From: Dehalococcoidia bacterium
GTDB lineage: Bacteria; Chloroflexota; Dehalococcoidia; DSTF01; JACRBR01
NCBI GenBank assembly: GCA_015478665.1
Contig: JADMII010000002.1
Span: 1 to 64,000 of the forward strand
DNA: 64,000 nucleotides
Direction: 5' to 3'
The notes beneath the pieces are model-generated. The model did not search any database. It was not told where the DNA came from and saw only the letters and a program-made list of their open reading frames with translations. Positions 1 to 64,000 of this stretch are shown here, piece after piece. The stretch's first letter is position 1. Each line of letters opens with the position of its first letter. The translations under genes and the position numbers were made by a program.

Positions 1-377
1 CCGCGCTCGTCGATGATCGTCTGCTGGCGGCCCATCTCGAAGACGCCGCCGGTGCTGCCGAGGATCACGCCCATCTCGCGCGCCAGCGCCTCGCTCAGCT
101 CCAGCTTCGCCGATGCGAGCGCCTCCGTGCAGGCCTTCAGCGCGAATTGGGCGAAGCGGCCGGAGCGCCGCGCGGCGCGGTGCTCCATGATCTCCGTCGG
201 CTCGAAGCCCTTCACCTCGCCGGCGATGCGGACGCTGTGCCTCGAGGCGTCGAACTGGGTGATCGGCCCGATGCCGCTGCTGCCGGCGAGGATCGCCCGC
301 CAGAAGCTCTCGGCGTCGTTGCCGACGGGGGTGATGGCGCCGACGCCCGTGACGGCGACACGCTGCAGTTCCCGCAT
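1..377 (-). CDS. fabF: 3-oxoacyl-[ACP] synthase II, N-terminal part (runs off window)
   Basis: This is the first 125 residues of a condensing enzyme of type II fatty-acid synthesis, which elongates acyl-ACP with malonyl-ACP in the cytoplasm. The start at 377 gives MRELQRVAVTGVGAITPVGN, the classic KAS I/II opening. It is followed by GIGPITQFDAS, VAGEVKGFEP-like text (here RIAGEVKGFEPTE), the RRSGRFAQFAL segment and the LGSTGGVFEM loop. The catalytic Cys-His-His residues lie beyond the window edge and cannot be checked. It is divergent from the sigma factor at 503. FabF rather than FabB is chosen from the opening and the FDAS/GEV pattern. Confidence 0.93.
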   Translation of the reverse strand, partial: MRELQRVAVTGVGAITPVGNDAESFWRAILAGSSGIGPITQFDASRHSVRIAGEVKGFEPTEIMEHRAARRSGRFAQFALKACTEALASAKLELSEALAREMGVILGSTGGVFEMGRQQTIIDER

Positions 378-490
378 CTGTCGTCTCCTGGCGGCGCGAG
401 ACGCCGCCCGGCGAGCGTCGCACCTGCACAGGCAGCATAGCAGCCGCCAGCGCAGCGGCGTGCGCCGATCCGCCGGCGGCGCGAACCCAC

Positions 491-496
491 TACAAT
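491..496 (+). promoter_or_regulatory. -10 box of a leaderless-type promoter for the ECF sigma gene
   Basis: TACAAT ends 6 nt before the ATG at 503. Only GCGCGC lies between, so there is no room for a ribosome binding site and transcription should begin at or next to the start codon. No clear -35 box is seen. Confidence 0.55.
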
Positions 497-502
497 GCGC
501 GC

Positions 503-1129
503 ATGCAACGCGACGGCGGCCCGGCCCCGCTCCCGTCTCCTGATCCGTCGGCTGATGGCGTGCGAACTACTGTCGGAGCGCCCGATGACACCTCGCTCCT
601 GAGGGCAGTGCAGCAGGGCGACCAGGAGGCGGTCGCGCTGCTGTACGAGCGATACGGCGGCGCCGCCTACGGGCTGGCGTACCGCATCACCAGCGACGGC
701 TCGGCCGCGGAGGACGTCGTGCAGGATGCCTTTGTGTCGCTCTGGAAGCAGGCGCCGCGCTTCGACCCGGAGCGCGGGCAGGTGCGCTCGTGGCTGATGA
801 CGATCGTCCACCATCGCGCGATCGATGCGGTGCGGCGGCGCAAGGGGCGCAACGAGCGGGCGCTGCCCGAGGGCCCGGAGGAGTTCGTCGCCACACGCGG
901 CCGGCCGGAGGAGCTGGCCGAGTGGACGCTCGAGGCGGAGGCGGTCCGCGAGGCGGTGCGCCAGGTGCCGGACGAGCAGCGGCGGACGATCGAGATGGCC
1001 TACTTCGAAGGCCTGACGCACGTCGAGATCGCCGAGCGGATGGCGGTGCCGCTGGGCACGGTGAAGAGCCGCTTGCGCATTGGCCTGGAGAAGATGCGGG
1101 CGTATCTGCGCCCGCGCGTGGTGGAATGA
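503..1129 (+). CDS. ECF-type RNA polymerase sigma factor
   Basis: An alternative sigma factor of 208 residues. Region 2 spans roughly residues 30-105 (LLRAVQQGDQEAVALLYERY through VVQDAFVSLWKQ and RSWLMTIVHHRAIDAVRRRK). Region 4 spans roughly 145-205 (VPDEQRRTIEMAYFEGLTHVEIAERM and LGTVKSRLRIGLEKM). Region 3 is absent, as is usual for the ECF group. The first 25 residues are a proline-rich extension. Its stop codon overlaps the start of the next gene (ATGA), and that gene encodes a membrane anti-sigma factor, so the two form a sigma/anti-sigma unit of the SigK/RskA kind. The regulon cannot be read from the sequence. Confidence 0.93.
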   Translation: MQRDGGPAPLPSPDPSADGVRTTVGAPDDTSLLRAVQQGDQEAVALLYERYGGAAYGLAYRITSDGSAAEDVVQDAFVSLWKQAPRFDPERGQVRSWLMTIVHHRAIDAVRRRKGRNERALPEGPEEFVATRGRPEELAEWTLEAEAVREAVRQVPDEQRRTIEMAYFEGLTHVEIAERMAVPLGTVKSRLRIGLEKMRAYLRPRVVE

Positions 1130-1899
1130 ACTGCGAAGAAGCGGAAGATCTGCTCGGAGCGTGGGCGCTCGATGCCCTGACCGATGATGAGCGCGGCGAA
1201 ATGGCGGCGCATCTGCGCTCGTGCGCGCGGCACGCCGCCGCGGCCGCCGACTGGCGCGCGACGGCGGCGCGTCTCGCTGCGACGGCGGACGTGGTGGCGC
1301 CGCCGCCGGCGCTCCGCTCGCGCGTGCTCCAGGCCATCGCGGCGACGCCGCAGGACGGCGTCGCGCGGCCGGTGCTGGCGGGCGCCATCCCGCGCGCAGG
1401 AGATCAGCAGCGACGGCGCCCGCCGCCGGTCGCAGCCGCACGGCGTCGCTTCTTCGAGCTGCGGCCGGCGGCCTGGGCGGCCGTCGCGGCCGTGCTCGTC
1501 GCCGCCGTCATCGGCCTGGGGGCGTGGAACGCCGTCCTGCAGCGCCGCTCCGGCGCGGACGTCGGGCGGCTCGCGACGCGTGCGTCTTCGGTGTCTGCGC
1601 TGCGGATGAACGGCACGCAGAACGCGGGCGTCGTCGTCTACTACGCGAACGAGAAGAAGGCGCTGATCGTCACGGACGGCCTGCCGGCGCTCAACGCGGC
1701 GACCCAGACGTATCAGCTGTGGGCGATCTCCGGCGGGCGCGCGCGCAGCTTGGGGCTGCTGCCCGCGCCGGTCGGCGGCAGCAGCGTCGCTGTCGTGCCG
1801 TTCGATGCGGGCAGCGCGCAGCGGATCGCGGTCACGGTCGAGCCGCCGGGCGGCAGCGCGCAGCCGACGACGCCGCCCGTGCTCGTCGCCGACGTCTGA
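1126..1899 (+). CDS. membrane-anchored anti-sigma factor, RskA-like
   Basis: 257 residues, started at the ATG that overlaps the sigma-factor stop. The N-terminal ~75 residues (CEEAEDLLGAWALDALTDDE) form the sigma-binding domain typical of RskA proteins. One transmembrane helix lies near residues 120-142 (AAWAAVAAVLVAAVIGLGAW). The outside domain ends with the RskA_C pattern TYQLWAISGGRARSLGLL. The usual zinc motif HxxxCxxC reads HLRSCARH here, so His replaces the second Cys. Known family role: it holds the sigma factor at the membrane until regulated proteolysis releases it. Pairing with the upstream sigma factor is inferred from translational coupling. Confidence 0.88.
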   Translation: MNCEEAEDLLGAWALDALTDDERGEMAAHLRSCARHAAAAADWRATAARLAATADVVAPPPALRSRVLQAIAATPQDGVARPVLAGAIPRAGDQQRRRPPPVAAARRRFFELRPAAWAAVAAVLVAAVIGLGAWNAVLQRRSGADVGRLATRASSVSALRMNGTQNAGVVVYYANEKKALIVTDGLPALNAATQTYQLWAISGGRARSLGLLPAPVGGSSVAVVPFDAGSAQRIAVTVEPPGGSAQPTTPPVLVADV

Positions 1900-2146
1900 C
1901 TGACGTATGACTTGGGGATGGCAGATCGGGCGTGAGCGTCAGCGGCGCGCCCACCCCGGCGCGACGGCACCACCAACTGCGCGCCGCGCTGCGCCGGACG
2001 GCGTGGACCCCACGGACGGGGATGTCCGCACGCCGACAGGGCGGGCCCGTACGAGAGGGAGCCTCCGCGCGCCCGCTGCCGGCAAACTGGCCGCCGAACC
2101 CAAAGACGGCGAGGGTGCGACGCAACACCGATCGGCGTCGTCGAGA

Positions 2147-2710
<564 letters not shown>

Positions 2711-2748
2711 CGTGCACCTCCGACCCCGATCATGGCACGGTCGGGCGG

Positions 2749-2792
2749 GTCCGGCCGGACAGATCCGGACACGGGGCAGGCATGTCCGGATC
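2749..2792. promoter_or_regulatory. palindromic control region between ogt and ada-alkA
   Basis: The 121-bp divergent promoter region holds three related sites. One is a 12-bp perfect palindrome GTCCGGCCGGAC (2749-2760). Next comes an inverted repeat with 10-bp arms, GATCCGGACA (2762-2771) and TGTCCGGATC (2783-2792), separated by 11 bp. The shared core is TCCGGACA. Centre spacing of the two arms is about 21 bp, two helical turns. This looks like an operator; the likely ligand, the Ada-like product itself, is inference. Confidence 0.55.
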
Positions 2793-2831
2793 CGTCTGGT
2801 GGGCGCGTCCGCCAGGCGCGATGATACCGGC

Positions 2832-4229
2832 ATGAGCGCACTCTCCGCCGTACGCACGACGGGCATCTACTGCCGCGATACGTGCACCGGCCGCCCACTC
2901 GCGCGCAACGTCACGGTGTACCGGTCCGCCGTCGCGGCCGAGGCGGCGGGCTACCGGCCATGCCTGCGCTGCCGGCCCGACCGCCTGCCGCCGTTCACCG
3001 AAGACGACCCGGCGAGCATCGTCGGTCGCGCGCTCTCACTGATTGCTGAAGGGGCGCTTGACCACGCATCGGAAGACGCGCTCGCCGGCCGCCTCGGCGT
3101 CAGCAGCCGTCATCTGCGTCGTCTGTTCCACGAGCGAGTCGGCGCGACGCCGGCGCTCGTCGCCACGTCCCGTCGCGCCCACTTCGCGCGCCGCCTGCTC
3201 GACGAAACGGATCTGCCGATCACGCAGATCGCCGATGCGGCCGGGTTCGCGACCGTCCGCCAGCTCAACCGCGTCGTCGCCTCCGTCTTCGCCTTTACGC
3301 CGACGGAGCTGCGGCGCAAGCGGCGCGAAGCTGACCGCCTCGTCGCCGACGGCGGCCTGACGTTGCGCCTGGCGTACGCCGGCGCGTTCGACTTCGCTGC
3401 CCTGCTGCGGCACCGCGCGCCGCGCGCCATCCCCGGCGTCGAAGTGGTCGCCGGCGGCGTCTACCGGCGGACGATCTCGGCCTGCGGCAACCCCGGCGTC
3501 ATCGAGGTGTCCGATGCCGCCGACGGCGCGCACTTGCTCGTCATCGCGCATCTGCCGACGCTGGAAGCGCTGATCGACGATGTCGCGCGCTGCCGTCGCG
3601 TCTTCGGGCTCGACCGGCCGGCTGCCGCGCAGACGCCGCTCGCCGAGGACCGCCGCCTGCGGCCGCTGCTACGGGCGCAGCCGGGGTTGCGGGTGCCCGG
3701 CGCCTGGGACCCGTTCGAGACGTCGGTGCGGGTCCTGCTCGGTCAGCAGGTGTCCGTCGCCGCGGCGACATCGCTCGCTGGACGGCTGGTGGCGGCGCTT
3801 GGCGTGCCGGTGCCGGGGCTCGCCGACATCGGGCTGACGCACCTCTTCCCGCCGGCGGCCCGGATCGCCGGCGCGAGCCTCGAGCGGCTGCGCGGCATCG
3901 GGCTGCCGGCGACGCGCGCCGAGGCGATCCGCTCGCTCGCGCGCGCCTACGCCGGCGAGACCCTGCGGCTCGACGCGGGCGGCGACCCGGCCGAGCTGCG
4001 GCAAGCGCTCGCGGCGCTGCCCGGCGTCGGCCGCTGGACCGCCGAGATGATCGCCCTCTTCGCCGCCGGGGCGTCGGACGCCTTCCCGGCCGGTGACCTC
4101 GGCCTGCGCCGGGCCGCCGGCCGCCTGCGCGGCCGCGACGCGCCCGCGAGCGAGCGCGAGACGGAGGAGCTCGCCGACGCCTGGCGCCCGCACCGGGCGC
4201 TGGCGGCGATGCATCTCTGGCTCGCCTGA
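2832..4229 (+). CDS. alkA: Ada-AlkA fusion: methylphosphotriester sensor plus 3-methyladenine DNA glycosylase
   Basis: A 465-residue adaptive-response protein. Residues 1-50 are an Ada N-terminal zinc domain with all four cysteines (C14, C18, C44, C47). Residues ~65-170 are an AraC-type double helix-turn-helix (DALAGRLGVSSRHLRRLF; ITQIADAAGFATVRQLNR). Residues ~180-465 are an AlkA glycosylase: N-terminal beta domain, then HhH-GPD with LPGVGRWTAEMIALFA and the catalytic aspartate in FPAGDLGL. The ATG at 2832 gives a very short Ada domain start, about 20 residues shorter than usual, but no better start is seen downstream of the operator. It should sense phosphate methylation, activate transcription and excise alkylated bases. 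Confidence 0.9.
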   Translation: MSALSAVRTTGIYCRDTCTGRPLARNVTVYRSAVAAEAAGYRPCLRCRPDRLPPFTEDDPASIVGRALSLIAEGALDHASEDALAGRLGVSSRHLRRLFHERVGATPALVATSRRAHFARRLLDETDLPITQIADAAGFATVRQLNRVVASVFAFTPTELRRKRREADRLVADGGLTLRLAYAGAFDFAALLRHRAPRAIPGVEVVAGGVYRRTISACGNPGVIEVSDAADGAHLLVIAHLPTLEALIDDVARCRRVFGLDRPAAAQTPLAEDRRLRPLLRAQPGLRVPGAWDPFETSVRVLLGQQVSVAAATSLAGRLVAALGVPVPGLADIGLTHLFPPAARIAGASLERLRGIGLPATRAEAIRSLARAYAGETLRLDAGGDPAELRQALAALPGVGRWTAEMIALFAAGASDAFPAGDLGLRRAAGRLRGRDAPASERETEELADAWRPHRALAAMHLWLA

Positions 4230-4502
4230 GGCCACGCGCCGCCTCGCTGCACTGCGCAGCGGAAGCGGCGGTCGCGTCGCCGGAGCAGCGATCGCAGATC
4301 GGCGCGCCGCCGCCCAGCGACCATCGGCCACGCGACGTGCGTTCTGTGAACGGCCGGGCGTATCCAGGCCGATGCATGCGGGCGCAACAATAGTTGCACC
4401 GGCGCGGCGCTCTTCCCTCCGGGCGCGGGCGCGGCTGTTCGCGGTGAAGCTTCGCGCTTACACTGGATCAGAGGCGCGAGGAGTGCGCCCGAGAGGTGTG
4501 TG

Positions 4503-4991
4503 ATGATCGAGACGGTCGATACCGATGTCCTGCCGCAGATGATCCCTGTGAAGGTCTACCGTTCCGCGGAGCGCCTGACCATCGCCGCGCCGATGCCGGG
4601 CGTCGAGCCGGAGGACATCGCCGTCGGCATCACCGACGACGGCCGCATCGTGCTGCACGGCGAGTTGCGCGGCGTGCTCAAGGGCGACAAAGAGGTGCTC
4701 GCCGACGAGTGGACGCCGGGGCCGTACCATCGCGAGTACGTGCTCCCCAGCGCCGTCGACGGCGCGATGGCGAACGTCACGTATGGCAACGGCGTCCTCG
4801 TCGTCGCGCTGCCCCTCGCCGACCACACCCGGCCCGCGCACCTGCTGCCGCAGCACACGGCGCTCGCTCGCGGCGAGCTGCTCGGCAACTCCGGCCACCC
4901 GGTGCGTCCCTTCGGCGAGCGGCTGGACCTGTCGGAAAAGCCCGCCGATGCGCAGGCGATGACCGAGCGCCTGGAAGTCGACGAGCGGTAG
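4503..4991 (+). CDS. small heat-shock protein, Hsp20/alpha-crystallin family
   Basis: 162 residues. Residues ~15-105 form an alpha-crystallin domain: VKVYRSAERLTIAAPMPGVE, PEDIAVGITDDGRIVLHGEL, the YHREYVLPSAVDG edge and the GVLVVALPL ending that corresponds to the A-x-x-x-G-v-L motif. The C-terminal ~55 residues are variable and lack a clear I-x-I anchor. Known role: ATP-independent holdase chaperone. The ATG at 4503 has GAGAGG 6 nt upstream; a GTG directly before it is an alternative. A TACACT -10 box at 4459-4464 would give a leader of about 30 nt. Confidence 0.85.
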   Translation: MIETVDTDVLPQMIPVKVYRSAERLTIAAPMPGVEPEDIAVGITDDGRIVLHGELRGVLKGDKEVLADEWTPGPYHREYVLPSAVDGAMANVTYGNGVLVVALPLADHTRPAHLLPQHTALARGELLGNSGHPVRPFGERLDLSEKPADAQAMTERLEVDER

Positions 4992-5257
4992 CCGGGGAGG
5001 CGGAATGCCGGACGACCTGCCGCGCCGCGATAGGGGCGTTCGACGGCGTCCGTCCGCGTTCATCATGCCGCGGTGGTGTTCGGTGCGTGGGTCGTGCGGC
5101 GCTCGCAGGCCCGCCGCCGGCGTTGTGTTCCTTCCGGGTGGAAGCCGGCTGATCGCCGGACGTAGCAGCGCGCGACGCGGGCAGGAGTAGGAGGACGCAG
5201 AGTCGCCAGGAGCGACGGCAGGCTGCGCGCGTCGGCCCGCCTCGCGGCTCGCCCGCC

Positions 5258-5263
5258 TACAAT
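5258..5263 (+). promoter_or_regulatory. -10 box, leaderless-type promoter of the glycosyltransferase gene
   Basis: TACAAT is followed by 5 nt and then the ATG at 5269. No Shine-Dalgarno sequence is present. Confidence 0.5.
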
Positions 5264-5268
5264 ACGAC

Positions 5269-6870
5269 ATGTCCGTCGAGGTTCCCGCTACTCGCCGCAC
5301 CGCCGCAGGCGCGCCATCCGTCGCCACCCGCGCGCGCCTGCTCTGGCCGGCGGCGGCAATCGCGGCCACGTTCGCGCTGACCTTCGCGCTCCGCTTCCCC
5401 TCGTTCTTCGAGCCGCGCTGGTACGGCGACGAGGGCATCTTCGCATCGATCGCCGCGAGCCTGCGCGATGGCCGCATGCTCTACTCGGGCGTCTGGGACA
5501 ACAAGCCGCCGCTCATCTTCTTCACGTACGCGGCGATCCAGGCGGTGGCCGGCGTCGGCGAGCGGCCGCTGCACATCGCCGCGACCATGAGCGTGCTGGC
5601 GACGCAGGCGGCGCTCGTCGCGGCGGCGGCGCTGCTGTTCGGCGAGCGCGCGCGGCCGGCGTTCGGGCGCGCGGCGGTCGCGGGGGTCGTCTTCGCGCTG
5701 CTGATGGGGTCGCCGCTGCTTGAAGGCAACCTGGCGCTCACCGAGACGTTCATGATCCTGCCGGCGTCGCTGGCCGCGCTCGTCTTCATTCTCGGCGAGC
5801 GGCATCGCGAGGCGGGTGCATCGCCGCGCGTGCTCGTCGTCGTCGGGGCGCTGATCGGCATCGCCGCGGCCTACAAGCAGGTCGCCATCTTCGACGGCCT
5901 GGCGATCGCGGTGATGGTGCGCTTCCGCCACGAGCGTGCGCTGCGCGACCTCGGCGCGCTCGCCGCGGGCTTCGCCGTCCCGCAGGCAGCGCTGGCGCTG
6001 CTGTTCCTCGCGACCGGCGCCTTCGGCGCTTACTGGTACGCCATCGTCGGCTCGCTGGGGATGTACGCGCGGCTGGCGCCTTCGATCGGCGTGCTGCGGC
6101 GGGTCGAGGAACTGCTGCCGCCGCTGCTCGTGCTGGGCTGGCTGACGTACCGGCATCAGCGCGTCGGGCGGCTCGGCCTGGGGTGGTATTCGCTGGCGTG
6201 GCTGGCGTTCGCGTTCGCCGGGGCGACGTCGAGCACGTTCGGGTTCCCGCACTATCTGCAGCAGACGGCGCCGGCGCTTGCGCTCGCAGCGGCGGGGCTG
6301 CCGGCGCCGCGCGTCGCCGCGCAGGAGCTGCGCGCCGTCGCCGTCGTCGCGGTGGCGGCGGTGTTCGTCGTGATCACGGTTCAGGCGCAGTTCGGGCACG
6401 CGTTCTACGCGCGGAAGCAGCTGTCGCCGCACTGGTACTACGCGGCGTTCGTGCACCGGCAGTCCGGCGAAGAGAGTGTGTCCTCGTACGAATCGCACTT
6501 CGACGGCAGCGTGCCGTCGCTGCGGGCGCTGCAGACGACGATCGCGTCCGACGGCGCCGGCGACTCCGCCTTCTACTGGAGCGAGGCGGCGTGGATCTAC
6601 GCGCAGGCGGGGCTGAGGAACCCGACCCGCTACTACACCTCGGTACTGGGCACGCGCGTGCCCGGCGCCCGCGCCGAGATCATGCGCGACCTCGCCGCGC
6701 GCCCGCCGGCCTACGTCGCCATCTCCAGGCAGGCGTACCGCCCGTTCCCGCAGCTCGAGTCCTTCGTGACGCAGCGCTACACGCTCATCGCCGTCCGCGG
6801 GAACGACTGGCGGCTCTACCGTCGCGCGGGGGCGCGCGGCACGCTTCCTCCCGGCACGGTCGTCCGTTGA
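5269..6870 (+). CDS. GT-C fold membrane glycosyltransferase (ArnT/PMT-like)
   Basis: A 533-residue polytopic membrane protein with about ten hydrophobic helices between residues 25 and 375 and a soluble C-terminal domain of about 150 residues. After the first helix comes WYGDEGIFASIAASL, the acidic loop typical of lipid-phosphate-sugar transferases. It is followed by GVWDNKPPLIFF, the KPP motif of ArnT- and PMT-like enzymes. These enzymes move a sugar from polyprenyl phosphate to an acceptor on the outer face of the membrane. The acceptor and sugar cannot be told from the sequence. Monocistronic; next gene (dprA) starts 54 nt downstream with its own -10 box. Confidence 0.8.
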   Translation: MSVEVPATRRTAAGAPSVATRARLLWPAAAIAATFALTFALRFPSFFEPRWYGDEGIFASIAASLRDGRMLYSGVWDNKPPLIFFTYAAIQAVAGVGERPLHIAATMSVLATQAALVAAAALLFGERARPAFGRAAVAGVVFALLMGSPLLEGNLALTETFMILPASLAALVFILGERHREAGASPRVLVVVGALIGIAAAYKQVAIFDGLAIAVMVRFRHERALRDLGALAAGFAVPQAALALLFLATGAFGAYWYAIVGSLGMYARLAPSIGVLRRVEELLPPLLVLGWLTYRHQRVGRLGLGWYSLAWLAFAFAGATSSTFGFPHYLQQTAPALALAAAGLPAPRVAAQELRAVAVVAVAAVFVVITVQAQFGHAFYARKQLSPHWYYAAFVHRQSGEESVSSYESHFDGSVPSLRALQTTIASDGAGDSAFYWSEAAWIYAQAGLRNPTRYYTSVLGTRVPGARAEIMRDLAARPPAYVAISRQAYRPFPQLESFVTQRYTLIAVRGNDWRLYRRAGARGTLPPGTVVR

Positions 6871-6924
6871 CATCGCGCGGGCGCCGATGACGCAGGCGCG
6901 GATGCGGTGTAGTATGCGGACACC

Positions 6925-8031
6925 GTGGACGCAGCCGAACGTTCGTACTGGATCGCCTTCAGCCGCGTGCCGCGCATCGGCCGCGTGCGTGTGGCGCAGC
7001 TTGAAGAGCACTTCGGGCTGCTGGAGCGTGCGTGGAAAGCGCCGGCGGGCGAGCTGCGCCAGGCCGGACTCGATGCGGCCACCGTCACGTCGTGCATCGA
7101 GGCGCGCGCGACGGTGCATCCCGAAGACGAGCTGGAACAGCTCGAGCGTCACGGCGTCCAGGCGATCACCTGGCACGACGCCGGCTACCCACAGCGGCTG
7201 CAGGAGGTGTACGACCGGCCGCCCGTGCTCTACGTGCGCGGCGAGCTCACCGCCGGCGACGAGTGGGCGGTCGCCGTCGTCGGCACGCGTCGGGTCACCG
7301 TCTACGGCCGGCAGGTCGCCGAGGAGATGGCGCGCGGCCTCGCTTCGAACCGCGTCACCGTCGTCAGCGGCCTGGCGCGCGGCGTCGATGCGATCGCGCA
7401 TCGCGCGGCGCTGGAGTGCGGCGGACGGACGGTCGGCGTGCTGGCCTGCGGGCTGGACCTCGTCTACCCGCCCGAGCACAAGCGGCTGGCGGAGCAGATG
7501 GTCGAGCGCGGCGCGCTAATCAGCGACTACGCGCTCGGGACGCAGCCGCGCAGCGAGTTCTTCCCGCGACGCAACCGCATCCTCAGCGGCATCTCGCTCG
7601 GCGTGCTGGTCGTCGAGGGCGACGTCAAGAGCGGCGCGTTGATCACGGCGCGCCAGGCGCTCGAACAGAATCGCGAGGTCTTCGCCGTGCCGGGCAGCAT
7701 CTACTCGCCGGGCTCGCGCGGCACCAACAAGCTCATCCAGGACGGCGAGGCGAAGCTCACGCTCGATGTCGAGGACGTGCTGGCGGAACTTAACCTGAGC
7801 ATGGCCGCGCAGCAGATCGAGATGACGGAGCTGCTGCCGGCGGACGAGACGGAGAGCGTCCTGCTGCGCCTGCTCTCCACTGAGCCGGCGCACATCGACG
7901 AGGTGCGCCGCGGCAGCGGCCTCCCGATCGCTACCGTAACGAGCACGCTCGCGATGCTGGAGCTGAAGGGCATGGTGAAGCAGGTGGGGCGGATGAACTA
8001 CGTGCGGACGCGGGGCGTGGGGACGGGTTAG
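6925..8031 (+). CDS. dprA: DNA-processing protein DprA (Smf)
   Basis: 368 residues, GTG start. The order of domains is as in the family: an N-terminal SAM/HhH-like part (residues 1-80), a Rossmann-like core (~90-300) with AVVGTRRVTVYG, SGLARGVDAIAHRAAL, the PRRNRILSGIS segment and EGDVKSGALITARQALE, and a C-terminal winged-helix DML1-like domain (~305-360). DprA binds incoming single-stranded DNA and loads RecA during natural transformation. No other competence gene is in the window. TAGTAT at 6910-6915 ends 9 nt before the GTG, so the leader is very short. Confidence 0.95.
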   Translation: MDAAERSYWIAFSRVPRIGRVRVAQLEEHFGLLERAWKAPAGELRQAGLDAATVTSCIEARATVHPEDELEQLERHGVQAITWHDAGYPQRLQEVYDRPPVLYVRGELTAGDEWAVAVVGTRRVTVYGRQVAEEMARGLASNRVTVVSGLARGVDAIAHRAALECGGRTVGVLACGLDLVYPPEHKRLAEQMVERGALISDYALGTQPRSEFFPRRNRILSGISLGVLVVEGDVKSGALITARQALEQNREVFAVPGSIYSPGSRGTNKLIQDGEAKLTLDVEDVLAELNLSMAAQQIEMTELLPADETESVLLRLLSTEPAHIDEVRRGSGLPIATVTSTLAMLELKGMVKQVGRMNYVRTRGVGTG

Positions 8032-8233
8032 GCGGCGACGCGGGGACGGTGAGCGGGCGCCGGCGGCTGGGGCTCGTGCCCGAACGAGGAACCGCGCTGC
8101 CGCGCGGGCGCGATCGGTCATCGAGAGCGCCAGCGAATGCCTGCACGCCGCTCGCCGACTCAACCCACGCGAGAGATGTGGGCGAGGGTGGCGGTGCGCC
8201 CTGGGCCAGCGTCGGGCGTCGGTCGCTGGGCCT

Positions 8234-9502
8234 CTAGCGAGCGGCGGCTTCGCCCTGATCGCGGACGCGGCGCGCGCGCACCTTCTTGATGCGACGGCCG
8301 ATGACGCTCAGCACGCGCAGCGTCAGGCCATCGACGCGCACCTCGTCGCCAGCGATCGGCACCTTGCCGAGGTGATGATAGACGAAGCCGCCGATGGTGT
8401 CGTACTCGTCCTGATCGTCCGCCGCGAAGCCGAAGAGTTCCGTCAGCGCGTCGACGCTGACGCGCGCGTCGAGGATCGCTTCCGAATCACTCACGCGCTC
8501 GATCGGCGCCTCCTCGCGGTCGTACTCGTCCTGGATCTCGCCGACGATCTCTTCGATCAGGTCCTCGATCGTCACAAGGCCGGCCGTGCCGCCGTATTCG
8601 TCGACGACGATCGCGATGTGCACCTTGCTCGCCCGCAGCTCGCCGAGGAGCTCATCGACCTTCTTGGACTCGGGGATGAAGTACGCGGGCCGGGCGATCT
8701 CGGCGAGCGGCGGCCGCCGTTGCTCGGTGAGCAGGCGCAGCAGATCCTTCGCGTAGATGATGCCGGTGATGTTGTCGATCGTCTCGTTGTACAGCGGCAC
8801 GCGGCTGTAGCCGCGCTGCACGATCACGCGCAGCGCGTCGTCGAGCGTGTCCTCCTCGTCGAGCGCGGTGATGTCGATGCGCGGCACCATGATCTCGCGC
8901 GCGGTCGTGTCTTCCATGTCGATGATGCCGCGGATCATCTGGCGCTCGTCCTCTTCGATCTCCTCGCCTTCCTCGTCCTCGACGATGCGCAGAATCGCCT
9001 CCGCATCGTCGCCGGGCTGTTCGCCGTTGTGGCCGACGACGCGGCCGAGGCTGCGGTCGATCGCCCAGGCGAGCGGCCCGAAGAGCCCGCGCACGAGGCG
9101 CACGACCGGCACGAGGCGGATGCCCCACGATTCCGGCGCCCGCGCGACGGCGAGCCGCGGCACGGCATCGAGCAGCGCGATCACGATGGCGGCGCCCGCC
9201 CCGATCGCCGCGAGCACGGGCCAGCTGTGACCGGTCGCCCGCGAGAGGAGGAAGACGGCGAGCGCCGTCGCGGCGACGACGGCGACGTTGCGGGCGACCG
9301 CGAGGGCGCCGAGGATCGATGCGCGCTCCTCGACGTAGCCGTGCAGTGTCTCGGCGCGATCGATCCCCCGCGCGGCGAGGGCGCGCAGGCGCAGGCGGCT
9401 CGCGGCCGCGACGCCCGCCTCGGACGCGGCGACCAGCACGAGCAGCAGCAGCGCGAGCACCAGCGCCAGGATGCCGAGCGATAGGTCAGTCAGCGGGCGC
9501 AC
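8234..9502 (-). CDS. CNNM/CorC-type membrane protein with CBS pair and CorC_HlyC domain
   Basis: 422 residues: N-terminal transmembrane region (residues ~5-150), two CBS domains (~200-330; IMVPRIDITALDEEDTLDDA, VDEYGGTAGLVTIEDLIEEI) and a C-terminal CorC_HlyC domain (~340-410; YDTIGGFVYHHLGKVP). Family members are implicated in Mg2+/Co2+ efflux and magnesium homeostasis. The upstream end overlaps the glmU stop. The GTG at 9502 is directly against an AGGAGG (9503-9508), which is too close; a CTG at 9493 would have ideal spacing. The start is therefore uncertain by three codons. Confidence 0.87.
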   Translation of the reverse strand: MRPLTDLSLGILALVLALLLLVLVAASEAGVAAASRLRLRALAARGIDRAETLHGYVEERASILGALAVARNVAVVAATALAVFLLSRATGHSWPVLAAIGAGAAIVIALLDAVPRLAVARAPESWGIRLVPVVRLVRGLFGPLAWAIDRSLGRVVGHNGEQPGDDAEAILRIVEDEEGEEIEEDERQMIRGIIDMEDTTAREIMVPRIDITALDEEDTLDDALRVIVQRGYSRVPLYNETIDNITGIIYAKDLLRLLTEQRRPPLAEIARPAYFIPESKKVDELLGELRASKVHIAIVVDEYGGTAGLVTIEDLIEEIVGEIQDEYDREEAPIERVSDSEAILDARVSVDALTELFGFAADDQDEYDTIGGFVYHHLGKVPIAGDEVRVDGLTLRVLSVIGRRIKKVRARRVRDQGEAAAR

Positions 9503-10886
9503 CCTCCTGCTCGCCCGGGACGTCCCCGGAGCCAGCGATGGCGCGGAGGCGCGCCGGCGCGCCGACCGCCTGCATGCCGTCCGGCACGTCGCGCGTGACG
9601 ACGCTGCCCGCGCCCGTGCGCGCGCTGCGGCCGATGCGCACGGGCGCCACGAGCATGCTGTCGCTGCCGATGAAGGCGCCATCGCCGATCACGGTCGCAT
9701 GCTTGCGCTCGCCGTCGTAGTTCGCGGTGATCGTCCCGGCGCCGATGTTGACGTCGGCGCCGACGTCGGCGTCGCCGATGTAGCTGAAGTGCCCCATCTT
9801 CGTCCCAGGCCCGAGCCGCGATGCCTTGATCTCCGCGTAGTTGCCGATGTGCACGCCGGCGCCGATGCGCGACCCGGGGCGCACATGGCTGTAGGGGCCG
9901 ATCTCCACGCCGGCTTCCAGTGTCGACTCCTCGATCATCGAATAGCGGACGAGGCAGCGGTCACCGATGACGGCGTCCCGCACGTAGCTCCCCGGGCCGA
10001 CGGTGCAGCCGCCGCCGACCGTGGTGGCGCCGAGCAGGTGCGTGTCCGGCAGCAGGACGCTGTCCGGCGCGATGCGCACCGTGGCGTCGATGAACGTCGA
10101 CGCCGGGTCGGCGATCGTGACGCCGCCGAGCATATGCGCGCGACGCACGCGGTCGCGCATCGCCGCCTCTGCCTCGGCGAGCTGGATGCGGTCGTTGATG
10201 CCGCGCACCTCGGCGGGCTCAGCCGCCCGGACGGCGAACGCCGGCCGTCCTTCGTCGCGGGCGATCGCTGCGAGCGCGGTCAGGTACACCTCGCCGTTGG
10301 GCGCGGGCGTGATGGCTTCGAGCCGCGGCCAGAGCCAGGATGCGCGGACGGCGTACTGGCCGGCGTTGATCGGCCGTACTTCGCGCCGGTCGATGCCCTC
10401 GACGCTCTCCTTCGTCTCGATGATCGCCGTCACGCGCTCGTGGTCGAGCTCGAGGACGCCGTACGACTCGACCGGCACGTCGGCGGTGAGCAGCGCGATG
10501 TCCGTGCGGTCGCCGTCGAGCGCGGCCATCAGCCGGCGCAGCGTTTCCGCCAGCACGAGGGGCACGTCGCCGTTGAGGATCAGCAGGCAACCGGCGCCGG
10601 CCGACGCGTCCCGCGCACAGCGCACCGCGTCGCCGGTGCCGAGCGGCCGCGGCTGCACGGCGAAGCGCACATCGTCGCCGGCCGCCGCGCGCACGCCGTC
10701 CGACTGCGCGCCCGGGCCGACGACGACGACGACGTCGTCGACGCTCGCCGCGCGCGCCGCATCGATGACGTGCCGCACGATGGGCTGGCCGGCGAGCGGA
10801 TGCGCGACCTTCGGCAGGGCGGAGTGCATGCGCGTCCCCTGGCCAGCGGCGAGCACGACTGCGGTCCAACGCCGCGCGTCACTCAT
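9486..10886 (-). CDS. glmU: bifunctional GlcNAc-1-P uridylyltransferase / GlcN-1-P acetyltransferase
   Basis: 466 residues. It makes UDP-GlcNAc for peptidoglycan. The N-terminal pyrophosphorylase domain has VVLAAGQGTRM (residues ~10-20), the lysine of LPKVAHPLAG, QPRPLGTGDAV and LNGDVPL. From about residue 250 a left-handed beta-helix of hexapeptide repeats follows, with the acetyltransferase residues in YAEIKASRLG, HFSYIGDADVG and ANYDGERKH. The start at 10886 gives MSDARRWTAVVLAAG; the Shine-Dalgarno sequence is weak. It overlaps the CorC-like gene by 17 nt, so the two form an operon. Confidence 0.96.
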   Translation of the reverse strand: MSDARRWTAVVLAAGQGTRMHSALPKVAHPLAGQPIVRHVIDAARAASVDDVVVVVGPGAQSDGVRAAAGDDVRFAVQPRPLGTGDAVRCARDASAGAGCLLILNGDVPLVLAETLRRLMAALDGDRTDIALLTADVPVESYGVLELDHERVTAIIETKESVEGIDRREVRPINAGQYAVRASWLWPRLEAITPAPNGEVYLTALAAIARDEGRPAFAVRAAEPAEVRGINDRIQLAEAEAAMRDRVRRAHMLGGVTIADPASTFIDATVRIAPDSVLLPDTHLLGATTVGGGCTVGPGSYVRDAVIGDRCLVRYSMIEESTLEAGVEIGPYSHVRPGSRIGAGVHIGNYAEIKASRLGPGTKMGHFSYIGDADVGADVNIGAGTITANYDGERKHATVIGDGAFIGSDSMLVAPVRIGRSARTGAGSVVTRDVPDGMQAVGAPARLRAIAGSGDVPGEQEGAPAD

Positions 10887-10908
10887 GGCGCGGCGACACC
10901 TGTCCCGG

Positions 10909-10937
10909 CCCCTCTCCACTGCCGTGAAGGGGGGAGG
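10909..10937. repeat. dispersed palindromic repeat, copy 1
   Basis: CCCCTCTCCACTG and its imperfect complement GTGAAGGGGGGAGG flank a two-base centre. The same type of sequence recurs at 13624-13667 (inside alaS), 31373-31408 and several times in 44347-44700. Confidence 0.55.
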
Positions 10938-11435
10938 ACGGCGACCACAGGCGACCGATCAGATGGCGCCCAAGGACGCCTCGCCGTCGTCCCGGCGCCC
11001 CATGCAACGCGCCCGAACCGGACCCGCGGCCGATCGCCTGCGGCCCGCGACCGCCGCCGGCACGCGCGTCGAACATCACGCGCGGCTGCGCGGACGGACG
11101 CCGGAGCGTCGGGCGCGGGCTGGTTCGGGGAGGTTCGTCTTCGTTGGTATGCAATACAGTCACCGTCCCGCGGCGCCTACTCGACGCCGGGGAACGCGGC
11201 TGTCGGATCGTATCTGTGCCCTTCCCAACCTGTCAAGCGCGCGCCGGTCGCAGATCGCAAGTCCCCGGTCGAAGGAGGGTGGGCGTGGTCGATGGTCGGC
11301 TGCTGGACCGACCGATGATCTCCGGCCGAGCCCTCCACCATCCAACGTCCAACATCACCACGGCGTATCCGCCGGCCGCCGGCGCCACCCGCCGCAGGCC
11401 CGCACCCTCGGCGACCTCACGCCCGGCCCGCCCGA

Positions 11436-11441
11436 TACAAT
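11436..11441 (+). promoter_or_regulatory. -10 box, leaderless-type promoter of alaS
   Basis: TACAAT ends 7 nt before the ATG at 11449. No ribosome binding site lies between. The arrangement fixes the start at 11449 rather than the in-frame ATG at 11440 that overlaps the box. Confidence 0.55.
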
Positions 11442-11448
11442 GCGGCGC

Positions 11449-14346
11449 ATGGAATCGAATCAGATACGGGACACATTCCTTCGTTTCTACGAGGAGCGCG
11501 GCCATACGCGCGTGCCGAGCGCCTCGCTCGTGCCGCACGGCGACCCGACGCTGCTCTTCACGAGCGCCGGCATGGTGCCGTTCAAGCCGTACTTCATGGG
11601 CCTGGCGGCGCCGCCCGCGACGCGCCTCACGACGGTCCAGAAGTGCTTTCGCACGACGGACATCGCCGAGGTCGGTGACTACAGCCACCTCACGTTCTTC
11701 GAGATGCTCGGCAACTTCAGCATCGGCGACTACTTCAAGCAGGAAGCGATCGCCTGGGCGTGGGAGCTGCTGACGCGGGGCTTCGGCCTGGACCCGGCGA
11801 AGCTGTGGGTGTCGATCTTCCTCACGGACGACGAGGCGCACGAGATCTGGCGCGCGACGGGCGTGCCCGAGGAGCGCCTCCACCGCTACCCGGAGGAGTA
11901 CAACTACTGGTTCAGCGGCGACATCGGCCCCTGCGGACCGAACAGCGAGATCTTCGTCGACCGCGGCCCACGGGAGGAGTGCGCGTTTTGCCGCGCCGGC
12001 GCCTGCAAGCCGAACCTGGAGCCGGACTGCGGCCGCTTCCTGGAAGTGTGGAACCTGGTCTTCATGACGCTCTTCCAGGCGGAAGACGGCAGCCGCACGG
12101 AGCTGCCGAAGAAGAACATCGATACCGGCTCGGGACTCGAGCGCGTGACCTGCATCCTCCAGGGGAAGGACACGGTCTACGAGACGGACATCTTCGCCCC
12201 GATCATCGAGCGCATCGAGCAGCTGACGGGCGTGCGCTACGGCGCCGAAGACCATGCGGTCGACGTCGCCGTGCGCGTCGTCGCCGAGCACACCCGCGCG
12301 GCGGCGTTCCTCATCACCGATGGCGTGATGCCCTCGAACGAGGGCCGTGGCTACGTGCTCCGTCGCATCCTGCGGCGCGCGGTGTACTTTCTGACCCAGC
12401 TGGCGGGCGAAGGCGGCGGCGCGGCGGCGCGCGGCGAGACGAGACCGCCCGACGATGCGGCGTCCGCAGACGCAGCGCCGGAGCGCCGCGGACGGGCGAC
12501 GACGATGCTCGACCGCGTGGCCGATGCGGTGATCGCGAAGATGTCCTACGCCTACCCCGATCTCGCCGAGCGCGGGCCGTTCGTGAAGCGCCTGCTGGCG
12601 GCCGAAGAGGCGAAGTTCGGAGAGACGCTTGAGCGCGGGCGGGTCGTGCTCGTGTCGGTGCTGACCGGCGCGACGGCGCGCGGCCTGACGACGCTCTCGG
12701 GCCACGATGCCTTCCGCCTGTACGACACCTTCGGCTACCCCATCGAGCTGACGCAGGAGATCGCCCGCGAGTACGGCTACGACGTCGACATCGATGGCTT
12801 CGGGCGCGAGCTCGAGGCGCAGCGCGAGCGCGGGCGCGCGGCGGCGAAGTTCGAGTACGACGGGGGACGCGTCGCGGCCTATACGGAGCTGGCCTCGCTG
12901 CGCTCGACGTTCGTCGGCTACACGACGAGCGAGCAGGCGAGCAGCGTCGCGGCCGTACTCACGCGCGACGGCGTGCGCGCGCAGGCGGGCGACGGCGAGC
13001 CGGTCGAGCTCGTCCTCGCCCAGACGCCGTTCTACCCGGAGGGCGGCGGCCAGGCGGGCGACAGCGGCGAGATCATCGGCCCCAGCGGCCGCGTCGTCGT
13101 CGAAGACACACAGTCGCCGGCAGAGGGGCTGATCGTGCATCGCGGCTACGTCGCCGAGGGCGTGATCGCCGTCGGCGACGACGTGACGGCGCGCGTCGAA
13201 CCGGCGCGCCGGCGCGCGTCGCAGCGCAACCACACGGCGACGCACCTGCTGCACGCGGCGCTGCGCGAGGTGCTCGGCGCGCACGTGCGGCAGGCCGGCT
13301 CGCTCGTCGCGCCGGACCGCCTGCGCTTCGACTTCACTCACATCGAGCCGATGAAGCCGGACGAGCTGGCGGCGGTGCAGCGGCTGGTCAACGAGAAGGT
13401 CCGCGCGGACATCGAGGTGCACCCGCACGAGGAGTCGTACGAGGACGCGCTGGCGGGCGGCGCGATGGCGCTCTTCGGCGAGAAGTACAGCGCGAAGGTG
13501 CGGGTGGTGGATATCTGCGAGCACACGCTGCTCGCGATGGCAGACGACGGACAACAGACAACAGAGCGGGCCGGCGAGCTCAAAGAGCAAACAGCACACA
13601 GCAACGCCGACATCCCGGAACTGCCCCCCTCTCCACGGCAGCGGGGAGCGGCCGGGGGAGAGGTGTCCCATTGCTTTTCGCGCGAGCTCTGCGGCGGGAC
13701 GCATGTCTCGCGCACGGGGGAGATCGGTACCTTCATCATCGAATCGGAAGGCAGCGTGGGCTCTGGCGTGCGGCGCATCGAAGCGCGCACCGGCGCGCTG
13801 GCGGACGCCTTCGTGATCGAGCAGCAGGAGCGCATCGCCCGCCTGGCGCGCCAACTGAGCGCGGCGCCTGCCGAGCTCGAGGCGCGCGTCGAGGCGCTGC
13901 GCGCGGATCTCGAGGCCGAACGCCGGCGCGCGCAGCAGTTCGAGCGTCAGGCCGGCCGCGCCGAGGTGGATGCGTTGCTCGATGCGGCGGAGCGCGTCCC
14001 GCTCGGTGACGGCGACGTAGCGGCGTTGCTGGTCGCGCGCGTACCGGCGGCCAGCGTCGACGCCATGCGGGAGATGGTCGATCTGCTGCGCGAGAAGCTG
14101 GGGCGGGCGGTCGTCGTGCTCGGCGCCGTGGTCGGCGAGCGGCCGGCGTTCCTCGCGATGGTGTCGCCGGAACTGACCTCGCGCGTGCACGCGGGGAATC
14201 TGCTGAAGCAGGTGGCGGCGGTCGCCGGCGGCAGCGGCGGCGGCCGGCCGGAGATGGCGCAGGCCGGGGGCAAGGACGCCGCGGCGCTCGACGCCGCGCT
14301 GTCGCAGGCGCGCGCGGCCGTGCGGGCCGCGCTCGGCGACGGCTGA
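11449..14346 (+). CDS. alaS: alanyl-tRNA synthetase with in-frame insertion
   Basis: 965 residues, about 80 longer than most family members. It charges tRNA-Ala with alanine and edits Ser/Gly mischarging. Order: class II catalytic core (residues 1-250; FTSAGMVPFKPYFMG, TVQKCFRTTDI), tRNA-recognition helices, editing domain with the zinc ligands HTATH (595-599) and CGGTH (748-752), then coiled coil and C-Ala domain. Two insertions are seen. A low-complexity Ala/Gly/Arg stretch lies near residues 321-350. A 53-residue segment (690-742) separates VRVVDI from FSRELCGGTH, which are normally almost contiguous. The second is built from repeat DNA found elsewhere in intergenic regions. All catalytic motifs are intact, so the gene is probably functional. 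Confidence 0.96.
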   Translation: MESNQIRDTFLRFYEERGHTRVPSASLVPHGDPTLLFTSAGMVPFKPYFMGLAAPPATRLTTVQKCFRTTDIAEVGDYSHLTFFEMLGNFSIGDYFKQEAIAWAWELLTRGFGLDPAKLWVSIFLTDDEAHEIWRATGVPEERLHRYPEEYNYWFSGDIGPCGPNSEIFVDRGPREECAFCRAGACKPNLEPDCGRFLEVWNLVFMTLFQAEDGSRTELPKKNIDTGSGLERVTCILQGKDTVYETDIFAPIIERIEQLTGVRYGAEDHAVDVAVRVVAEHTRAAAFLITDGVMPSNEGRGYVLRRILRRAVYFLTQLAGEGGGAAARGETRPPDDAASADAAPERRGRATTMLDRVADAVIAKMSYAYPDLAERGPFVKRLLAAEEAKFGETLERGRVVLVSVLTGATARGLTTLSGHDAFRLYDTFGYPIELTQEIAREYGYDVDIDGFGRELEAQRERGRAAAKFEYDGGRVAAYTELASLRSTFVGYTTSEQASSVAAVLTRDGVRAQAGDGEPVELVLAQTPFYPEGGGQAGDSGEIIGPSGRVVVEDTQSPAEGLIVHRGYVAEGVIAVGDDVTARVEPARRRASQRNHTATHLLHAALREVLGAHVRQAGSLVAPDRLRFDFTHIEPMKPDELAAVQRLVNEKVRADIEVHPHEESYEDALAGGAMALFGEKYSAKVRVVDICEHTLLAMADDGQQTTERAGELKEQTAHSNADIPELPPSPRQRGAAGGEVSHCFSRELCGGTHVSRTGEIGTFIIESEGSVGSGVRRIEARTGALADAFVIEQQERIARLARQLSAAPAELEARVEALRADLEAERRRAQQFERQAGRAEVDALLDAAERVPLGDGDVAALLVARVPAASVDAMREMVDLLREKLGRAVVVLGAVVGERPAFLAMVSPELTSRVHAGNLLKQVAAVAGGSGGGRPEMAQAGGKDAAALDAALSQARAAVRAALGDG
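13516..13674 (+). repeat. in-frame repeat-derived insertion within alaS
   Basis: 159 bp (53 codons) with no counterpart in AlaRS of other bacteria at this place. The left half (13541-13566) resembles the ACAGACGAC tandem repeat at 16561-16620. The right half (13624-13667) is a copy of the CCCCTCTCC...GGGGAGCGGCCGG palindromic repeat seen at 10909, 31373 and 44472. Length is a multiple of three and no stop is introduced. Confidence 0.65.
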
Positions 14347-14391
14347 GGACAACGGGACGGCGTGTGGTCGAGCGAAATGCCGGCTGTGCGA

Positions 14392-14427
14392 CTGTCATTC
14401 TGCGAGAATCAACGAGTCTCTGGGTGA
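14392..14427 (+). repeat. dispersed TGTCATTCTG-type repeat, copy a
   Basis: CTGTCATTCTGCGAGAATC followed by AACGAGTCTCTGGGTGAC. A truncated relative lies at 17450-17479. Two more copies in inverted orientation lie at 44377-44414 and 44514-44551 (complement reads GGTCACCCTGAGCG). It lies just downstream of alaS. Confidence 0.45.
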
Positions 14428-14469
14428 CGACGACCAGCGCGGGGCGGAGCCGCCCGCCGATGCCCGCAC

Positions 14470-14745
14470 TCACCGTCGCCCGCCGAGCCGCGCCAGCTCA
14501 TCCGGCCGGCGCCGCTGCTGCAGCGTCGCGTGCAGCGGGGACGCGACGCCGAACGGCAGGGCCCACATCAGCGTGACCACCGAGACGATGGGCCAGCCGA
14601 GCAGCGCCCATCCCCTGGCAACGAGCAGCGCCGCGATCATCTCGACGACGTACATCGTCCAGACGCACTGTCGCCACATGCGCCGAATGCAGAGCAGCGG
14701 CGGCTCGAGCAGCCGGTGTCCGAGCAAGAGCGCCGCGATCGCCAT
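14470..14745 (-). CDS. small membrane protein of unknown function
   Basis: 91 residues. Two hydrophobic segments (about residues 32-47 and 50-70; TMYVVEMIAALLVARGWALL, PIVSVVTLMWALPFGV) follow an amphipathic arginine-containing N-terminus. The basic tail reads LQQRRRPDELARLGGRR. I do not recognise the family. The start at 14745 is supported by TACGGT ending exactly 6 nt upstream, the same leaderless arrangement seen for well-known genes in this window. That arrangement is also the best evidence that it is a real gene. Confidence 0.6.
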   Translation of the reverse strand: MAIAALLLGHRLLEPPLLCIRRMWRQCVWTMYVVEMIAALLVARGWALLGWPIVSVVTLMWALPFGVASPLHATLQQRRRPDELARLGGRR

Positions 14746-14751
14746 GTCTGC

Positions 14752-14757
14752 ACCGTA
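14752..14757 (-). promoter_or_regulatory. -10 box, leaderless-type promoter of the 91-aa membrane protein
   Basis: On the minus strand TACGGT is followed by GCAGAC and then the ATG at 14745. Confidence 0.45.
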
Positions 14758-14888
14758 GCGCCGGCACCGGCGCGCGGCAGTAGCGCGAATGGGCAGTGCG
14801 CCTGTTGCGGGAGCCGGCTGGACTGCACCGATCGGGCGGCTGGCAGGCGATCTCCCGGCGTCGGGGCGTGTCGGCCTGTCGGCGAGGC

Positions 14889-15800
14889 TCACTCGAAGAT
14901 CGAGCTGGCGACCTCTTCGATGCTCCGCTGTACCTCGGCATCGTCCGTCAACGCCCAGACGACGCCGACCTGGCAGGCGCGCCGCGCCGGGATGCCCTTC
15001 TGGATCAGCTTGCCGGTATACACCAGCAGTCGCGTGCTGACGCCCTCGCTCAGGCCGTGCTCGCGCAGGTTCCGCACCTTCTCGCCGAGCTTCGCCAGGT
15101 CGTCCGCCGTCTCGGCGTCGACGCCGCTCTCGTGGGCGATGATCTTCGCCTCAAGCTCCTTGCGGGGGTGCGTGAACTCGATCGAGATGAAGCGCTGGCG
15201 GGTGCTGTGCTTGAGATCCTTCAGCGCGCTCTGGTAGCCGGGGTTATACGAGATCACCAGGAGGAAACCCTCGCGCGCCTCGACGATCTGCCCGCGCTTC
15301 TCGATCGGCAGCATGCGGCGATGGTCCGTCAGCGGGTGGATGAGGACCGTCGTGTCCTTGCGCGCCTCGACGACCTCGTCCAGGTAGCAGATGGCGCCTG
15401 CCTTCACCGCGCGCGTCAGCGGCCCATCGATCCAGCGCGTCGACTCGCCTTCGAGCAGGTAGCGGCCGACGAGGTCGCTCGCCGTCAGATCCTCGTGGCA
15501 GGCGACCGTGACGAGCGGCAGCGCCTCGCTGGCCGCGCCCGCCGGACTGCCGCCGTCGGCACCGCCCTTGACGACACTCAGCGGCCGCCCGAGCTTCCAC
15601 GCCATGTACTCGACGAAGCGCGTCTTGCCGCAGCCCGTCGGACCCTTCAGCAGCACCGGGATGCGCGAGGCGAACGCCGCCTCGAACAGCTCCACCTCGT
15701 CTCCGGTCGGCACGTAGTACGGCTCGACGTGCGGGTGGTACTCCTCGATCGCGTACTGGCGGTAGCCGGTGTCGTCGCGCGCCTGCTCTTCCGTCGTCAT
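14889..15800 (-). CDS. MoxR/CbbQ-NorQ-like AAA+ ATPase
   Basis: 303 residues. Walker A is GPTGCGKT (53-60), Walker B is AICYLDEV, and the strongly conserved [16 protein letters not shown] block of the CbbQ/NirQ/NorQ group is present, as is the sensor region [19 protein letters not shown]. Before CHEDL it carries a ~19-residue Gly/Ala/Ser-rich insertion (about residues 76-94) not usual in the group. Known relatives act with a vWA protein to activate or remodel a metalloenzyme. No CbbO-type partner lies next to it. Its ATG overlaps the coaE stop (ATGA), so it is translated from the coaE message. Confidence 0.88.
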
Positions 15801-16411
15801 CTCGCCCCCTGCGGCTGCGGCGCGATGCGGCGCCACTCCTCGTCGACGCGGCGCTCGAGTTCCGCGAGCGTGCCGCTGTTTTCGATGATCACTTCCGCGC
15901 GGGCGGCGCGCTGCTCGTTCGTGAGCTGCGCCGCGATGCGCGCCTCTGCCTGCTCCGGCGTCAGCCCGTTGCGGGCGATGAGCCGCTCGCGCGCCAGCGC
16001 CGGCGGCGCCGTGACGACCCACACCTCGTCGACGAGCGGCACCCAGTCCGCCTCGACCAGCACAGCGGCCTCCAGCACGACGACCGGCACGCCGTCCGCG
16101 CGCAGGCCGGCGAGGCGCTGCTCCATCGTCCGCCGCATCCACGGCCAGACGATGCCTTCGAGCCGCCGGCGCTGCACCGGGTCGTCGAAGACCTTCGCGC
16201 CGAGCGCCTTGCGGTCGATCTCGCCTTCGGCGCTGACGGTGTCCTCTCCGAAGGCGGCGACGACCTCGCGGAAGCAGTCGGTGCCCGGCGTGTACGCCTC
16301 GTGCCCGAGCTTGTCGGCGTCCATGACGAAGGCGCCGCGCGCCTCGAGCCGCTCACGCACGACGGACTTGCCGCTGGCGATGCCGCCGGTGAGGCCGATG
16401 ACCCTGGTCAC
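15797..16411 (-). CDS. coaE: dephospho-CoA kinase
   Basis: 204 residues. It catalyses the last step of coenzyme A synthesis, phosphorylation of the ribose 3'-OH of dephospho-CoA. The P-loop [11 protein letters not shown] is at residues 6-16. The acceptor region [15 protein letters not shown], the LID segment and the [13 protein letters not shown] block are all present. The GTG at 16411 is chosen because TAGGGA lies 7 nt upstream and the length then fits the family; a GTG six bases further up is possible. Confidence 0.95.
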
Positions 16412-16560
16412 GCGCACGTCCCTACAAATGCGAACGCGCCGTTCCGCCGGCGCAACCTCAGTATGGGGGACGGCATCGCCGCAGACAAGGAAGGGTCGGG
16501 GCGCCGGGGTTCCGGCAGGCATCGAGGCGGCGTAGGATGGCGACGGTCGCGGAAGGGCGA

Positions 16561-16620
16561 ACAGACGACCGACGACAAGAGAACAGACGACCGACGGCAA
16601 GAGAACAGACGACAGAGAAG
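16561..16620. repeat. 22-bp tandem repeat ACAGACGACCGAC-type
   Basis: Two units of 22 bp (16561-16582 and 16583-16604) that differ at one base, plus a shortened third (16605-16620), directly upstream of the SDR gene. Related text occurs inside the alaS insertion at 13541-13566. Confidence 0.65.
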
Positions 16621-16665
16621 CAGCGGTCTACGACGGTGGCGACGGATCAAGGGAGCGGACGAACC

Positions 16666-17388
16666 ATGACTCAGCGGTTGCAGGGGAAGGCGGCGCTGGT
16701 GACCGGCGCGGCCAGCGGCATCGGGCGGGCGATCGCCACGCGCTTCGTCGCCGAGGGGGCGCGCGTGCTCGTGTCCGACATCGACGCGGCGGCGGCCGAG
16801 CGCACGGCGGCGTCGCTCGGCGCCGCCGCACGCGCGAACCGCTGCGACACGTCGGACGAGGCCGACGTCGAGGCGGCGGTCGCTGCGACGGTCGAGGCCT
16901 TCGGCGCGATCGATGTGCTCGTGAACAACGCCGGCATCGCCGCGAACGCCGACTGGGCGAAGACGATCGCCGTCAACCTCAGCGGCGTCTACTACGGGCT
17001 GAAACACGGCGGCGCGGCGATGGCGCAACGCGGCGGCGGCGCCATCGTCAACATCTCGTCGGTGCTCGGCCTGCTCGCCATCCCCGGCGCCGGCGCCTAC
17101 ACCGCAAGCAAGCACGGCGTCGTCGGGCTGACGAAGCAGTTCGCGCTCGACCTGGCGCCGCAGGGCGTGCGGGTGAACGCCGTGCACCCGGGCTGGATCC
17201 GCACGGCGATGACCGACCCGATCGCCTCCGTCGAGCAGATCCGGACGACGATCGAGCAGCAGACGCCGATGGGCCGCTGGGGCCAGCCGGAAGAGGTGGC
17301 GAACGTCGTCCTCTTCCTCGCCTCCGACGAAGCGTCGTTCGTGACGGCGTCGTCGTACGTCGTCGACGGCGGCTACACGGCGCACTGA
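16666..17388 (+). CDS. short-chain dehydrogenase/reductase (SDR)
   Basis: 240 residues, a classical SDR. It has the nucleotide-binding motif TGAASGIG (residues ~14-21), SDIDAA after beta-2 (an acidic residue that usually favours NAD(H)), NNAG, the catalytic Ser in NISSVLG, YTASK with catalytic Tyr and Lys, and the terminal YVVDGGYTAH. The substrate cannot be assigned; 3-oxoacyl-ACP reductase-like and alcohol dehydrogenase-like enzymes share this pattern. AAGGGAG lies 10 nt upstream of the ATG. The 22-bp tandem repeat sits in its 5' region. Confidence 0.9.
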   Translation: MTQRLQGKAALVTGAASGIGRAIATRFVAEGARVLVSDIDAAAAERTAASLGAAARANRCDTSDEADVEAAVAATVEAFGAIDVLVNNAGIAANADWAKTIAVNLSGVYYGLKHGGAAMAQRGGGAIVNISSVLGLLAIPGAGAYTASKHGVVGLTKQFALDLAPQGVRVNAVHPGWIRTAMTDPIASVEQIRTTIEQQTPMGRWGQPEEVANVVLFLASDEASFVTASSYVVDGGYTAH

Positions 17389-17449
17389 GCCGCGGGGCGC
17401 GCGCCGGAGGTCGGGGCCGCAGGGCGGAGGGTGTGAGGACGTCGGCCGG

Positions 17450-17479
17450 CTGTCATTCTGTGGGCCAGCGAAGGAGAGG
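17450..17479 (+). repeat. dispersed TGTCATTCTG-type repeat, copy b (truncated)
   Basis: CTGTCATTCTGTGGGCCAGC followed by GAAGGAGAGG, sharing its first 11 bases with the copy at 14392. Confidence 0.35.
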
Positions 17480-17569
17480 CGGTGTGGTGATACGCCGCTC
17501 GCCGGCGATCCGTCCGGCATCCGCCATCGGCCATCGACCGTCCAGCCGCCCGGCGCGCCGCGCTCAAAT

Positions 17570-17617
17570 GATCACGTGCTGTGATCTATTGTCGCTTCTG
17601 CAGCGCTTTCGTATACT
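17570..17617 (+). promoter_or_regulatory. dnaN promoter with adjacent inverted repeat
   Basis: TTGTCG (17589-17594), 17-bp spacer, TATACT (17612-17617). Immediately upstream lies the inverted repeat GATCAC-gtgct-GTGATC (17570-17586), which could bind a regulator that touches RNA polymerase at the -35 region. It is one of the few full -35/-10 promoters readable here. Confidence 0.6.
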
Positions 17618-17647
17618 TCGCTCCAAATGGTTACTCAGGTGAGCGCT

Positions 17648-18781
17648 ATGAACGTGACCTGTCTTCAGGAGAACTTGGCCCGCGGCCTTGGCATCGTCGG
17701 CCGCGCCGTCGCCGTCCGCAGCACGCTGCCCATCACATCGAACGTACTGATCGCGACGGACCACGGCCGGATCAAGCTCGCGGCGACGAACCTCGATATC
17801 GCACTGAGCTGCTGGATTGGCGGCCAGATCGAGGAAGAAGGCGCGATCACCGTCCCGGCCCGCCTCCTCGCGGACTTCGTCAACTCGCTGCCAACCGAGA
17901 AGATCCAGCTCTCGCTCTCACCGCGCTCCCGGCAAGTGAAGCTCGTGTGCGCGCGAAACGAGGCGACGATCGGCGGCCTCGACGCCGACGACTTCCCGCC
18001 GATCCCGGCGGTCGACGACGGCGGCACGCTCGAGATCGACCCGAAGATGCTGCGCGAGGCGATCAGCCAGGTCGTCTTCTCCGCCGCCACCGACGACTCC
18101 CGGCCGGTGCTCACCGGCATCGACCTCGTGGTCGAGGGCGATCAGCTCACCTTCGCGGCGGCCGATGGCTTCCGCCTCGCGGTGCGGCACCTGCAACTCC
18201 AGAAGAAGGCCGCCGAGCGCCAGGAAGTGATCGTCCCGGCGAAGGCGCTGGCGGAGCTCAGCCGGCTCCTCCAGGACCAGGAAGACCCGGTCAGGATGAC
18301 GTTCAACGCCAACAAGACGCAGGTGCTCTTCGCCCTCAAGGACGTCGAGCTGGTGGCGCAGCTGATCCAGGGCACCTTCCCGGACTACAGCCGCCTCATC
18401 CCGAAGGAGTGGGGTAGCCGCGCCGTCGTCGAGGTGCGCGACTTCCTGCAGGAGACGAAGATCGCTTCGATCTTCGCCCGCGACGGCAGCGGCATCGTGC
18501 GCATCACCTTCCAGGGCGGCGACGACGGCACGCCCGGCCGCATGACGATCGCCGCGCGCGCCGAGGAGATCGGCGACAACTCCGGCGAGCTCGATGCGCA
18601 GGTCGAGGGCGAGCCGGCGAAGATCGCCTTCAACGGCCGCTACCTGCAAGATGTGCTCGCCGTGCTCGATGGCGGCCGCGTCGCGCTCGAGACCACCGGC
18701 CCGTCGCAGCCGGGCGTCATCCGCCCGCTCGACAACGACACCTACGTCCACGTCGTGATGCCCATGTTCGTGCAGTGGTAG
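17648..18781 (+). CDS. dnaN: DNA polymerase III beta subunit (sliding clamp)
   Basis: 377 residues, the ring-shaped processivity clamp of the replicative polymerase. It opens with MNVTCLQENLARGL, the typical DnaN start, and has ITSNVLIATDHGRIKLAATNL, FSAATDDSRPVLTGI and the C-terminal VIRPLDNDTYVHVVMPM that forms part of the partner-binding pocket. Three similar domains of about 120 residues follow one another. An in-frame ATG at 17627 would add 7 residues; I prefer 17648 because AGGTGAG precedes it and the length fits. No dnaA or recF is adjacent, so this is not a classical oriC-type cluster. Confidence 0.95.
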   Translation: MNVTCLQENLARGLGIVGRAVAVRSTLPITSNVLIATDHGRIKLAATNLDIALSCWIGGQIEEEGAITVPARLLADFVNSLPTEKIQLSLSPRSRQVKLVCARNEATIGGLDADDFPPIPAVDDGGTLEIDPKMLREAISQVVFSAATDDSRPVLTGIDLVVEGDQLTFAAADGFRLAVRHLQLQKKAAERQEVIVPAKALAELSRLLQDQEDPVRMTFNANKTQVLFALKDVELVAQLIQGTFPDYSRLIPKEWGSRAVVEVRDFLQETKIASIFARDGSGIVRITFQGGDDGTPGRMTIAARAEEIGDNSGELDAQVEGEPAKIAFNGRYLQDVLAVLDGGRVALETTGPSQPGVIRPLDNDTYVHVVMPMFVQW

Positions 18782-18796
18782 CCTCGGCGGCAGGCG

Positions 18797-19027
18797 CTAC
18801 GCCTCTCCCGCCTCCAGCGCCACGACGAGGTCGAGCAGCCCACCGGCTTCCGATGCGCGGTTACGCGGCGCATCGCTGAGCGGGATGAGGATGCCGCTCG
18901 CCGCGAGCCCGTTGATCGCGCTGGCGATCACCGGCCGCGTTCGTCCCGTCGCAGCGACTGCCACCGGGACGTCGATGGTGGGATGAGCGGGCAGCACGTC
19001 GATCAGCGCCCGCGCATCACCAGCCCT
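18797..19027 (-). pseudogene. remnant of a Fic-family protein C-terminal winged helix
   Basis: An open frame of 76 codons whose translation (LPAHPTIDVPVAVAATGRTR, then VIASAINGLAASGILIPL, then RNRASEAGGLLDLV) resembles the DNA-binding-like end of Fic/DUF4172-type proteins: hPxxTV, a helix-turn-helix, GIL, RNR, LLDL. The frame is closed upstream by a stop at 19028-19030, and no Fic catalytic motif HPFxxGNGR is found upstream. I read it as the 3' end of a lost gene; resemblance is by eye. Confidence 0.45.
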
Positions 19028-19342
19028 TCATTTCGCCCGAGCTTGGGAACAGATACCCCGATGTCCTTTTCCACGCTGCGCCTGCCACACTGCGCGGTGG
19101 CGACGGCAACTCGGCGCAGCCCGACGCTTGCCGGCGGAACGTCGACCCGTCGGGCGCCGGCCGCCGCGACAAGGCACTGCACCCACCCGGTACCCTGGTA
19201 CCGTCGAAATTCCTCGCGCCTTCCGCGCCCACCGTGTCGATCCGGCCGGCCGCCGATCGACATGATGGTAGGGCCGGGCTGCGGGCGGACGTCCGGGGCG
19301 CGGCTCCCGACCGGTGGAGATCAGTACGAAGGAGAGACGACG

Positions 19343-19801
19343 ATGCGGTTCATGGTGATCGTGAAGTCGAACGAGCAGACGGAGGCCGGCGTGCTGCCGC
19401 GCAAGGAAGACCTTGAGCTGATGGGCAAGTACAACGAGGAGCTGGTGAAGGCCGGCGTCATGCTTGCCGGCGAGGGCCTGCAGCCCAGCTCGAAGGGCGC
19501 ACGCGTGAAGTTCGATGGCAGCACGCGCACCGTCACCGACGGCCCCTTCGCCGAGTCCAAGGAGCTGATCGCGGGCTTCTGGATCATGGAGACGAAGTCG
19601 AAGGAAGAGGCGATCGAGTGGGTGAAGCGCGCGCCGATGGACGGCGGCACGGAGCTCGAAGTGCGCCAGGTGTTCGAGGCCGACGACTTCGGCGACGCAT
19701 TCACGCCGGAGCTGCGCGAGCAGGAGGAGCGCCGGCGCAGGCAGGCGGCCGCGCAGCCGCCATCGCGAAGAACAGGAGCTCAACCGCCACGCGCTTCATG
19801 A
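19343..19801 (+). CDS. YCII/DGPF-domain protein 1
   Basis: 152 residues. Residues 1-115 form the YCII-like domain, with the namesake motif DGPFAESKE, preceded by GEGLQPSSKGARV and followed by GGFWIMET-type text (here AGFWIMETKSKEEAIEWVKR). The tail after residue 120 is charged and rich in Gln/Arg. Function of DGPF proteins is unknown; they are the usual companions of ECF42 sigma factors. GAAGGAGA lies 7 nt upstream of the ATG, one of the strongest Shine-Dalgarno sites here. The stop overlaps the next start (ATGA). It is the first gene of a three-gene operon. Confidence 0.88.
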   Translation: MRFMVIVKSNEQTEAGVLPRKEDLELMGKYNEELVKAGVMLAGEGLQPSSKGARVKFDGSTRTVTDGPFAESKELIAGFWIMETKSKEEAIEWVKRAPMDGGTELEVRQVFEADDFGDAFTPELREQEERRRRQAAAQPPSRRTGAQPPRAS

Positions 19802-20157
19802 CGATCTACAGCCACATCGAAACCGAACGGCCGCCGACCGGAGCGGAGATGGAGCGGATGGGCGCCTTCATCGACGAGGTCGCGGCCTGCGGGAAGCTCG
19901 TCCTCACCGATGGCCTGCTGCCGAGCGCAACGGGCGCGCGCGTCCGGCTCGCCGCGGGCAAGATCACCGTCGTCGATGGCCCGTTCAGCGAGGCGAAGGA
20001 GGCCGTCGGCGGCTTCGCCATCTTCGGCGTCGCGTCGAAGATCGAAGCGATCGAGATCAGCAAGCGGTTCCTGACGGTCGTCGGCGACGGCGTCGTCGAG
20101 GTCCGCGAGATGTACGCCGAATCGGCGTACGAGCGCTCGGCGCAGGCACGCGGATGA
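19798..20157 (+). CDS. YCII/DGPF-domain protein 2
   Basis: 119 residues, the same fold as the preceding gene but only the core domain: GKLVLTDGLLPSATGARVRL, VVDGPFSEAKE, VGGFAIFGVASKIEAIEISK. It lacks the charged tail. It is coupled to both neighbours by ATGA overlaps (19798-19801 and 20154-20157). The two DGPF genes probably arose by tandem duplication followed by divergence. No enzymatic residue is established for the family. Confidence 0.88.
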   Translation: MTIYSHIETERPPTGAEMERMGAFIDEVAACGKLVLTDGLLPSATGARVRLAAGKITVVDGPFSEAKEAVGGFAIFGVASKIEAIEISKRFLTVVGDGVVEVREMYAESAYERSAQARG

Positions 20158-21470
20158 CAGCCGACGCGCCTGCGCAGGCCAGCGGCGACCGCGCGCCTGC
20201 GGACGAGACGCGGCGCGCCATCGAGGCGCTCTGGCGCATCGAGTCGCCCCGGCTGATCGCCGGCCTCGCGCGCTACGTCCGCGACGTCGGCCTCGCGGAG
20301 GACCTGGCGCAGGACGCGCTCGTCGCCGCGCTTGAGCAGTGGCCGCGCTCGGGCGTGCCCGACCGGCCGGGCGCCTGGCTGATGTCCGTCGCGAAGCGGC
20401 GCGCCGTGGACCACTTCCGCCGTGGCGCCCGGCTCGAGACGAAGCAGCAGGAGCTCGGCCGCGAGCTGGAGCTTCAGCAGGAGGCGGAGATGCCTGACCT
20501 CGACTCGGCCGCCGACGACGCGATCGAGGACGACCTGCTGCGGCTGATCTTCACCGCCTGCCATCCCGTGCTCGCAGCCGAAGCGCGCGTCGCGCTGACG
20601 CTACGGCTGCTCGGCGGCCTGACGACGGAGGAGATCGCGCGAGCGTACCTGGCGCCGGCGCCGACGATCGCCCAGCGCATCGCGCGGGCGAAGCGGACGC
20701 TCGCGGCGGCGCGCGTGCCGTTCGAGGTGCCGGTAGGGCCGGAACGCGCCGCCCGGCTGGCGTCGGTGCTCGAGGTGATCTACCTCATCTTCAACGAAGG
20801 CTACGCCGCGACGGCCGGCGACGATTGGATGCGACCCGAGCTCTGTGGCGACGCGCTGCGACTCGGTCGCATCCTCGCCGGGCTCATGCCGGACGAGCCC
20901 GAAGTGCACGCACTCGTCGCGCTGATGGAGATCCAGGCATCACGCACGCGCGCGCGCGTCGGTCCCGGGGGCGAGCCGGTGCTGCTGCTCGACCAGGACC
21001 GCGCCCGCTGGGACCAGCTGCTGATCGGGCGCGGTCTCGCGGCCCTCACTCGCGCCGACGCCCTCGCTGGCGCCCGCGGCCCATACGCCCTGCAGGCAGC
21101 GATCGCCGCCTGCCACGCCCGCGCGCGCAGCGCCGGCGAGACCGACTGGCAGGGCATCGTCGCGCTCTATGACGCGCTGGCGCAGCTCAGGCCCTCGCCC
21201 GTCGTCGAGCTGAACCGGGCGGTGGCGGTGGCGATGGCATGTGGGCCGCAGGCGGGCCTCGACCTCATCGATGCGCTCGTCGATGAGGGAAGCCTGGAGG
21301 GGTACCATCTGCTGCCCGGCGTGCGCGGCGATTTCCTGGCGAAGCTCGGACGCGAGGCGGAAGCGGCGGCCGAGTTCCAGCACGCGGCCGCGATGACGAA
21401 GAACGCCCGGGAGCGCGGGCTGCTGCTCGAACGCGCCGCAGCCTGCACGCGAGCCGGCGCACCCCGCTAG
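20154..21470 (+). CDS. ECF42-type sigma factor with C-terminal helical (TPR-like) domain
   Basis: 438 residues. The N-terminal ~190 residues carry sigma regions 2 (VGLAEDLAQDALVAALEQWP, AWLMSVAKRRAVDHFRR) and 4 (LTLRLLGGLTTEEIARAYL, PTIAQRIARAKRTLAAA). From ~200 on there is a long helical extension with VLEVIYLIFNEGYAATAGDD, EVHALVALMEIQASR and AHARARSAGETDWQGIVALY-like helices, the TPR-like domain typical of the ECF42 group. Known for the group: no anti-sigma factor, genetic linkage to DGPF-domain genes, and the C-terminal extension modulates activity. The operon here matches that arrangement, with two DGPF genes upstream. Confidence 0.9.
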   Translation: MTADAPAQASGDRAPADETRRAIEALWRIESPRLIAGLARYVRDVGLAEDLAQDALVAALEQWPRSGVPDRPGAWLMSVAKRRAVDHFRRGARLETKQQELGRELELQQEAEMPDLDSAADDAIEDDLLRLIFTACHPVLAAEARVALTLRLLGGLTTEEIARAYLAPAPTIAQRIARAKRTLAAARVPFEVPVGPERAARLASVLEVIYLIFNEGYAATAGDDWMRPELCGDALRLGRILAGLMPDEPEVHALVALMEIQASRTRARVGPGGEPVLLLDQDRARWDQLLIGRGLAALTRADALAGARGPYALQAAIAACHARARSAGETDWQGIVALYDALAQLRPSPVVELNRAVAVAMACGPQAGLDLIDALVDEGSLEGYHLLPGVRGDFLAKLGREAEAAAEFQHAAAMTKNARERGLLLERAAACTRAGAPR

Positions 21471-21509
21471 CGGCGCAGTAGCCGCCTACCGCCGGACGCG
21501 CCGCCGCGC

Positions 21510-21515
21510 CAGAAT
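21510..21515 (+). promoter_or_regulatory. -10 box, leaderless-type promoter of the hydroxy-acid oxidase gene
   Basis: CAGAAT ends 6 nt before the GTG at 21522; no Shine-Dalgarno sequence lies between. Confidence 0.4.
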
Positions 21516-21521
21516 GCCGTC

Positions 21522-22544
21522 GTGTTCCTGAACCTGCGCGACTTCGAGGCGGTGGCGCGCGAGCGGCTCGGTCCCGGCGCCTATGCCTACTACGCCGCCG
21601 CCTCCCTCGACGAGGTGACGCTGCGCGAGAACGAGCTGGCCTTCGCTCGACGTCGCCTGCGTCCGCGCGTGCTCGTCGACGTCTCCGCGCTCGACACCGC
21701 GACGACGCTGCTCGGCACGCCAGTCGCGGTGCCGTTCGGCGTCGCTCCGACGGCGGTCCACGCCCTCGCGCACGCGGACGGCGAGTGCGCCACGGCGCGC
21801 GCGGCGGCGGCGGCCGGCGCCATGTTCTGCGCCTCCACGATGTCCTCTCGCTCACTGGAAGAGATCGCCCAAGCCTGCGATGGCCCCCGCTGGTTCCAGC
21901 TCTATCCCCAGGACAACGCCGGTCCCCGCACCGAGGCGCTCGTCCGCCGCGCCGCCGCCGCCGGCTACAGCGCGATCGTGCTCACTGTGGACCTCGCGGC
22001 GCCCGCGCGTCGCGAGCCGGAGCTGCGGCTCGGCTGGATGTTCTCCGAACAGCCGTCCGGCAACCTCGCGTCAGCCGTCGGCGCTGATGACGTGCCGCCG
22101 ATGCGCTTCAGCTGGCGCGACCTGGCATGGCTGCGCGGGGTGTCGCCGCTCCCCGTCGTCCTCAAGGGCATCATGACGGCCGAAGATGGCCGGCTCGCCG
22201 TCGACCACGGCGCCGCTGCCGTCTGGGTCTCGAACCACGGCGGCCGCCAGCTCGACCGCGTCCCAGCCTCGATCGATGTGCTCGAGGAGGTCGTCGCTGC
22301 CGTCGCCGGCCGCGCCGAGGTGTATCTCGATGGCGGCGTCCGTCGCGGCACCGACGTCGTCACCGCGCTCGCGCTCGGCGCCCGCGCGGTTTTCGTCGGT
22401 CGGCCGATGATCTACGCGCTCGCGGCGGCGGCTGAGGCGGGCGTCGCCCTGGCGCTGCAACTGCTCGCCGATGAGACGCGGAACGCGATGGCGCTCCTCG
22501 GCACGCCGGACGTGCCGTCGATCACCCGCGCGCACGTCATCTGA
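21522..22544 (+). CDS. FMN-dependent alpha-hydroxy-acid oxidase/dehydrogenase
   Basis: 340 residues, a TIM-barrel flavoenzyme of the glycolate oxidase / L-lactate oxidase family. The YYAAASLDEVTLRENELAF opening, APTAVHALAHADGE, WFQLYPQ, LPVVLKGIMTAEDG (FMN-contacting Lys) and SNHGGRQLD (catalytic His and substrate-binding Arg) are all present. So is the phosphate-binding VYLDGGVRRGTDVVTALALG. It oxidises a 2-hydroxy acid to a 2-oxo acid; the substrate and electron acceptor are not readable. At 340 residues it is a compact version, with a short loop-4 region. GTG start fixed by the -10 box 6 nt upstream. Confidence 0.9.
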   Translation: MFLNLRDFEAVARERLGPGAYAYYAAASLDEVTLRENELAFARRRLRPRVLVDVSALDTATTLLGTPVAVPFGVAPTAVHALAHADGECATARAAAAAGAMFCASTMSSRSLEEIAQACDGPRWFQLYPQDNAGPRTEALVRRAAAAGYSAIVLTVDLAAPARREPELRLGWMFSEQPSGNLASAVGADDVPPMRFSWRDLAWLRGVSPLPVVLKGIMTAEDGRLAVDHGAAAVWVSNHGGRQLDRVPASIDVLEEVVAAVAGRAEVYLDGGVRRGTDVVTALALGARAVFVGRPMIYALAAAAEAGVALALQLLADETRNAMALLGTPDVPSITRAHVI

Positions 22545-22723
22545 GCCGCACCCCAGGCGGCGCCCGTGCCGCAGGAACCGTCGCGGCGCACCTTCGAGTC
22601 GTGATCGGTTTTCTGAATGGAGGCGCAGTGGCCATCGGCCGTGCTTCGTAGGGAACACGCGGCAGCTCTGTGCCGCTCGCTGCCTGGCGGCGATTCACCT
22701 CATCGACACAGCGAGGCTGATGC

Positions 22724-24079
22724 TTACGAAGCGGCTGCCGCCTGGGCCGGCGCGGCCAGAAGCGACGCGATCTCCCGCATGGAAGCCAACCCATCGACTC
22801 GCGCGATCGCGTCGTGCAGCGCCCGTGCCGCTCCGTCGCCGATCACCGGCGACGCGAGCGCGAAGAACTTGTCGCCGAGTCGCTCCCACTGGCGGCCGAC
22901 GTCCGCGGCCGGCCGGCCCGTGTCCGCGTCGGCCTCCAGCACGCGGCCGCCGGCGCGGACGATGACGCGCGCGCGCGTGCCGGGCAGTTCGTCGAGCGGC
23001 ACGAACGTCACGCGGTCGAGCATCGCCCGGAACCAGGCGTCGCCCATGCGGGCGTCGTTGAACGCCGCCGGGTCGCTCGTGTCGTCGCCCAAGAGCGCCA
23101 TCGCCGTCGTCGCCCGCACGCTGAACTTGGCTTCGAGGCCGGTCGCCGGCTCCGCGATGTCGCAGACGCCGATGCACGCCGTCGAGCCGCGCACCTCGAC
23201 CGACTCGATGTCGCCCGGCGCGAACGCCTGACCGGCGGCCGCCGAGCGCGCCGCATCGATCGCCGCATGCGTCAGGTAGCACGAGGCGTGGTACTTGAAC
23301 AGCGTCTCGGCGATCAGGAAGCGGCCGTCGTAGCGGGCCAGCCGCTCCAGCGCGACAGCCGGCGCGGCGTGCGTGACCGCGAACCCCTGCGCCGTGGCGA
23401 TGATGTCGTCGGCGGCGGTGAAGCCGCCGTGCGCGAGCAGCGCCGCCAGCAGGCCGTTGGCGGCGGCGCGCCCGGCGTGCAGCGGCTTCGCCATCGTGCC
23501 GAAGGCAGACTTCAGCCCGGCCGCCTGCGTGCCGGCGAGGGCCAGCGCGCGCGCCTGCGCCGGCGCATCGAGCGACAGCAGGCGCGCGCACGCGGCGGCG
23601 GCGCCGAACGCACCGAGCGTGCCCGTCGCGTGAAAGCCGGCGATGTAGTGCCCCGGGTTGACGAGCGCGCCGAGACGGCACTCCGTCTCGATTCCCGCGA
23701 TCAGCGCGGCGAGGAAGTCACGACCGCCGCTGCCGTCGCGCTCCGCCAGCGCCAGCGCCGCCGGCACGACCGGCACCGAAGGATGCCCGCTCATCAGCGT
23801 GTGCGTGTCGTCGAAGTCCAGCGCGTGCGACGCCGCGCCGTTGATCATCGCCGCCGTCAGGTTGGTCGTGCGCGGCCGCAGTCCGACGAGCGTCGCATCG
23901 CCGGCGTCGCCGCGCGCCACCGCGTCGACGAGGATGCGCGCCAGCGGCTCGCGCGAGCCGGCGAGCGCGCAGCCGCACCAGTCGAGCAGGCAACTGCGCG
24001 CGACCGTCGCGACATCGGCCGGCGGCGCCGCAAGAGGCAGCGCCTCGACCTGCCCGATGAGCGCGCCTGTGACATCCAC
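22724..24079 (-). CDS. MmgE/PrpD family protein
   Basis: 451 residues, related to 2-methylcitrate dehydratase (PrpD) and cis-aconitate decarboxylase. Motifs: LLDWCGCALAGSREPLARI, the NGAASHALDFDDTH block with the conserved D-D-T-H, HPSVPVVPAALALAE, AGFHATGTLGAFGAAAACAR and KYHASCYLTHAAIDAA. These form the all-helical and lid domains of the family. Whether it dehydrates methylcitrate is unknown because no prpB/prpC lies nearby. Start GTG at 24079 follows TACGCT by 7 nt and has no Shine-Dalgarno sequence. Confidence 0.9.
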   Translation of the reverse strand: MDVTGALIGQVEALPLAAPPADVATVARSCLLDWCGCALAGSREPLARILVDAVARGDAGDATLVGLRPRTTNLTAAMINGAASHALDFDDTHTLMSGHPSVPVVPAALALAERDGSGGRDFLAALIAGIETECRLGALVNPGHYIAGFHATGTLGAFGAAAACARLLSLDAPAQARALALAGTQAAGLKSAFGTMAKPLHAGRAAANGLLAALLAHGGFTAADDIIATAQGFAVTHAAPAVALERLARYDGRFLIAETLFKYHASCYLTHAAIDAARSAAAGQAFAPGDIESVEVRGSTACIGVCDIAEPATGLEAKFSVRATTAMALLGDDTSDPAAFNDARMGDAWFRAMLDRVTFVPLDELPGTRARVIVRAGGRVLEADADTGRPAADVGRQWERLGDKFFALASPVIGDGAARALHDAIARVDGLASMREIASLLAAPAQAAAAS

Positions 24080-24086
24080 GCTGGGC

Positions 24087-24092
24087 AGCGTA
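24087..24092 (-). promoter_or_regulatory. -10 box, leaderless-type promoter of the MmgE/PrpD gene
   Basis: On the minus strand TACGCT is followed by 7 nt and the GTG at 24079. Confidence 0.45.
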
Positions 24093-24212
24093 CCTCGTGC
24101 GGAGCCGCGACCTCGGGCACCACATCCGCGACACCTGTCAACGTTCGAGTGCTGCGGTCGACTGCCGGGCCACCGTTGCCCGCGGACCAGCCGCATCCAG
24201 CCTCCAATCCTC

Positions 24213-24218
24213 TATGCT
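24213..24218 (+). promoter_or_regulatory. -10 box, leaderless-type promoter of the GNAT gene
   Basis: TATGCT, CCCCGC, then ATG at 24225. The identical 15-bp string occurs at 55638-55652 before the thioesterase gene. Confidence 0.5.
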
Positions 24219-24224
24219 CCCCGC

Positions 24225-24995
24225 ATGGACTTCGACCCGGCGGTCTCGCTGCGCATCCTCCACAACGAGCGGCTGCGACGCGCCGGCCACTGGTGCGACT
24301 ATGTCGACCTCCACGGCGCGCTCGTCTGCACGTCGGACGCGCCGATTGCCGATGTGAACCACCTCGAGACCTTCTCGACGGACCGCCGCCACCTGGAGGC
24401 GTTGCTCGACATCGGCTTCTCGCTGCTGCGCGCCTACGACCGGTCGCCGGCCGTCCTCCTGACGCCGCTCGACCGTCCCGACGGTATCGAGCAGGTGCTG
24501 CGACAACGCCGCATGCGGGAAGTGGAACGGACGGTCGCGATGACGCTGCGCGCTGACGCCGGCGCCGGCGCGCCGCCGGCGCCGGCGGTCGACGTCCGCG
24601 TCGCCACCGCCGAGGACGTCCTCACCGTCCGCGACATCGTCGCGCCGGCGGCGGCGCCCGTGTGGATGCGACGCATGCTGCGCGCCGCGATCATCGGCAG
24701 CATGAGCGAGCCGTGGCACACGTTCTATCTCGGTTCCCTCGATGGCCAGGCCGCCGGCACGCTGCACCTGTTGCGTGAAGGCGCGACCGCCGGCATCTAC
24801 GCGCTCGCCACGCTCCGCGCCCGGCGCCGTTGCGGCGTCGCCACGGCGCTGCTCGCGCGGGCCATCGCAGATGCGCGGGGCGCTGGCTGCGACGTCATCG
24901 CGCTGCGCACCGCCGCGGACAGCGCCGCCCGCCGCCTCTCCGGCCGCGTGGGCTTCGAGGTTGCGCACGAGCAGGTGCTGTGGGCCGCCGGATAG
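24225..24995 (+). CDS. GNAT-family N-acetyltransferase
   Basis: 256 residues. The C-terminal half (~125-250) is a GNAT domain: FYLGSLDGQAAGTLHLL (beta-4), AGIYALATLRARRRCGVATA with the acetyl-CoA pyrophosphate-binding loop (R-R-x-G-V-A), LLARAIADARGAGCDVIAL and the terminal RRLSGRVGFEVAHEQVLW. The N-terminal half (PAVSLRILHNERLRRAGHWC and onward) is a second, degenerate GNAT-like or unrelated domain. Substrate unknown. Leaderless-type start. Confidence 0.85.
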   Translation: MDFDPAVSLRILHNERLRRAGHWCDYVDLHGALVCTSDAPIADVNHLETFSTDRRHLEALLDIGFSLLRAYDRSPAVLLTPLDRPDGIEQVLRQRRMREVERTVAMTLRADAGAGAPPAPAVDVRVATAEDVLTVRDIVAPAAAPVWMRRMLRAAIIGSMSEPWHTFYLGSLDGQAAGTLHLLREGATAGIYALATLRARRRCGVATALLARAIADARGAGCDVIALRTAADSAARRLSGRVGFEVAHEQVLWAAG

Positions 24996-25151
24996 CCGCC
25001 GGGCGCCACGACGCGCAACCAACGCGCAGGACTTCCCGGCGACGCCGTGCGGATCCGCTGCCCGTCGTGGCCGAAGCCCGTGACTTTGCTGTCATCCCAC
25101 GCCGGGATACCCTCTCCATACCCACACGGGGACGACGATGCGAGGCATCCG

Positions 25152-26318
25152 ATGGAATTCACGCTGTCCGAAGAGCACCGCCTGATCCAGGAGACCGCGC
25201 GCCGCATCGCGAAGGAGAAGATCGCCCCGCGCGCCGCCGAGATCGACGAGACACAGGAGTACCCGCACGACATCTTCGCCGCCTTCAAGGAGACCGGCCT
25301 CACCGGGCTCACGATCCCCCAGCAGTACGGCGGTAGCGGCTCCGGCATGCTCTCGCTCGCGCTTGCCGTCGAGGAGGCGGCGAAGTACTGCTGCGCCTCC
25401 GGGCTGATGCTGCTGCTCTCCGCGCTGCCGACGCAGCCGGTGATGATCGGCGGCGACGAGCGCCAGAAGAAATGGATCGGCGAAGGCGTCGCCTCCGGCG
25501 CGATCAAGGGCGCCTTCTGCCTCACTGAACCGAACCACGGCTCCGACGCCGCCAACCTCGAGACGCGCGCCGTCCGCGACGGCGACGACTACGTGCTCAA
25601 CGGCGAGAAGATGTACATCTCTGGCGGCACCGTCGCCGACTACATCGTCGCCTTCGCCCGCACGAACGGCACGCCCGGGCCGAAGGGGATCTCCGCCTTC
25701 CTCGTCGACACGAAATCGCCCGGGTTCCGCGTCGCCGGCCAGGACCGCAAGATGGGCGTGCGCGGTGTGCCGACCGCCGACATCGTGCTCGAAGACTGCC
25801 GCGTGCCGCGCGAGAATCTCGTCGGCGGCGTCGAGGGCGCCGGCTTCAACCACGCGATGCTGACGCTGAACTCCTGCCGCCCCGTCGTCGGCTCCCGCGG
25901 CCTCGGCCTGGCGGAGGGCGCGATGACCTACGCGCTCGAGTTCGCCCGCAAGCGCGAGGCGTTCGGCCGGCCGATCGCGGATCTGCAGGCGATCCAGTTC
26001 ATGTTCGCCGACATGGCGATCCAGATCGAAGCAGCGCGGATGCTCGTGTACCAGGCGGCGTGGCGCGTCGACCAGGGGCTGTACACGCGCGAGCACGCGG
26101 CCTACCTCTCGATCGCCAAGGTGTACGCGACGGAGGTCGGCGTGAAGGTGTCGAGCGACGCGCTCCAGGTGCTGGGCGCGCAGGGCTACATGATGGACCA
26201 CCCGCTCGAGCGCCACTACCGCGACGCGCGCCAGCTGATGATCGTCGAGGGCACGAGCCAGGTGCAGCGCGTCGTCATCGCCCGCTCGCTGCTCGAGCGC
26301 GAGCTCGTGTATCCGTAG
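25152..26318 (+). CDS. acyl-CoA dehydrogenase
   Basis: 388 residues. FAD-dependent alpha,beta-dehydrogenation of an acyl-CoA. Family blocks are complete: EEHRLIQETARRIAKEKIAP, AFCLTEPNHGSDAA (FAD-binding signature 1), GEKMYISGG, KMGVRGVPTADIVLEDCRVP, AFGRPIADLQAIQFMFADMA and QVLGAQGYMMDHPLERHYRD, then RDARQLMIVEGTSQVQRVVI with the catalytic glutamate in IVEGTSQ. Chain-length or branched-chain preference cannot be read. The ATG at 25152 has GAGG 6 nt upstream; TACCCT (25108-25113) is the likely -10 box. Confidence 0.94.
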   Translation: MEFTLSEEHRLIQETARRIAKEKIAPRAAEIDETQEYPHDIFAAFKETGLTGLTIPQQYGGSGSGMLSLALAVEEAAKYCCASGLMLLLSALPTQPVMIGGDERQKKWIGEGVASGAIKGAFCLTEPNHGSDAANLETRAVRDGDDYVLNGEKMYISGGTVADYIVAFARTNGTPGPKGISAFLVDTKSPGFRVAGQDRKMGVRGVPTADIVLEDCRVPRENLVGGVEGAGFNHAMLTLNSCRPVVGSRGLGLAEGAMTYALEFARKREAFGRPIADLQAIQFMFADMAIQIEAARMLVYQAAWRVDQGLYTREHAAYLSIAKVYATEVGVKVSSDALQVLGAQGYMMDHPLERHYRDARQLMIVEGTSQVQRVVIARSLLERELVYP

Positions 26319-26673
26319 CGGCCCTGGCACCGCGCACCGGAACCGGGGGATCGTATCGGTGAGCGGGGACCGGTGAGCGGGACCGGGTGACTGTGGACCG
26401 GGGACTGAGCACCCGGGATCGGGATCGGATCGCCCGTCGACAGGCGCCGCGTTCCACAGCTCAGTCAGCGCGCCGCGTGAACCACGTCCGGCGGGACGCC
26501 AGCACATCCCGCTCTAAATAGCTGCGACGCACACTCCACCTCTTCAGCAGCGGCGAACACGGCGACGATTCTCGGCGCCAGCTGCGACCTGCGACCGCGG
26601 CCACCGTGCCCCGGCCGGTACCCTGTGACGAGACGGACGGCGTCGAGACCAGCAGCACGGCAGAAGGACGGCC
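26319..26673. other. 355-bp intergenic region with ACCGGG low-complexity array
   Basis: Positions ~26330-26440 are a degenerate run of CCGGGGACCGGTGAGCGGGA-like units. Further right are a GACCTGCGACCGCGG stretch and a likely -10 box TACCCT (26619-26624) for the downstream antiporter. Nothing convincing is coded. Confidence 0.55.
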
Positions 26674-27726
26674 ATGCGCTACATCTACGGCCTGCTCGCC
26701 CTGATCCCGGTCGCCATCGCGTTCGCGCTCCTCGGGTTCAGCTCGACCATCGTCTTCATCGCCGCGGCCGCGGCGCTCGTCCCGCTCTCCGCGCTCATCG
26801 GCAAGGGCACCGAAGACGTCGCCGCGCACGCCGGCCAGCGCATCGGCGGTCTCCTCAACGTGACGATGGGGAACGCCGCGGAGCTCATCATCACCATCGT
26901 CGCGCTCCGCCAGGGACTGACGGCGCTGGTCCGCGCCAGCATCGCCGGCTCGATCCTTGGCAACGTGCTGCTCGTCCTCGGCTCGAGCCTGCTCGTCGGC
27001 GGCCTGCGGCACGGCCGGCAGAAGTTCGACCCTCACATCGCCGGCGTCTCGGCGACGATGATGACCCTGGCCGTCATCGTCCTCAGTGCGCCGGCCTTCT
27101 TCACGACGGGCAGCCACGCCGCGACCGGCAACGCGAGGGAAGCGCTCAACATCGGCGTCGCCGTCGTCCTGCTCGCTGTCTACGTCCTCTACATCGTCTA
27201 CACGATCATCCTCCACCAGCCCGGCGGCGGCAGCCCGATGCAGGAGGCCGAACCGAAGGACGCCTGGAGCCTGAAGACGGCCGTCGCCGTGCTCGCCGCC
27301 GCCACGCTCGGCGCCGTGGTCATGAGCGAGCTGCTCGTCCGCGCCGTCGAGAGCGTCGTCGACCAGCTCGGCACGACGGAGCTCTTCCTCGGCGTCATGA
27401 TCGTGCCGCTTGTCGGCAACGCCGCCGAGCACTGGTCGGCGATCCTCGCGGCCGCGCACGACAAGATGGACCTCAGCGTCGGCATCTCCATCGGCTCGAG
27501 CCTGCAGATCGCGCTCTTCGTCGCGCCGCTGCTCGTGCTGCTCAGCCTCGTCCTCGGGCAACGGCTGCAGCTTGAGTTCAACCAGTACGAGCTGGCGTCG
27601 CTGATCGCCGCCGTCGCCATCGCCTCCTTCGTCTCCTTCGACGGCGAATCGAACTGGGTGGAGGGCGCCCAGCTCCTCGCCGTCTACGTCGTGCTCGGCC
27701 TGGGATTCGTCTTCCTCGCCGCCTGA
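26674..27726 (+). CDS. Ca2+/H+ (cation/proton) antiporter, CaCA superfamily
   Basis: 350 residues, about eleven transmembrane helices. Both alpha-repeat signatures are clear: GNAAELIITIVAL (residues ~68-80) in the first half and GNAAEHWSAILAA (~249-261) in the second, in inverted arrangement. These acidic motifs line the ion path in CAX-type exchangers. An acidic loop (EAEPKDAWS) joins the halves. It should export Ca2+ (or another divalent cation) in exchange for protons. AGAAGGA lies 5 nt upstream of the ATG; the leader is about 43 nt. Confidence 0.93.
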   Translation: MRYIYGLLALIPVAIAFALLGFSSTIVFIAAAAALVPLSALIGKGTEDVAAHAGQRIGGLLNVTMGNAAELIITIVALRQGLTALVRASIAGSILGNVLLVLGSSLLVGGLRHGRQKFDPHIAGVSATMMTLAVIVLSAPAFFTTGSHAATGNAREALNIGVAVVLLAVYVLYIVYTIILHQPGGGSPMQEAEPKDAWSLKTAVAVLAAATLGAVVMSELLVRAVESVVDQLGTTELFLGVMIVPLVGNAAEHWSAILAAAHDKMDLSVGISIGSSLQIALFVAPLLVLLSLVLGQRLQLEFNQYELASLIAAVAIASFVSFDGESNWVEGAQLLAVYVVLGLGFVFLAA

Positions 27727-27782
27727 AGCTCCGGTGCTGGAGGCCCGGACGGGGCAACGAAGCGGAGCGCGACGCTGTTCGC

Positions 27783-27788
27783 TACAGT
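27783..27788 (+). promoter_or_regulatory. -10 box, leaderless-type promoter of the DUF1801 gene
   Basis: TACAGT is followed by GAGCCG and the ATG at 27795. Confidence 0.5.
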
Positions 27789-27794
27789 GAGCCG

Positions 27795-28247
27795 ATGCAA
27801 CACGGAAGCGCCCCGCGCCGGAAGAAGCCGGCCGCGAAGACGGCGAGCGAGCGCGGCCGCGCGCCTGCCGGCGCAGCCTCCGCACCCGGCCTCATCACGG
27901 CGCGAATCGCCGAGCTCGGCGACTGGCGCGGCGACGTGCTGCGGCGCGTCCGGGCGCTGATCAAGCAGGCGGATCCCGGTATCAGCGAGGAGTGGAAGTG
28001 GCGGGGGACGCCGGTCTGGGCGCACGCCGGCGGCGTCTGCACCGGCGAGTCCTACAGGGAAGTCGTCAAGCTCACGTTCTTCAAGGGCGCGTCGCTTCCC
28101 GACCCGGCGGCGCTCTTCAACTCCAGCATCGAGGGCAACGTCCGCCGTGCCATCGACATCCGCCAGGGCGATGCGATCGATGAGCGCGCACTCAAGGATC
28201 TCATCCGCGCCGCGGTCGCGCTGAACGTGTCAGCGAAGAAGAAGTAG
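27795..28247 (+). CDS. DUF1801 domain protein
   Basis: 150 residues. After a basic N-terminal tail of about 30 residues the DUF1801 (YdhG-like) fold follows: RRVRALIKQADPGISEEWKW, TPVWAHAGGVCTGESYREVV, KLTFFKGASLPDPAALFNSS, and a terminal helix. Members are small cytosolic proteins of unknown biochemical role. Monocistronic and leaderless-type; convergent with cvpA, with a shared terminator hairpin between. Confidence 0.85.
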   Translation: MQHGSAPRRKKPAAKTASERGRAPAGAASAPGLITARIAELGDWRGDVLRRVRALIKQADPGISEEWKWRGTPVWAHAGGVCTGESYREVVKLTFFKGASLPDPAALFNSSIEGNVRRAIDIRQGDAIDERALKDLIRAAVALNVSAKKK

Positions 28248-28294
28248 CTGCCGAGCATTCAGGCTCCACTCCGCAGGTCGAAACGGGCCCGGGG

Positions 28295-28318
28295 TGAGGG
28301 CGCGGTCAGCCGCCCTCA
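28295..28318. terminator. hairpin between convergent DUF1801 gene and cvpA
   Basis: TGAGGGCG, 8-nt loop, CGCCCTCA: perfect 8-bp arms that include the cvpA stop codon. No T-run follows on either strand, as is common in GC-rich genomes. Confidence 0.5.
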
Positions 28319-28846
28319 TCGGCGCGATGTCGTCGAGAACGTGTCGGTTCCGTTGAACTGCGTCACCTTCGAGTGGAAGACGTCCGGCAGCACCTTCAGC
28401 AGCGGCGGCGCCGCATCGAGCATGCGCGTCGCGAACGAGGAGTCCTTAATCCGTTCGTTCAGATGGTAGCGCGGATACGTCACGAAGAGGATCAACACGA
28501 CCTCGATCAGCACGAACGCCTTGATGCCGCCGAGCACCGCTCCGCCGAGCTGGTCGAAGATCCCCAGCTGCATCACCGTGATCGCCGGCTTCGTCAGCAT
28601 CGCCACCAGCTGCCCGGCGATCGCCACGCCCACGAGGATCACCAGGAAGCCGACGACGTTCTGCGTCGTCGTGCTGTCGATGCTGCCGAAGACCTTCGCG
28701 CCCACGTCGTCGTAGAACAAGCCCGCCAGCACGACGCCGCCGATCGCCGAGGCGATACCGATGGTCTCGCGGATCAGGCCCGCCGAAAACGCCGTCACGA
28801 TGAAGTAGAGGAAGACGATGACGATCGCCGCATCGATCCAGTTCAC
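28316..28846 (-). CDS. cvpA: CvpA family membrane protein
   Basis: 176 residues with four hydrophobic helices ([76 protein letters not shown]). The G-G-x-x-G-x-x-K-A-F/L motif of CvpA lies in the fourth. Family members are linked to colicin V production and envelope stress; the molecular role is not settled. Its start overlaps the lon stop by 4 nt, so it is translated after lon from one message. Confidence 0.87.
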
Positions 28847-31203
28847 GGCTCACCCCTCCCGCCGGGCGCCCGGTCGTCGAGCGCGACGCGCAGCACTTCG
28901 GCCATGTCGCCGGCGAAGACGAAGCGCAGCTCCCGCAGGACGGCCGCCGGTACGTCGGCCAGATCCTTCTCGTTGCGCTTCGGCAGCACGAAGGTCTTGA
29001 TCCCCGCCCGGTGCGCGGCGAGGATCTTCTCCTTCAGCCCGCCGACCGGCAGCACGCGGCCGCGCAGCGTGATCTCACCCGTCATCGCCACCTGCCGGCT
29101 GATCGGCCGGCGCGTCAGCGCCGAGATCATCGCCGTCGCGATCGTGATCCCCGCCGAGGGCCCCTCCTTCGGCACGGCGCCGGCCGGCACGTGCACGTGG
29201 ATGTCGTTCTTTTCGAAGACCTCCGCCGAAATGTCGAGCTCCGCCGCCCGCGAGCGGGCGTACGAGAGCGCCGCCTGCGCCGACTCACGCATCACCTCGC
29301 CGAGCTGCCCGGTGAGCATCAGCCCTCCCTTGCCCGGCATCAGCGTCACCTCGACGCCCAGCACGTCGCCGCCCAGCTCGGTCCGCGCCACGCCCGTCGC
29401 CACGCCGACCTGGTCCGACTCCTCGGCCGCGCCCCAGTAGAATTTCTGCGCGCCAAGGTACGACTCCAGGCTCTGCACGTCGACCCGTGCCGACGTCAGC
29501 TGGTCCTCCGCGAAGCGCCGCGCCACCTTCCGGCAGATGCCGCCGATCTCCCGCTCGAGCGCCCGCACGCCCGCCTCGCGCGTGTACTCGCGCACCATCT
29601 TGCGCAGCGCGCCCGGCGTGAAGCTCAGCTGCAGCCGCGAGAGGCCGTGCTCCTCGAGCTGCTTCGGCACGAGGAACTGCTGCGCGATGTGGAGCTTCTC
29701 GTCCTCGATGTACCCCGGCAGCTCGATCAACTCCATCCGGTCCCGCAGCGCCGGGATGATTCGGTCGAGGATGTTCGCCGTCGCGATGAACAGCACCTTC
29801 GACAGGTCGTAGTCGACATCGAGATAGTGGTCGGAGAAGCTGTGGTTCTGCTCCGGGTCCAGCACCTCCAGCAGCGCCGACGACGGGTCGCCGCGAAAGT
29901 CCGCGCCCACCTTGTCGACCTCGTCGAGCATGAACACCGGATTCACCGTGCCCGCCTGCCGCATCGCGTGGATGATCCGCCCCGGCAGCGCGCCGACGTA
30001 CGTCCGCCGGTGCCCACGCACCTCCGCCTCGTCGCGAATGCCGCCCAGGCTCACCCGGACGAACCGCCGCCCCAGCGCCTCCGCGATCGACCGTCCGAGG
30101 CTGGTCTTGCCGACGCCTGGCGGCCCGACGAAGCAGAGGATCGGGCTGCGCAGCTTGTCTTTCGCCAGCTGTCGCACGGCCATGTACTCGAGGATACGCT
30201 CCTTCACCTTCGGCAGACCGAAGTGATGGCGGTCGAGCGTGCGCGCCGCGTCCTTCAGCTCCAGCTGGTCGGTGGTCGCCTTCTGCCACGGCACCGTCAC
30301 CAGCCACTCCAGGTAGCTGCGGATGATCCCGACCTCCGGCGAGGCCGACGGCAGCTGCTCGAGCCGCCGCAACTCATCCTCCGCCTTCGCCGCCGCCTCG
30401 GCCGGCATCCCCGCCTGCTCGATCCGCGTCCGCATGTCCATCGCGTCACGGGCCTGCGGGTCGTGCTCGCCCAGCTCCCGCTGAATCGCCTTCATCTGCT
30501 CGCGCAGGAAGTACTCTCGCTGCGTCTTGTCCAGCTCCTCCTGCACGCGCACGTGGATCTTCGACTGCAGCTCCAGCACGTCGAGTTCTTTCGCCAGATG
30601 GATGCTCAGCTTCTCCAGCCGCTCCCGTGGCCTGATCGTGCTCAGCAGATCCTCCGCCGCGTCGTCGTCCAGCTCCAGCGACGACGCGACGTAGTCCGCC
30701 AGCCAGCCGGCGTGCTCGATGTTCATCGCCATCACGTAGGCGTCGTCCGGGATGCTCGGCGCCAGCTGTGTGATCTTCTCGAACAGCGCCAGCACCGCCC
30801 GCCGCATCGCCTCCGTCGGCACGCCGTGGTCGTCCGGCTCCTCGATCGGCTCGACGAGCACGCGATAGTAGGGGTCCGTCAGCGTGAACCGGAGCACGCG
30901 CAGGCGCCGCTGCCCCTGCACCCACACCTGCGTCGTGCCGTCGGGCAGGCGCAGGGCGCGATTGACTGTGCCCTCCGTGGCGATCGGGTAGATATCGGCT
31001 TCGGTGATATCGGTGAGCGACGGCTCCCGTTGCGTGACGACGGCGATCATGCTGTCGTGCTCGGTCGCCTCTTCGATGGCGCGCAGCGTCGTCCGCCGGC
31101 CGACGAGGACCGGGCCGGCCGTGCTCGGGAACAGGATGCCGCGGCGACGGGGCAACAGCGGCAGCTCGAACGATGCTGTCCTGCGTTGTGCGCGACGGGG
31201 CAC
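28843..31203 (-). CDS. lon: ATP-dependent protease Lon
   Basis: 786 residues (E. coli Lon: 784). N-terminal LON substrate-binding domain (residues ~8-200), a helical arm, AAA+ module with Walker [10 protein letters not shown] (K366) and Walker [13 protein letters not shown], and the C-terminal protease with catalytic Ser683 (in KEGPSAGIT) and Lys724 (in GGLKEKI). The start is GTG at 31203, with CGGAGG 7 nt upstream on the minus strand. It degrades damaged and regulatory proteins in the cytoplasm. First gene of the lon-cvpA operon. Confidence 0.97.
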
Positions 31204-31319
31204 CGTTGTACCTCCGAACCGGCGGCGCGCCGCCGTCCACCCCTGATCGACCCCCACCACCTCAGTATCGGCACGGCCAGTGTATCACCGAAACCGCGCG
31301 CCTCGCGCTCAGTTATGGA

Positions 31320-31640
31320 AGTGCCCACCGGCCACTGCCGTCGGTAGAGCGCACAACACGCGGGCACGTTTCGCCTCACCAGTGGGGAGCGGCCGGCGGC
31401 GGGGTAGCGCGGAGTCTGTTGCGCTTGGGCCGGCGCCAGCAGGCCATCCTCGAGCACGAGCCGCAGCGCCGATGTCGTCGAAGAGGACGACGAGCGCGGG
31501 ATCCTCGTAGCGCTGCACGGTGCGGGCGCGCCACGGGCGGTGCGCCGCGCGCGCGTCTCACGACGCAGCACGCGCACGCCCGGCGTCCGGTGGTTCAGCC
31601 GGGGGCGCAAGCGGGTGGTGCGATGGCGGGATGTGGACGT
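31320..31640 (-). pseudogene. possible frameshifted gene remnant
   Basis: Read on the minus strand, codon usage with GC-rich third positions passes from one frame to another twice. VRVLRRETRARRTARGAP is followed by RTVQRYEDPALVVLFDDIG in a second frame, and then by LRLVLEDGLLAPAQAQQ in a third. Joined, this reads like one soluble protein. A copy of the palindromic repeat (31373-31408) lies in its 3' part. I do not recognise a family. It could also be chance; confidence is low. Confidence 0.25.
31373..31408. repeat. dispersed palindromic repeat, degenerate copy
   Basis: GCCTCACCAGTGGGGAGCGG followed by CCGGCGGCGGGGTAGC. The GGGGAGCGGCCGG core is identical to that inside the alaS insertion. 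Confidence 0.5.
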
Positions 31641-31641
31641 G

Positions 31642-31794
31642 TTAGCCGTCGGTGCCGCCGGCGCGGCGCGGCAGGCGCACGAACGTCGAGCGCACCTGGA
31701 TGGGGTAGCGGCGCTCCTTCCGCTCGAGTGACAGCCGGTCGGCGATGCGCGTTCCGTAGCGGATGTTCCGTTGGTCGAGCGCTCGTCGCTCCAT
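31642..31794 (-). CDS. small basic protein of unknown function (50 aa)
   Basis: 50 residues opening MERRALDQRNIRYGTRIADR and continuing with LSLERKERRYPIQVRSTFVR, strongly basic and without hydrophobic segment. AGAAGGAG lies 9 nt upstream of the ATG, which supports translation. No family is recognised. It lies between lon (same strand, downstream) and a divergent receiver-domain gene. Start and reality rest on the Shine-Dalgarno site and an unbroken frame only. Confidence 0.45.
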   Translation of the reverse strand: MERRALDQRNIRYGTRIADRLSLERKERRYPIQVRSTFVRLPRRAGGTDG

Positions 31795-32040
31795 GCGGGG
31801 TTGCTCCTTCTGGGCATGATCTCGATGGTCGGCCGAAGCAGCGGTGTGGTTCATGCATTATCCCGATCCGCGATTGCGGCCGCGTCGATCGCGTGTCCTG
31901 CGTGCGTTGCAAGTGCATATCCAGCGGAGGCTCCCGTACCCTCTGCGTCGTCATCAAGCCGGCCCGCTGCCCGGGCTCGATTGCATCCGTTTGTAATGTT
32001 CGCTTCCGGACGTTCCCCCGCTCGTGTGACACGCGTCTCA

Positions 32041-32046
32041 TATGAT
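32041..32046 (+). promoter_or_regulatory. probable -10 box for the receiver-domain gene
   Basis: TATGAT, 39 nt upstream of the ATG at 32086. No good -35 box is visible at 17 bp. Confidence 0.4.
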
Positions 32047-32085
32047 CCATGTTGGAACACCGAAAGAAGCCAAAAGGTCTATGTG

Positions 32086-32472
32086 ATGTCTCTCATCGAA
32101 ACGCAGCCACACGAAGAATCGGGACAGGGTCACGCTGTCCTCGTCGTCGACGATGACCCGGCAGTGGTGCGCCTGCTGAAGATGACGCTGCGTCAGTCGG
32201 GGTTCGACGTCGCGACCGCCTATAACGGCGCCGAGGCGCTCGACTCGGTCATGCGCCATGAGCCGGAAGCGATCGTGCTGGACATCGAGATGCCGGTGAT
32301 GGATGGGCGCACGTTCTTCCACGAGTTGCGCGGCCGGCACTACGACGTGCCCGTGCTCATCCTCTCCGCGGACAACGCCCGCGGCGTGCAGCGCGAGCTC
32401 GGCGCGCAGGCGTCGGTGGGGAAACCGTTCTTCGCGGACGACCTGATCGACGCGGTCATCAGCATCATCTGA
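32086..32472 (+). CDS. single-domain response regulator (CheY-like)
   Basis: 128 residues, a lone receiver domain. The acidic pocket VVDDDP, phospho-acceptor in IVLDIEMPVMDG, the Ser/Thr switch in LILSADN and the Lys in SVGKPFF are all present. There is no output domain, so it must act through protein contact or as a phosphorelay intermediate. AAAAGG lies 8 nt upstream of the ATG; an in-frame GTG directly before is an alternative. No kinase is adjacent; the nearest is at 39264. Confidence 0.92.
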   Translation: MSLIETQPHEESGQGHAVLVVDDDPAVVRLLKMTLRQSGFDVATAYNGAEALDSVMRHEPEAIVLDIEMPVMDGRTFFHELRGRHYDVPVLILSADNARGVQRELGAQASVGKPFFADDLIDAVISII

Positions 32473-32634
32473 TCACGCATGCCGCGGCCGCCGCGGGGTG
32501 ATCGGCGAGCGATCCACGCTGCATCCTTCATGCTCCATCGATGCGGATTTACGTGACTGCAACGCACGCTCATCGATACTGTGCTCTTGAACGCAAGAGG
32601 CCGATCTTCCGTCACACGACAAGGAGGTGCCCCG

Positions 32635-33615
32635 GTGCCAGACGCCCTGCAGCTGCTGCGGCAGCAGCACGATGAGGTGAAGGAGATCTTCAAGAAGTTC
32701 TCCGGAAGCGACGACACCAACACGCGCAAGGAGTTCGCGCAGAAGGCGATGCTTCAACTCGTCGTGCACACGAAGCTCGAAGAGGAGATCTTCTATCCGG
32801 CCGTGCGCGCCGAGGGCGACACCGACTCGATGATGAACGAGGCGCTCGAAGAGCACCATGTCGCCGACCTGCTGATCGAAGAGCTCCACCAGGTGCCGCC
32901 GAGCAACCCGCAATACGAGGCGAAGTTCGAGGTGCTCGCCGAGGCCGTGCGCCACCACATCGAAGAAGAGGAGTCGGAGATGTTTCCGAAGGCGTCGGAG
33001 CTCGGCCGCGCCCGGCTCGACGCGCTCGGCGAGGAGATGGAGCAGCGCAAGCCCGCGCTGATGCGGCAGGCGCAGAAGCAGCAGATGACGGCGGGCAAGG
33101 GCCGCGCGTCGAGGGCCGGCGGCGCCGGCTCGTCGCGCGGCCGGGCGACCGCCGCCCGCGGCACGAGCCGCAGCCGTCCGTCCGGCACCGCAGGCTCTCG
33201 CGGTCGAACAATGAGCGGCGGCCGCGCGAGTGGCACGCGCACGACGGGCGGTGCCCGCAGCGGCGGCCGCGCGAGTGCCACGCGCACGACGGACGGCATG
33301 CGCAGCGGCGGCACGCGCACGACGGGCGGCACGCGCACCGGCGGCGCGCGGATGAGCGGTACCGGCGGCGGGCGCAGCACGACGAGCCGGGCCAGTGGCT
33401 CCCGCAGTGCCGGCGGCGCCCCCTCGACGGGCTCGCGCTCCTCCTCGACTCCGAGCCGCGCCACGTCGACTGGCTCGCGGGGGGCGAGCGCGCGGAGCAG
33501 CAGCGGTCGCGGGAGCGGCGGCGGGACCGCCACCTCGCGCCCACGGAGCGCGGGCGCGACGCGCCGGCGCACGACGACGGCTGGCAGCCGCAGCCGGAGC
33601 AGCAGCAGGCGCTGA
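32635..33615 (+). CDS. hemerythrin HHE-domain protein with long basic Arg/Gly/Ser/Thr repeat tail
   Basis: 326 residues. Residues 1-145 form a four-helix hemerythrin-like domain with the expected iron ligands: QQHDEVKEIF, VVHTKLEEEIFYP, EEHHVADLLIEEL, RHHIEEEESEMFP. From ~155 to the end the protein is low-complexity, rich in Arg, Gly, Ser and Thr, with GTRTTGG/SGGRAS-like repeats and almost no acidic residue. The domain should hold a di-iron site that binds O2, NO or senses redox state. The tail suggests binding to nucleic acid or another polyanion (inference). The GTG at 32635 is set by AAGGAGG 7 nt upstream. A strong terminator follows. Confidence 0.88.
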   Translation: MPDALQLLRQQHDEVKEIFKKFSGSDDTNTRKEFAQKAMLQLVVHTKLEEEIFYPAVRAEGDTDSMMNEALEEHHVADLLIEELHQVPPSNPQYEAKFEVLAEAVRHHIEEEESEMFPKASELGRARLDALGEEMEQRKPALMRQAQKQQMTAGKGRASRAGGAGSSRGRATAARGTSRSRPSGTAGSRGRTMSGGRASGTRTTGGARSGGRASATRTTDGMRSGGTRTTGGTRTGGARMSGTGGGRSTTSRASGSRSAGGAPSTGSRSSSTPSRATSTGSRGASARSSSGRGSGGGTATSRPRSAGATRRRTTTAGSRSRSSSRR

Positions 33616-33639
33616 CGGACGGCGCCGACGACCCGAACC

Positions 33640-33672
33640 CGTACGAGGCGGCCGCTCGGGCCGCCTCGTACG
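33640..33672 (+). terminator. strong hairpin after the hemerythrin-domain gene
   Basis: Perfect 14-bp arms (CGTACGAGGCGGCC and GGCCGCCTCGTACG) with a 5-nt loop, 24 bp after the stop. TCCCTCTC follows rather than a pure T-run. Confidence 0.7.
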
Positions 33673-33988
33673 TCCCTCTCGGCGGGCGCGCTCGTCGGGC
33701 ACCGGGCGGACGGGCGGGATCGCCCACGTGTCGTCCGGATCGCCTGTGGTACGTTCGCTGCGGCGTGCTCCGGCTCGCCGCTGTCGTCCATCGGGGGTCG
33801 GGACGCGATTATCGCCCGGTCGCCCTGAACCGGAGGACTGGCGGAGCCAGCCCCGGACCAGCAGGCATGACCCCGGCTTCTCGTGGACTTTGATCCGCCG
33901 CCGCGGCCGCACTTCGGCGCGCCGACGGCGGGACGAGCGACCGGCCGGAGCCCGTGACTACCGTCGCATCCGCTACGGACGCTGCGGC
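33673..33988. other. 316-bp intergenic stretch
   Basis: Between the terminator and a convergent gene. I see no coding sequence with credible codon use, no tRNA and no clear repeat. Confidence 0.5.
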
Positions 33989-34573
33989 TCAGACGCGTCG
34001 TCGCAGGGACGCTGGCGCCGAGAGCGTGGGCTGCGGCCGCGTCGAGCGCCGCCACGGCCGATGCGCGCGCGACGGCCCGTTGGAGGCCGCCGCCGCCGGC
34101 ACGCCCTGGAACTCGTCGCGCTCGCGCAGGCAGTACGGGCAGAGCGTCCACGCCTCGGCGACGTTGCGGGCGCAGCCCGGGCATGGCGTCGCGAGCCGCG
34201 TGCGGCAGTATGGGCAGGCGATGAAGCTGGCGTCGACGCGACGCTGGCACCCTGGGCAGGTGGCGGCATCGTCGACCTCGTGCAGGAAGGCATCGAGCTC
34301 GAGCTCCCGTTCGGCTCGCTCGACGAGCGTCTCCCGGGGGCGCAGGAGGAAGTAGAGCAACACGCCCGGCAGGTTGAAGACGGCGACGAGCAGCACGCAG
34401 ATCGCCTGCGTGACGCCATCCTGCGTCCGCGCGTGGATGTCACGAGCCGTCCAGACGACGGCGGCGAGCCACATGATCAGGAGATACGCGGCGACCACGA
34501 TGCCTGCGATGATCGCCGCATTCGCCCATCCGTTATCCACGCCAAACACAAGCAGGCTGCCGGGTACTGACAT
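33989..34573 (-). CDS. membrane protein with double zinc ribbon
   Basis: 194 residues. Two transmembrane helices (about residues 17-40 and 55-75; AAIIAGIVVAAYLLIMWLAA, AICVLLVAVFNLPGVLLYFL) are followed by RPRETLVERAERELELDAFL and two zinc ribbons, CPGC-x12-CPYC and CPGC-x12-CPYC (residues ~112-155), ending in a disordered Ser/Arg tail. The ribbons face the cytoplasm if the helices form a hairpin. Such DZANK-like membrane proteins are frequent but uncharacterised. GAGGAG lies 8 nt upstream of the ATG at 34573. Confidence 0.8.
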   Translation of the reverse strand: MSVPGSLLVFGVDNGWANAAIIAGIVVAAYLLIMWLAAVVWTARDIHARTQDGVTQAICVLLVAVFNLPGVLLYFLLRPRETLVERAERELELDAFLHEVDDAATCPGCQRRVDASFIACPYCRTRLATPCPGCARNVAEAWTLCPYCLRERDEFQGVPAAAASNGPSRAHRPWRRSTRPQPTLSAPASLRRRV

Positions 34574-34865
34574 CGAAGCTACTCCTCGGTGCAATCGAAG
34601 GACAACAGTGGGTAGAGTGGCGGGCTCTGACAGAACCCAGTATCGGCGAACCACCGTTGCGGGTGGGTAAAGAGCGCTCGCAAGCGCGTAGCGATGCGCT
34701 CTAACCGCGCTTTCGGCCGGTGCCAGCCGCCCATGCTCGAAAAATCAATACGGCGATGGCATCGCCCGCATGTTCGCGTTTACCTGTGCGCGAGCCTGCG
34801 CATGGCACGATGAATGCGCCCCGCGGGCTCTCGTCCCGGTCGGGTTGAGCGCAGGAGGTCAGGCT

Positions 34866-35546
34866 GTGGATCCTCGAGATGCCAACGAACTCGTGTCGAT
34901 GCCCGTCGTCGCGACCGGCGCAGGGCGCGAATTGGGCCGCGTGAAGGATGTGCTCTTCGACCCCGGCGAGCACGCGCTGCTCGGCCTGATGGTTGCATCA
35001 CCGGCGCCCGGCGAGGCGACGATGTTCCTTGACCGGACGCGGATCAAGGGCATCGGCCAGGACGCCGTGACCGTCGAGGGTGAGAGCGCGCTGGAGCCGT
35101 TCGCCTCGGTCGGCCGTGCGCGTGAGGTCGTCGATTCGGGGATCCACCTGCGCGGCGCGAACGTGCTCACGGAGGGCGGCGATTCGATCGGGAAGCTCGA
35201 CAAGGTCCTCGTCAACGAGGATGGTTCCGTCGCCTCCTACCACGTCACGAAGGGCGTGTTCGGATTCGGGTCGCGCAAAGAGCTGCCGCCGTCCGCCGTG
35301 ATCTCGATCGGCGAGGATGCCGTGATCGTCTCCAACGAGGCGCGCGACCTCGCCGACGCCGATGACGACGAGCCGGCGAACGACGCGCAGGCACCCTCGT
35401 CGACGGTGGCGACGGCGCCGAGTCGGCCGGCTCCCGTACCTGTCGCCGGTCACGGCAGTGGCGCCACGAACGACGTCGCGCCCCCTGCCTCGCCGGCCGA
35501 ATCGGTGCACACCGACTTGCCTCCGCGCGAAGGCGACGGCGCATAA
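34866..35546 (+). CDS. PRC-barrel domain protein
   Basis: 226 residues with two PRC-barrel domains: residues ~8-80 (ELVSMPVVATGAGRELGRVK, DVLFDPGEHALLGLMV) and ~85-160 (DSGIHLRGANVLTEGGDSIG, KVLVNEDGSVASYHVTKG). A Pro/Ala/Ser-rich disordered C-terminus follows. PRC barrels occur in photosynthetic reaction-centre H subunits and in RimM, and mediate protein-protein or protein-RNA contact; stand-alone pairs like this are often stress-related. GTG start, with AGGAGG 7 nt upstream. Confidence 0.85.
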   Translation: MDPRDANELVSMPVVATGAGRELGRVKDVLFDPGEHALLGLMVASPAPGEATMFLDRTRIKGIGQDAVTVEGESALEPFASVGRAREVVDSGIHLRGANVLTEGGDSIGKLDKVLVNEDGSVASYHVTKGVFGFGSRKELPPSAVISIGEDAVIVSNEARDLADADDDEPANDAQAPSSTVATAPSRPAPVPVAGHGSGATNDVAPPASPAESVHTDLPPREGDGA

Positions 35547-35918
35547 CATGCGCGCGTGGCGGTCGTCCTGGCCAGGCATCGCGTGCGCGTTTTTCACGAC
35601 GCCCCGATTAATTTTTCACGATCGCTTCTGATCCCCGTCTGCGCATAACAAACGCGAGCATCTGGGCGCAGGCGCACGGATGCGCGATTTGGCGCGCCCG
35701 TCACTGAGGCCGCTGCCTCTCAGCCCGTCCCGTGGCCGGTTCGCGTGGATATCCCGCTCGCTGCTGTTTTCGGCCGCCGTGGCGCGGCAATATCGCGCGT
35801 AACAGAAGCATCGAGAATCGCGCATTCGCGTTGCAAAGGCATTGATTTCTGCTTCGGGCCCCGGCTATAGTTGCCCGGTCACGCACCGCCCTCCCACGTA
35901 CCCGGAGCCACGCCCACC
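35547..35918. other. 372-bp AT-richer intergenic region with direct repeats
   Basis: TTTTTCACGA occurs twice, at 35590-35599 and 35612-35621, 22 bp apart. GCGCATAACA occurs at 35539-35548 (overlapping the end of the PRC gene) and 35641-35650, with a variant GCGCGTAACA near 35795. The right end carries the promoter of the next gene. No coding sequence is seen. Confidence 0.55.
35842..35871 (+). promoter_or_regulatory. promoter of the secreted-protein gene
   Basis: TTGATT (35842-35847), 18-bp spacer, TATAGT (35866-35871), giving a leader of about 40 nt to the GTG at 35919. Confidence 0.55.
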
Positions 35919-37046
35919 GTGTTCGACGCACCGATTGCCCGAACCTACTTGGTCATTGCCTGCATGATCCTCGTTGGACCGATCATGAGTCTCATCGGCT
36001 CAACTGGCGGACGCGCCGCCCCTGCTGCTGGCAACGCCAGAGTCGCACCGGCCGTGGCGGCCGGCGTCCCCTCGCCACCGCCTCCGCCGAGCGTCATCTT
36101 GCGCACAGAGAAGGCCCCGGCGATCAACCGCGCTCCGACCTCGACCGCCGCGGCGACGTCGCCCGCCGCGCGCCCGAAGGCGATCGCGCCGGCAACCGTC
36201 ACTCCCGCTCGGCCGACGGCGACGGCGGCGCCGCCGGCAGCGACCGCGACTGCCGCACCGCCACCGCCGCGTCCACCTTCACTCTTCGACAACGCCCAGG
36301 TCGTCGCATTCTACGGGTCGCCGATCTCCGGTGCGCTCGGCGTCCTCGGGCGCTTCCCGCCGCAGGAGATGGCGTCGTGGCTGCTCGGCGAGGCCGGCAT
36401 CTACGACGCGCTCAACGGCAACCGGGGCGTCGTTCCGGCGCTCGACCTCATCTACAGCCAGGCGCAGGCCGACCCGACCGCCAACGGCCTCTACCTGCGC
36501 TACCTCGACGATGCGACGGTGCAACGCTACATCGCGCTGGCCGAGCAGCGCGGCCTGCAGCTCATCCTCGACCTGCAGATTGGCAGGGGCGACATTCTCG
36601 GTGAGGTGCAGAAGATCGGCGCGTACCTGGCGAATCCACGCGTGCATCTCGCCATCGACCCGGAGTACGCCGTGGGTCCGAACGGCGTCCCCATCGAGAC
36701 GCCGGGCGTGATCACGGGCGACCAGATCAACGCCGTGCAGGCCTACCTCAACGGCATCGTCCAGGCGAACAACCTGCCGCCGAAGCTCTTCGTCATCCAC
36801 CAGTTCATGGACCAGACCGTCGTCAACGGCGAGGTCACGCAGCGCTTCCCGGGCGTCGACCTCGTGCTGAACATGGACGCCTACGGCGATGCCAGGGGGA
36901 AGGCGGACAAGTACCGCCTCTTCGCCGGCCGGCCGTACGCCCAGCATCGCTCCTACAACGTCTTCCTCAAGCTCGATGCGCCTGTCGCCAGCGAGCAGGA
37001 CGTCATGAACCTGACGCCGCAGCCGGACATGGTCGAGTACCAGTAG
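35919..37046 (+). CDS. membrane-anchored or secreted protein with Ala/Pro linker and unknown C-terminal domain
   Basis: 375 residues. A signal/anchor helix lies at residues ~9-27 (TYLVIACMILVGPIMSLIG). Then comes an ~85-residue Ala/Pro/Thr-rich linker, then a folded domain of about 260 residues. This domain alternates hydrophobic strands and helices: VVAFYGSPISGALGVLGRF, LQLILDLQIGRGD, VHLAIDPEYAV, PKLFVIHQFM, VDLVLNMDAYG. The pattern resembles a beta/alpha barrel such as a glycoside-hydrolase-like fold; the acidic residues at strand ends (D, D-P-E, D) are suggestive. I cannot name a family. The next gene is a D,D-carboxypeptidase, which fits an envelope role. Confidence 0.7.
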   Translation: MFDAPIARTYLVIACMILVGPIMSLIGSTGGRAAPAAGNARVAPAVAAGVPSPPPPPSVILRTEKAPAINRAPTSTAAATSPAARPKAIAPATVTPARPTATAAPPAATATAAPPPPRPPSLFDNAQVVAFYGSPISGALGVLGRFPPQEMASWLLGEAGIYDALNGNRGVVPALDLIYSQAQADPTANGLYLRYLDDATVQRYIALAEQRGLQLILDLQIGRGDILGEVQKIGAYLANPRVHLAIDPEYAVGPNGVPIETPGVITGDQINAVQAYLNGIVQANNLPPKLFVIHQFMDQTVVNGEVTQRFPGVDLVLNMDAYGDARGKADKYRLFAGRPYAQHRSYNVFLKLDAPVASEQDVMNLTPQPDMVEYQ

Positions 37047-37137
37047 CCGCCGAAGGAGTCTGCCCGCGAACCCAGGTCTTCGCGCCTCAGGCGCCCGTCA
37101 GCTCGATCCAGCCACTCCTCCAGACCCGGCGGTGCCG

Positions 37138-38136
37138 ATGCTACGTCCAACGCTTCTCGCTCTCCTCACGTTCGTCGTCGCAGCGTTCGCGCTGCCCGTC
37201 GCCCCGGCAGGCGCCGCACCGTCCATGCTCAGCATCCCTGCCTGCGCCAAGAGCCCCGCCAGCGGCGACGCGCTGGCGGCGCAGGTGCCGATGCGCATGG
37301 CGCAGGTGAACCCGCCACCGGCGATCACGGCCCAGGCAGCGGTGGTGGTCGATGGCGAGACGGGGCGCGTACTCTACGACGTCAACGCACGCCAGCGGCG
37401 CGCGCCCGCCAGCACGACGAAGATCATGACCGCGCTGCTGGCGATCGAGCACGGTGACCTCGGCCGTATTGTCGTCTCCGACGTCGACGCGACGACGATG
37501 GTCGGCAGCTCCGTCATGGGACTGCGGCCGGGCGTGCCGATCACGATGGAGGATCTGCTCTACGGACTCATGCTGCCCTCCGGAAACGATGCCGCAGTGC
37601 TGCTGGCGAATAACGTCGCGGGCAGCGTGCCGGCGTTCGTCGACGAGATGAACCGCAAGGCGCAGGAGTTGGGCCTCACCGACACGCGCTTCGTCAACCC
37701 GCACGGCCTCGACGACCCCAATCACTACTCGTCGGCCTACGACCTGGCGTGGCTCGCGCGGTACGCCATGCGCGAGCCCGAGTTTGCGAAGATCGTCAAC
37801 ACGCAGACCTGGCGCCTGGCGCCGCCGTCCAACTACGACCTTACCAACGGCAACTCGCTCCTCAAGAGCTATGCGGGCGCCGATGGCGTGAAGATCGGCT
37901 GGACCGAGGCGGCGGGCTGGACGCTCGTGGCATCGGCCCAGCGGAATGGCCGCCGGCTCTTCGTCACCGTGCTGAACAGCACCGACCGCAACGCGGATGC
38001 CACGGCGCTGCTCGACTGGGCGTTCGCCAACTACAGCTGGGTGCAGCTGACGCCGCAAACGGTGGAGCAGGTGCGCCTCGCCGAGCGCCTTGGCATCGCC
38101 TCCGGCCTGCTCCGCTCGCTCTCGGTCTGCGCCTGA
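37138..38136 (+). CDS. D-alanyl-D-alanine carboxypeptidase (peptidase S11, PBP5-like)
   Basis: 332 residues with a cleavable signal (LLALLTFVVAAFALPVAPAG). The penicillin-binding motifs are SxxK in ASTTK, SGN in LPSGNDAA, and the third motif KTG reads KIG (GVKIGWTEAAGW). It trims the terminal D-Ala from peptidoglycan stem peptides outside the membrane. The C-terminal beta domain and amphipathic anchor of PBP5 are missing or very short. The start at 37138 gives MLRPTLLAL; a GTG two codons earlier is possible. Downstream neighbour of the secreted unknown protein, same strand. Confidence 0.92.
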   Translation: MLRPTLLALLTFVVAAFALPVAPAGAAPSMLSIPACAKSPASGDALAAQVPMRMAQVNPPPAITAQAAVVVDGETGRVLYDVNARQRRAPASTTKIMTALLAIEHGDLGRIVVSDVDATTMVGSSVMGLRPGVPITMEDLLYGLMLPSGNDAAVLLANNVAGSVPAFVDEMNRKAQELGLTDTRFVNPHGLDDPNHYSSAYDLAWLARYAMREPEFAKIVNTQTWRLAPPSNYDLTNGNSLLKSYAGADGVKIGWTEAAGWTLVASAQRNGRRLFVTVLNSTDRNADATALLDWAFANYSWVQLTPQTVEQVRLAERLGIASGLLRSLSVCA

Positions 38137-38306
38137 CTTCGACAGAGCCTCCGTTCCGCCTCCCCGGTTGGGTTCGCGACGGCAGGGCCGCCGCATTCTG
38201 TCTGCGCGGTGTGTCGTGAGGGATCTGCCACCTGAAGCCAGCTCCCTTTCGTGGTATTCGTCTCCGCGACGTGACGCCGACCACGCACCCCCGCGCGCCG
38301 GCGCAT

Positions 38307-38762
38307 CTACGCCCCACGCCACGCCCGCGCCGGGAGCGGCGCTGGCATCGTCGGAACGCCGACCTTCGCGATCGTCCGCGGCACGTCGATGCGGCTGAGC
38401 AGTTCGTCGATGCTGAACGGTTTGAGGAGCACGCCGCAGTGATGCTCGACCAGGAATCCGACGCGGCGCCCGAGCTCGCGATGCGCCGCGCTCGTCATGA
38501 TCAGCGTCAGCTCGCTGGTCGCAGGGTCCTGCCGGAGCATTTCGACCAGCCGCAGCCCGCGCAGATCGCCGTACATGTAGAGGTCGATGAGCGCGGCCCG
38601 GCAGCCGGTACAGCTCACCACGCGCGCCGCCTCGTCGATGTCCGGCGTGGTGATCGGCTGGATGTCGAGGTTGACGCCGCGCAGGATGCGCTCGACCAGC
38701 CGGATGAACTTGATGTCGTCGTCGAACACGGCGACGCGCCCCTGAGAGATCGCCTCGAGCAT
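38307..38762 (-). CDS. receiver-domain protein
   Basis: 151 residues, a single CheY-like domain with a short proline-rich tail. The acidic triad is in AVFDDDIKF, the phospho-acceptor in AALIDLYMYGD, the switch Thr/Ser in LIMTSAAH and the Lys in VLLKPFSID. The region around the acceptor (CTGCRAALIDLYM) contains a CxxC not usual for receivers. No output domain. The ATG at 38762 is preceded by GGGGTGG. Divergent from the PAS/GAF histidine kinase at 39264, which may phosphorylate it (inference from position). Confidence 0.87.
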   Translation of the reverse strand: MLEAISQGRVAVFDDDIKFIRLVERILRGVNLDIQPITTPDIDEAARVVSCTGCRAALIDLYMYGDLRGLRLVEMLRQDPATSELTLIMTSAAHRELGRRVGFLVEHHCGVLLKPFSIDELLSRIDVPRTIAKVGVPTMPAPLPARAWRGA

Positions 38763-39263
38763 GCTAACCCACCCCGCTCCCCTCCCCGTGCAAGCTGCGT
38801 CGGTGTCACAGCAACGCGGCCACCGTAACACCGCGGATCGATCGCCGACGAACGCTGCTGTACCCGAATCCTTGCAGCCGCGTATTGATCCCGAAGCTCG
38901 CGATCGGGCTAGCCCCTCTGGCGCCTCCCCTCGCCTCGTCGCTGGTCGCAGGTAGCAGGTCGCAGGTCGTCTGGCCGCTTCCGCGCGGTCGCAGGTGCAG
39001 CCGTCCTCGCCACCTGCGGCGGCGTCCGGCCTGCGAGCGGCGCGGCGAAGCCGGGCGCCTGCGACCGGGACCCGGGCGGGGAAGCCGCGCATATGCGGTT
39101 CTGCGGCGTCCACGTGACGTACGTCGTTCGTTTGTCGATGTTCGTGATACGGATTTGTAATCGCCAGCACGGCGATCTTTGCGGAACGCCCGGGATCTGT
39201 TGGTAGCATCTCTCAGGCGCTCCTTCGACACGCGCACGATATCCGGAGCAGGGTTCGCGTTTC
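38763..39263. other. 501-bp divergent intergenic region
   Basis: It contains GTCGCAGGTAGCAGGTCGCA-type low-complexity DNA near 38941-38971. A plausible kinase promoter follows, TTGTCG (39132-39137), 18-bp spacer, TGTAAT (39156-39161). No coding sequence is credible. Confidence 0.5.
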
Positions 39264-42200
39264 ATGATGACGACACCTGACATCCCCGCCGACGCCTCAC
39301 AGCAGGGGGCGAATCTCGATCCGCTGCGGCTGAGCGAAGAAGCGCGCCGCGACCGCGTCGGCATCGACGTCGTCGACTCGATGCCCGCGCTCGTCGTCGT
39401 GATGGACGCGCGGGGCGAGTTCCGCTACATCAGCGAGGCCTATCGTCACTACACGGGCCTGACGCTCGCCCAGGCGCGGGACTGGGAGCACTACCAGGTG
39501 ATCCATCCCGACGACTACGCCGCGGCGATGGAACGCTGGCAGGCGGTGATGAAGCGCGGCGACCCCTTCTCCAGCGATATGCGCCTCCGCCGCGCCGATG
39601 GCGCCTACCGCTGGCACCGCGTCTGCGGCATGGCGATGCGGAACCCCGACGACACGATCGCGCGCTGGATCACGGTGAGCATCGACATCGACGACGCGAA
39701 GCGCGCCGACCACCGCCTGCAGCTCACCGCCGAGCTGTACCGCATGCTGGCGGAAGCGCTGCCGGCCGTGCTCCTGACCGCCTCGCCGGATGGCGCCCTG
39801 ACCTACGCCAACCGCCGCTTCTATGAGTACACGGGCCTGTTGGGGAGCGAGCCGCTCGATGCCGCGTGGGCCGAGGTGACGCATCCCGATGACCGCGCAC
39901 GCATCGCCGCCCGCTGGGCGGAGGCTCGCCGTGATGGGCAGGAGTTCGAAGACGAGTACCGCGTCCGTGGCGCCGACGGCATCTATCGCTGGCATGCGGC
40001 GCGCACGGTGCCGGTGCGCGGCGGCGGCGACATCGCGATTTGGATCGCCACGCTCGCCGATATCCACGACCGCAGGCGCGCGGAAGACGACGAGCGCTTC
40101 CTCCTCGCCGCCTCGTCGCGGCTGGCGCAGTCGCTCGATTACGACGAGACGCTGGACGTCATCACCTCGCTCGTCGTGCCGCGGCTGGCCGATTGGTGCG
40201 GCATCTTCGCGCGGGACGGACAGGACCCCGTCCGCCGCGTCGCCAGCGCCTACAACGACGCGCGCTACGGCGACTGGGACATCGCGGCGCCGCGCGCACC
40301 TTCCCCCGGCATCGCGCACGTCCTGGCGACCGGCGAGCCGTGGTTGAACAGCGACCTCAGCGCCGAGACGATGCGCGCCCGCGGCGTCCCCGAGCCGTAC
40401 ATCACGGAGTCCGTCGCCGCCGGCTTCCGCTCGTCGATGCTGTTGCCGCTGAAGTCGCGCGGCCAGACGACGGGCGTCATCGTCCTCTGCGCCGTCGCCG
40501 ACCGCCGCTACGACGAGCGCGACCTCCGCGTCGCCGGCGAGTTCGCCGCCCGCGCGTCCGCCGCGCTCGACAGCGCCAGCCTCTATCGCGAGAGCCGCCG
40601 CGCCGAGCAAGCGCAGGCGGAAGCGTTCTCCCTCCTTGACGCCACGTTCGCGACGGCGCCGATCGGCCTCGCCTTCATCGACGCCGGCCTGCGCATCCGG
40701 CGGATAAACCAGACGCTGGCCGAGATGAACGGCGGCCGGATCGAGGAGACGCTCGGCCAGCGGGTGCCGGACGTCGTCCCGCAGTTGTGGGCCGAGCTCG
40801 AGCCGGCGTATCGCCGCGTGCTCGACCGCGCGGAACCCATCACCGACCTGCAGATCTCCGGCGAGTCGGCTGCGGATCCCGGCCGTCGCCGCAGCTGGCG
40901 CGTCAGCCTGTACCCGGTGCGGGCGGCCGACGGCGCGGTGAGCGGCGTCGGCGTCATCGTCGTCGACGTCACGGACGAGCATGAGCAGCAGGAGCGGCAG
41001 CGCCTCAGCGAGCTGCGCTACCGCACGCTCGCGAACACGGTGCCGGAGCTGATCTGGGCGGCTCGGCCCGATGGCCGGATCGACTACTTCAATGACCGTT
41101 GGCACGAATACACGGGCCCGCGCCCTTCGGGCGAGCGCGCGGTGCGCTGGCGATCCGTCGTCCACCCGGAGGACCTTGAGGCCGTGAGCGAGCGGTGGGA
41201 GCGCTGCCTCCGGACGGGCGAGGACTTCACCATCGAGGCGCGCCTGCGACGGCACGACGGCGTGTACCGCTGGCACGCCGTGCATGCGGTGGCGCTGACG
41301 CGCATCGATGGCAGCGTCATCTCGTGGTTCGGCAGCTGCGCCGACACCGAAGAGCGCCGCCGGCAGGAGGAGGAACTGCGGGTCAGCGAGCTGCGCTACC
41401 GCACGCTCGCCGAATCGCTGCCGCAGATCGTCTGGTCGACGCACGCCGATGGCTCGCCCGAATTCCGCAGCGAGAGCTGGTTCACGTACACCGGGGAGCG
41501 TCGCGAAGACCTGAGCGCGAGCGGCTGGCGCGAGTACATCCACCCGGACGACCGCGAGGATGCCTGGCGGGCGTGGGAGGAGTCGCTCGCGACGGGCGCG
41601 CCGTATGAAGCGGAGTTCCGCCTGCGCGCCCGCGATGGCACCTACCGTTGGCACACCGCGCGCAGCCGGCCGGTGCGTATGGGCGACGCGATCAGCGGCT
41701 GGTTCGGCACGCTGTCCGACGTCCATGACCGGAACCAGGAGTCCGTACGGCAGTCGTTCCTCGCGCATGCCAGCAACATCCTCAGCACCTCGCTCGACTA
41801 CCACGAGACGCTCGCCAGCGTCGCCCGCCTGGCGGTGCCCGAGATCGGCGACTGGTGCGCCGTCGATGTGCTCGAGGACGGGCGGCTCGAGCGGCTCGCC
41901 GTCACGCACATCGACCCGGCGAAGATCCGCTGGGCGTACGAGCTCGAGGAGAAGTACCCGCCGAACCCGGAGGACGCCAATGGCGTCTACGAAGTCGTCC
42001 GCACCGGCGTCGCCCAGCTCTGGCCGGAGATCCCGGAGGAACTGCTCGTGCAGGGCGCCGTCGACGAGGAGCACCTGCGCGTGATCCGCGAGATCGGCTT
42101 CACCTCGGCGATGGTCGTGCCGATCACTGCTGCCGGCGAGACGCTCGGCGCCATCACGCTCGTCACCGCAGAGTCGAACCGTCGGTACGGCGCCGGCGAC

Positions 42201-43562
42201 CTGGCGCTGGCGGAAGAACTGGGGAGGCGGAGCGGCAACGCGATCGCCAGGGCCCGGCTCTACGCGGCCGAGCAGGACGCGCGGGAAGCGGCCGAACGGG
42301 CGACGCAGCGGGCGGCGCTGCTCGCCGAGACAAGCGAGCTGCTCGGCCGCTCGCTGAACTACGACAAGAATCTGCGCGACCTGGCGACGCTGATGGCGCC
42401 GGCGCTCGCCGACTGGTGCACTGTCGACGTCATCGAAGACGGCCAGCTCCGGCGGCTGGCGATCACGAACGCCGACCGGTCGCGCGAAGAGCAGCTGCGC
42501 GCCTTCGACGAGCGCTACACGCTCGACATCGAGCGCGGTTCGGGCTCGGCGCAAGTGGCGCGCACCGGTGCGCCGATCCACGTGTCGCGCGTCAGCGACG
42601 AGATGCTCGCCGCGACGGCGGCCGATGCGGATCAGCTCGCGCTGCTGCGGCAGGCGGACATCGTCTCGTACAGCTGCGTGCCGCTCGTCGCGCGCGGCCG
42701 CACGCTGGGCGCGATGGCGCTCTTCACGTTGCGCGGCGAGTCGGGGCGGCGGTTGCGCATGGCGGACTTCGCGCTGGCGGAGGAGGTCGGCCGCCGCGCC
42801 GGCATCGCCATCGACAACGCGCGTCTCTTCGCCGAGGCGCAGCGCACGGCCGCCGAGCTGCGCCTCGCCGTCCAGGCGAAGGACGAGTTCCTCGGCCTCG
42901 TCTCGCACGAGCTGCGCACGCCGATCACGACGATCTTCGGCAACGCGCAGGTGCTGCACTACCGCGGCGCCCGCCTCGACAGCGAGACGCGCGACCGGGC
43001 GATCGCGGACATCGAGCAGGAATCGGAGCGGCTGCACCGCATCATCGACAACATGCTCGTGCTCTCGCGGCTCGAGGCGGGCCGCACCCTCCAGACCGAG
43101 CCGGTGGTCGTGCCGCGGATGATCGAGCGCGTCGTCGGCGGCTTCCGGCAGCGGCAGCCGCGCCGCCAGGTCGAGGTCGAGGTCGAGGAGGGCCTGCCGC
43201 CGGTATCGGCGGAGCCGGTGTACTTCGAGCAGGTGCTGCGGAACCTGCTGTCGAACGCCGGCAAGTACAGCCCGCCCAGCGAGCAGGTGCTCGTGCAGGC
43301 GAGCCGCGAGGATGGCTGCGTCGCCGTGCGCGTGCTCGACCAAGGCCCGGGCATCCCCGAGGATGAGATGAGCCAGATCTTTCGGGCGTTCTACCGGTCA
43401 CCGCGTACGTCGGCACAGGCGCCGGGCGCGGGGATCGGGCTGGCGGTGTGCAAGCGACTGATCGAGGCACAGGGCGGCCGCATCTGGGCGCGGCCGCGCG
43501 AACACGGTGGCGCGGAGTTCGGGTTCACGCTGCCCGAGGAAGTAGAGGAGACGAAGTCATGA
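39264..43562 (+). CDS. multi-sensor histidine kinase (5 PAS, 3 GAF, HisKA, HATPase)
   Basis: 1432 residues, no transmembrane helix, so a cytoplasmic sensor. PAS domains start near residues 30, 153, 450, 581 and 706; the last two share nearly the same opening, SELRYRTLA. Several end in WFG or WI plus D/T, typical of PAC motifs. GAF domains lie near 285-440, 830-1000 and 1017-1190. The dimerisation helix has SHELRTPITT with His1215. The ATPase has N1331 (NLLSNAGKYSP), DQGPGIPEDE, and GAGIGLAVCKRLIEAQGG. The stop overlaps the regulator start by 4 nt. Signals unknown; GAF/PAS suggests small ligands, redox or light. Confidence 0.94.
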   Translation: MMTTPDIPADASQQGANLDPLRLSEEARRDRVGIDVVDSMPALVVVMDARGEFRYISEAYRHYTGLTLAQARDWEHYQVIHPDDYAAAMERWQAVMKRGDPFSSDMRLRRADGAYRWHRVCGMAMRNPDDTIARWITVSIDIDDAKRADHRLQLTAELYRMLAEALPAVLLTASPDGALTYANRRFYEYTGLLGSEPLDAAWAEVTHPDDRARIAARWAEARRDGQEFEDEYRVRGADGIYRWHAARTVPVRGGGDIAIWIATLADIHDRRRAEDDERFLLAASSRLAQSLDYDETLDVITSLVVPRLADWCGIFARDGQDPVRRVASAYNDARYGDWDIAAPRAPSPGIAHVLATGEPWLNSDLSAETMRARGVPEPYITESVAAGFRSSMLLPLKSRGQTTGVIVLCAVADRRYDERDLRVAGEFAARASAALDSASLYRESRRAEQAQAEAFSLLDATFATAPIGLAFIDAGLRIRRINQTLAEMNGGRIEETLGQRVPDVVPQLWAELEPAYRRVLDRAEPITDLQISGESAADPGRRRSWRVSLYPVRAADGAVSGVGVIVVDVTDEHEQQERQRLSELRYRTLANTVPELIWAARPDGRIDYFNDRWHEYTGPRPSGERAVRWRSVVHPEDLEAVSERWERCLRTGEDFTIEARLRRHDGVYRWHAVHAVALTRIDGSVISWFGSCADTEERRRQEEELRVSELRYRTLAESLPQIVWSTHADGSPEFRSESWFTYTGERREDLSASGWREYIHPDDREDAWRAWEESLATGAPYEAEFRLRARDGTYRWHTARSRPVRMGDAISGWFGTLSDVHDRNQESVRQSFLAHASNILSTSLDYHETLASVARLAVPEIGDWCAVDVLEDGRLERLAVTHIDPAKIRWAYELEEKYPPNPEDANGVYEVVRTGVAQLWPEIPEELLVQGAVDEEHLRVIREIGFTSAMVVPITAAGETLGAITLVTAESNRRYGAGDLALAEELGRRSGNAIARARLYAAEQDAREAAERATQRAALLAETSELLGRSLNYDKNLRDLATLMAPALADWCTVDVIEDGQLRRLAITNADRSREEQLRAFDERYTLDIERGSGSAQVARTGAPIHVSRVSDEMLAATAADADQLALLRQADIVSYSCVPLVARGRTLGAMALFTLRGESGRRLRMADFALAEEVGRRAGIAIDNARLFAEAQRTAAELRLAVQAKDEFLGLVSHELRTPITTIFGNAQVLHYRGARLDSETRDRAIADIEQESERLHRIIDNMLVLSRLEAGRTLQTEPVVVPRMIERVVGGFRQRQPRRQVEVEVEEGLPPVSAEPVYFEQVLRNLLSNAGKYSPPSEQVLVQASREDGCVAVRVLDQGPGIPEDEMSQIFRAFYRSPRTSAQAPGAGIGLAVCKRLIEAQGGRIWARPREHGGAEFGFTLPEEVEETKS

Positions 43563-44311
43563 GCACCGAACCACTCGTTCTCGCGGTCGATGACGAAGCC
43601 GGCGTGCTGCGCCTGATCAAGCTCGAGCTGTCGACGCAGGGCTTCCGCGTCGTCACCGCAGGAGGCGGCGAAGAGGCGCTGCGGATGGCGGAAGAGCAGC
43701 GGCCGGACATCGCGCTGCTCGACATCGTCATGCCGGACATGACCGGCCTCGAGGTGATGCGCAAGCTGCGCGAGCGGACGACGCTGCCGATCATCCTGCT
43801 GACGGCGAAGGGCGGCGATGCCGACAAGGTGCGCGGCCTGGAACTGGGCGCCGACGACTACCTCGCCAAGCCCTTCAGCCCCGAGGAGCTGAGCGCGCGC
43901 GTGCGCGCTGTGCTGCGCCGGACGATCGGCTCGTCGAGCACGGAGAACGTCGTCAGGGTCGGAAACATCGAGATCGACCTCAACCGCCGGCTCGTCAAGC
44001 GGGACGGCGAGATCGTGACGCTGACGCGCACCGAGTGGCTGCTGCTGCAGGTGCTCGCGTCGAACCCGGGCAAGATCATGCTGAACCCGGAGCTGCTCAG
44101 CAAGGTGTGGGGCCCGGAGTACCGCGACGACCTGCAGTACCTGCGCGTCTGGGTCTCGCGCCTGCGCCGCAAGCTTGAGGTCGAGCCGTCGAAGCCGCAG
44201 CTGATCAAGACCTTCCAGGGCATCGGCTACATGCTGGACATCCCCGGCGCCGCCCGCGAAGCGCCGCCGGCGCCGGTGCCTGACGAAGAAGACGTCGAGG
44301 CCATGCCGTAA
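43559..44311 (+). CDS. OmpR/KdpE-type response regulator
   Basis: 250 residues. Receiver domain 1-120 (AVDDEAG, LLDIVMPDMTG with the phospho-Asp, LLTAK, YLAKPF) and winged-helix DNA-binding domain ~130-232 (VGNIEIDLNRRLVKRDGEIV, LTRTEWLLLQVLASNPG, LRVWVSRLRRKLE, GIGYMLDI). A Pro/Glu-rich tail follows. Cognate partner of the kinase upstream, to which it is translationally coupled (ATGA). Targets unknown. Confidence 0.95.
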   Translation: MSTEPLVLAVDDEAGVLRLIKLELSTQGFRVVTAGGGEEALRMAEEQRPDIALLDIVMPDMTGLEVMRKLRERTTLPIILLTAKGGDADKVRGLELGADDYLAKPFSPEELSARVRAVLRRTIGSSSTENVVRVGNIEIDLNRRLVKRDGEIVTLTRTEWLLLQVLASNPGKIMLNPELLSKVWGPEYRDDLQYLRVWVSRLRRKLEVEPSKPQLIKTFQGIGYMLDIPGAAREAPPAPVPDEEDVEAMP

Positions 44312-44346
44312 GACGGAGTCAACAGCCGCCGGCACACTCGGCGCTC

Positions 44347-44700
44347 GTGGGAGTGGGGCCGGTGGTGACGGATGCCGACCGAAGAGACTCTTCCGGCTAT
44401 CGCTCAGGGTGACCGGCGGCGCGGGCGAGCGATCGGGTCACAGCTCCACGATCGCCCGCATGCCGATCGATCCCCCTCCCCCCTTGGGAGAGCGGCCGGT
44501 GGTGAGGGTGTTCGACCGAAGAGACTCTTCCGGCTATCGCTCAGGGTGACCAGCGGCGCGGGCGAGCGATCGGGTGACACGCCCACGATCGCCCGCATGC
44601 TGCTCGCTCCCCTCCACACTGTGGAGAGGGGCGGGGAGACGTCGTCGCTCCGTCTCCCCGCCCCCCGCTTGCTGGAGCGCGGCCGGCGGGTGACGGAGTG
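44347..44700. repeat. repeat-rich intergenic block with 137-bp tandem duplication
   Basis: Two units of about 137 bp start at 44361 and 44498 with GGTGGTGA and share CGAAGAGACTCTTCCGGCTA and most of what follows. Each unit pairs a TGTCATTCTG-type repeat in inverted orientation (44377-44414, 44514-44551) with a GGGAGAGCGGCCGG-type palindromic element (44472-44512, 44607-44638). A further degenerate copy follows (44653-44700). CCCCTCCACACTGTGGAGAG at 44609-44628 can fold as a hairpin and may also end the regulator transcript. Confidence 0.7.
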
Positions 44701-44708
44701 CGATCCGA

Positions 44709-44930
44709 TCAGCTCGCGCGCAGCGGCGCAGTCACGTCGGCTGCGAGGGAGTAGATCAGCAGGTTGCTCGAGCCGCAGCGGCAGCGCGTCGATTCGAACG
44801 CCTTCACCGGCACAATGCGCGAGTAGTGCCCCTTGCACGTCCGGCAGAAGTACTCGATCTCGACGCTCGTCGTCCGGCCGATGCGACGCGTCACGTCCAG
44901 CTTGGTCGGGATGCTCGGTGAGGTCTGCAT
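44709..44930 (-). CDS. small zinc-ribbon-like protein
   Basis: 73 residues. The core has FCRTCKGHYSRIV and, after 15 residues, STRCRCGSSNLLIY: a CxxC plus CxC arrangement expected for one zinc site. N-terminal residues are variable. No family name can be given. AAGGAG lies 5 nt upstream of the ATG at 44930. Monocistronic; the gene ends next to the repeat block. Confidence 0.72.
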   Translation of the reverse strand: MQTSPSIPTKLDVTRRIGRTTSVEIEYFCRTCKGHYSRIVPVKAFESTRCRCGSSNLLIYSLAADVTAPLRAS

Positions 44931-45151
44931 GTCCGCTCCTTCGCGATGCCCCGGCCGTCGTGGCCGTCAGCCCTGATCTCCCCGCGCCTGCTGCACGGAT
45001 GGCCGTGCGGTTTCGTCATCCTAGTTGTCCTGGCGCGCCCGGCGGCTAACCCCGGAGCGATTCGCCGTTACAACGAGGTGACAGCCGCAGAGCGCGCCTC
45101 GTCGGCGTAGACGCGGTACAGACGGCCGATTGCCATAAGATCGACGCGCGT

Positions 45152-46090
45152 TCACTCGTGCCATGTCGCCGTCGCGCCACCCCGATCGGCCGCCCGCGAT
45201 CGCGCCGTGCGCGCGCCGTTGCGGCGCTCGATCACGGCGTTCAGCTCGCCGCCGATGAGCAGCAGTGTGTTCGTCCAGTAGAGCCAGACCAAGAGCACGA
45301 TCACCGCCGCGACCGAGCCATAGACCTTGTTGTACGAGCCGAAATTTCCCACGTAATAGCCGAAGCCGATGGAGAAGATCACCCAGCCGATGACGAAGAA
45401 CAGCGCTCCCGGGATCACGCTCTTCCACGGCACATCGGTGTTCGGGCCCTGCCAGTACAGCAGCGCCACCGCCGACATCACGAGCAGGGCCGCGACGATC
45501 GGCGAGAGCACGTTCCAGAGGGCGGTGAAGGCCGCGCCCCAGCCGAGAAGCCCGCCGACGCCGCCCGAGAACCACGCCCCGGAGCCGAACAGGAGCGTGC
45601 CGGCGAGGATCATCAGCGCGAAGAGCGCTGTCAGCTCCAGCGCTAAGACGTGCCCGCGCACGAACGCGCGCGACGGCGCCTCGTAGGCGCGGTTCAGCCC
45701 CTTGATCACCGTCTGCACAGCGGACGACGCCGAGTACGCCGACCCCGCGAGACCGAGGACGATCGCCGTCCAGCTGCGGCCGCTGGAGATCGAGATCTGG
45801 TCGGTGAAGCGTCGCAGCGTGCCCTGCACGTCCGTGGGCAGCACGCCCGACGACTGGTTGACGATCGTATCGCCCAAGTTGGGCAGCGCGAAGACGCGGT
45901 CGATGACGGAGGTGATGCCGGCGAGAAGAAGGAGGAACGGGAAGATCGAGAGGATCGCCGCGTACGACATCTGGGCGGCGAGCCCCAGCACGTCGTCCAG
46001 CATGATGTCCTTCACCGTCGCCTTGCCGATGCCCGTCACATCGAACCGGCCGACGTGCCACTCCGGGATCTTGTCGAGCACCGCCGCCAT
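45152..46090 (-). CDS. YihY/BrkB family inner-membrane protein
   Basis: 312 residues with about six transmembrane helices, including MSYAAILSIFPFLLLLAGIT, ALELTALFALMILAGTLLFG, SVIPGALFFVIGWVIFSIGF and AAVIVLLVWLYWTNTLLLIG. The last is followed by GGELNAVIERR, a family hallmark (G-x-E-x-N). Members were once called ribonuclease BN by mistake and their transport or other role is unresolved. The ATG at 46090 has GAGG 6 nt upstream. Confidence 0.88.
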   Translation of the reverse strand: MAAVLDKIPEWHVGRFDVTGIGKATVKDIMLDDVLGLAAQMSYAAILSIFPFLLLLAGITSVIDRVFALPNLGDTIVNQSSGVLPTDVQGTLRRFTDQISISSGRSWTAIVLGLAGSAYSASSAVQTVIKGLNRAYEAPSRAFVRGHVLALELTALFALMILAGTLLFGSGAWFSGGVGGLLGWGAAFTALWNVLSPIVAALLVMSAVALLYWQGPNTDVPWKSVIPGALFFVIGWVIFSIGFGYYVGNFGSYNKVYGSVAAVIVLLVWLYWTNTLLLIGGELNAVIERRNGARTARSRAADRGGATATWHE

Positions 46091-46281
46091 CGCAGACCTC
46101 ACGCCGTGGCGCCGCCTCCGCGGCGTCACGATCGTCGGAAGTGTGGCAGTCGGGCCGTAACGACCACGCCCGGGCAGCGCCGGCGTGCCTTGCAATGTTC
46201 ATGCATCGCGCTGCTGCGGCCGAGCTCGCCGTACGATTGCGCGGACGCTGGCGAGGAGAAGCGCGCGGTGGCCGACGGGCA

Positions 46282-46992
46282 CTACAGGAACGGCAGCTGG
46301 GTGCCGAGATAGGCCAGCAACAGGCCGCGCACGACCTTGCCGGAGACGGCGGCGAGGACGAACTTCCGGAACGAGATCTGCGCCGAGCCTGCGGTCAGGC
46401 CGGCGACCTCGAACAGCGGATTCGGTACCGCCGACAGCATGAACAGCGTGGCGACGCCCCAGCGGCGCATCAAGGAGTTGATGCTGTTGACGCACCACTG
46501 AACGGCGCGTCGCAGCCAGCGCGGCCCGCGCAATTCGTGGCCGCGCGCCAGCTCGGCGCCCAGGTAGCCGGCGTAGTACAGCGTGATTTCGCCCAGCCCC
46601 ATGCCGAGGCCGCCCGTCAGCCCGACGAGCCACGGGAACGCCGAGTGCTCCCCTTCGCGGACGATCAGCGCCTGCGCCGTTGCCGTCAGGCCCGGCACCG
46701 GGATGAAGAGCGTCGAGGTGCTGAGGAGATTAATCAGGAAGACGCCGGCGTAGCCGAAGCCTTCGAGGCCGTTCGTGATCTTCGGGAAGACGAGCAGGAC
46801 GATGCCGAGCACCAGCGCGAACGCGACGACGACGCCGACGAGCACCGCCCGCACGTGCGTGTGCCGCCCGAACCAGCCGCCGGCGCGCAGCAAGGCACGG
46901 TCGAACGCCGTCTGGCGCCGTTCGGGCGCCCGCCGACCGCTGGATTCCAACGCCTCGGCATCGCCCGGGGTCTGGGCGGAGCTGTGGGGCAT
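46282..46992 (-). CDS. DedA/VTT-domain membrane protein
   Basis: 236 residues. After a basic N-terminus (ERRQTAFDRALLRAGGWFGR) come helices AVLVGVVVAFALVLGIVLLV and the VTT/SNARE-associated core with FIPVPGLTATAQALIV, GLTGGLGMGLGEITLYYAGY and LFMLSAVPNPLFEVAGLTAG. The F/Y-x-x-x-P-x-x and G-x-x-x-G-x-x-x-G-E motifs of DedA scramblase-like proteins are present. Family members move polyprenyl phosphate or phospholipid across the membrane. TACACT ends 6 nt before the ATG: leaderless-type. Confidence 0.85.
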   Translation of the reverse strand: MPHSSAQTPGDAEALESSGRRAPERRQTAFDRALLRAGGWFGRHTHVRAVLVGVVVAFALVLGIVLLVFPKITNGLEGFGYAGVFLINLLSTSTLFIPVPGLTATAQALIVREGEHSAFPWLVGLTGGLGMGLGEITLYYAGYLGAELARGHELRGPRWLRRAVQWCVNSINSLMRRWGVATLFMLSAVPNPLFEVAGLTAGSAQISFRKFVLAAVSGKVVRGLLLAYLGTQLPFL

Positions 46993-46998
46993 CGCGTC

Positions 46999-47004
46999 AG
47001 TGTA
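46999..47004 (-). promoter_or_regulatory. -10 box, leaderless-type promoter of the VTT-domain gene
   Basis: On the minus strand TACACT, GACGCG, then the ATG at 46992. Confidence 0.5.
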
Positions 47005-47220
47005 TCGACTCGCGGGCGCGCCCGCGCACGACGGATCGTGCGTCGCAGATCGCGCACGCGCGCGATTCGCTGCGTATGGACGAGGACGGCGCGGGCTGAG
47101 CGACGGATGTCGAGGATGCGTCAGCTGCTCGCCGCTGAGGTTCGTTGCCGTCTCGCAGTCGTCGCAGGCACAATGCCCTCCAACACCTCGCTCGCATCCC
47201 CGTCCTGGAAAGCCCAGCCC

Positions 47221-47697
47221 ATGCGGCGCATCTGCATCGCGGCGCTCCTGCTGCTCGTGGCGGTCATCGCGTTCTCCGCCTGCACGCGGGAGCAAGTCGC
47301 CGAAGTCACGACCTATGCGGGCATCAACGCGATCCGCCGGCAGAACGGACTGCCGCCGCTCGTCGCCGATGCGACGCTGGTGCGCGTCGCGCGCATCCGC
47401 AGCGCCGACATGGCGTCGCAGCAGTACTTCGGCCACAACCCGCCGGGTGGCTGCAACTATGCCTGCCTCATCGACCGCATCAAGGGCTCGCATCAGTACG
47501 CGGGCGAGAACATCGCCTGGAACACGGCGAGCTGGTCGACGACAGCACAGATGGCCGTGCAGATGTGGGGCGCCAGTCCGGACCATCTCGAAAACATCCT
47601 CAATTGCCGGTACCAGCGGTTCGGGACGGGGGTAGCGCAGGCGGCGGACGGCCGGATCTATCTGACGATGGTCTTCGAGGGGAATGCGCCGTGCTGA
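47221..47697 (+). CDS. CAP (SCP/PR1)-domain lipoprotein
   Basis: 158 residues. The signal peptide RRICIAALLLLVAVIAFSAC ends in a lipobox (FSAC), so the protein should be anchored outside the membrane through Cys. The CAP domain follows: INAIRRQNGLPPLVADATLV, SADMASQQYFGHNPP, YAGENIAW and PDHLENILNCRYQRFGTGVA. The CAP His-Glu pairs are present. Two Cys in GGCNYACLIDR and one in NCRYQ may form disulfides. Start at 47221 is chosen for the compact signal peptide; an upstream ATG at 47173 is possible. Confidence 0.87.
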   Translation: MRRICIAALLLLVAVIAFSACTREQVAEVTTYAGINAIRRQNGLPPLVADATLVRVARIRSADMASQQYFGHNPPGGCNYACLIDRIKGSHQYAGENIAWNTASWSTTAQMAVQMWGASPDHLENILNCRYQRFGTGVAQAADGRIYLTMVFEGNAPC

Positions 47698-47733
47698 AGG
47701 CGCGGGGGAGGTCGAATCCAACATGACGGGGGC

Positions 47734-47761
47734 GTGACACGCGGGTGACATAAGGTATACT
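47734..47761 (+). promoter_or_regulatory. promoter of the 52-aa membrane protein
   Basis: GTGACA (47734-47739), 16-bp spacer, TATACT (47756-47761). A second GTGACA lies at 47745. The predicted leader is long, about 130 nt. Confidence 0.5.
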
Positions 47762-47895
47762 TGCTCTAACACCCGCGGCGCGGCACCGGTTCGCCGGCAC
47801 CCATGCCGTCGCGAGGACAGACAGCTTCATCACAGGCGCGTTCAGCAGGACGGGGCGACGTCGGGGACGCGGTGCGAGTGCGGAGGAGGCGCCCG

Positions 47896-48054
47896 ATGTT
47901 CGGTGTTGCGGTCAGTCTGTTCGGAGTGTTCGTCGGCCTCTGGATCGCCCATGGCGACCACCCGGCGCAGGTGCGCACGGCGCTGCTCGAACTCTTCATC
48001 GTCGTCATCACCGTCGGCATCGCACTCACCCTCTTCGGCCCGACCTGGCAGTAG
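47896..48054 (+). CDS. small two-helix membrane protein (52 aa)
   Basis: 52 residues: helix MFGVAVSLFGVFVGLWIA, short polar turn HGDHPAQVR, helix ELFIVVITVGIALTLFG. GGAGGAGG lies 6 nt upstream of the ATG, a very strong ribosome binding site, and a full promoter lies further up. Family unknown. An in-frame ATG at 47803 would add 31 mostly Arg/Gly residues but lacks a Shine-Dalgarno site. Confidence 0.68.
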   Translation: MFGVAVSLFGVFVGLWIAHGDHPAQVRTALLELFIVVITVGIALTLFGPTWQ

Positions 48055-48461
48055 TGCGGTCGCAGATCGCACGTCCCAGGCCGCAGTTCATGCGACCGAC
48101 CCAGCGTGGCTCGCTCCCGGATCTACGTTCTCCCGGGAATCGGCCCGTCCGGCTTCCCCGGCAGGGCGCCGACGCCTCACCTTTGCGCCGCTGGCGATTG
48201 CGCTGCTGGCACTCGTCCGGGAGCTCGTCGCTGAATCAGGACAACGTTCGCACAGTTGCTGACGTCGAACTTCGCCCGCCTCCATGCCACTCTGCAAAGC
48301 CTTGTGCGAGGCGACGAACCTCAGTGCGATGCTAACGAACCCCTGGTCCGATGCCCGGTGCCCACTCACTCCAGTTCGCCGTCCCGGTTCCCGGTCACCA
48401 GTCCCCCGCTCCAGTAGCCGCCGTTTCCATAACCCGCCACCTTGCCTATAATCCCCACCAG
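48055..48461. other. 407-bp intergenic region
   Basis: Left part: GTCGCAGATCGCACGTCCCA-type low complexity (48059-48085). Right part: GTCCCGGTTCCCGGTCACCA-like low complexity (~48380-48412), then the promoter of the next gene. A peptide on the minus strand (FVASHKALQ near 48290) faintly recalls transposase ends but is too short to call. Confidence 0.5.
48424..48452 (+). promoter_or_regulatory. promoter of the B12-binding subunit gene
   Basis: TTTCCA (48424-48429), 17-bp spacer, TATAAT (48447-48452); the ATG is 9 nt further, so the leader is absent or a few nucleotides long. Confidence 0.6.
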
Positions 48462-48884
48462 ATGCCCGACGACAAGATCCGCGTCCTCATCGCCAAGCCC
48501 GGCCTCGATGGTCACGACCGCGGCGCCAAGGTCGTCGCCCGCGCCCTCCGCGACGCCGGCATGGAGGTGATCTACACCGGCATCCGCCAGACGCCCGAGA
48601 TGATCGCTGAAGCGGCGCTGCAGGAAGACGTCGACGTCGTCGGCCTCAGCATCCTCTCCGGCGCCCACATGGAACTCTTTCCGCGCGTCATCAGCGCCCT
48701 CCGCGAACGCGAGATCGCGCCCGATGAGGTGCTGCTGTTCGCCGGCGGCATCATCCCGGACGCCGACATCCCGCAGCTCAAGGAGATCGGCTTCCGGGCG
48801 ATTTTCGGCCCCGGCACCTCCACCGAAGACGTGATCAGCTTCGTCCGGGAGTGGGCCGGCGCGCGTCCGGACGGCAAGGCCTGA
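48462..48884 (+). CDS. methylmalonyl-CoA mutase-type B12-binding subunit
   Basis: 140 residues, a stand-alone cobalamin-binding domain. It has DGHDRG (D16-x-H18-x-x-G21; the His coordinates cobalt), the SILSGAH loop and FAGGIIPD, the three signature parts of base-off/His-on B12 domains. It closely follows the C-terminal domain of methylmalonyl-CoA mutase ([20 protein letters not shown]). The catalytic large subunit is not in the window. Together with MeaB immediately downstream it points to a carbon-skeleton mutase, methylmalonyl-CoA or a related acyl-CoA. Confidence 0.92.
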
Positions 48885-48885
48885 C

Positions 48886-49824
48886 GTGGCCGCCGATGTC
48901 GACGCGCTCGTCGAGCGGCTGCTCACGGGCAATCGCCGCGCGCTCTCGCGCACGCTCACGCAGATCGAGGCCGACACGCCGGCGGGTCGTCAGGCGCTCT
49001 CGCTGCTGCACCCGCGTTCCGGGCGCGCGCACACCGTCGGCCTCACCGGCTCGGCGGGCTCGGGCAAGAGCACGCTCGTCGGCGCATTGGCGCGCGAGCT
49101 GCGGCGGCGCGGCCGCACGCTCGGCATCGTGGCCATCGACCCGACGAGTCCCTTTAGCCACGGCGCGCTGCTGGGCGACCGCATCCGCATGCAGGAGCTG
49201 ACGTCGGATCGCGACGTCTTCCTTCGCAGCATGGCGACGCGCGGCAACCTCGGCGGGCTTGCGCCGATGACGGCCGGCGTCGTCACCGCGCTCGATGCCT
49301 TCGGCAAGGACGTCGTGCTGGTCGAGACGGTCGGCGCCGGCCAGGACGAAGTCGAAGTCGCAGCGATGGCAGACACGACGGTCGTCGTCCTCACGCCGGG
49401 CTCCGGCGACGATGTGCAGGCGATGAAGGCCGGGATCATGGAGATCGCCGACGTGCTCGTCGTCAACAAGTCCGACCTCCCCAACGCCGACCTGCTGGCG
49501 CGCCAGCTCGCGTCGATCGTCGACGCGGCGCACAGCGAGCGGCGCACGCCGATCATCCGCACGGCGTCGGCGCTGAATGAGGGCATCGAGGAGCTCGTCG
49601 AGGCGCTCGACGAGCATCGCGCCTACATCAGCACGCCGCAAGTGCAGGAGGCGCATCGGCGTTCGCAGGCGCGACACCAGGTGCTCGCGCTCGCGCGCCA
49701 GCGCCTGCTCGACCGCGTGGTCGCCGCGCACCGCGAGGATGGCCGGCTCGACGAGCTCGTCGCCGATGTCGCCGCCCGCCGGCTCGACCCGCATACTGCG
49801 GCGGAGGCGCTGATCCGCGAGTAG
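48886..49824 (+). CDS. meaB: MeaB/ArgK-type GTPase, mutase chaperone
   Basis: 312 residues, GTG start one base after the previous stop. P-loop GSAGSGKST (residues 55-63), VAIDPTSPFSHGALLGDRIR, SMATRGNLGGLAP (switch region), VETVGAGQDEVEVAAMADTT and VVNKSDLPNADL (NKxD). A C-terminal dimerisation helix region follows. MeaB proteins load and protect the B12 cofactor of methylmalonyl-CoA mutase. Operon with the B12-binding subunit confirms the assignment. Confidence 0.95.
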   Translation: MAADVDALVERLLTGNRRALSRTLTQIEADTPAGRQALSLLHPRSGRAHTVGLTGSAGSGKSTLVGALARELRRRGRTLGIVAIDPTSPFSHGALLGDRIRMQELTSDRDVFLRSMATRGNLGGLAPMTAGVVTALDAFGKDVVLVETVGAGQDEVEVAAMADTTVVVLTPGSGDDVQAMKAGIMEIADVLVVNKSDLPNADLLARQLASIVDAAHSERRTPIIRTASALNEGIEELVEALDEHRAYISTPQVQEAHRRSQARHQVLALARQRLLDRVVAAHREDGRLDELVADVAARRLDPHTAAEALIRE

Positions 49825-50047
49825 GCCGCTCACGCCGGAGGAGGACGTGCGGGGCCGATGCGAATCCGGCGCACGGGAATCAACGGGCATCGAGACGCGA
49901 GGCGCCGCCGGTCCCCGGTACGGTGCCACGCAGCTGGGCGCCGGGCCCGCCACGCAGCCGGCGCCGGCTGATCCCGTCCAGAAACGTCCGCTATACCAGA
50001 ACAGGCATGGAGTCACGCCGGCGATGGCCCGTACCTGGTCGCGGTAG

Positions 50048-50053
50048 TATGAT
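50048..50053 (+). promoter_or_regulatory. -10 box of the EF-G-like gene
   Basis: TATGAT; the ATG at 50093 lies 39 nt downstream and has GGGAG 11 nt before it. Confidence 0.45.
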
Positions 50054-50092
50054 CCGATCCCATACGCGTCCAATCCGGGAGTTGCTGCAGGC

Positions 50093-52165
50093 ATGAACGA
50101 GTACAAGACGGAGCAGATCCGGAACGTCGTCCTCCTCGGTCACGGCGGCACCGGCAAGACGTCGCTTGCCGAGGCCGCCGCGTTCGTCGCCGGCGCCACC
50201 AACCGCCTGGGCAAGGTCGATGAAGGCAACACCGTCTCCGACTTCGAGCCCGACGAGGTGAAGCGCAAGATCAGCCTCGGCCTCTCTCTCATCCCCTGCG
50301 AATGGTCGAACCACAAGATCAACATCATCGACACGCCGGGATACGCGGACTTCGTGGGCGAAGTGAAGAGCGGCATCGCCGCCGCCGACCTCGGCGTGAT
50401 CGTCGTCGACGCCGTCTCCGGTCTGCAGGTCGGCACCGAGCAGGCGTGGCTGAACGCCGAGCGCGCCCGGTTGCCGCGCGTCATCTTCGTGAACCGCATG
50501 GACCGCGAGAACGCGAACTTCCAGCAGGCGCTCGAGCAGCTGCAGGCGCGCTACGGCAAGCAGATCGCCCCGCTCGAATTGCCGATCGGCAGCCAGGACA
50601 GCTTCAGCGGCGTCGTCAACCTGATCGACCGCGCCGCCTACAGCGGCGAGAAGGGTGCGCCGGCGGAGATCCCGGCCGGGATGGCGACGGCCGCCGACAG
50701 CGCGCGCGAGCAGCTCATCGAGGCCGTCTGCGAGGCGGACGACGATGTCATGGCCAAATACCTCGACGGCGAAGAACTGAGCGCCGAAGAGCTCACCGCG
50801 GCCCTCCGCAAGGGCATCGCCGCTGGCACGACCTATCCGGTCTTCTGCGGCTCGGCGACGAAGAACATCGCCGTCACGCGCTTCCTGGATGCGCTCGTCG
50901 CCGACTGCCCGTCGCCCGCCGACGTCGCGCCGCGGGCCGCCGCCGGCGCCGCGGGCGATGAGGCGCTGAAGGCAGATGCCGCCGCGCCACTCGCCGCGCT
51001 CGTCTTCAAGACGGCCGCGGACCCCTTCGTCGGCAAGCTGACGTACCTCCGCGTGCTCTCCGGCACGCTCCACGCCGACTCGCACGTCTGGGATGCCAAC
51101 CGCCAGGCCGACGAGCGCGTCGGGCAGCTCATCGTGCTGCGCGGCAAGACGCAGGATCACGTGCCGGCGCTCGCGGCGGGCGATATCGGCGCCGTCGCGA
51201 AGCTGGCGAGCACGGTCACCGGCGACACGCTCTGCACGAGGGAGCATCAACTCAGCCTGCCGCCGATCGAGTTCCCGCGGCCGCCCTTCAACGTCGCCGT
51301 ATCGCCCAGGGGCAAGGCCGATGTCGACAAGCTCGGCCCGTCGCTCCAGCGCATCGCCGAGGAGGATCCGACGCTCGTCGTGCATCGCGACGAGAGCACC
51401 GGCGAGACGATCGTCTCCGGCATGGGCGAGGCGCACGTCGAGGTGGCGGCGGAGAAGATGAAGCGCAAGTTCGGCGTCGAGGTCGACCTGCACGCGCCGC
51501 GCGTGCCCTACCGCGAGACGGTCACCGGCAGCGTCGAATCGGAGTACATCCACAAGAAGCAGACCGGCGGTCACGGCCAGTACGCCCGCGTCGCGATCAA
51601 GGTCGAGCCGAACAAGGGCCAGGGCTTCGAGTTCGTCGACAAGGTCGTCGGCGGCGCCGTACCCCGCAACTACATCCCGGCCGTCGCGAAGGGCGTCGAG
51701 GAGGCGATGCACGAGGGGGCGCTCGCCCATTTCCCGATGGTCGATGTCCGCGTGACGCTCTTCGACGGCAAGGAGCACCCCGTCGACTCGTCGGAGATGG
51801 CGTTCAAGCTCGCCGGTTCGCAGGCGCTCAAGCAGGGAGCGCTGAAGGCGAATCCGGTCCTGCTCGAGCCGATCGTCTCGATGCAGATCCGCGTGCCCGA
51901 GTCCAACACCGGCGACGTGATGAGCGACCTCAACGGCAAGCGTGCGAAGGTACACGGCATGACGCCCGAGGACGGCGGCCTCACCGTGATCGACGCCGAG
52001 GCGCCGCTCGCCGAAGTGCTCCGCTACGCCACCGACCTGCGCTCGATCACGCAGGGCCGGGGCAGCTTCGAGATGCGCTTCGACCACTACGAAGAGGTGC
52101 CCCAGCACATCGCGCAGAAGGTGATCGCCGAAGCCAACAAGGCACGCGATGCCGTACACGCCTGA
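50093..52165 (+). CDS. fusA: elongation factor G-like translational GTPase
   Basis: 690 residues with the EF-G layout: G domain with P-loop GHGGTGKT (16-23), DTPGY, a G4 motif that reads NRMD instead of NKMD, and a SATKN-type G5. Then come domain II, domain III, domain IV (HVEVAAEKMKRKFGVEVDLH; QTGGHGQYARV) and domain V. GHGGTGKTSLAEA and the loss of the canonical NIDAGKTTTTERI opening mark the FusA2/EF-G-like paralogue group. It could be the second EF-G of the genome; its exact role (translocation or recycling) cannot be told. The next gene overlaps by 17 nt. Confidence 0.92.
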   Translation: MNEYKTEQIRNVVLLGHGGTGKTSLAEAAAFVAGATNRLGKVDEGNTVSDFEPDEVKRKISLGLSLIPCEWSNHKINIIDTPGYADFVGEVKSGIAAADLGVIVVDAVSGLQVGTEQAWLNAERARLPRVIFVNRMDRENANFQQALEQLQARYGKQIAPLELPIGSQDSFSGVVNLIDRAAYSGEKGAPAEIPAGMATAADSAREQLIEAVCEADDDVMAKYLDGEELSAEELTAALRKGIAAGTTYPVFCGSATKNIAVTRFLDALVADCPSPADVAPRAAAGAAGDEALKADAAAPLAALVFKTAADPFVGKLTYLRVLSGTLHADSHVWDANRQADERVGQLIVLRGKTQDHVPALAAGDIGAVAKLASTVTGDTLCTREHQLSLPPIEFPRPPFNVAVSPRGKADVDKLGPSLQRIAEEDPTLVVHRDESTGETIVSGMGEAHVEVAAEKMKRKFGVEVDLHAPRVPYRETVTGSVESEYIHKKQTGGHGQYARVAIKVEPNKGQGFEFVDKVVGGAVPRNYIPAVAKGVEEAMHEGALAHFPMVDVRVTLFDGKEHPVDSSEMAFKLAGSQALKQGALKANPVLLEPIVSMQIRVPESNTGDVMSDLNGKRAKVHGMTPEDGGLTVIDAEAPLAEVLRYATDLRSITQGRGSFEMRFDHYEEVPQHIAQKVIAEANKARDAVHA

Positions 52166-53651
52166 GTCGCCGCATGAGCGCGACCCACACGCGACGGCAT
52201 CGCCAACGCGCAACGACGCCCCGGTCGCGCGTCACATCGCCGGCCGCCAGGCTGAATACGTGACGTCGTTATCCGAAGACCCCCACGAGTTGCCGCGGCC
52301 AGCGGCTCGCGCCGTCAGCGGAGGCCGCATTGCGCGCTCACTGCGGCCGGCGTCGCTCGCCGGCCGCACCTTCGCGCGCTGGGCCCGCACCTACGCCTCG
52401 TTCGGCAGCGGGCGCCGGGCCGCCCGCGACCAGTTCGCCCTTCGTACGGCCGAAGACGTCCGCCGGACGATGGGCGAGATGAAGGGCGCGATCATGAAGT
52501 TCGGGCAGATCCTGTCCCTCATGACCGGCGTCATCCCCGACGACATGCTGGGAGAGCTGGCCGCGCTCCAGGCCGACGCGCCGCCGATGGCCTACAGCCT
52601 CGTCGAACAGGTCTTCGAGCAGGAGTACGGCCGGACGCCGCAGCAGATCTTCCGCCGCTTCGAGCGGGAGCCGTTCGCCGCCGCGTCGATCGGCCAGGTG
52701 CACCGCGCCGTGCTGCGCGACGGGACGCCGGCGGCCGTGAAAGTGCAGTATCCCGGCGTCCGCGAGGCGATCGAGCACGACTTGGCGAATGTCGGACTGC
52801 TGATCTCGCTCGGCGCGCGGTTCTCGCAGGGGCTCGACGCCGGGCCCATCGTGCGCGACCTCAAGGACGGCATCCTCGGTGAGCTCGACTACGTCCGCGA
52901 AGCTGCCTGGCAGCAGCGCTTCCACGACGAGTTCGACGGCCACGGCTTCATCTACGTGCCGCGCGTCTACCCCGAGCTGTCGACGTCGCGCGTGCTGGTG
53001 CAGGAGTTGGTGCGCGGCCGCCCCTTCGCCGCCGCCCGCGCGCTGCCGCAGGGCGAGCGTAACCGCGTCGGTGAGATCGTCTTCCGCTACGCCTTCGGCT
53101 CGATCTATCGTCACGGCCTCTTCAACGGCGACCCGCACCCCGGAAACTACCTGCTGCGCGACGACGGATCGGTCGCGTTCGTCGACTACGGCTGCGTGGC
53201 GGAGTTCGATGCCGGCACCGTCGACGGCTTCATCCGCGTCCTGCGCGCGCTCTACGCCGAAGACCGCGACGCCTGGCGCGCGGGCATCGAAGAGATCGGC
53301 ATCCTGCGTCGCGGCGCGCCCTTCACCACGGAGGAGCTGTACGACCACATGCACTGGTACTGGGAGCCGGTCCTCCACGAACGCATCGCCTTCACGCCAG
53401 AACTGGCCGGCGAGATGGTGCGCCGCAACACGCAGACCACGGGCGCGGGCGGGCGCATCAACGAGCAGTGCAACGTGCCCGCGGGCATGGTCTTCCTCAC
53501 GCGCATCAACTTTGGGCTCGCGGGCCTGCTCGCCAACATTCGCGCCGAAGGCCCGTGGCGGGCGATCGTTGCCGAGTACATCGACGACGCGCCGCCGGCG
53601 ACAGAGCTCGGAGCTGTCTCCGCCCGTACATCGCGCGGCGCGCCGGTGTAG
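52149..53651 (+). CDS. ABC1/AarF-UbiB-type atypical kinase
   Basis: 500 residues. The N-terminal ~85 residues are disordered. Then KFGQ motif in MKGAIMKFGQILS, AASIGQVHRAVLRDG (alanine-rich replacement of the P-loop), PAAVKVQYPGV with the VAVK-type lysine, HGLFNGDPHPGNYLL (catalytic Asp and Asn) and VAFVDYGCVAEFD (DFG-like DYG). These proteins act in quinone or isoprenoid lipid metabolism at the membrane as ATPases or kinases. There is no C-terminal transmembrane pair. Overlap with the EF-G-like gene suggests co-transcription. Confidence 0.88.
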   Translation: MPYTPESPHERDPHATASPTRNDAPVARHIAGRQAEYVTSLSEDPHELPRPAARAVSGGRIARSLRPASLAGRTFARWARTYASFGSGRRAARDQFALRTAEDVRRTMGEMKGAIMKFGQILSLMTGVIPDDMLGELAALQADAPPMAYSLVEQVFEQEYGRTPQQIFRRFEREPFAAASIGQVHRAVLRDGTPAAVKVQYPGVREAIEHDLANVGLLISLGARFSQGLDAGPIVRDLKDGILGELDYVREAAWQQRFHDEFDGHGFIYVPRVYPELSTSRVLVQELVRGRPFAAARALPQGERNRVGEIVFRYAFGSIYRHGLFNGDPHPGNYLLRDDGSVAFVDYGCVAEFDAGTVDGFIRVLRALYAEDRDAWRAGIEEIGILRRGAPFTTEELYDHMHWYWEPVLHERIAFTPELAGEMVRRNTQTTGAGGRINEQCNVPAGMVFLTRINFGLAGLLANIRAEGPWRAIVAEYIDDAPPATELGAVSARTSRGAPV

Positions 53652-53806
53652 CCCGGCCGACGCATCGCCGGCCGGCCGCCGCTGTCGGCGGGAGACGCCG
53701 CCGCAGCATCGTGCTCGCACGTTCGCCTGGACCATGCCCAGGCGTGCAGGCGGGCACGCGCCGGGCGCCCGTCGCATCTGGTCCCGGGTGGGGCAATCCG
53801 GAACGT

Positions 53807-55462
53807 CTACCGCGTCAGCCAGGCGAACTGCTGCGGCTTCCGCTGCGCGCGCGGATCGATCATCACGTTGACGATGCCCGCCTTGCCGCTCGCGAACGAC
53901 GCCTCCAGCGCCGGCCGCAGGTCCGCCGGCCGCTCGACGAAGTAGCCTTCGCCGCCGAATGCCTCGATCACGCGCTCGTAGCGTGCGTTCGGCACGTACG
54001 AGGTGGGCGCGACCGGTCGCGACGGGTCGGCCTTCGGGGGGCCGCCGCCGATGCCGTTGTTGTTGAGAATGATGAACGTGATCGGCATGTGGTAGCGGCA
54101 CGCCACCTCGACCTCCATGCCGCTGAAGCCGAAGGCGGAGTCGCCCTCCACGGCGACCACCCGCGTGCCCGGGTGCACCGCCTGCGCGGCGATGGCGAAC
54201 GCCAGGCCGACGCCCATCGTTCCGAAGCTGCCGGCATCGAGCCGCCGCCGCGGCAGGAAATTCGGCAGGACCGTGCGCCCGATGTCCATCGTGCTCGCGC
54301 CCTCGCTGCAGATGATCGCGTCGGGCGGCAGCGCATCGCGGATGTCACGCAGCGCGCGATAGTAGTTCATCGGCTGCGTGTCGTCGTCGAGCATCGCCTG
54401 CGTCGCCGCCCGGTTGTCGTCGATCTTCCTGGCGATGCCGGTCCGCCATGTGCTCTCGGCGCCGAACTGCCACGGCTGCTCGCGCAGCGCCGCGTTCAGC
54501 TGCGCCGTCACGGCCATCGCATCGCCGACGAGCGCTACCTCCGCCGGCACGTTGGTGCCGATCTCCTCCGCCGCGATGTCCATCTGCATGACGCGCACGT
54601 CCGGGTTGAAGCGCGGCGGTAGCCCGAAGTGCATAATCCAGTTCAGGCGCGCGCCGATCAGGAACACCAGGTCCGCGTTCTGGAGCACATGCGAGCGGGC
54701 CGGCGCCACCGAGAGCGGATGGTCGTCCGGCAGCACGCCCTTGCCCATCGGCGACGCCAGGAACGGCAGCTGCGTCGACTCGATGAACTGCCGTACCTCC
54801 TCCTCCGCCCGCGCGTAGGCGGCGCCCTTCCCGACGACGACGAGCGGCCGCTCGGCGCTCCGCAGCGCCGCGAGCGCCGCCTCGACCGCCGCGGGGTCGG
54901 CCAGCGTCCGCGGCGGATCGGCGACGCGCGGCCGTTGGCGCGCCCCGTCGTCCTCGACGGAGCCGCTGATCACGTCCGCGGGGAGATCGAGGTAGACCGG
55001 CCCCGGCCGCCCGTAGATCGACGTGCGCACCGCCTGTTCGATGTAGTAGGGGATGCGGTCCGTGCGGTCGACCTCCGCCGCGTACTTGCACCAGGGACGC
55101 GCCGCCTCAACCTGCGGCGCTTCCTGGAACGCGCCCATCCCGTGCTGGCTGATGTCCGACGAGCCGCCGAGGAGGAGCATCGGCCAGCGGTTCGACCAGG
55201 CGTTCGCGAGGCCCGAGATGGTGTTCGTCATGCCCGGCCCGGAGACGACGAGGCAGGCGCCCGGCCGCCCCGTGAGGTAGCCGACGGCCTGGGCGGCGTA
55301 CGACGCCGACTGCTCGTGCCGCATGCCGATGTAGGTGATGCCCTCGCGTTGCGCGGCGAAGGCGATCGGCACGACGGGGACGCCGACGATCCCGAACATG
55401 TACTCGACGCCCTGCTGCTTCAGGCTCCGGGCGATGAGCGTGGCGCCGTCGATCGCGGTCAT
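53807..55462 (-). CDS. ThDP-dependent 2-hydroxyacyl-CoA lyase / oxalyl-CoA decarboxylase-like enzyme
   Basis: 551 residues with the three-domain POX fold. The N-terminal PYR domain has FGIVGVPVVPIAFAAQREGI and the ThDP-activating Glu in MRHEQSASYAAQAVGYL. VSGPGMTNTISGLANAW, LLLGGSSDISQHGMGAFQE and EQAVRTSIYGRPGPVYLDLP match HACL1 and Oxc more closely than acetolactate synthase. The PP domain has GDSAFGFSGMEVEVACRY, the GDG...NN-type motif with ILNNNGIGGG. It cleaves 2-hydroxyacyl-CoA to an aldehyde plus formyl-CoA, or decarboxylates oxalyl-CoA; the two cannot be told apart here. AGGAGG lies 4 nt upstream of the ATG. Confidence 0.88.
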   Translation of the reverse strand: MTAIDGATLIARSLKQQGVEYMFGIVGVPVVPIAFAAQREGITYIGMRHEQSASYAAQAVGYLTGRPGACLVVSGPGMTNTISGLANAWSNRWPMLLLGGSSDISQHGMGAFQEAPQVEAARPWCKYAAEVDRTDRIPYYIEQAVRTSIYGRPGPVYLDLPADVISGSVEDDGARQRPRVADPPRTLADPAAVEAALAALRSAERPLVVVGKGAAYARAEEEVRQFIESTQLPFLASPMGKGVLPDDHPLSVAPARSHVLQNADLVFLIGARLNWIMHFGLPPRFNPDVRVMQMDIAAEEIGTNVPAEVALVGDAMAVTAQLNAALREQPWQFGAESTWRTGIARKIDDNRAATQAMLDDDTQPMNYYRALRDIRDALPPDAIICSEGASTMDIGRTVLPNFLPRRRLDAGSFGTMGVGLAFAIAAQAVHPGTRVVAVEGDSAFGFSGMEVEVACRYHMPITFIILNNNGIGGGPPKADPSRPVAPTSYVPNARYERVIEAFGGEGYFVERPADLRPALEASFASGKAGIVNVMIDPRAQRKPQQFAWLTR

Positions 55463-55498
55463 GTGCCTCCTGTGGGTGGGTGTGCGGCGGTCTGCGGC

Positions 55499-55504
55499 AT
55501 TGTA
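55499..55504 (-). promoter_or_regulatory. -10 box of the ThDP enzyme gene
   Basis: TACAAT on the minus strand, giving a leader of about 30 nt that contains the AGGAGG site. Confidence 0.5.
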
Positions 55505-55637
55505 GGGACGCGCTGCGCCTACACGCCACCCGGCGCCGACCACGCCGGCGAGGCCACTCACGGCGGGTTCGAGGGCCGCCGGCTGCGGCGCCCTTCGACG
55601 CGACCGGGACCTGCTCGCGCGCGGCGGCGGCCGTCGC

Positions 55638-55643
55638 TATGCT
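55638..55643 (+). promoter_or_regulatory. -10 box, leaderless-type promoter of the thioesterase gene
   Basis: TATGCT, CCCCGC, then ATG at 55650, the same 15-bp string as at 24213-24227. Confidence 0.5.
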
Positions 55644-55649
55644 CCCCGC

Positions 55650-56165
55650 ATGCATGATCGCGGGCTGCGGGAGCGGCTCGACGCGGCCGTCGAGCTGCTC
55701 GACGACGAACAGCGGCAGCGCCTGCTCGACTGGGCGGGCTCGATGTCGCGCGCGATCGCCGGCGCCCGGTCGCCCGGCTCCAGCATCGGGCCGATCGCCG
55801 AGATGATGCGCATCTCCCGCCTGCCGGACGCGCCCGACGGCAGGCGAGCGGCCGTACGCTACGCGCTGGACGTGGCGCCGGAGCTGCTGAACCCGCACGG
55901 CGTGCTCCACGGCGGCGCCGTGTATACGATGATCGACTACAGCATGGGCGCGGCGACGATGGCGGCGCTCGAAGATGGCGAGATCTGCGCGACGATTGAG
56001 ATCAAGGTGAGCTACCTCGCCGGCGTCAAGCGCGGCGCACTGGTCTGCGATACCGCGATCATCAAGCAGGGCCGCAACGTCGTCTTCCTCGAGTCGCGCG
56101 TGGTCGACGACCGGTCGGCGCTGGTCGCGACGGCGTCCGGTTCGTTCGCCGTGATGCGGCGATGA
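55650..56165 (+). CDS. PaaI-type hotdog thioesterase
   Basis: 171 residues. An N-terminal helical extension of about 50 residues precedes the hotdog fold: PELLNPHGVLHGGAVYTMID with the HGG turn and catalytic acidic residue on the central helix, ATIEIKVSYLAGVKRGALVC and GRNVVFLESRVVDDRSALVA. It hydrolyses an acyl-CoA thioester; the substrate is unknown. It lies between the divergent ThDP enzyme and enolase, and has its own leaderless-type start. Confidence 0.87.
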   Translation: MHDRGLRERLDAAVELLDDEQRQRLLDWAGSMSRAIAGARSPGSSIGPIAEMMRISRLPDAPDGRRAAVRYALDVAPELLNPHGVLHGGAVYTMIDYSMGAATMAALEDGEICATIEIKVSYLAGVKRGALVCDTAIIKQGRNVVFLESRVVDDRSALVATASGSFAVMRR

Positions 56166-57545
<1,380 letters not shown>

Positions 57546-57632
57546 CGGCGCAAGGCGCGCGGCTGTCGATCGCACAGTCGATTCGCGCTCCGGCCGGACC
57601 TCCGACTCGGGACTCCGGACTCCGACCCACGG

Positions 57633-57638
57633 TACACT
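57633..57638 (+). promoter_or_regulatory. -10 box, leaderless-type promoter of the J-domain gene
   Basis: TACACT, GTCACG, then ATG at 57645. A CCGACTCGGGACTCCGGAC low-complexity stretch lies just upstream. Confidence 0.5.
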
Positions 57639-57644
57639 GTCACG

Positions 57645-58397
57645 ATGGCAGAGCAAGACCATTACGCCGCCCTGCGACTGACGCCGCGCGCCAGCGACGC
57701 CGAGATCAAGCGCCGCTATCGCATGCTCATGCGCCAGGTGCACCCCGATGCGAACGTCGACGACCCGGATGCGACGCGGAAGGCCGCGCGGCTGAACCGC
57801 GCTTTCGAGACGCTCGGCGACCCCGGGAAGCGCCGGGCCTACGACGCGGCGCTTCGGTCCGCAGGGAACCGGGCGACGAGCACCGCGGCGTCGACGTCGG
57901 CGTGGCGGCGCGCCGAGCAGCGCAAGTACGCGGCGTGGGCGGTCGAGCCGGACTGGGAGGAGGTCGTCGCCGGGCACGTGCCGCCGAAGCGTCCGGCGCA
58001 CGTCCACAGGCCGGCACCCGTCATCGAGCCGGCGGAGATTGAGGTCGACCTCGCGGAGCTGCGCCGCGACGCGCGGATCCGCCGGCCGATCACGGTCACC
58101 AATCCCTGCGACTGCACGTTGCGCGGCGACGTCTCCACCTCCGAGCCGTGGGTGTGGGGGCCGATCGGCAGGTTCGAGGTCGCGCCGCGCTCGTCGGTGA
58201 CGTTCGAGATCGAGGTGATCGCGCGCAAGGTGAGCTTCCCCGGCCTGTCGCGCGTGCAGTTCGTCACGCGGGACTGGACCGGCAGCGTCCCCCTGAAGAT
58301 CACCGGCTACGAGCCGAAGCGCCGGCGCGTGCCGCCGCTACCGGCCGCGATGCCGTACGTCCGCGCCCGGCGGCAGAAGTGGGCGAAGTACCGCTGA
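57645..58397 (+). CDS. J-domain protein with C-terminal beta-rich domain
   Basis: 250 residues. Residues 4-70 are a J domain (HYAALRLTPRASDAEIKRRY, HPD at 33-35, LNRAFETLGDPGKRRAYD), which stimulates a DnaK-type ATPase. There is no Gly/Phe region, zinc finger or DnaJ C-terminal domain. Instead a linker with WAVEPDWEEVV leads to a ~100-residue beta-rich domain (IEVDLAELRRDARIRRPITV, FEVAPRSSVTFEIEVIARKV, VQFVTRDWTGSVPLKITGYE) that looks like an Ig/ASH-type sandwich. It probably recruits Hsp70 to a special client. Its stop overlaps the start of the next gene (TGATG). Confidence 0.85.
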   Translation: MAEQDHYAALRLTPRASDAEIKRRYRMLMRQVHPDANVDDPDATRKAARLNRAFETLGDPGKRRAYDAALRSAGNRATSTAASTSAWRRAEQRKYAAWAVEPDWEEVVAGHVPPKRPAHVHRPAPVIEPAEIEVDLAELRRDARIRRPITVTNPCDCTLRGDVSTSEPWVWGPIGRFEVAPRSSVTFEIEVIARKVSFPGLSRVQFVTRDWTGSVPLKITGYEPKRRRVPPLPAAMPYVRARRQKWAKYR

Positions 58398-59287
58398 TGG
58401 CGCCGCCGCCACTGCCCACGCCCGGTCAGCGTGTCAGCGCCATCAGCTTCCCGGATGCGTACACGCTCCCGGCGCGGCCCGATGCCTCGGCGCCGGCCGC
58501 CGTCCAGGACGCCTACCGGCAGACGCAGTTTGTGTGTGGTTCGGACCTCCGCCGCTTCGCCGAGGGCATGGACCTGCAGCTGCGCATCCTCAACGACTCG
58601 TCTCACTCCCGCTATCGCACGCACACGTACGCCGCCGTCGTCAGCCTGTGGTCGCGCGCGTACGCCGGCCTCGCCGATGCCTGTATGCTCGTGACGCGCG
58701 GGTCGTACGCGTCGGTGCCGGCGCTGGTACGGAGCGCCTGCGAGCTTGTCGCCGCCGGGTACCAGGTCGAGCACGACGAGATGGCGGAGTACGTGGGCTG
58801 GCTGCTCGGGCATCTGAAGCCCGACGAAGAGCACAAGGCGCTCGATGTCGGCCTCGGCCACTACTTCGCCGGCTCGACGCTGGCGGCCGACGCGCAGTTG
58901 CGGCTCGTCTACCGCGCCGCGAGCGACCTCGCCCGCCCGAACTTCGGCGCGACGCTCGTCGAGGTGGGCCCGGAGTCCAACAACCTGCGACTCGCCTACA
59001 CCTTCGCCGATGCGTCGTTCCACGTCGCCTGGGCCGAGATCGCATTAGGCTGGCTGCTCCGCCTCTGCGAACGGCAACTCGCCGTCGCGGTTCACCTGGT
59101 TGACGTCCTGAACATCACGCCGGAGACGCACGACGCGTACCGGTCCTACGCGACGCAGGTCGAGGCGGCGCTGGCCGGCGCAGGCCGTGCGTCGATCGAG
59201 GAAGTCGATGCCGGCGGCTTCAAGCGCTGGCTTGTGCACAACTTCCGCCGCCAGCCCTCGGGCGCGCCGAAAAAGGTCTTGCTGTAG
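58397..59287 (+). CDS. conserved-looking protein of unknown function, coupled to the J-domain gene
   Basis: 296 residues, mostly helical by eye and without signal peptide. Notable parts are QTQFVCGSDLRRFAEGMDLQ, YRTHTYAAVVSLWSRAYAGL, CMLVTRGSYASVPALVRSAC and WAEIALGWLLRLCERQLAVA. I recognise no family. Coupled by the TGATG overlap to the J-domain protein, so the two are made together; it may be the client or cofactor (inference). Confidence 0.75.
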   Translation: MAPPPLPTPGQRVSAISFPDAYTLPARPDASAPAAVQDAYRQTQFVCGSDLRRFAEGMDLQLRILNDSSHSRYRTHTYAAVVSLWSRAYAGLADACMLVTRGSYASVPALVRSACELVAAGYQVEHDEMAEYVGWLLGHLKPDEEHKALDVGLGHYFAGSTLAADAQLRLVYRAASDLARPNFGATLVEVGPESNNLRLAYTFADASFHVAWAEIALGWLLRLCERQLAVAVHLVDVLNITPETHDAYRSYATQVEAALAGAGRASIEEVDAGGFKRWLVHNFRRQPSGAPKKVLL

Positions 59288-59343
59288 GCCGCCGGGGCAT
59301 CTGTTCCGGGCGGTGGAAGCGGCACATCGCACACGCGCAGGCC

Positions 59344-59368
59344 CGCGGACGTGGTGCCTGCGTCCGCG
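59344..59368. terminator. hairpin between convergent genes
   Basis: CGCGGACG, 9-nt loop, CGTCCGCG: perfect 8-bp arms between the ends of the 58397 and 59404 genes. No T-run. Confidence 0.5.
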
Positions 59369-59403
59369 ACGCGGATCGCTGCGGTCAGGCCGGCGGCGGC
59401 GCG

Positions 59404-61680
59404 CTACTGCCCGCGGACGTTCTTGCGCTTGTTCTGCACGTAGTCGACGAGGATGTACTGGCCCAGCTTGTCCGGGGTCGTGTAGAACACGCGCCCCTTG
59501 TTGATCTTCGCGACCTGGTTCACGAACTCCTTCAGGTAGTAGTTGCGGTCCAGCATGAAGGTATTGATCGTGATCCCCTTCCGGGTCGCTCGCTTCACCT
59601 CCTTCAGCGTCTCGCGGATCGTGATCGGGCTGGGCGGATAGGCGAAGTACGACCGTCCCCGTTCGAGGTGCGCGGTCGGCTCGCCGTCGGAGATCATGAT
59701 GATCTGGCGCGTGCCGCCCTTGTGCCTGGCGAGCAGATTCTGTGCGAGCATCAGCGCGTGGTGCATGTTCGTGCCCAGCACGGACTCATCCCATCGCACA
59801 TACGGCAGCTGCTCGGCCTGCAGCTCGCGCGCGTACGCGGAGAAGCCGATGATGTACAGGCTGTCGCGGCTGAACTGGCTGCGAATCAGGTTGTTGAGGG
59901 CGAGCGCTACCTTTTTCGCCGCCTGGAACGAACCCCGGAGCGCCATCGACCATGAGAGGTCGACCATCATCACCGTCGCCGTCTGCGTCAGCTGCTCCGA
60001 GCGGTAGACCTCGAAGTCGTCCTTGTCGAGCCGCACGGGCAGAGACGCGCCCTCGCGCTGCAGCGAATTCATGATCGTCTTGTCGAGCGCCAGGTGGAAG
60101 GGGTCGCCGAACTCGTACTTCTTCGTGTCGTCGGCGCGCTCGCCGCCGCGGCCGTCGTCGCGGACCGCGTGCTTGCCGAAGGAGTCCTGCTTGAGCTGCG
60201 AGTAGATCTCGCCCAGCGCCTTCTGGCCGATCTTGCGCGTGCCGCGCGGCGTCAGCTCCCAGGTGCTGCCCTTGCGCCGGATGTAGCCGGACTCCTCGAG
60301 GATCTCGAGGAACTTCTTCAGCTGGTCGAGCGTCTCCGCCGCCTCTTCGCCGAGCAGCTCGCGCAGCTTCTCTTCGTCGATGTCGTCGATGTCGCCGCCG
60401 TACTGGGTGCGCTCGAGCTGGCGTTCCAGCTCGTCCATCGACTGCATGCGGTCCATCAGCCGCATCGCCTGGTTGAGGTCGAGCTCCTCGTCGCCGCGGA
60501 ACGGGTACTGGTTCCGCATGTCACGCATCGGCGAGAGGAACTCGAGGTTCGATGACAGCTCCGACAGCTCGGCCTGCAGCTCGGGGTCGCCGACCTTGTC
60601 CGACAGCAGATCCTGCAACTGCTGGCGCATGTCGCCCGGCAGGCTATCGAGCAGATTCTGCATCTGTGCGATCTGCCCCTGCATCTGCTGGATCAGCTCG
60701 TCGAGTGACTGCGGCGGATTCGGCCCGAAGAGGTCGCCATACTGCTGCATGAACGAGTCGAAGTCGGGTTCGCCGCCGGCGAGCTTGTCGCTGAGCATCT
60801 GGTTCAGGTCTTTGACCATCTGCTTCATGCGCGCCATGTCTTCCGGCGACATGTTGGCGATCTGGTCGTACATATCCTTGAAGAAGGTGTCGGTCATCGC
60901 CTTCTTCAGCATCTCCATCAGCTCCGTGTACTTGTGTTGAGCCTCCGGATCCATGAACTCGTAGTTCTGCAGCTCCTTGATCGCGCCGGGCGGGTCATCC
61001 GGCAGGTTGTCGAGGAAGTTGCGCTTGCGGTTGGCGATGTTCTTCAGCATCTCGGCGAACTGGTCGGTGTCGCCGCCCGCTGACGGCCGCCCGGCCTGCG
61101 GTCCGCCGCCGCCGCTCTCGCCCGCTGCGCCGCCGGCGTGCGGCGTTCCACCTGGGGACGACGGCGCGACCGGGGGCTCGCCGGCCGTGCCTGGCGTCGG
61201 CGACTGCTGCTGACCGGGAGCGGCGCCCTGCTGTCGTCGCTCTCCGGCGGATCGCGGCGGCGATGCATCGGGCGCGGGGGCGGCGCCCGGTGGGCCGTCC
61301 TGCGGCGACGCGTCATCGGGGCCCTGCGCGGCGTTCCCGGGCTTGTGCCCCGTCGCCTCGTCGAGCCGGCGCTCGATGGTGTCACGCTCCATCTGCAGCA
61401 GCTCGTCCAGCCGCTGCTTGATGTCGTCCATCACCGATGAGAGGTTGAAGCGGTCGAGTGTGTTCCGTCGCTGTTGGCGGAGCTGCTGCAGCAGGTCGCG
61501 CAGGCCCTGGAGCCGGTTGCCCATGGGGCTGCGCATGCCGCGCTGCAGCAGGTTGCGCATGGCGTGCTGCAGGTCGCCGAAGTTCATCAGGTCGTCCGTC
61601 AGCGCCTCGAGCACCTCATCGGGGTCGAGTGGCGGGATCTCCTGCGTGCCGTCCCATTCGCTGTAGCGGTATGCAACCAT
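59404..61680 (-). CDS. vWA-domain protein, partner of a ChlI-like ATPase
   Basis: 758 residues. Residues 1-110 are helical (MNFGDLQHAMRNLLQRGMRS, LLQQLRQQRRNTLDRFN). Residues ~112-205 are a disordered Pro/Gly/Ala/Ser/Gln-rich insert. Residues ~210-560 are highly charged and helical. The vWA domain (~565-758) has the MIDAS DLSWS (D574) and ends in DYVQNKRKNVRGQ. Charged region plus vWA recalls the D subunit of magnesium chelatases, and the size and order recall the mycobacterial protein next to an annotated Mg-chelatase (Rv0959/Rv0958). AGGTAGGA lies 7 nt upstream of the ATG. Confidence 0.85.
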   Translation of the reverse strand: MVAYRYSEWDGTQEIPPLDPDEVLEALTDDLMNFGDLQHAMRNLLQRGMRSPMGNRLQGLRDLLQQLRQQRRNTLDRFNLSSVMDDIKQRLDELLQMERDTIERRLDEATGHKPGNAAQGPDDASPQDGPPGAAPAPDASPPRSAGERRQQGAAPGQQQSPTPGTAGEPPVAPSSPGGTPHAGGAAGESGGGGPQAGRPSAGGDTDQFAEMLKNIANRKRNFLDNLPDDPPGAIKELQNYEFMDPEAQHKYTELMEMLKKAMTDTFFKDMYDQIANMSPEDMARMKQMVKDLNQMLSDKLAGGEPDFDSFMQQYGDLFGPNPPQSLDELIQQMQGQIAQMQNLLDSLPGDMRQQLQDLLSDKVGDPELQAELSELSSNLEFLSPMRDMRNQYPFRGDEELDLNQAMRLMDRMQSMDELERQLERTQYGGDIDDIDEEKLRELLGEEAAETLDQLKKFLEILEESGYIRRKGSTWELTPRGTRKIGQKALGEIYSQLKQDSFGKHAVRDDGRGGERADDTKKYEFGDPFHLALDKTIMNSLQREGASLPVRLDKDDFEVYRSEQLTQTATVMMVDLSWSMALRGSFQAAKKVALALNNLIRSQFSRDSLYIIGFSAYARELQAEQLPYVRWDESVLGTNMHHALMLAQNLLARHKGGTRQIIMISDGEPTAHLERGRSYFAYPPSPITIRETLKEVKRATRKGITINTFMLDRNYYLKEFVNQVAKINKGRVFYTTPDKLGQYILVDYVQNKRKNVRGQ

Positions 61681-62111
61681 GGTGACATCCTACCTCTAAT
61701 CGTTCGGCGCCACTTGTCCTCGCTCCGCGGCTCTTCGCGTCATCCCACGTGAGCAAGCGGCCAGAAACGTCTGCATCGAGCGCAAGCCGCTCCTTGAGCA
61801 CCGACAGCCAGATGCGTCAGGGAGTCATCCGCGACGTTGTCAGCACGCCGGCGTGCTGCCAGTGCACGACGCGGCCGGCATGGATCGTGCTCCATACACG
61901 GTGAAGCAACCGGGAGCCACTCGCATTCCGGGTCAGCAGGATCCGCTGTTCTCGCGACGCCCCTTGCAGATGCCCACGCATCGGTGCGCGTCTTGTGCCA
62001 CGTCCTGCTCAAATGCGAGGCCGCCAGCATTTCCGCAGAACCGTTCTCATCGTCGTACAGCTTCGGCCCTGGACAATTGCGCCGTTCACGCGCACACGTC
62101 CGCCATGCGTC
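61681..62111. other. 431-bp intergenic region between the vWA and ATPase genes
   Basis: No coding sequence, hairpin or repeat that I can support. It separates two genes on the same strand that probably function together. Confidence 0.5.
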
Positions 62112-63515
62112 CTACCCCCGGTACTGCGCCTTCCCGCCGACGCGGTCCTTGTTCAGGCGCTTGTTCAGGTGCAGCCCTTCGAGGATAAACTCGACTGCGC
62201 TCGCGATCTGCGCCGGCTGCTCGCCCGGGTCCAGCTTCGCCACGGAGCGGTTGAAGCCGTCGATCGAATGCATCAGCTTCACGTACCCCTCCGAGGGCAT
62301 CGTGTCGCTCACCTCCGCGTTCAGCCCCGCCTTGAACCGGGTGACGACGTCCTCGAGGTCGACGACGTTGAAGTAGCGGTTGAACACCGCCACCACCGCG
62401 CCCTGGATCAGCTTTTCGATGATCTGTTCTTCCTTGCCGTCCTCGACCGTCTCAAACTCGACCTTGCCGCTGATCGTCGGGATCACGTACGGCAGGTCGC
62501 TGATCCGCGGTACGACGTCCCGCTCGTGCAGGCGGATCGCCCGGCGAAGCGCGTTCGCCAGCAGGCTCTCGTAGTCGGCGATCGACGCCCGCACGGACAC
62601 GCCAGACCGCTGGTTGACGTCCGGGCTCCGCCGCGCCAGCCGCGTGATCTCGGCGACGATCTCCTTCATGTACGCCGGCACGTGCACTTCGTAGTCCGTG
62701 TCCTGGAACGACGAGTGCTCCTGCTCCATGATGCCGATCTCGTGCTCGACGTTGCGCGGGTAGTGCGTGCGGATCTGTGCGCCGTAGCGGTCCTTGAGCG
62801 GCGTGATGATCCGCCCGCGGTTCGTGTAGTCTTCCGGGTTCGCGGACGCCACGACGAGCACGTCGAGCGGCATGCGAATGTGGTAGCCGCGGATCTGGAC
62901 GTCGCGCTCTTCCATGATGTTCAGCAGGCCGACCTGGATCCGCTCTGCCAAGTCGGGCAGCTCGTTGATGCAGAAGATGCCCCGATTCGTCCGCGCGATG
63001 AGCCCGTAGTGGATCGTCAGCTCGTCGGAGAGGTAGCGGCCCTCTGCCACCTTGATCGGGTCGACTTCACCAATCAGGTCGGCGATGGTGATGTCCGGCG
63101 TCGCCAGCTTCTCGCCGTATCGGCGGTCGCGGCCGATCCAGTCGACCTCGAGGTTGTCACCTTCCTGCTCGATGCGCGTCCGGCTGGCGCGCGTGATCGG
63201 CTCGTAGGGGTTTTCGTTCAGCTCGCTGCCGGCGATCACGGGGATCGCGTCATCGAGGAGCGCCGTGAGACCGCGGATCATCCGGGACTTCGCCTGTCCC
63301 CGTTCCCCGAGGAAGATGATGTCCTGGCCGGAGAGGATCGCGTTCTCGAGCTGTGGCACGACGGACTCCTCGTAGCCGAAGATGCCGTCGAACAACGGCC
63401 GTCCCTCGCGGATGCGCGCGATCAGGTTCCGGCGCATCTCTTCCTTCACGGACTGCACCTTATACCCCGACTGCCTCAGCTCGCCCAGTGTCCGTGGTCT
63501 GTGTTCTGACGTCAT
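62112..63515 (-). CDS. ChlI/MoxR-like AAA+ ATPase (magnesium-chelatase type)
   Basis: 467 residues. Walker A reads GERGQAKS (70-77). The Walker B equivalent reads IFCINELPDL, with Asn in place of the usual Asp. Then come NIMEERDVQIRGYHIRMPLD (beta-hairpin insert typical of the ChlI/MoxR clade), VVASANPEDYTNRGRIITPL (sensor 1) and the C-terminal lid with SVRASIADYESLLANALRRA. The vWA protein downstream on the same strand is the presumed partner, so the pair resembles a chelatase or a metal/cofactor-insertion machine. The ATG at 63515 has GGAAGGA 9 nt upstream. Confidence 0.87.
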   Translation of the reverse strand: MTSEHRPRTLGELRQSGYKVQSVKEEMRRNLIARIREGRPLFDGIFGYEESVVPQLENAILSGQDIIFLGERGQAKSRMIRGLTALLDDAIPVIAGSELNENPYEPITRASRTRIEQEGDNLEVDWIGRDRRYGEKLATPDITIADLIGEVDPIKVAEGRYLSDELTIHYGLIARTNRGIFCINELPDLAERIQVGLLNIMEERDVQIRGYHIRMPLDVLVVASANPEDYTNRGRIITPLKDRYGAQIRTHYPRNVEHEIGIMEQEHSSFQDTDYEVHVPAYMKEIVAEITRLARRSPDVNQRSGVSVRASIADYESLLANALRRAIRLHERDVVPRISDLPYVIPTISGKVEFETVEDGKEEQIIEKLIQGAVVAVFNRYFNVVDLEDVVTRFKAGLNAEVSDTMPSEGYVKLMHSIDGFNRSVAKLDPGEQPAQIASAVEFILEGLHLNKRLNKDRVGGKAQYRG

Positions 63516-64000
63516 GGAGCGCGATCCTTCCGGGTGATTCGCCTGTCGTCCGGCCATACTCGCGCGGCGTCGCCGCGCTGGTGCGCCGTCGCCTTCGCCG
63601 CGTGTCCGCCGCTCAGTATAGCGCTGCTCTCAACACACTCTGCCCCACCCGAACGCTTCGGGTCATCGATCGTCACACCCACGCAGTGCCCGTCCAGCCA
63701 TGTGCAACTGTCGATCATACGCTGCCGGCCGTGCGGCGGGCGCGCGGGCGTGGCGGACTGGCGGCCCCGCGCGCACGGCGGAGGGTGCGCCGGAGCCGCG
63801 CGCACGCCGCAGCTTGCGGCAGGGCGCCGTTCCTGGCGATGCGCCGCCGCGGCCCGTCGTGCTCGGGCGGACCCGGAACGAACGACGCGGAGTTCGGGTG
63901 CGAATGGGCGGGCGGATACGGGAAGTGCGAGCACGAACGCGCGTGTCGCGGCGGGCGCGGCGACACGCAGGGCGGCCCGCACGCGGCCGCAGGCCCGCTT
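63516..64000. other. 485-bp region to the window edge
   Basis: Contains a -10-like TATACT on the minus strand (63615-63620) that could drive the ATPase gene with a ~90-nt leader. The rest is GC-rich without a coding sequence I can support; a gene may begin beyond the edge. Confidence 0.45.

Follow-up and report, generated by a model that had tools for sequence, protein, structure and literature searches.

Genomic repeat DNA as probable coding sequence in an editing-domain loop of a Dehalococcoidia alanyl-tRNA synthetase

We start from alaS, the gene for alanyl-tRNA synthetase (AlaRS), which lies whole within the 64,000-nucleotide stretch of DNA analysed here (the window). The product is an AlaRS of the bacterial type, passing the curated cut-off in a profile search (814.8 bits against 457 for TIGR00344), with the Pfam domains tRNA-synt_2c, tRNA_SAD and DHHA1, and the gene is the sole AlaRS match both in the window and in its own genome (98.9% complete, 66 contigs). 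The gene, the two motifs of its editing site and the loop that concerns us are as follows.

11449 to 14346, plus strand: alaS, alanyl-tRNA synthetase, 965 amino acids, frame uninterrupted, single copy.
13231 to 13245, plus strand: intact HTATH motif (residues 595-599) of the zinc/active site in the editing domain, with invariant alignment columns H595 and H599.
13516 to 13674, plus strand: the whole variable loop, codons 690-742, from alignments and from AlphaFold2 (pLDDT below 50 at 695-738).
13690 to 13704, plus strand: CGGTH motif, residues 748-752, intact, directly 3' of the insert, with invariant columns C748, G750 and H752.

A sequence-only reading of this DNA had proposed an in-frame insert at codons 690-742, and those codons do correspond exactly to 13516-13674. 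The distance from HTATH (595) to CGGTH (748) is 153 residues in the window's AlaRS, while it is 101-102 in 50 of the 72 counted matches (AlaRS loci across Bacteria) and 101-107 in most other bacteria; the remaining spacings among the 72 are at most 118, except for the congener G002/REEB247 (200) and one family member (129). The editing motifs HxxxH and CxxxH themselves are intact, their four zinc-site residues (H595, H599, C748, H752) being invariant in the alignment. The extra stretch is therefore real, but its size as first given, 53 codons, has to be reduced: the end codons are the native Cys690 and Cys742, which flank the loop and are kept by all family members with a readable loop, and 51 residues lie between them, shortly before CGGTH. 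Measured against the short loops of the family, the gain is 24-41 residues, and the repeat-derived part spans about 13535-13670, leaving out both native end codons.

For the comparison within the family we use seven genomes: G000 (the window's own species), G001 and G002 (its congeners), and G003 to G006 (other genera of the same family). G002 appears to be the public assembly REEB247, whose locus L041 has identical loop DNA. Between the two cysteines, the other genera have 10 (G003), 16 (G005), 22 (G006) and 27 (G004) residues, in short loops that are hydrophilic and rich in His and Asp, whereas the window's genus has 51 (G000), 71 (G001) and 98 (G002). Given 10-27 residues in the other genera and 51-98 in this one, the alignments show that a short, hydrophilic, Cys-flanked loop was already present in the family and expanded in the window's genus. 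The three expanded loops also differ in sequence, so that no conserved version of the insert is shared even among close relatives, as the sequence-only reading required.

An AlphaFold2 model of the window's AlaRS, built on 48 aligned AlaRS sequences (mean pLDDT 87), matches solved structures of AlaRS and of AlaX editing domains (Z of 48.7 for 9a7x, 33.5 for 3wqy and about 21 for AlaX). The flanking strands, residues 683-690 and 742-747, are confidently placed, and residues 695-738 have a pLDDT below 50. In the model the enzyme is otherwise intact, and the insert has the look of a disordered loop at its surface, next to the unaltered residues of the zinc site.

The DNA of the loop holds the following repeats, to which we add the one comparable array elsewhere in the window.

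13541 to 13565, plus strand: heptamer remnant 1, CAGACAA type, about 3.6 units, 2 mismatches, encoding part of ..DDGQQTTE (TRF period 7; score 21).
13581 to 13604, plus strand: heptamer remnant 2, CAGCAAA type, about 3.4 units, 2 mismatches, encoding part of KEQTAHSN (TRF period 7; score 20).
13624 to 13667, plus strand: dispersed palindrome CCCCCCTCTCC..GGGGAGCGGCCGGGGGAGAGG, 44 bp, encoding PPSPRQRGAAGGEV, from the whole-genome search; not in the congeners' alaS.
16559 to 16616, plus strand: intergenic heptamer array with a 22-bp higher-order unit, GAACAGACGACCGACGACAAGA, from TRF and heptamer alignment.

The insert was first described as a mosaic of two otherwise intergenic repeat types lying in frame in an essential gene, and this description stands, the two types being the heptamers and the dispersed palindrome. 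Its ACAGACGAC stretch had been rightly taken as repeat-derived, but what it actually is, a heptanucleotide tandem repeat and the main ingredient of the insert, had gone unrecognised. The intergenic counterpart that had been pointed out for it within the window is the array at 16559-16616, the only other site in the 64 kb that scores as high against heptamer arrays. Both heptamer stretches of the insert are found independently by TRF. Their local-alignment scores against heptamer arrays are 21 and 20; when the insert is shuffled by dinucleotides, the mean score is 10.4 and 21 is reached in only one of 2000 shuffles, and we reject a chance origin of these pieces.

In G001 and G002 the loop DNA consists of clean tandem heptamers (CAGCAAA, CAGCAGA, CAGACAA) that read QQTANSK, QQTADGR, EQTTDSK and the like, seven residues per 21 nt, in the manner of (QQTANSK)n. 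The insert of the window's species also bears the heptanucleotide unit in tandem, in degenerate form, with two remnants left (25 and 24 nt, 2 mismatches each), and the peptide of remnant 2, KEQTAHSN, matches KEQTANSK of the congeners in the alignment. We infer from position and similarity, rather than from a clean alignment, that the remnants descend from the same array as the congeners' repeats. As the congeners show, it is the heptamer arrays, not the palindrome, that appear to have opened the insert first.

These heptamers are a lineage-specific dispersed repeat, confined to one family bar one stray match. The pattern ACAGCAAACAGCAAACAGC is found with at most one mismatch in 5 of 8 family genomes, and among 237 other genomes of the class in one, as a single match. 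With two mismatches it has 7, 33, 73, 21 and 61 matches in G000, G001, G002, G005 and G006, respectively. A CAGACAA-type pattern gives 21, 167 and 110 matches in G000, G001 and G002, counts for which a reversed-pattern control is unusable because an array read backwards fits the degenerate pattern again. The unit of 7 nt stands in tandem at many, mainly intergenic sites, as in a dispersed repeat of the STRR kind. At sampled loci, scored with a home-made gene finder trained on local coding sequence, 31 of 34 arrays are intergenic in G001, 20 of 27 in G002 and 13 of 21 in G006, yet 75-83% of the fetched DNA is coding. In the window's own genome all 17 of the other heptamer sites checked are intergenic, so alaS is the only intragenic heptamer site found there. 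A literature search found no paper on heptanucleotide repeats in Chloroflexi.

Where arrays do lie inside genes, they are found in eight genes with recognisable products (in G001, G002 and G006): alaS, mutS, a CoA-ligase, a CN_hydrolase, two epimerases, murT and thyX. The heptamers are in frame in domain III of MutS in G002 (L206:835-3576) and in a shorter form in G001, with none in four other genera; in a CoA-binding/succinyl-CoA-ligase-like protein in G001 and G002; in the CN_hydrolase in G002; and in murT, thyX and the C-terminal parts of the two epimerases in G006. One of these epimerases (L282:15084-16277) has a long C-terminal tail made almost wholly of mixed heptamer units (QQTTDNR, QQTANSK). 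Two further candidates were not counted: a lipoprotein match in G006 (L285) was rejected as an insertion for its uncertain start and lack of a Pfam match, and an ORF in G004 (L317) was set aside as doubtful.

In all eight genes, each counted once and alaS included, the array is in the sense orientation with the T-poor strand coding, for which random orientation would give a chance of 2^-8 = 0.004. Simple arithmetic accounts for much of this. Because 7 = 1 mod 3, a heptamer array gives an identical heptapeptide repeat in all three frames (CAGCAAA is translated as QQTANSK and CAGACAA as QQTTDNR), and a T-free strand cannot contain a stop codon; the phase in which a sense-oriented array enters a gene is therefore immaterial, and gain or loss of three units at a time (21 nt) preserves the reading frame. 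The sense strand also yields a hydrophilic peptide, the opposite strand FAVCCLL or LSVVCCL, and it is the combination of a frame-independent peptide, a stop-free strand and a hydrophilic product that explains why only the sense orientation is seen.

The mutS case carries an observation of its own. This is a mismatch-repair gene, altered by a repeat whose stability MutS would help maintain, and the window's species has a non-repeat loop where G002 has its heptamer insert. A heptamer-altered MutS as the cause of the array bloom is not supported, since G005 and G006 have arrays but a MutS without heptamers.

We turn to the palindrome. In the whole genome it has 17 matches at E<=1, the best other copy at 6e-9 and four others with E < 1e-4, for a family that is loosely defined. 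The claim that it has dispersed relatives thus holds, although, of the copies named in the window, those at 31373 and 44472 match only in part. Most of the better copies lie between genes; one is in a membrane protein of the same genome, in its C-terminal tail, and an Amidohydro_3 gene, also in the same genome, contains a related palindrome. The alaS copy, which is imperfect, is not among the 25 longest inverted-repeat pairs listed for the window. It has no GTAG/CGTC tag; GTAG stands beside a few other copies and is not conserved. The REP-type transposase PF01797 has no match in G000 (98.9% complete) and one in each congener. Since the palindrome is absent from the alaS loops of G001 and G002 and present only in the window's species, while heptamers are present in those loops, it is best read as a putative later addition in the window's lineage. 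Elsewhere in the window, at 44348-44612, a unit of 137 bp is duplicated in tandem, each copy with a GGGAGAGCGGCCGG stretch resembling the palindrome family (TRF score 435).

The same AlaRS loop has been filled elsewhere with other DNA. In G004, of another genus, it carries that genome's own unrelated 9-mer ACCACGAAGGACACGAAGG (L014), which has 77 matches in the genome against 0 for a control pattern; of 31 sites sampled, 28 lie between genes, and of the copies inside genes the one in the AlaRS loop is the clearest. This 9-mer is abundant in G004 and nearly absent from the other family genomes, and the dominant dispersed repeat seems to vary from genus to genus. The loop of the CoA-ligase, in turn, holds heptamers in G001, G002 and also G005 (another genus), with none in G000, G003 and G006. 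With the AlaRS and CoA-ligase loops both filled in separate genera, we conclude that some loops are permissive and are refilled repeatedly. A second low-complexity insert of alaS may belong here.

12403 to 12507, plus strand: second low-complexity insert in alaS, residues 319-353, from the alignment, with AlphaFold2 pLDDT below 50 at 323-349.

In the congeners this insert is about 80 amino acids long with tandem units such as AASDVRRGA, and it is missing in other genera; we regard it as a related phenomenon with a candidate repeat origin. The alaS genes of G001 and G002 (L119, L120) also share a stretch of about 60 residues, inserted in frame near residue 411 (RTRLCVNWAGDWSGWYGRDWPKQLETE...), which is not repeat-like, is missing in the window's species and the outgroups, and has no significant Pfam match.

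Several known systems resemble this one in part. The Rickettsia palindromic elements (RPEs) are reportedly due to the work of Ogata and Claverie. RPEs are dispersed repeats that lie in frame in housekeeping genes unrelated to one another, where they persist as inserts in the protein (PMC10969869, PMC3733652). The window's repeats, too, sit in frame in a housekeeping gene and are kept as a protein insert, so that the likeness to RPEs that had been suggested is fair as a functional analogy. Membership is unsupported, because RPEs are palindromes of about 100-150 bp from Rickettsia, whereas the present insert is mainly non-palindromic heptamers with a secondary palindrome of 44 bp (against ~150), in the unrelated Chloroflexota; it works like an RPE but is not one, by size and make-up. 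A repeat in a synthetase outside Rickettsia is not without precedent: short palindromes (REPs) have been recorded within genes of several bacteria, tRNA synthetases and DNA repair genes included, with tRNA synthetase cases in X. oryzae, E. lithoralis and S. alaskensis (PMC3733652). The REP/RAYT systems (GTAG/CGTC families) share with our case a short palindrome within a tRNA synthetase gene; they differ in that here PF01797 is missing from the own genome, the listed copies show no conserved GTAG/CGTC tag and the insert is mostly heptamer-derived.

Closer in unit length are the TAACTGA heptamers of Beggiatoaceae and Cyanobacteria, which are dispersed and mostly intergenic with a few sets within ORFs (PMC4679880), as are those of the window's family. 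TAACTGA, however, creates stop codons whichever forward frame is read, and where it falls within an ORF this is mostly at the end of the protein or in a hypothetical protein (PMC4679880); CAGCAAA/CAGACAA arrays, by contrast, have one strand free of stops and lie inside conserved enzymes. A further likeness is that dispersed tandem heptamers are found within a functional gene. This is also said of the cyanobacterial STRR heptanucleotides, which, reportedly from the work of Vioque in 1997 cited in PMC2858038, are dispersed in tandem and also occupy the RNase P RNA gene. The STRR unit sequences differ from CAGCAAA/CAGACAA, and an STRR expands an RNA gene where the repeats here expand protein loops. 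What is new is a stop-free heptamer family inside conserved enzymes, its sense bias, and one AlaRS loop reused by different repeats.

Taken together, these results lead us to read the insert, with a probability of roughly 85%, as repeat DNA of the genome that a permissive surface loop in the editing domain of AlaRS has captured as coding sequence. It is improbable that the whole insert goes back to a single in-frame insertion of a mobile palindromic element, be it of the Rickettsia (RPE) or the REP type. A palindrome with dispersed, mainly intergenic relatives does sit within it, and a related palindrome lies within the Amidohydro_3 gene of the same genome. The palindrome, however, accounts for only 44 of the 159 nt and is far smaller than RPEs of ~150 bp, the own genome is without a REP-type transposase, and the congeners' longer inserts are heptamers without this palindrome, which refutes a palindromic-element origin of the whole. 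We consider an assembly or binning artefact very unlikely indeed. Repeats misassemble easily, and the public genomes of near relatives were assembled from metagenomes; against this, three separate assemblies of the genus (G000, G001 and G002/REEB247) have mutually different, in-frame inserts at the same site in an open frame, and at 25, 24 and 44 nt the repeats of the window's own insert are too short, and too far diverged from other copies, to be likely to collapse or be joined wrongly.

Two alternatives would give the loop a purpose. It might be a selected functional element, such as an extension by which the editing domain binds a metal or contacts tRNA, with the repeat look being secondary, and the family-wide conservation of both flanking cysteines, the His/Asp-rich short loops and the adjacency to the zinc/editing motifs would fit. 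We hold this for doubtful, though, since the loop varies in sequence and length even within a genus, is built in two genera from that genome's own dispersed repeat, and is predicted to be disordered. There is also a small chance that capture is adaptive rather than neutral, the AlaRS loop (with a few others, such as those of the CoA-ligase and of MutS domain III) being a contingency site that 21-nt slippage resizes and through which selection tunes the editing of mischarged tRNA, or repair. The loop is probably not adaptive.

Most likely, then, a permissive surface loop has repeatedly, and neutrally, captured stop-free repeats, neutrality being the part that we infer. Arrays would land or grow through slippage or recombination, and selection would purge most landings, removing the harmful ones; sense-oriented arrays of length 3n in disordered loops could persist nearly neutrally. 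In the window's species, the array may later have decayed and then taken up the palindrome, and the loop would be translated and tolerated with the zinc/editing site undisturbed.

The heptamers suggest a simple rule for how a repeat becomes protein: a unit length that is not a multiple of 3, and a T-free strand without stops. The rule predicts the strict sense-strand orientation that is observed in conserved enzymes. The refilling of the AlaRS loop by unrelated repeats across genera makes the idea of protein uptake sites for junk DNA directly testable, and it points to a way in which lineage-specific protein inserts can arise fast outside Rickettsia.
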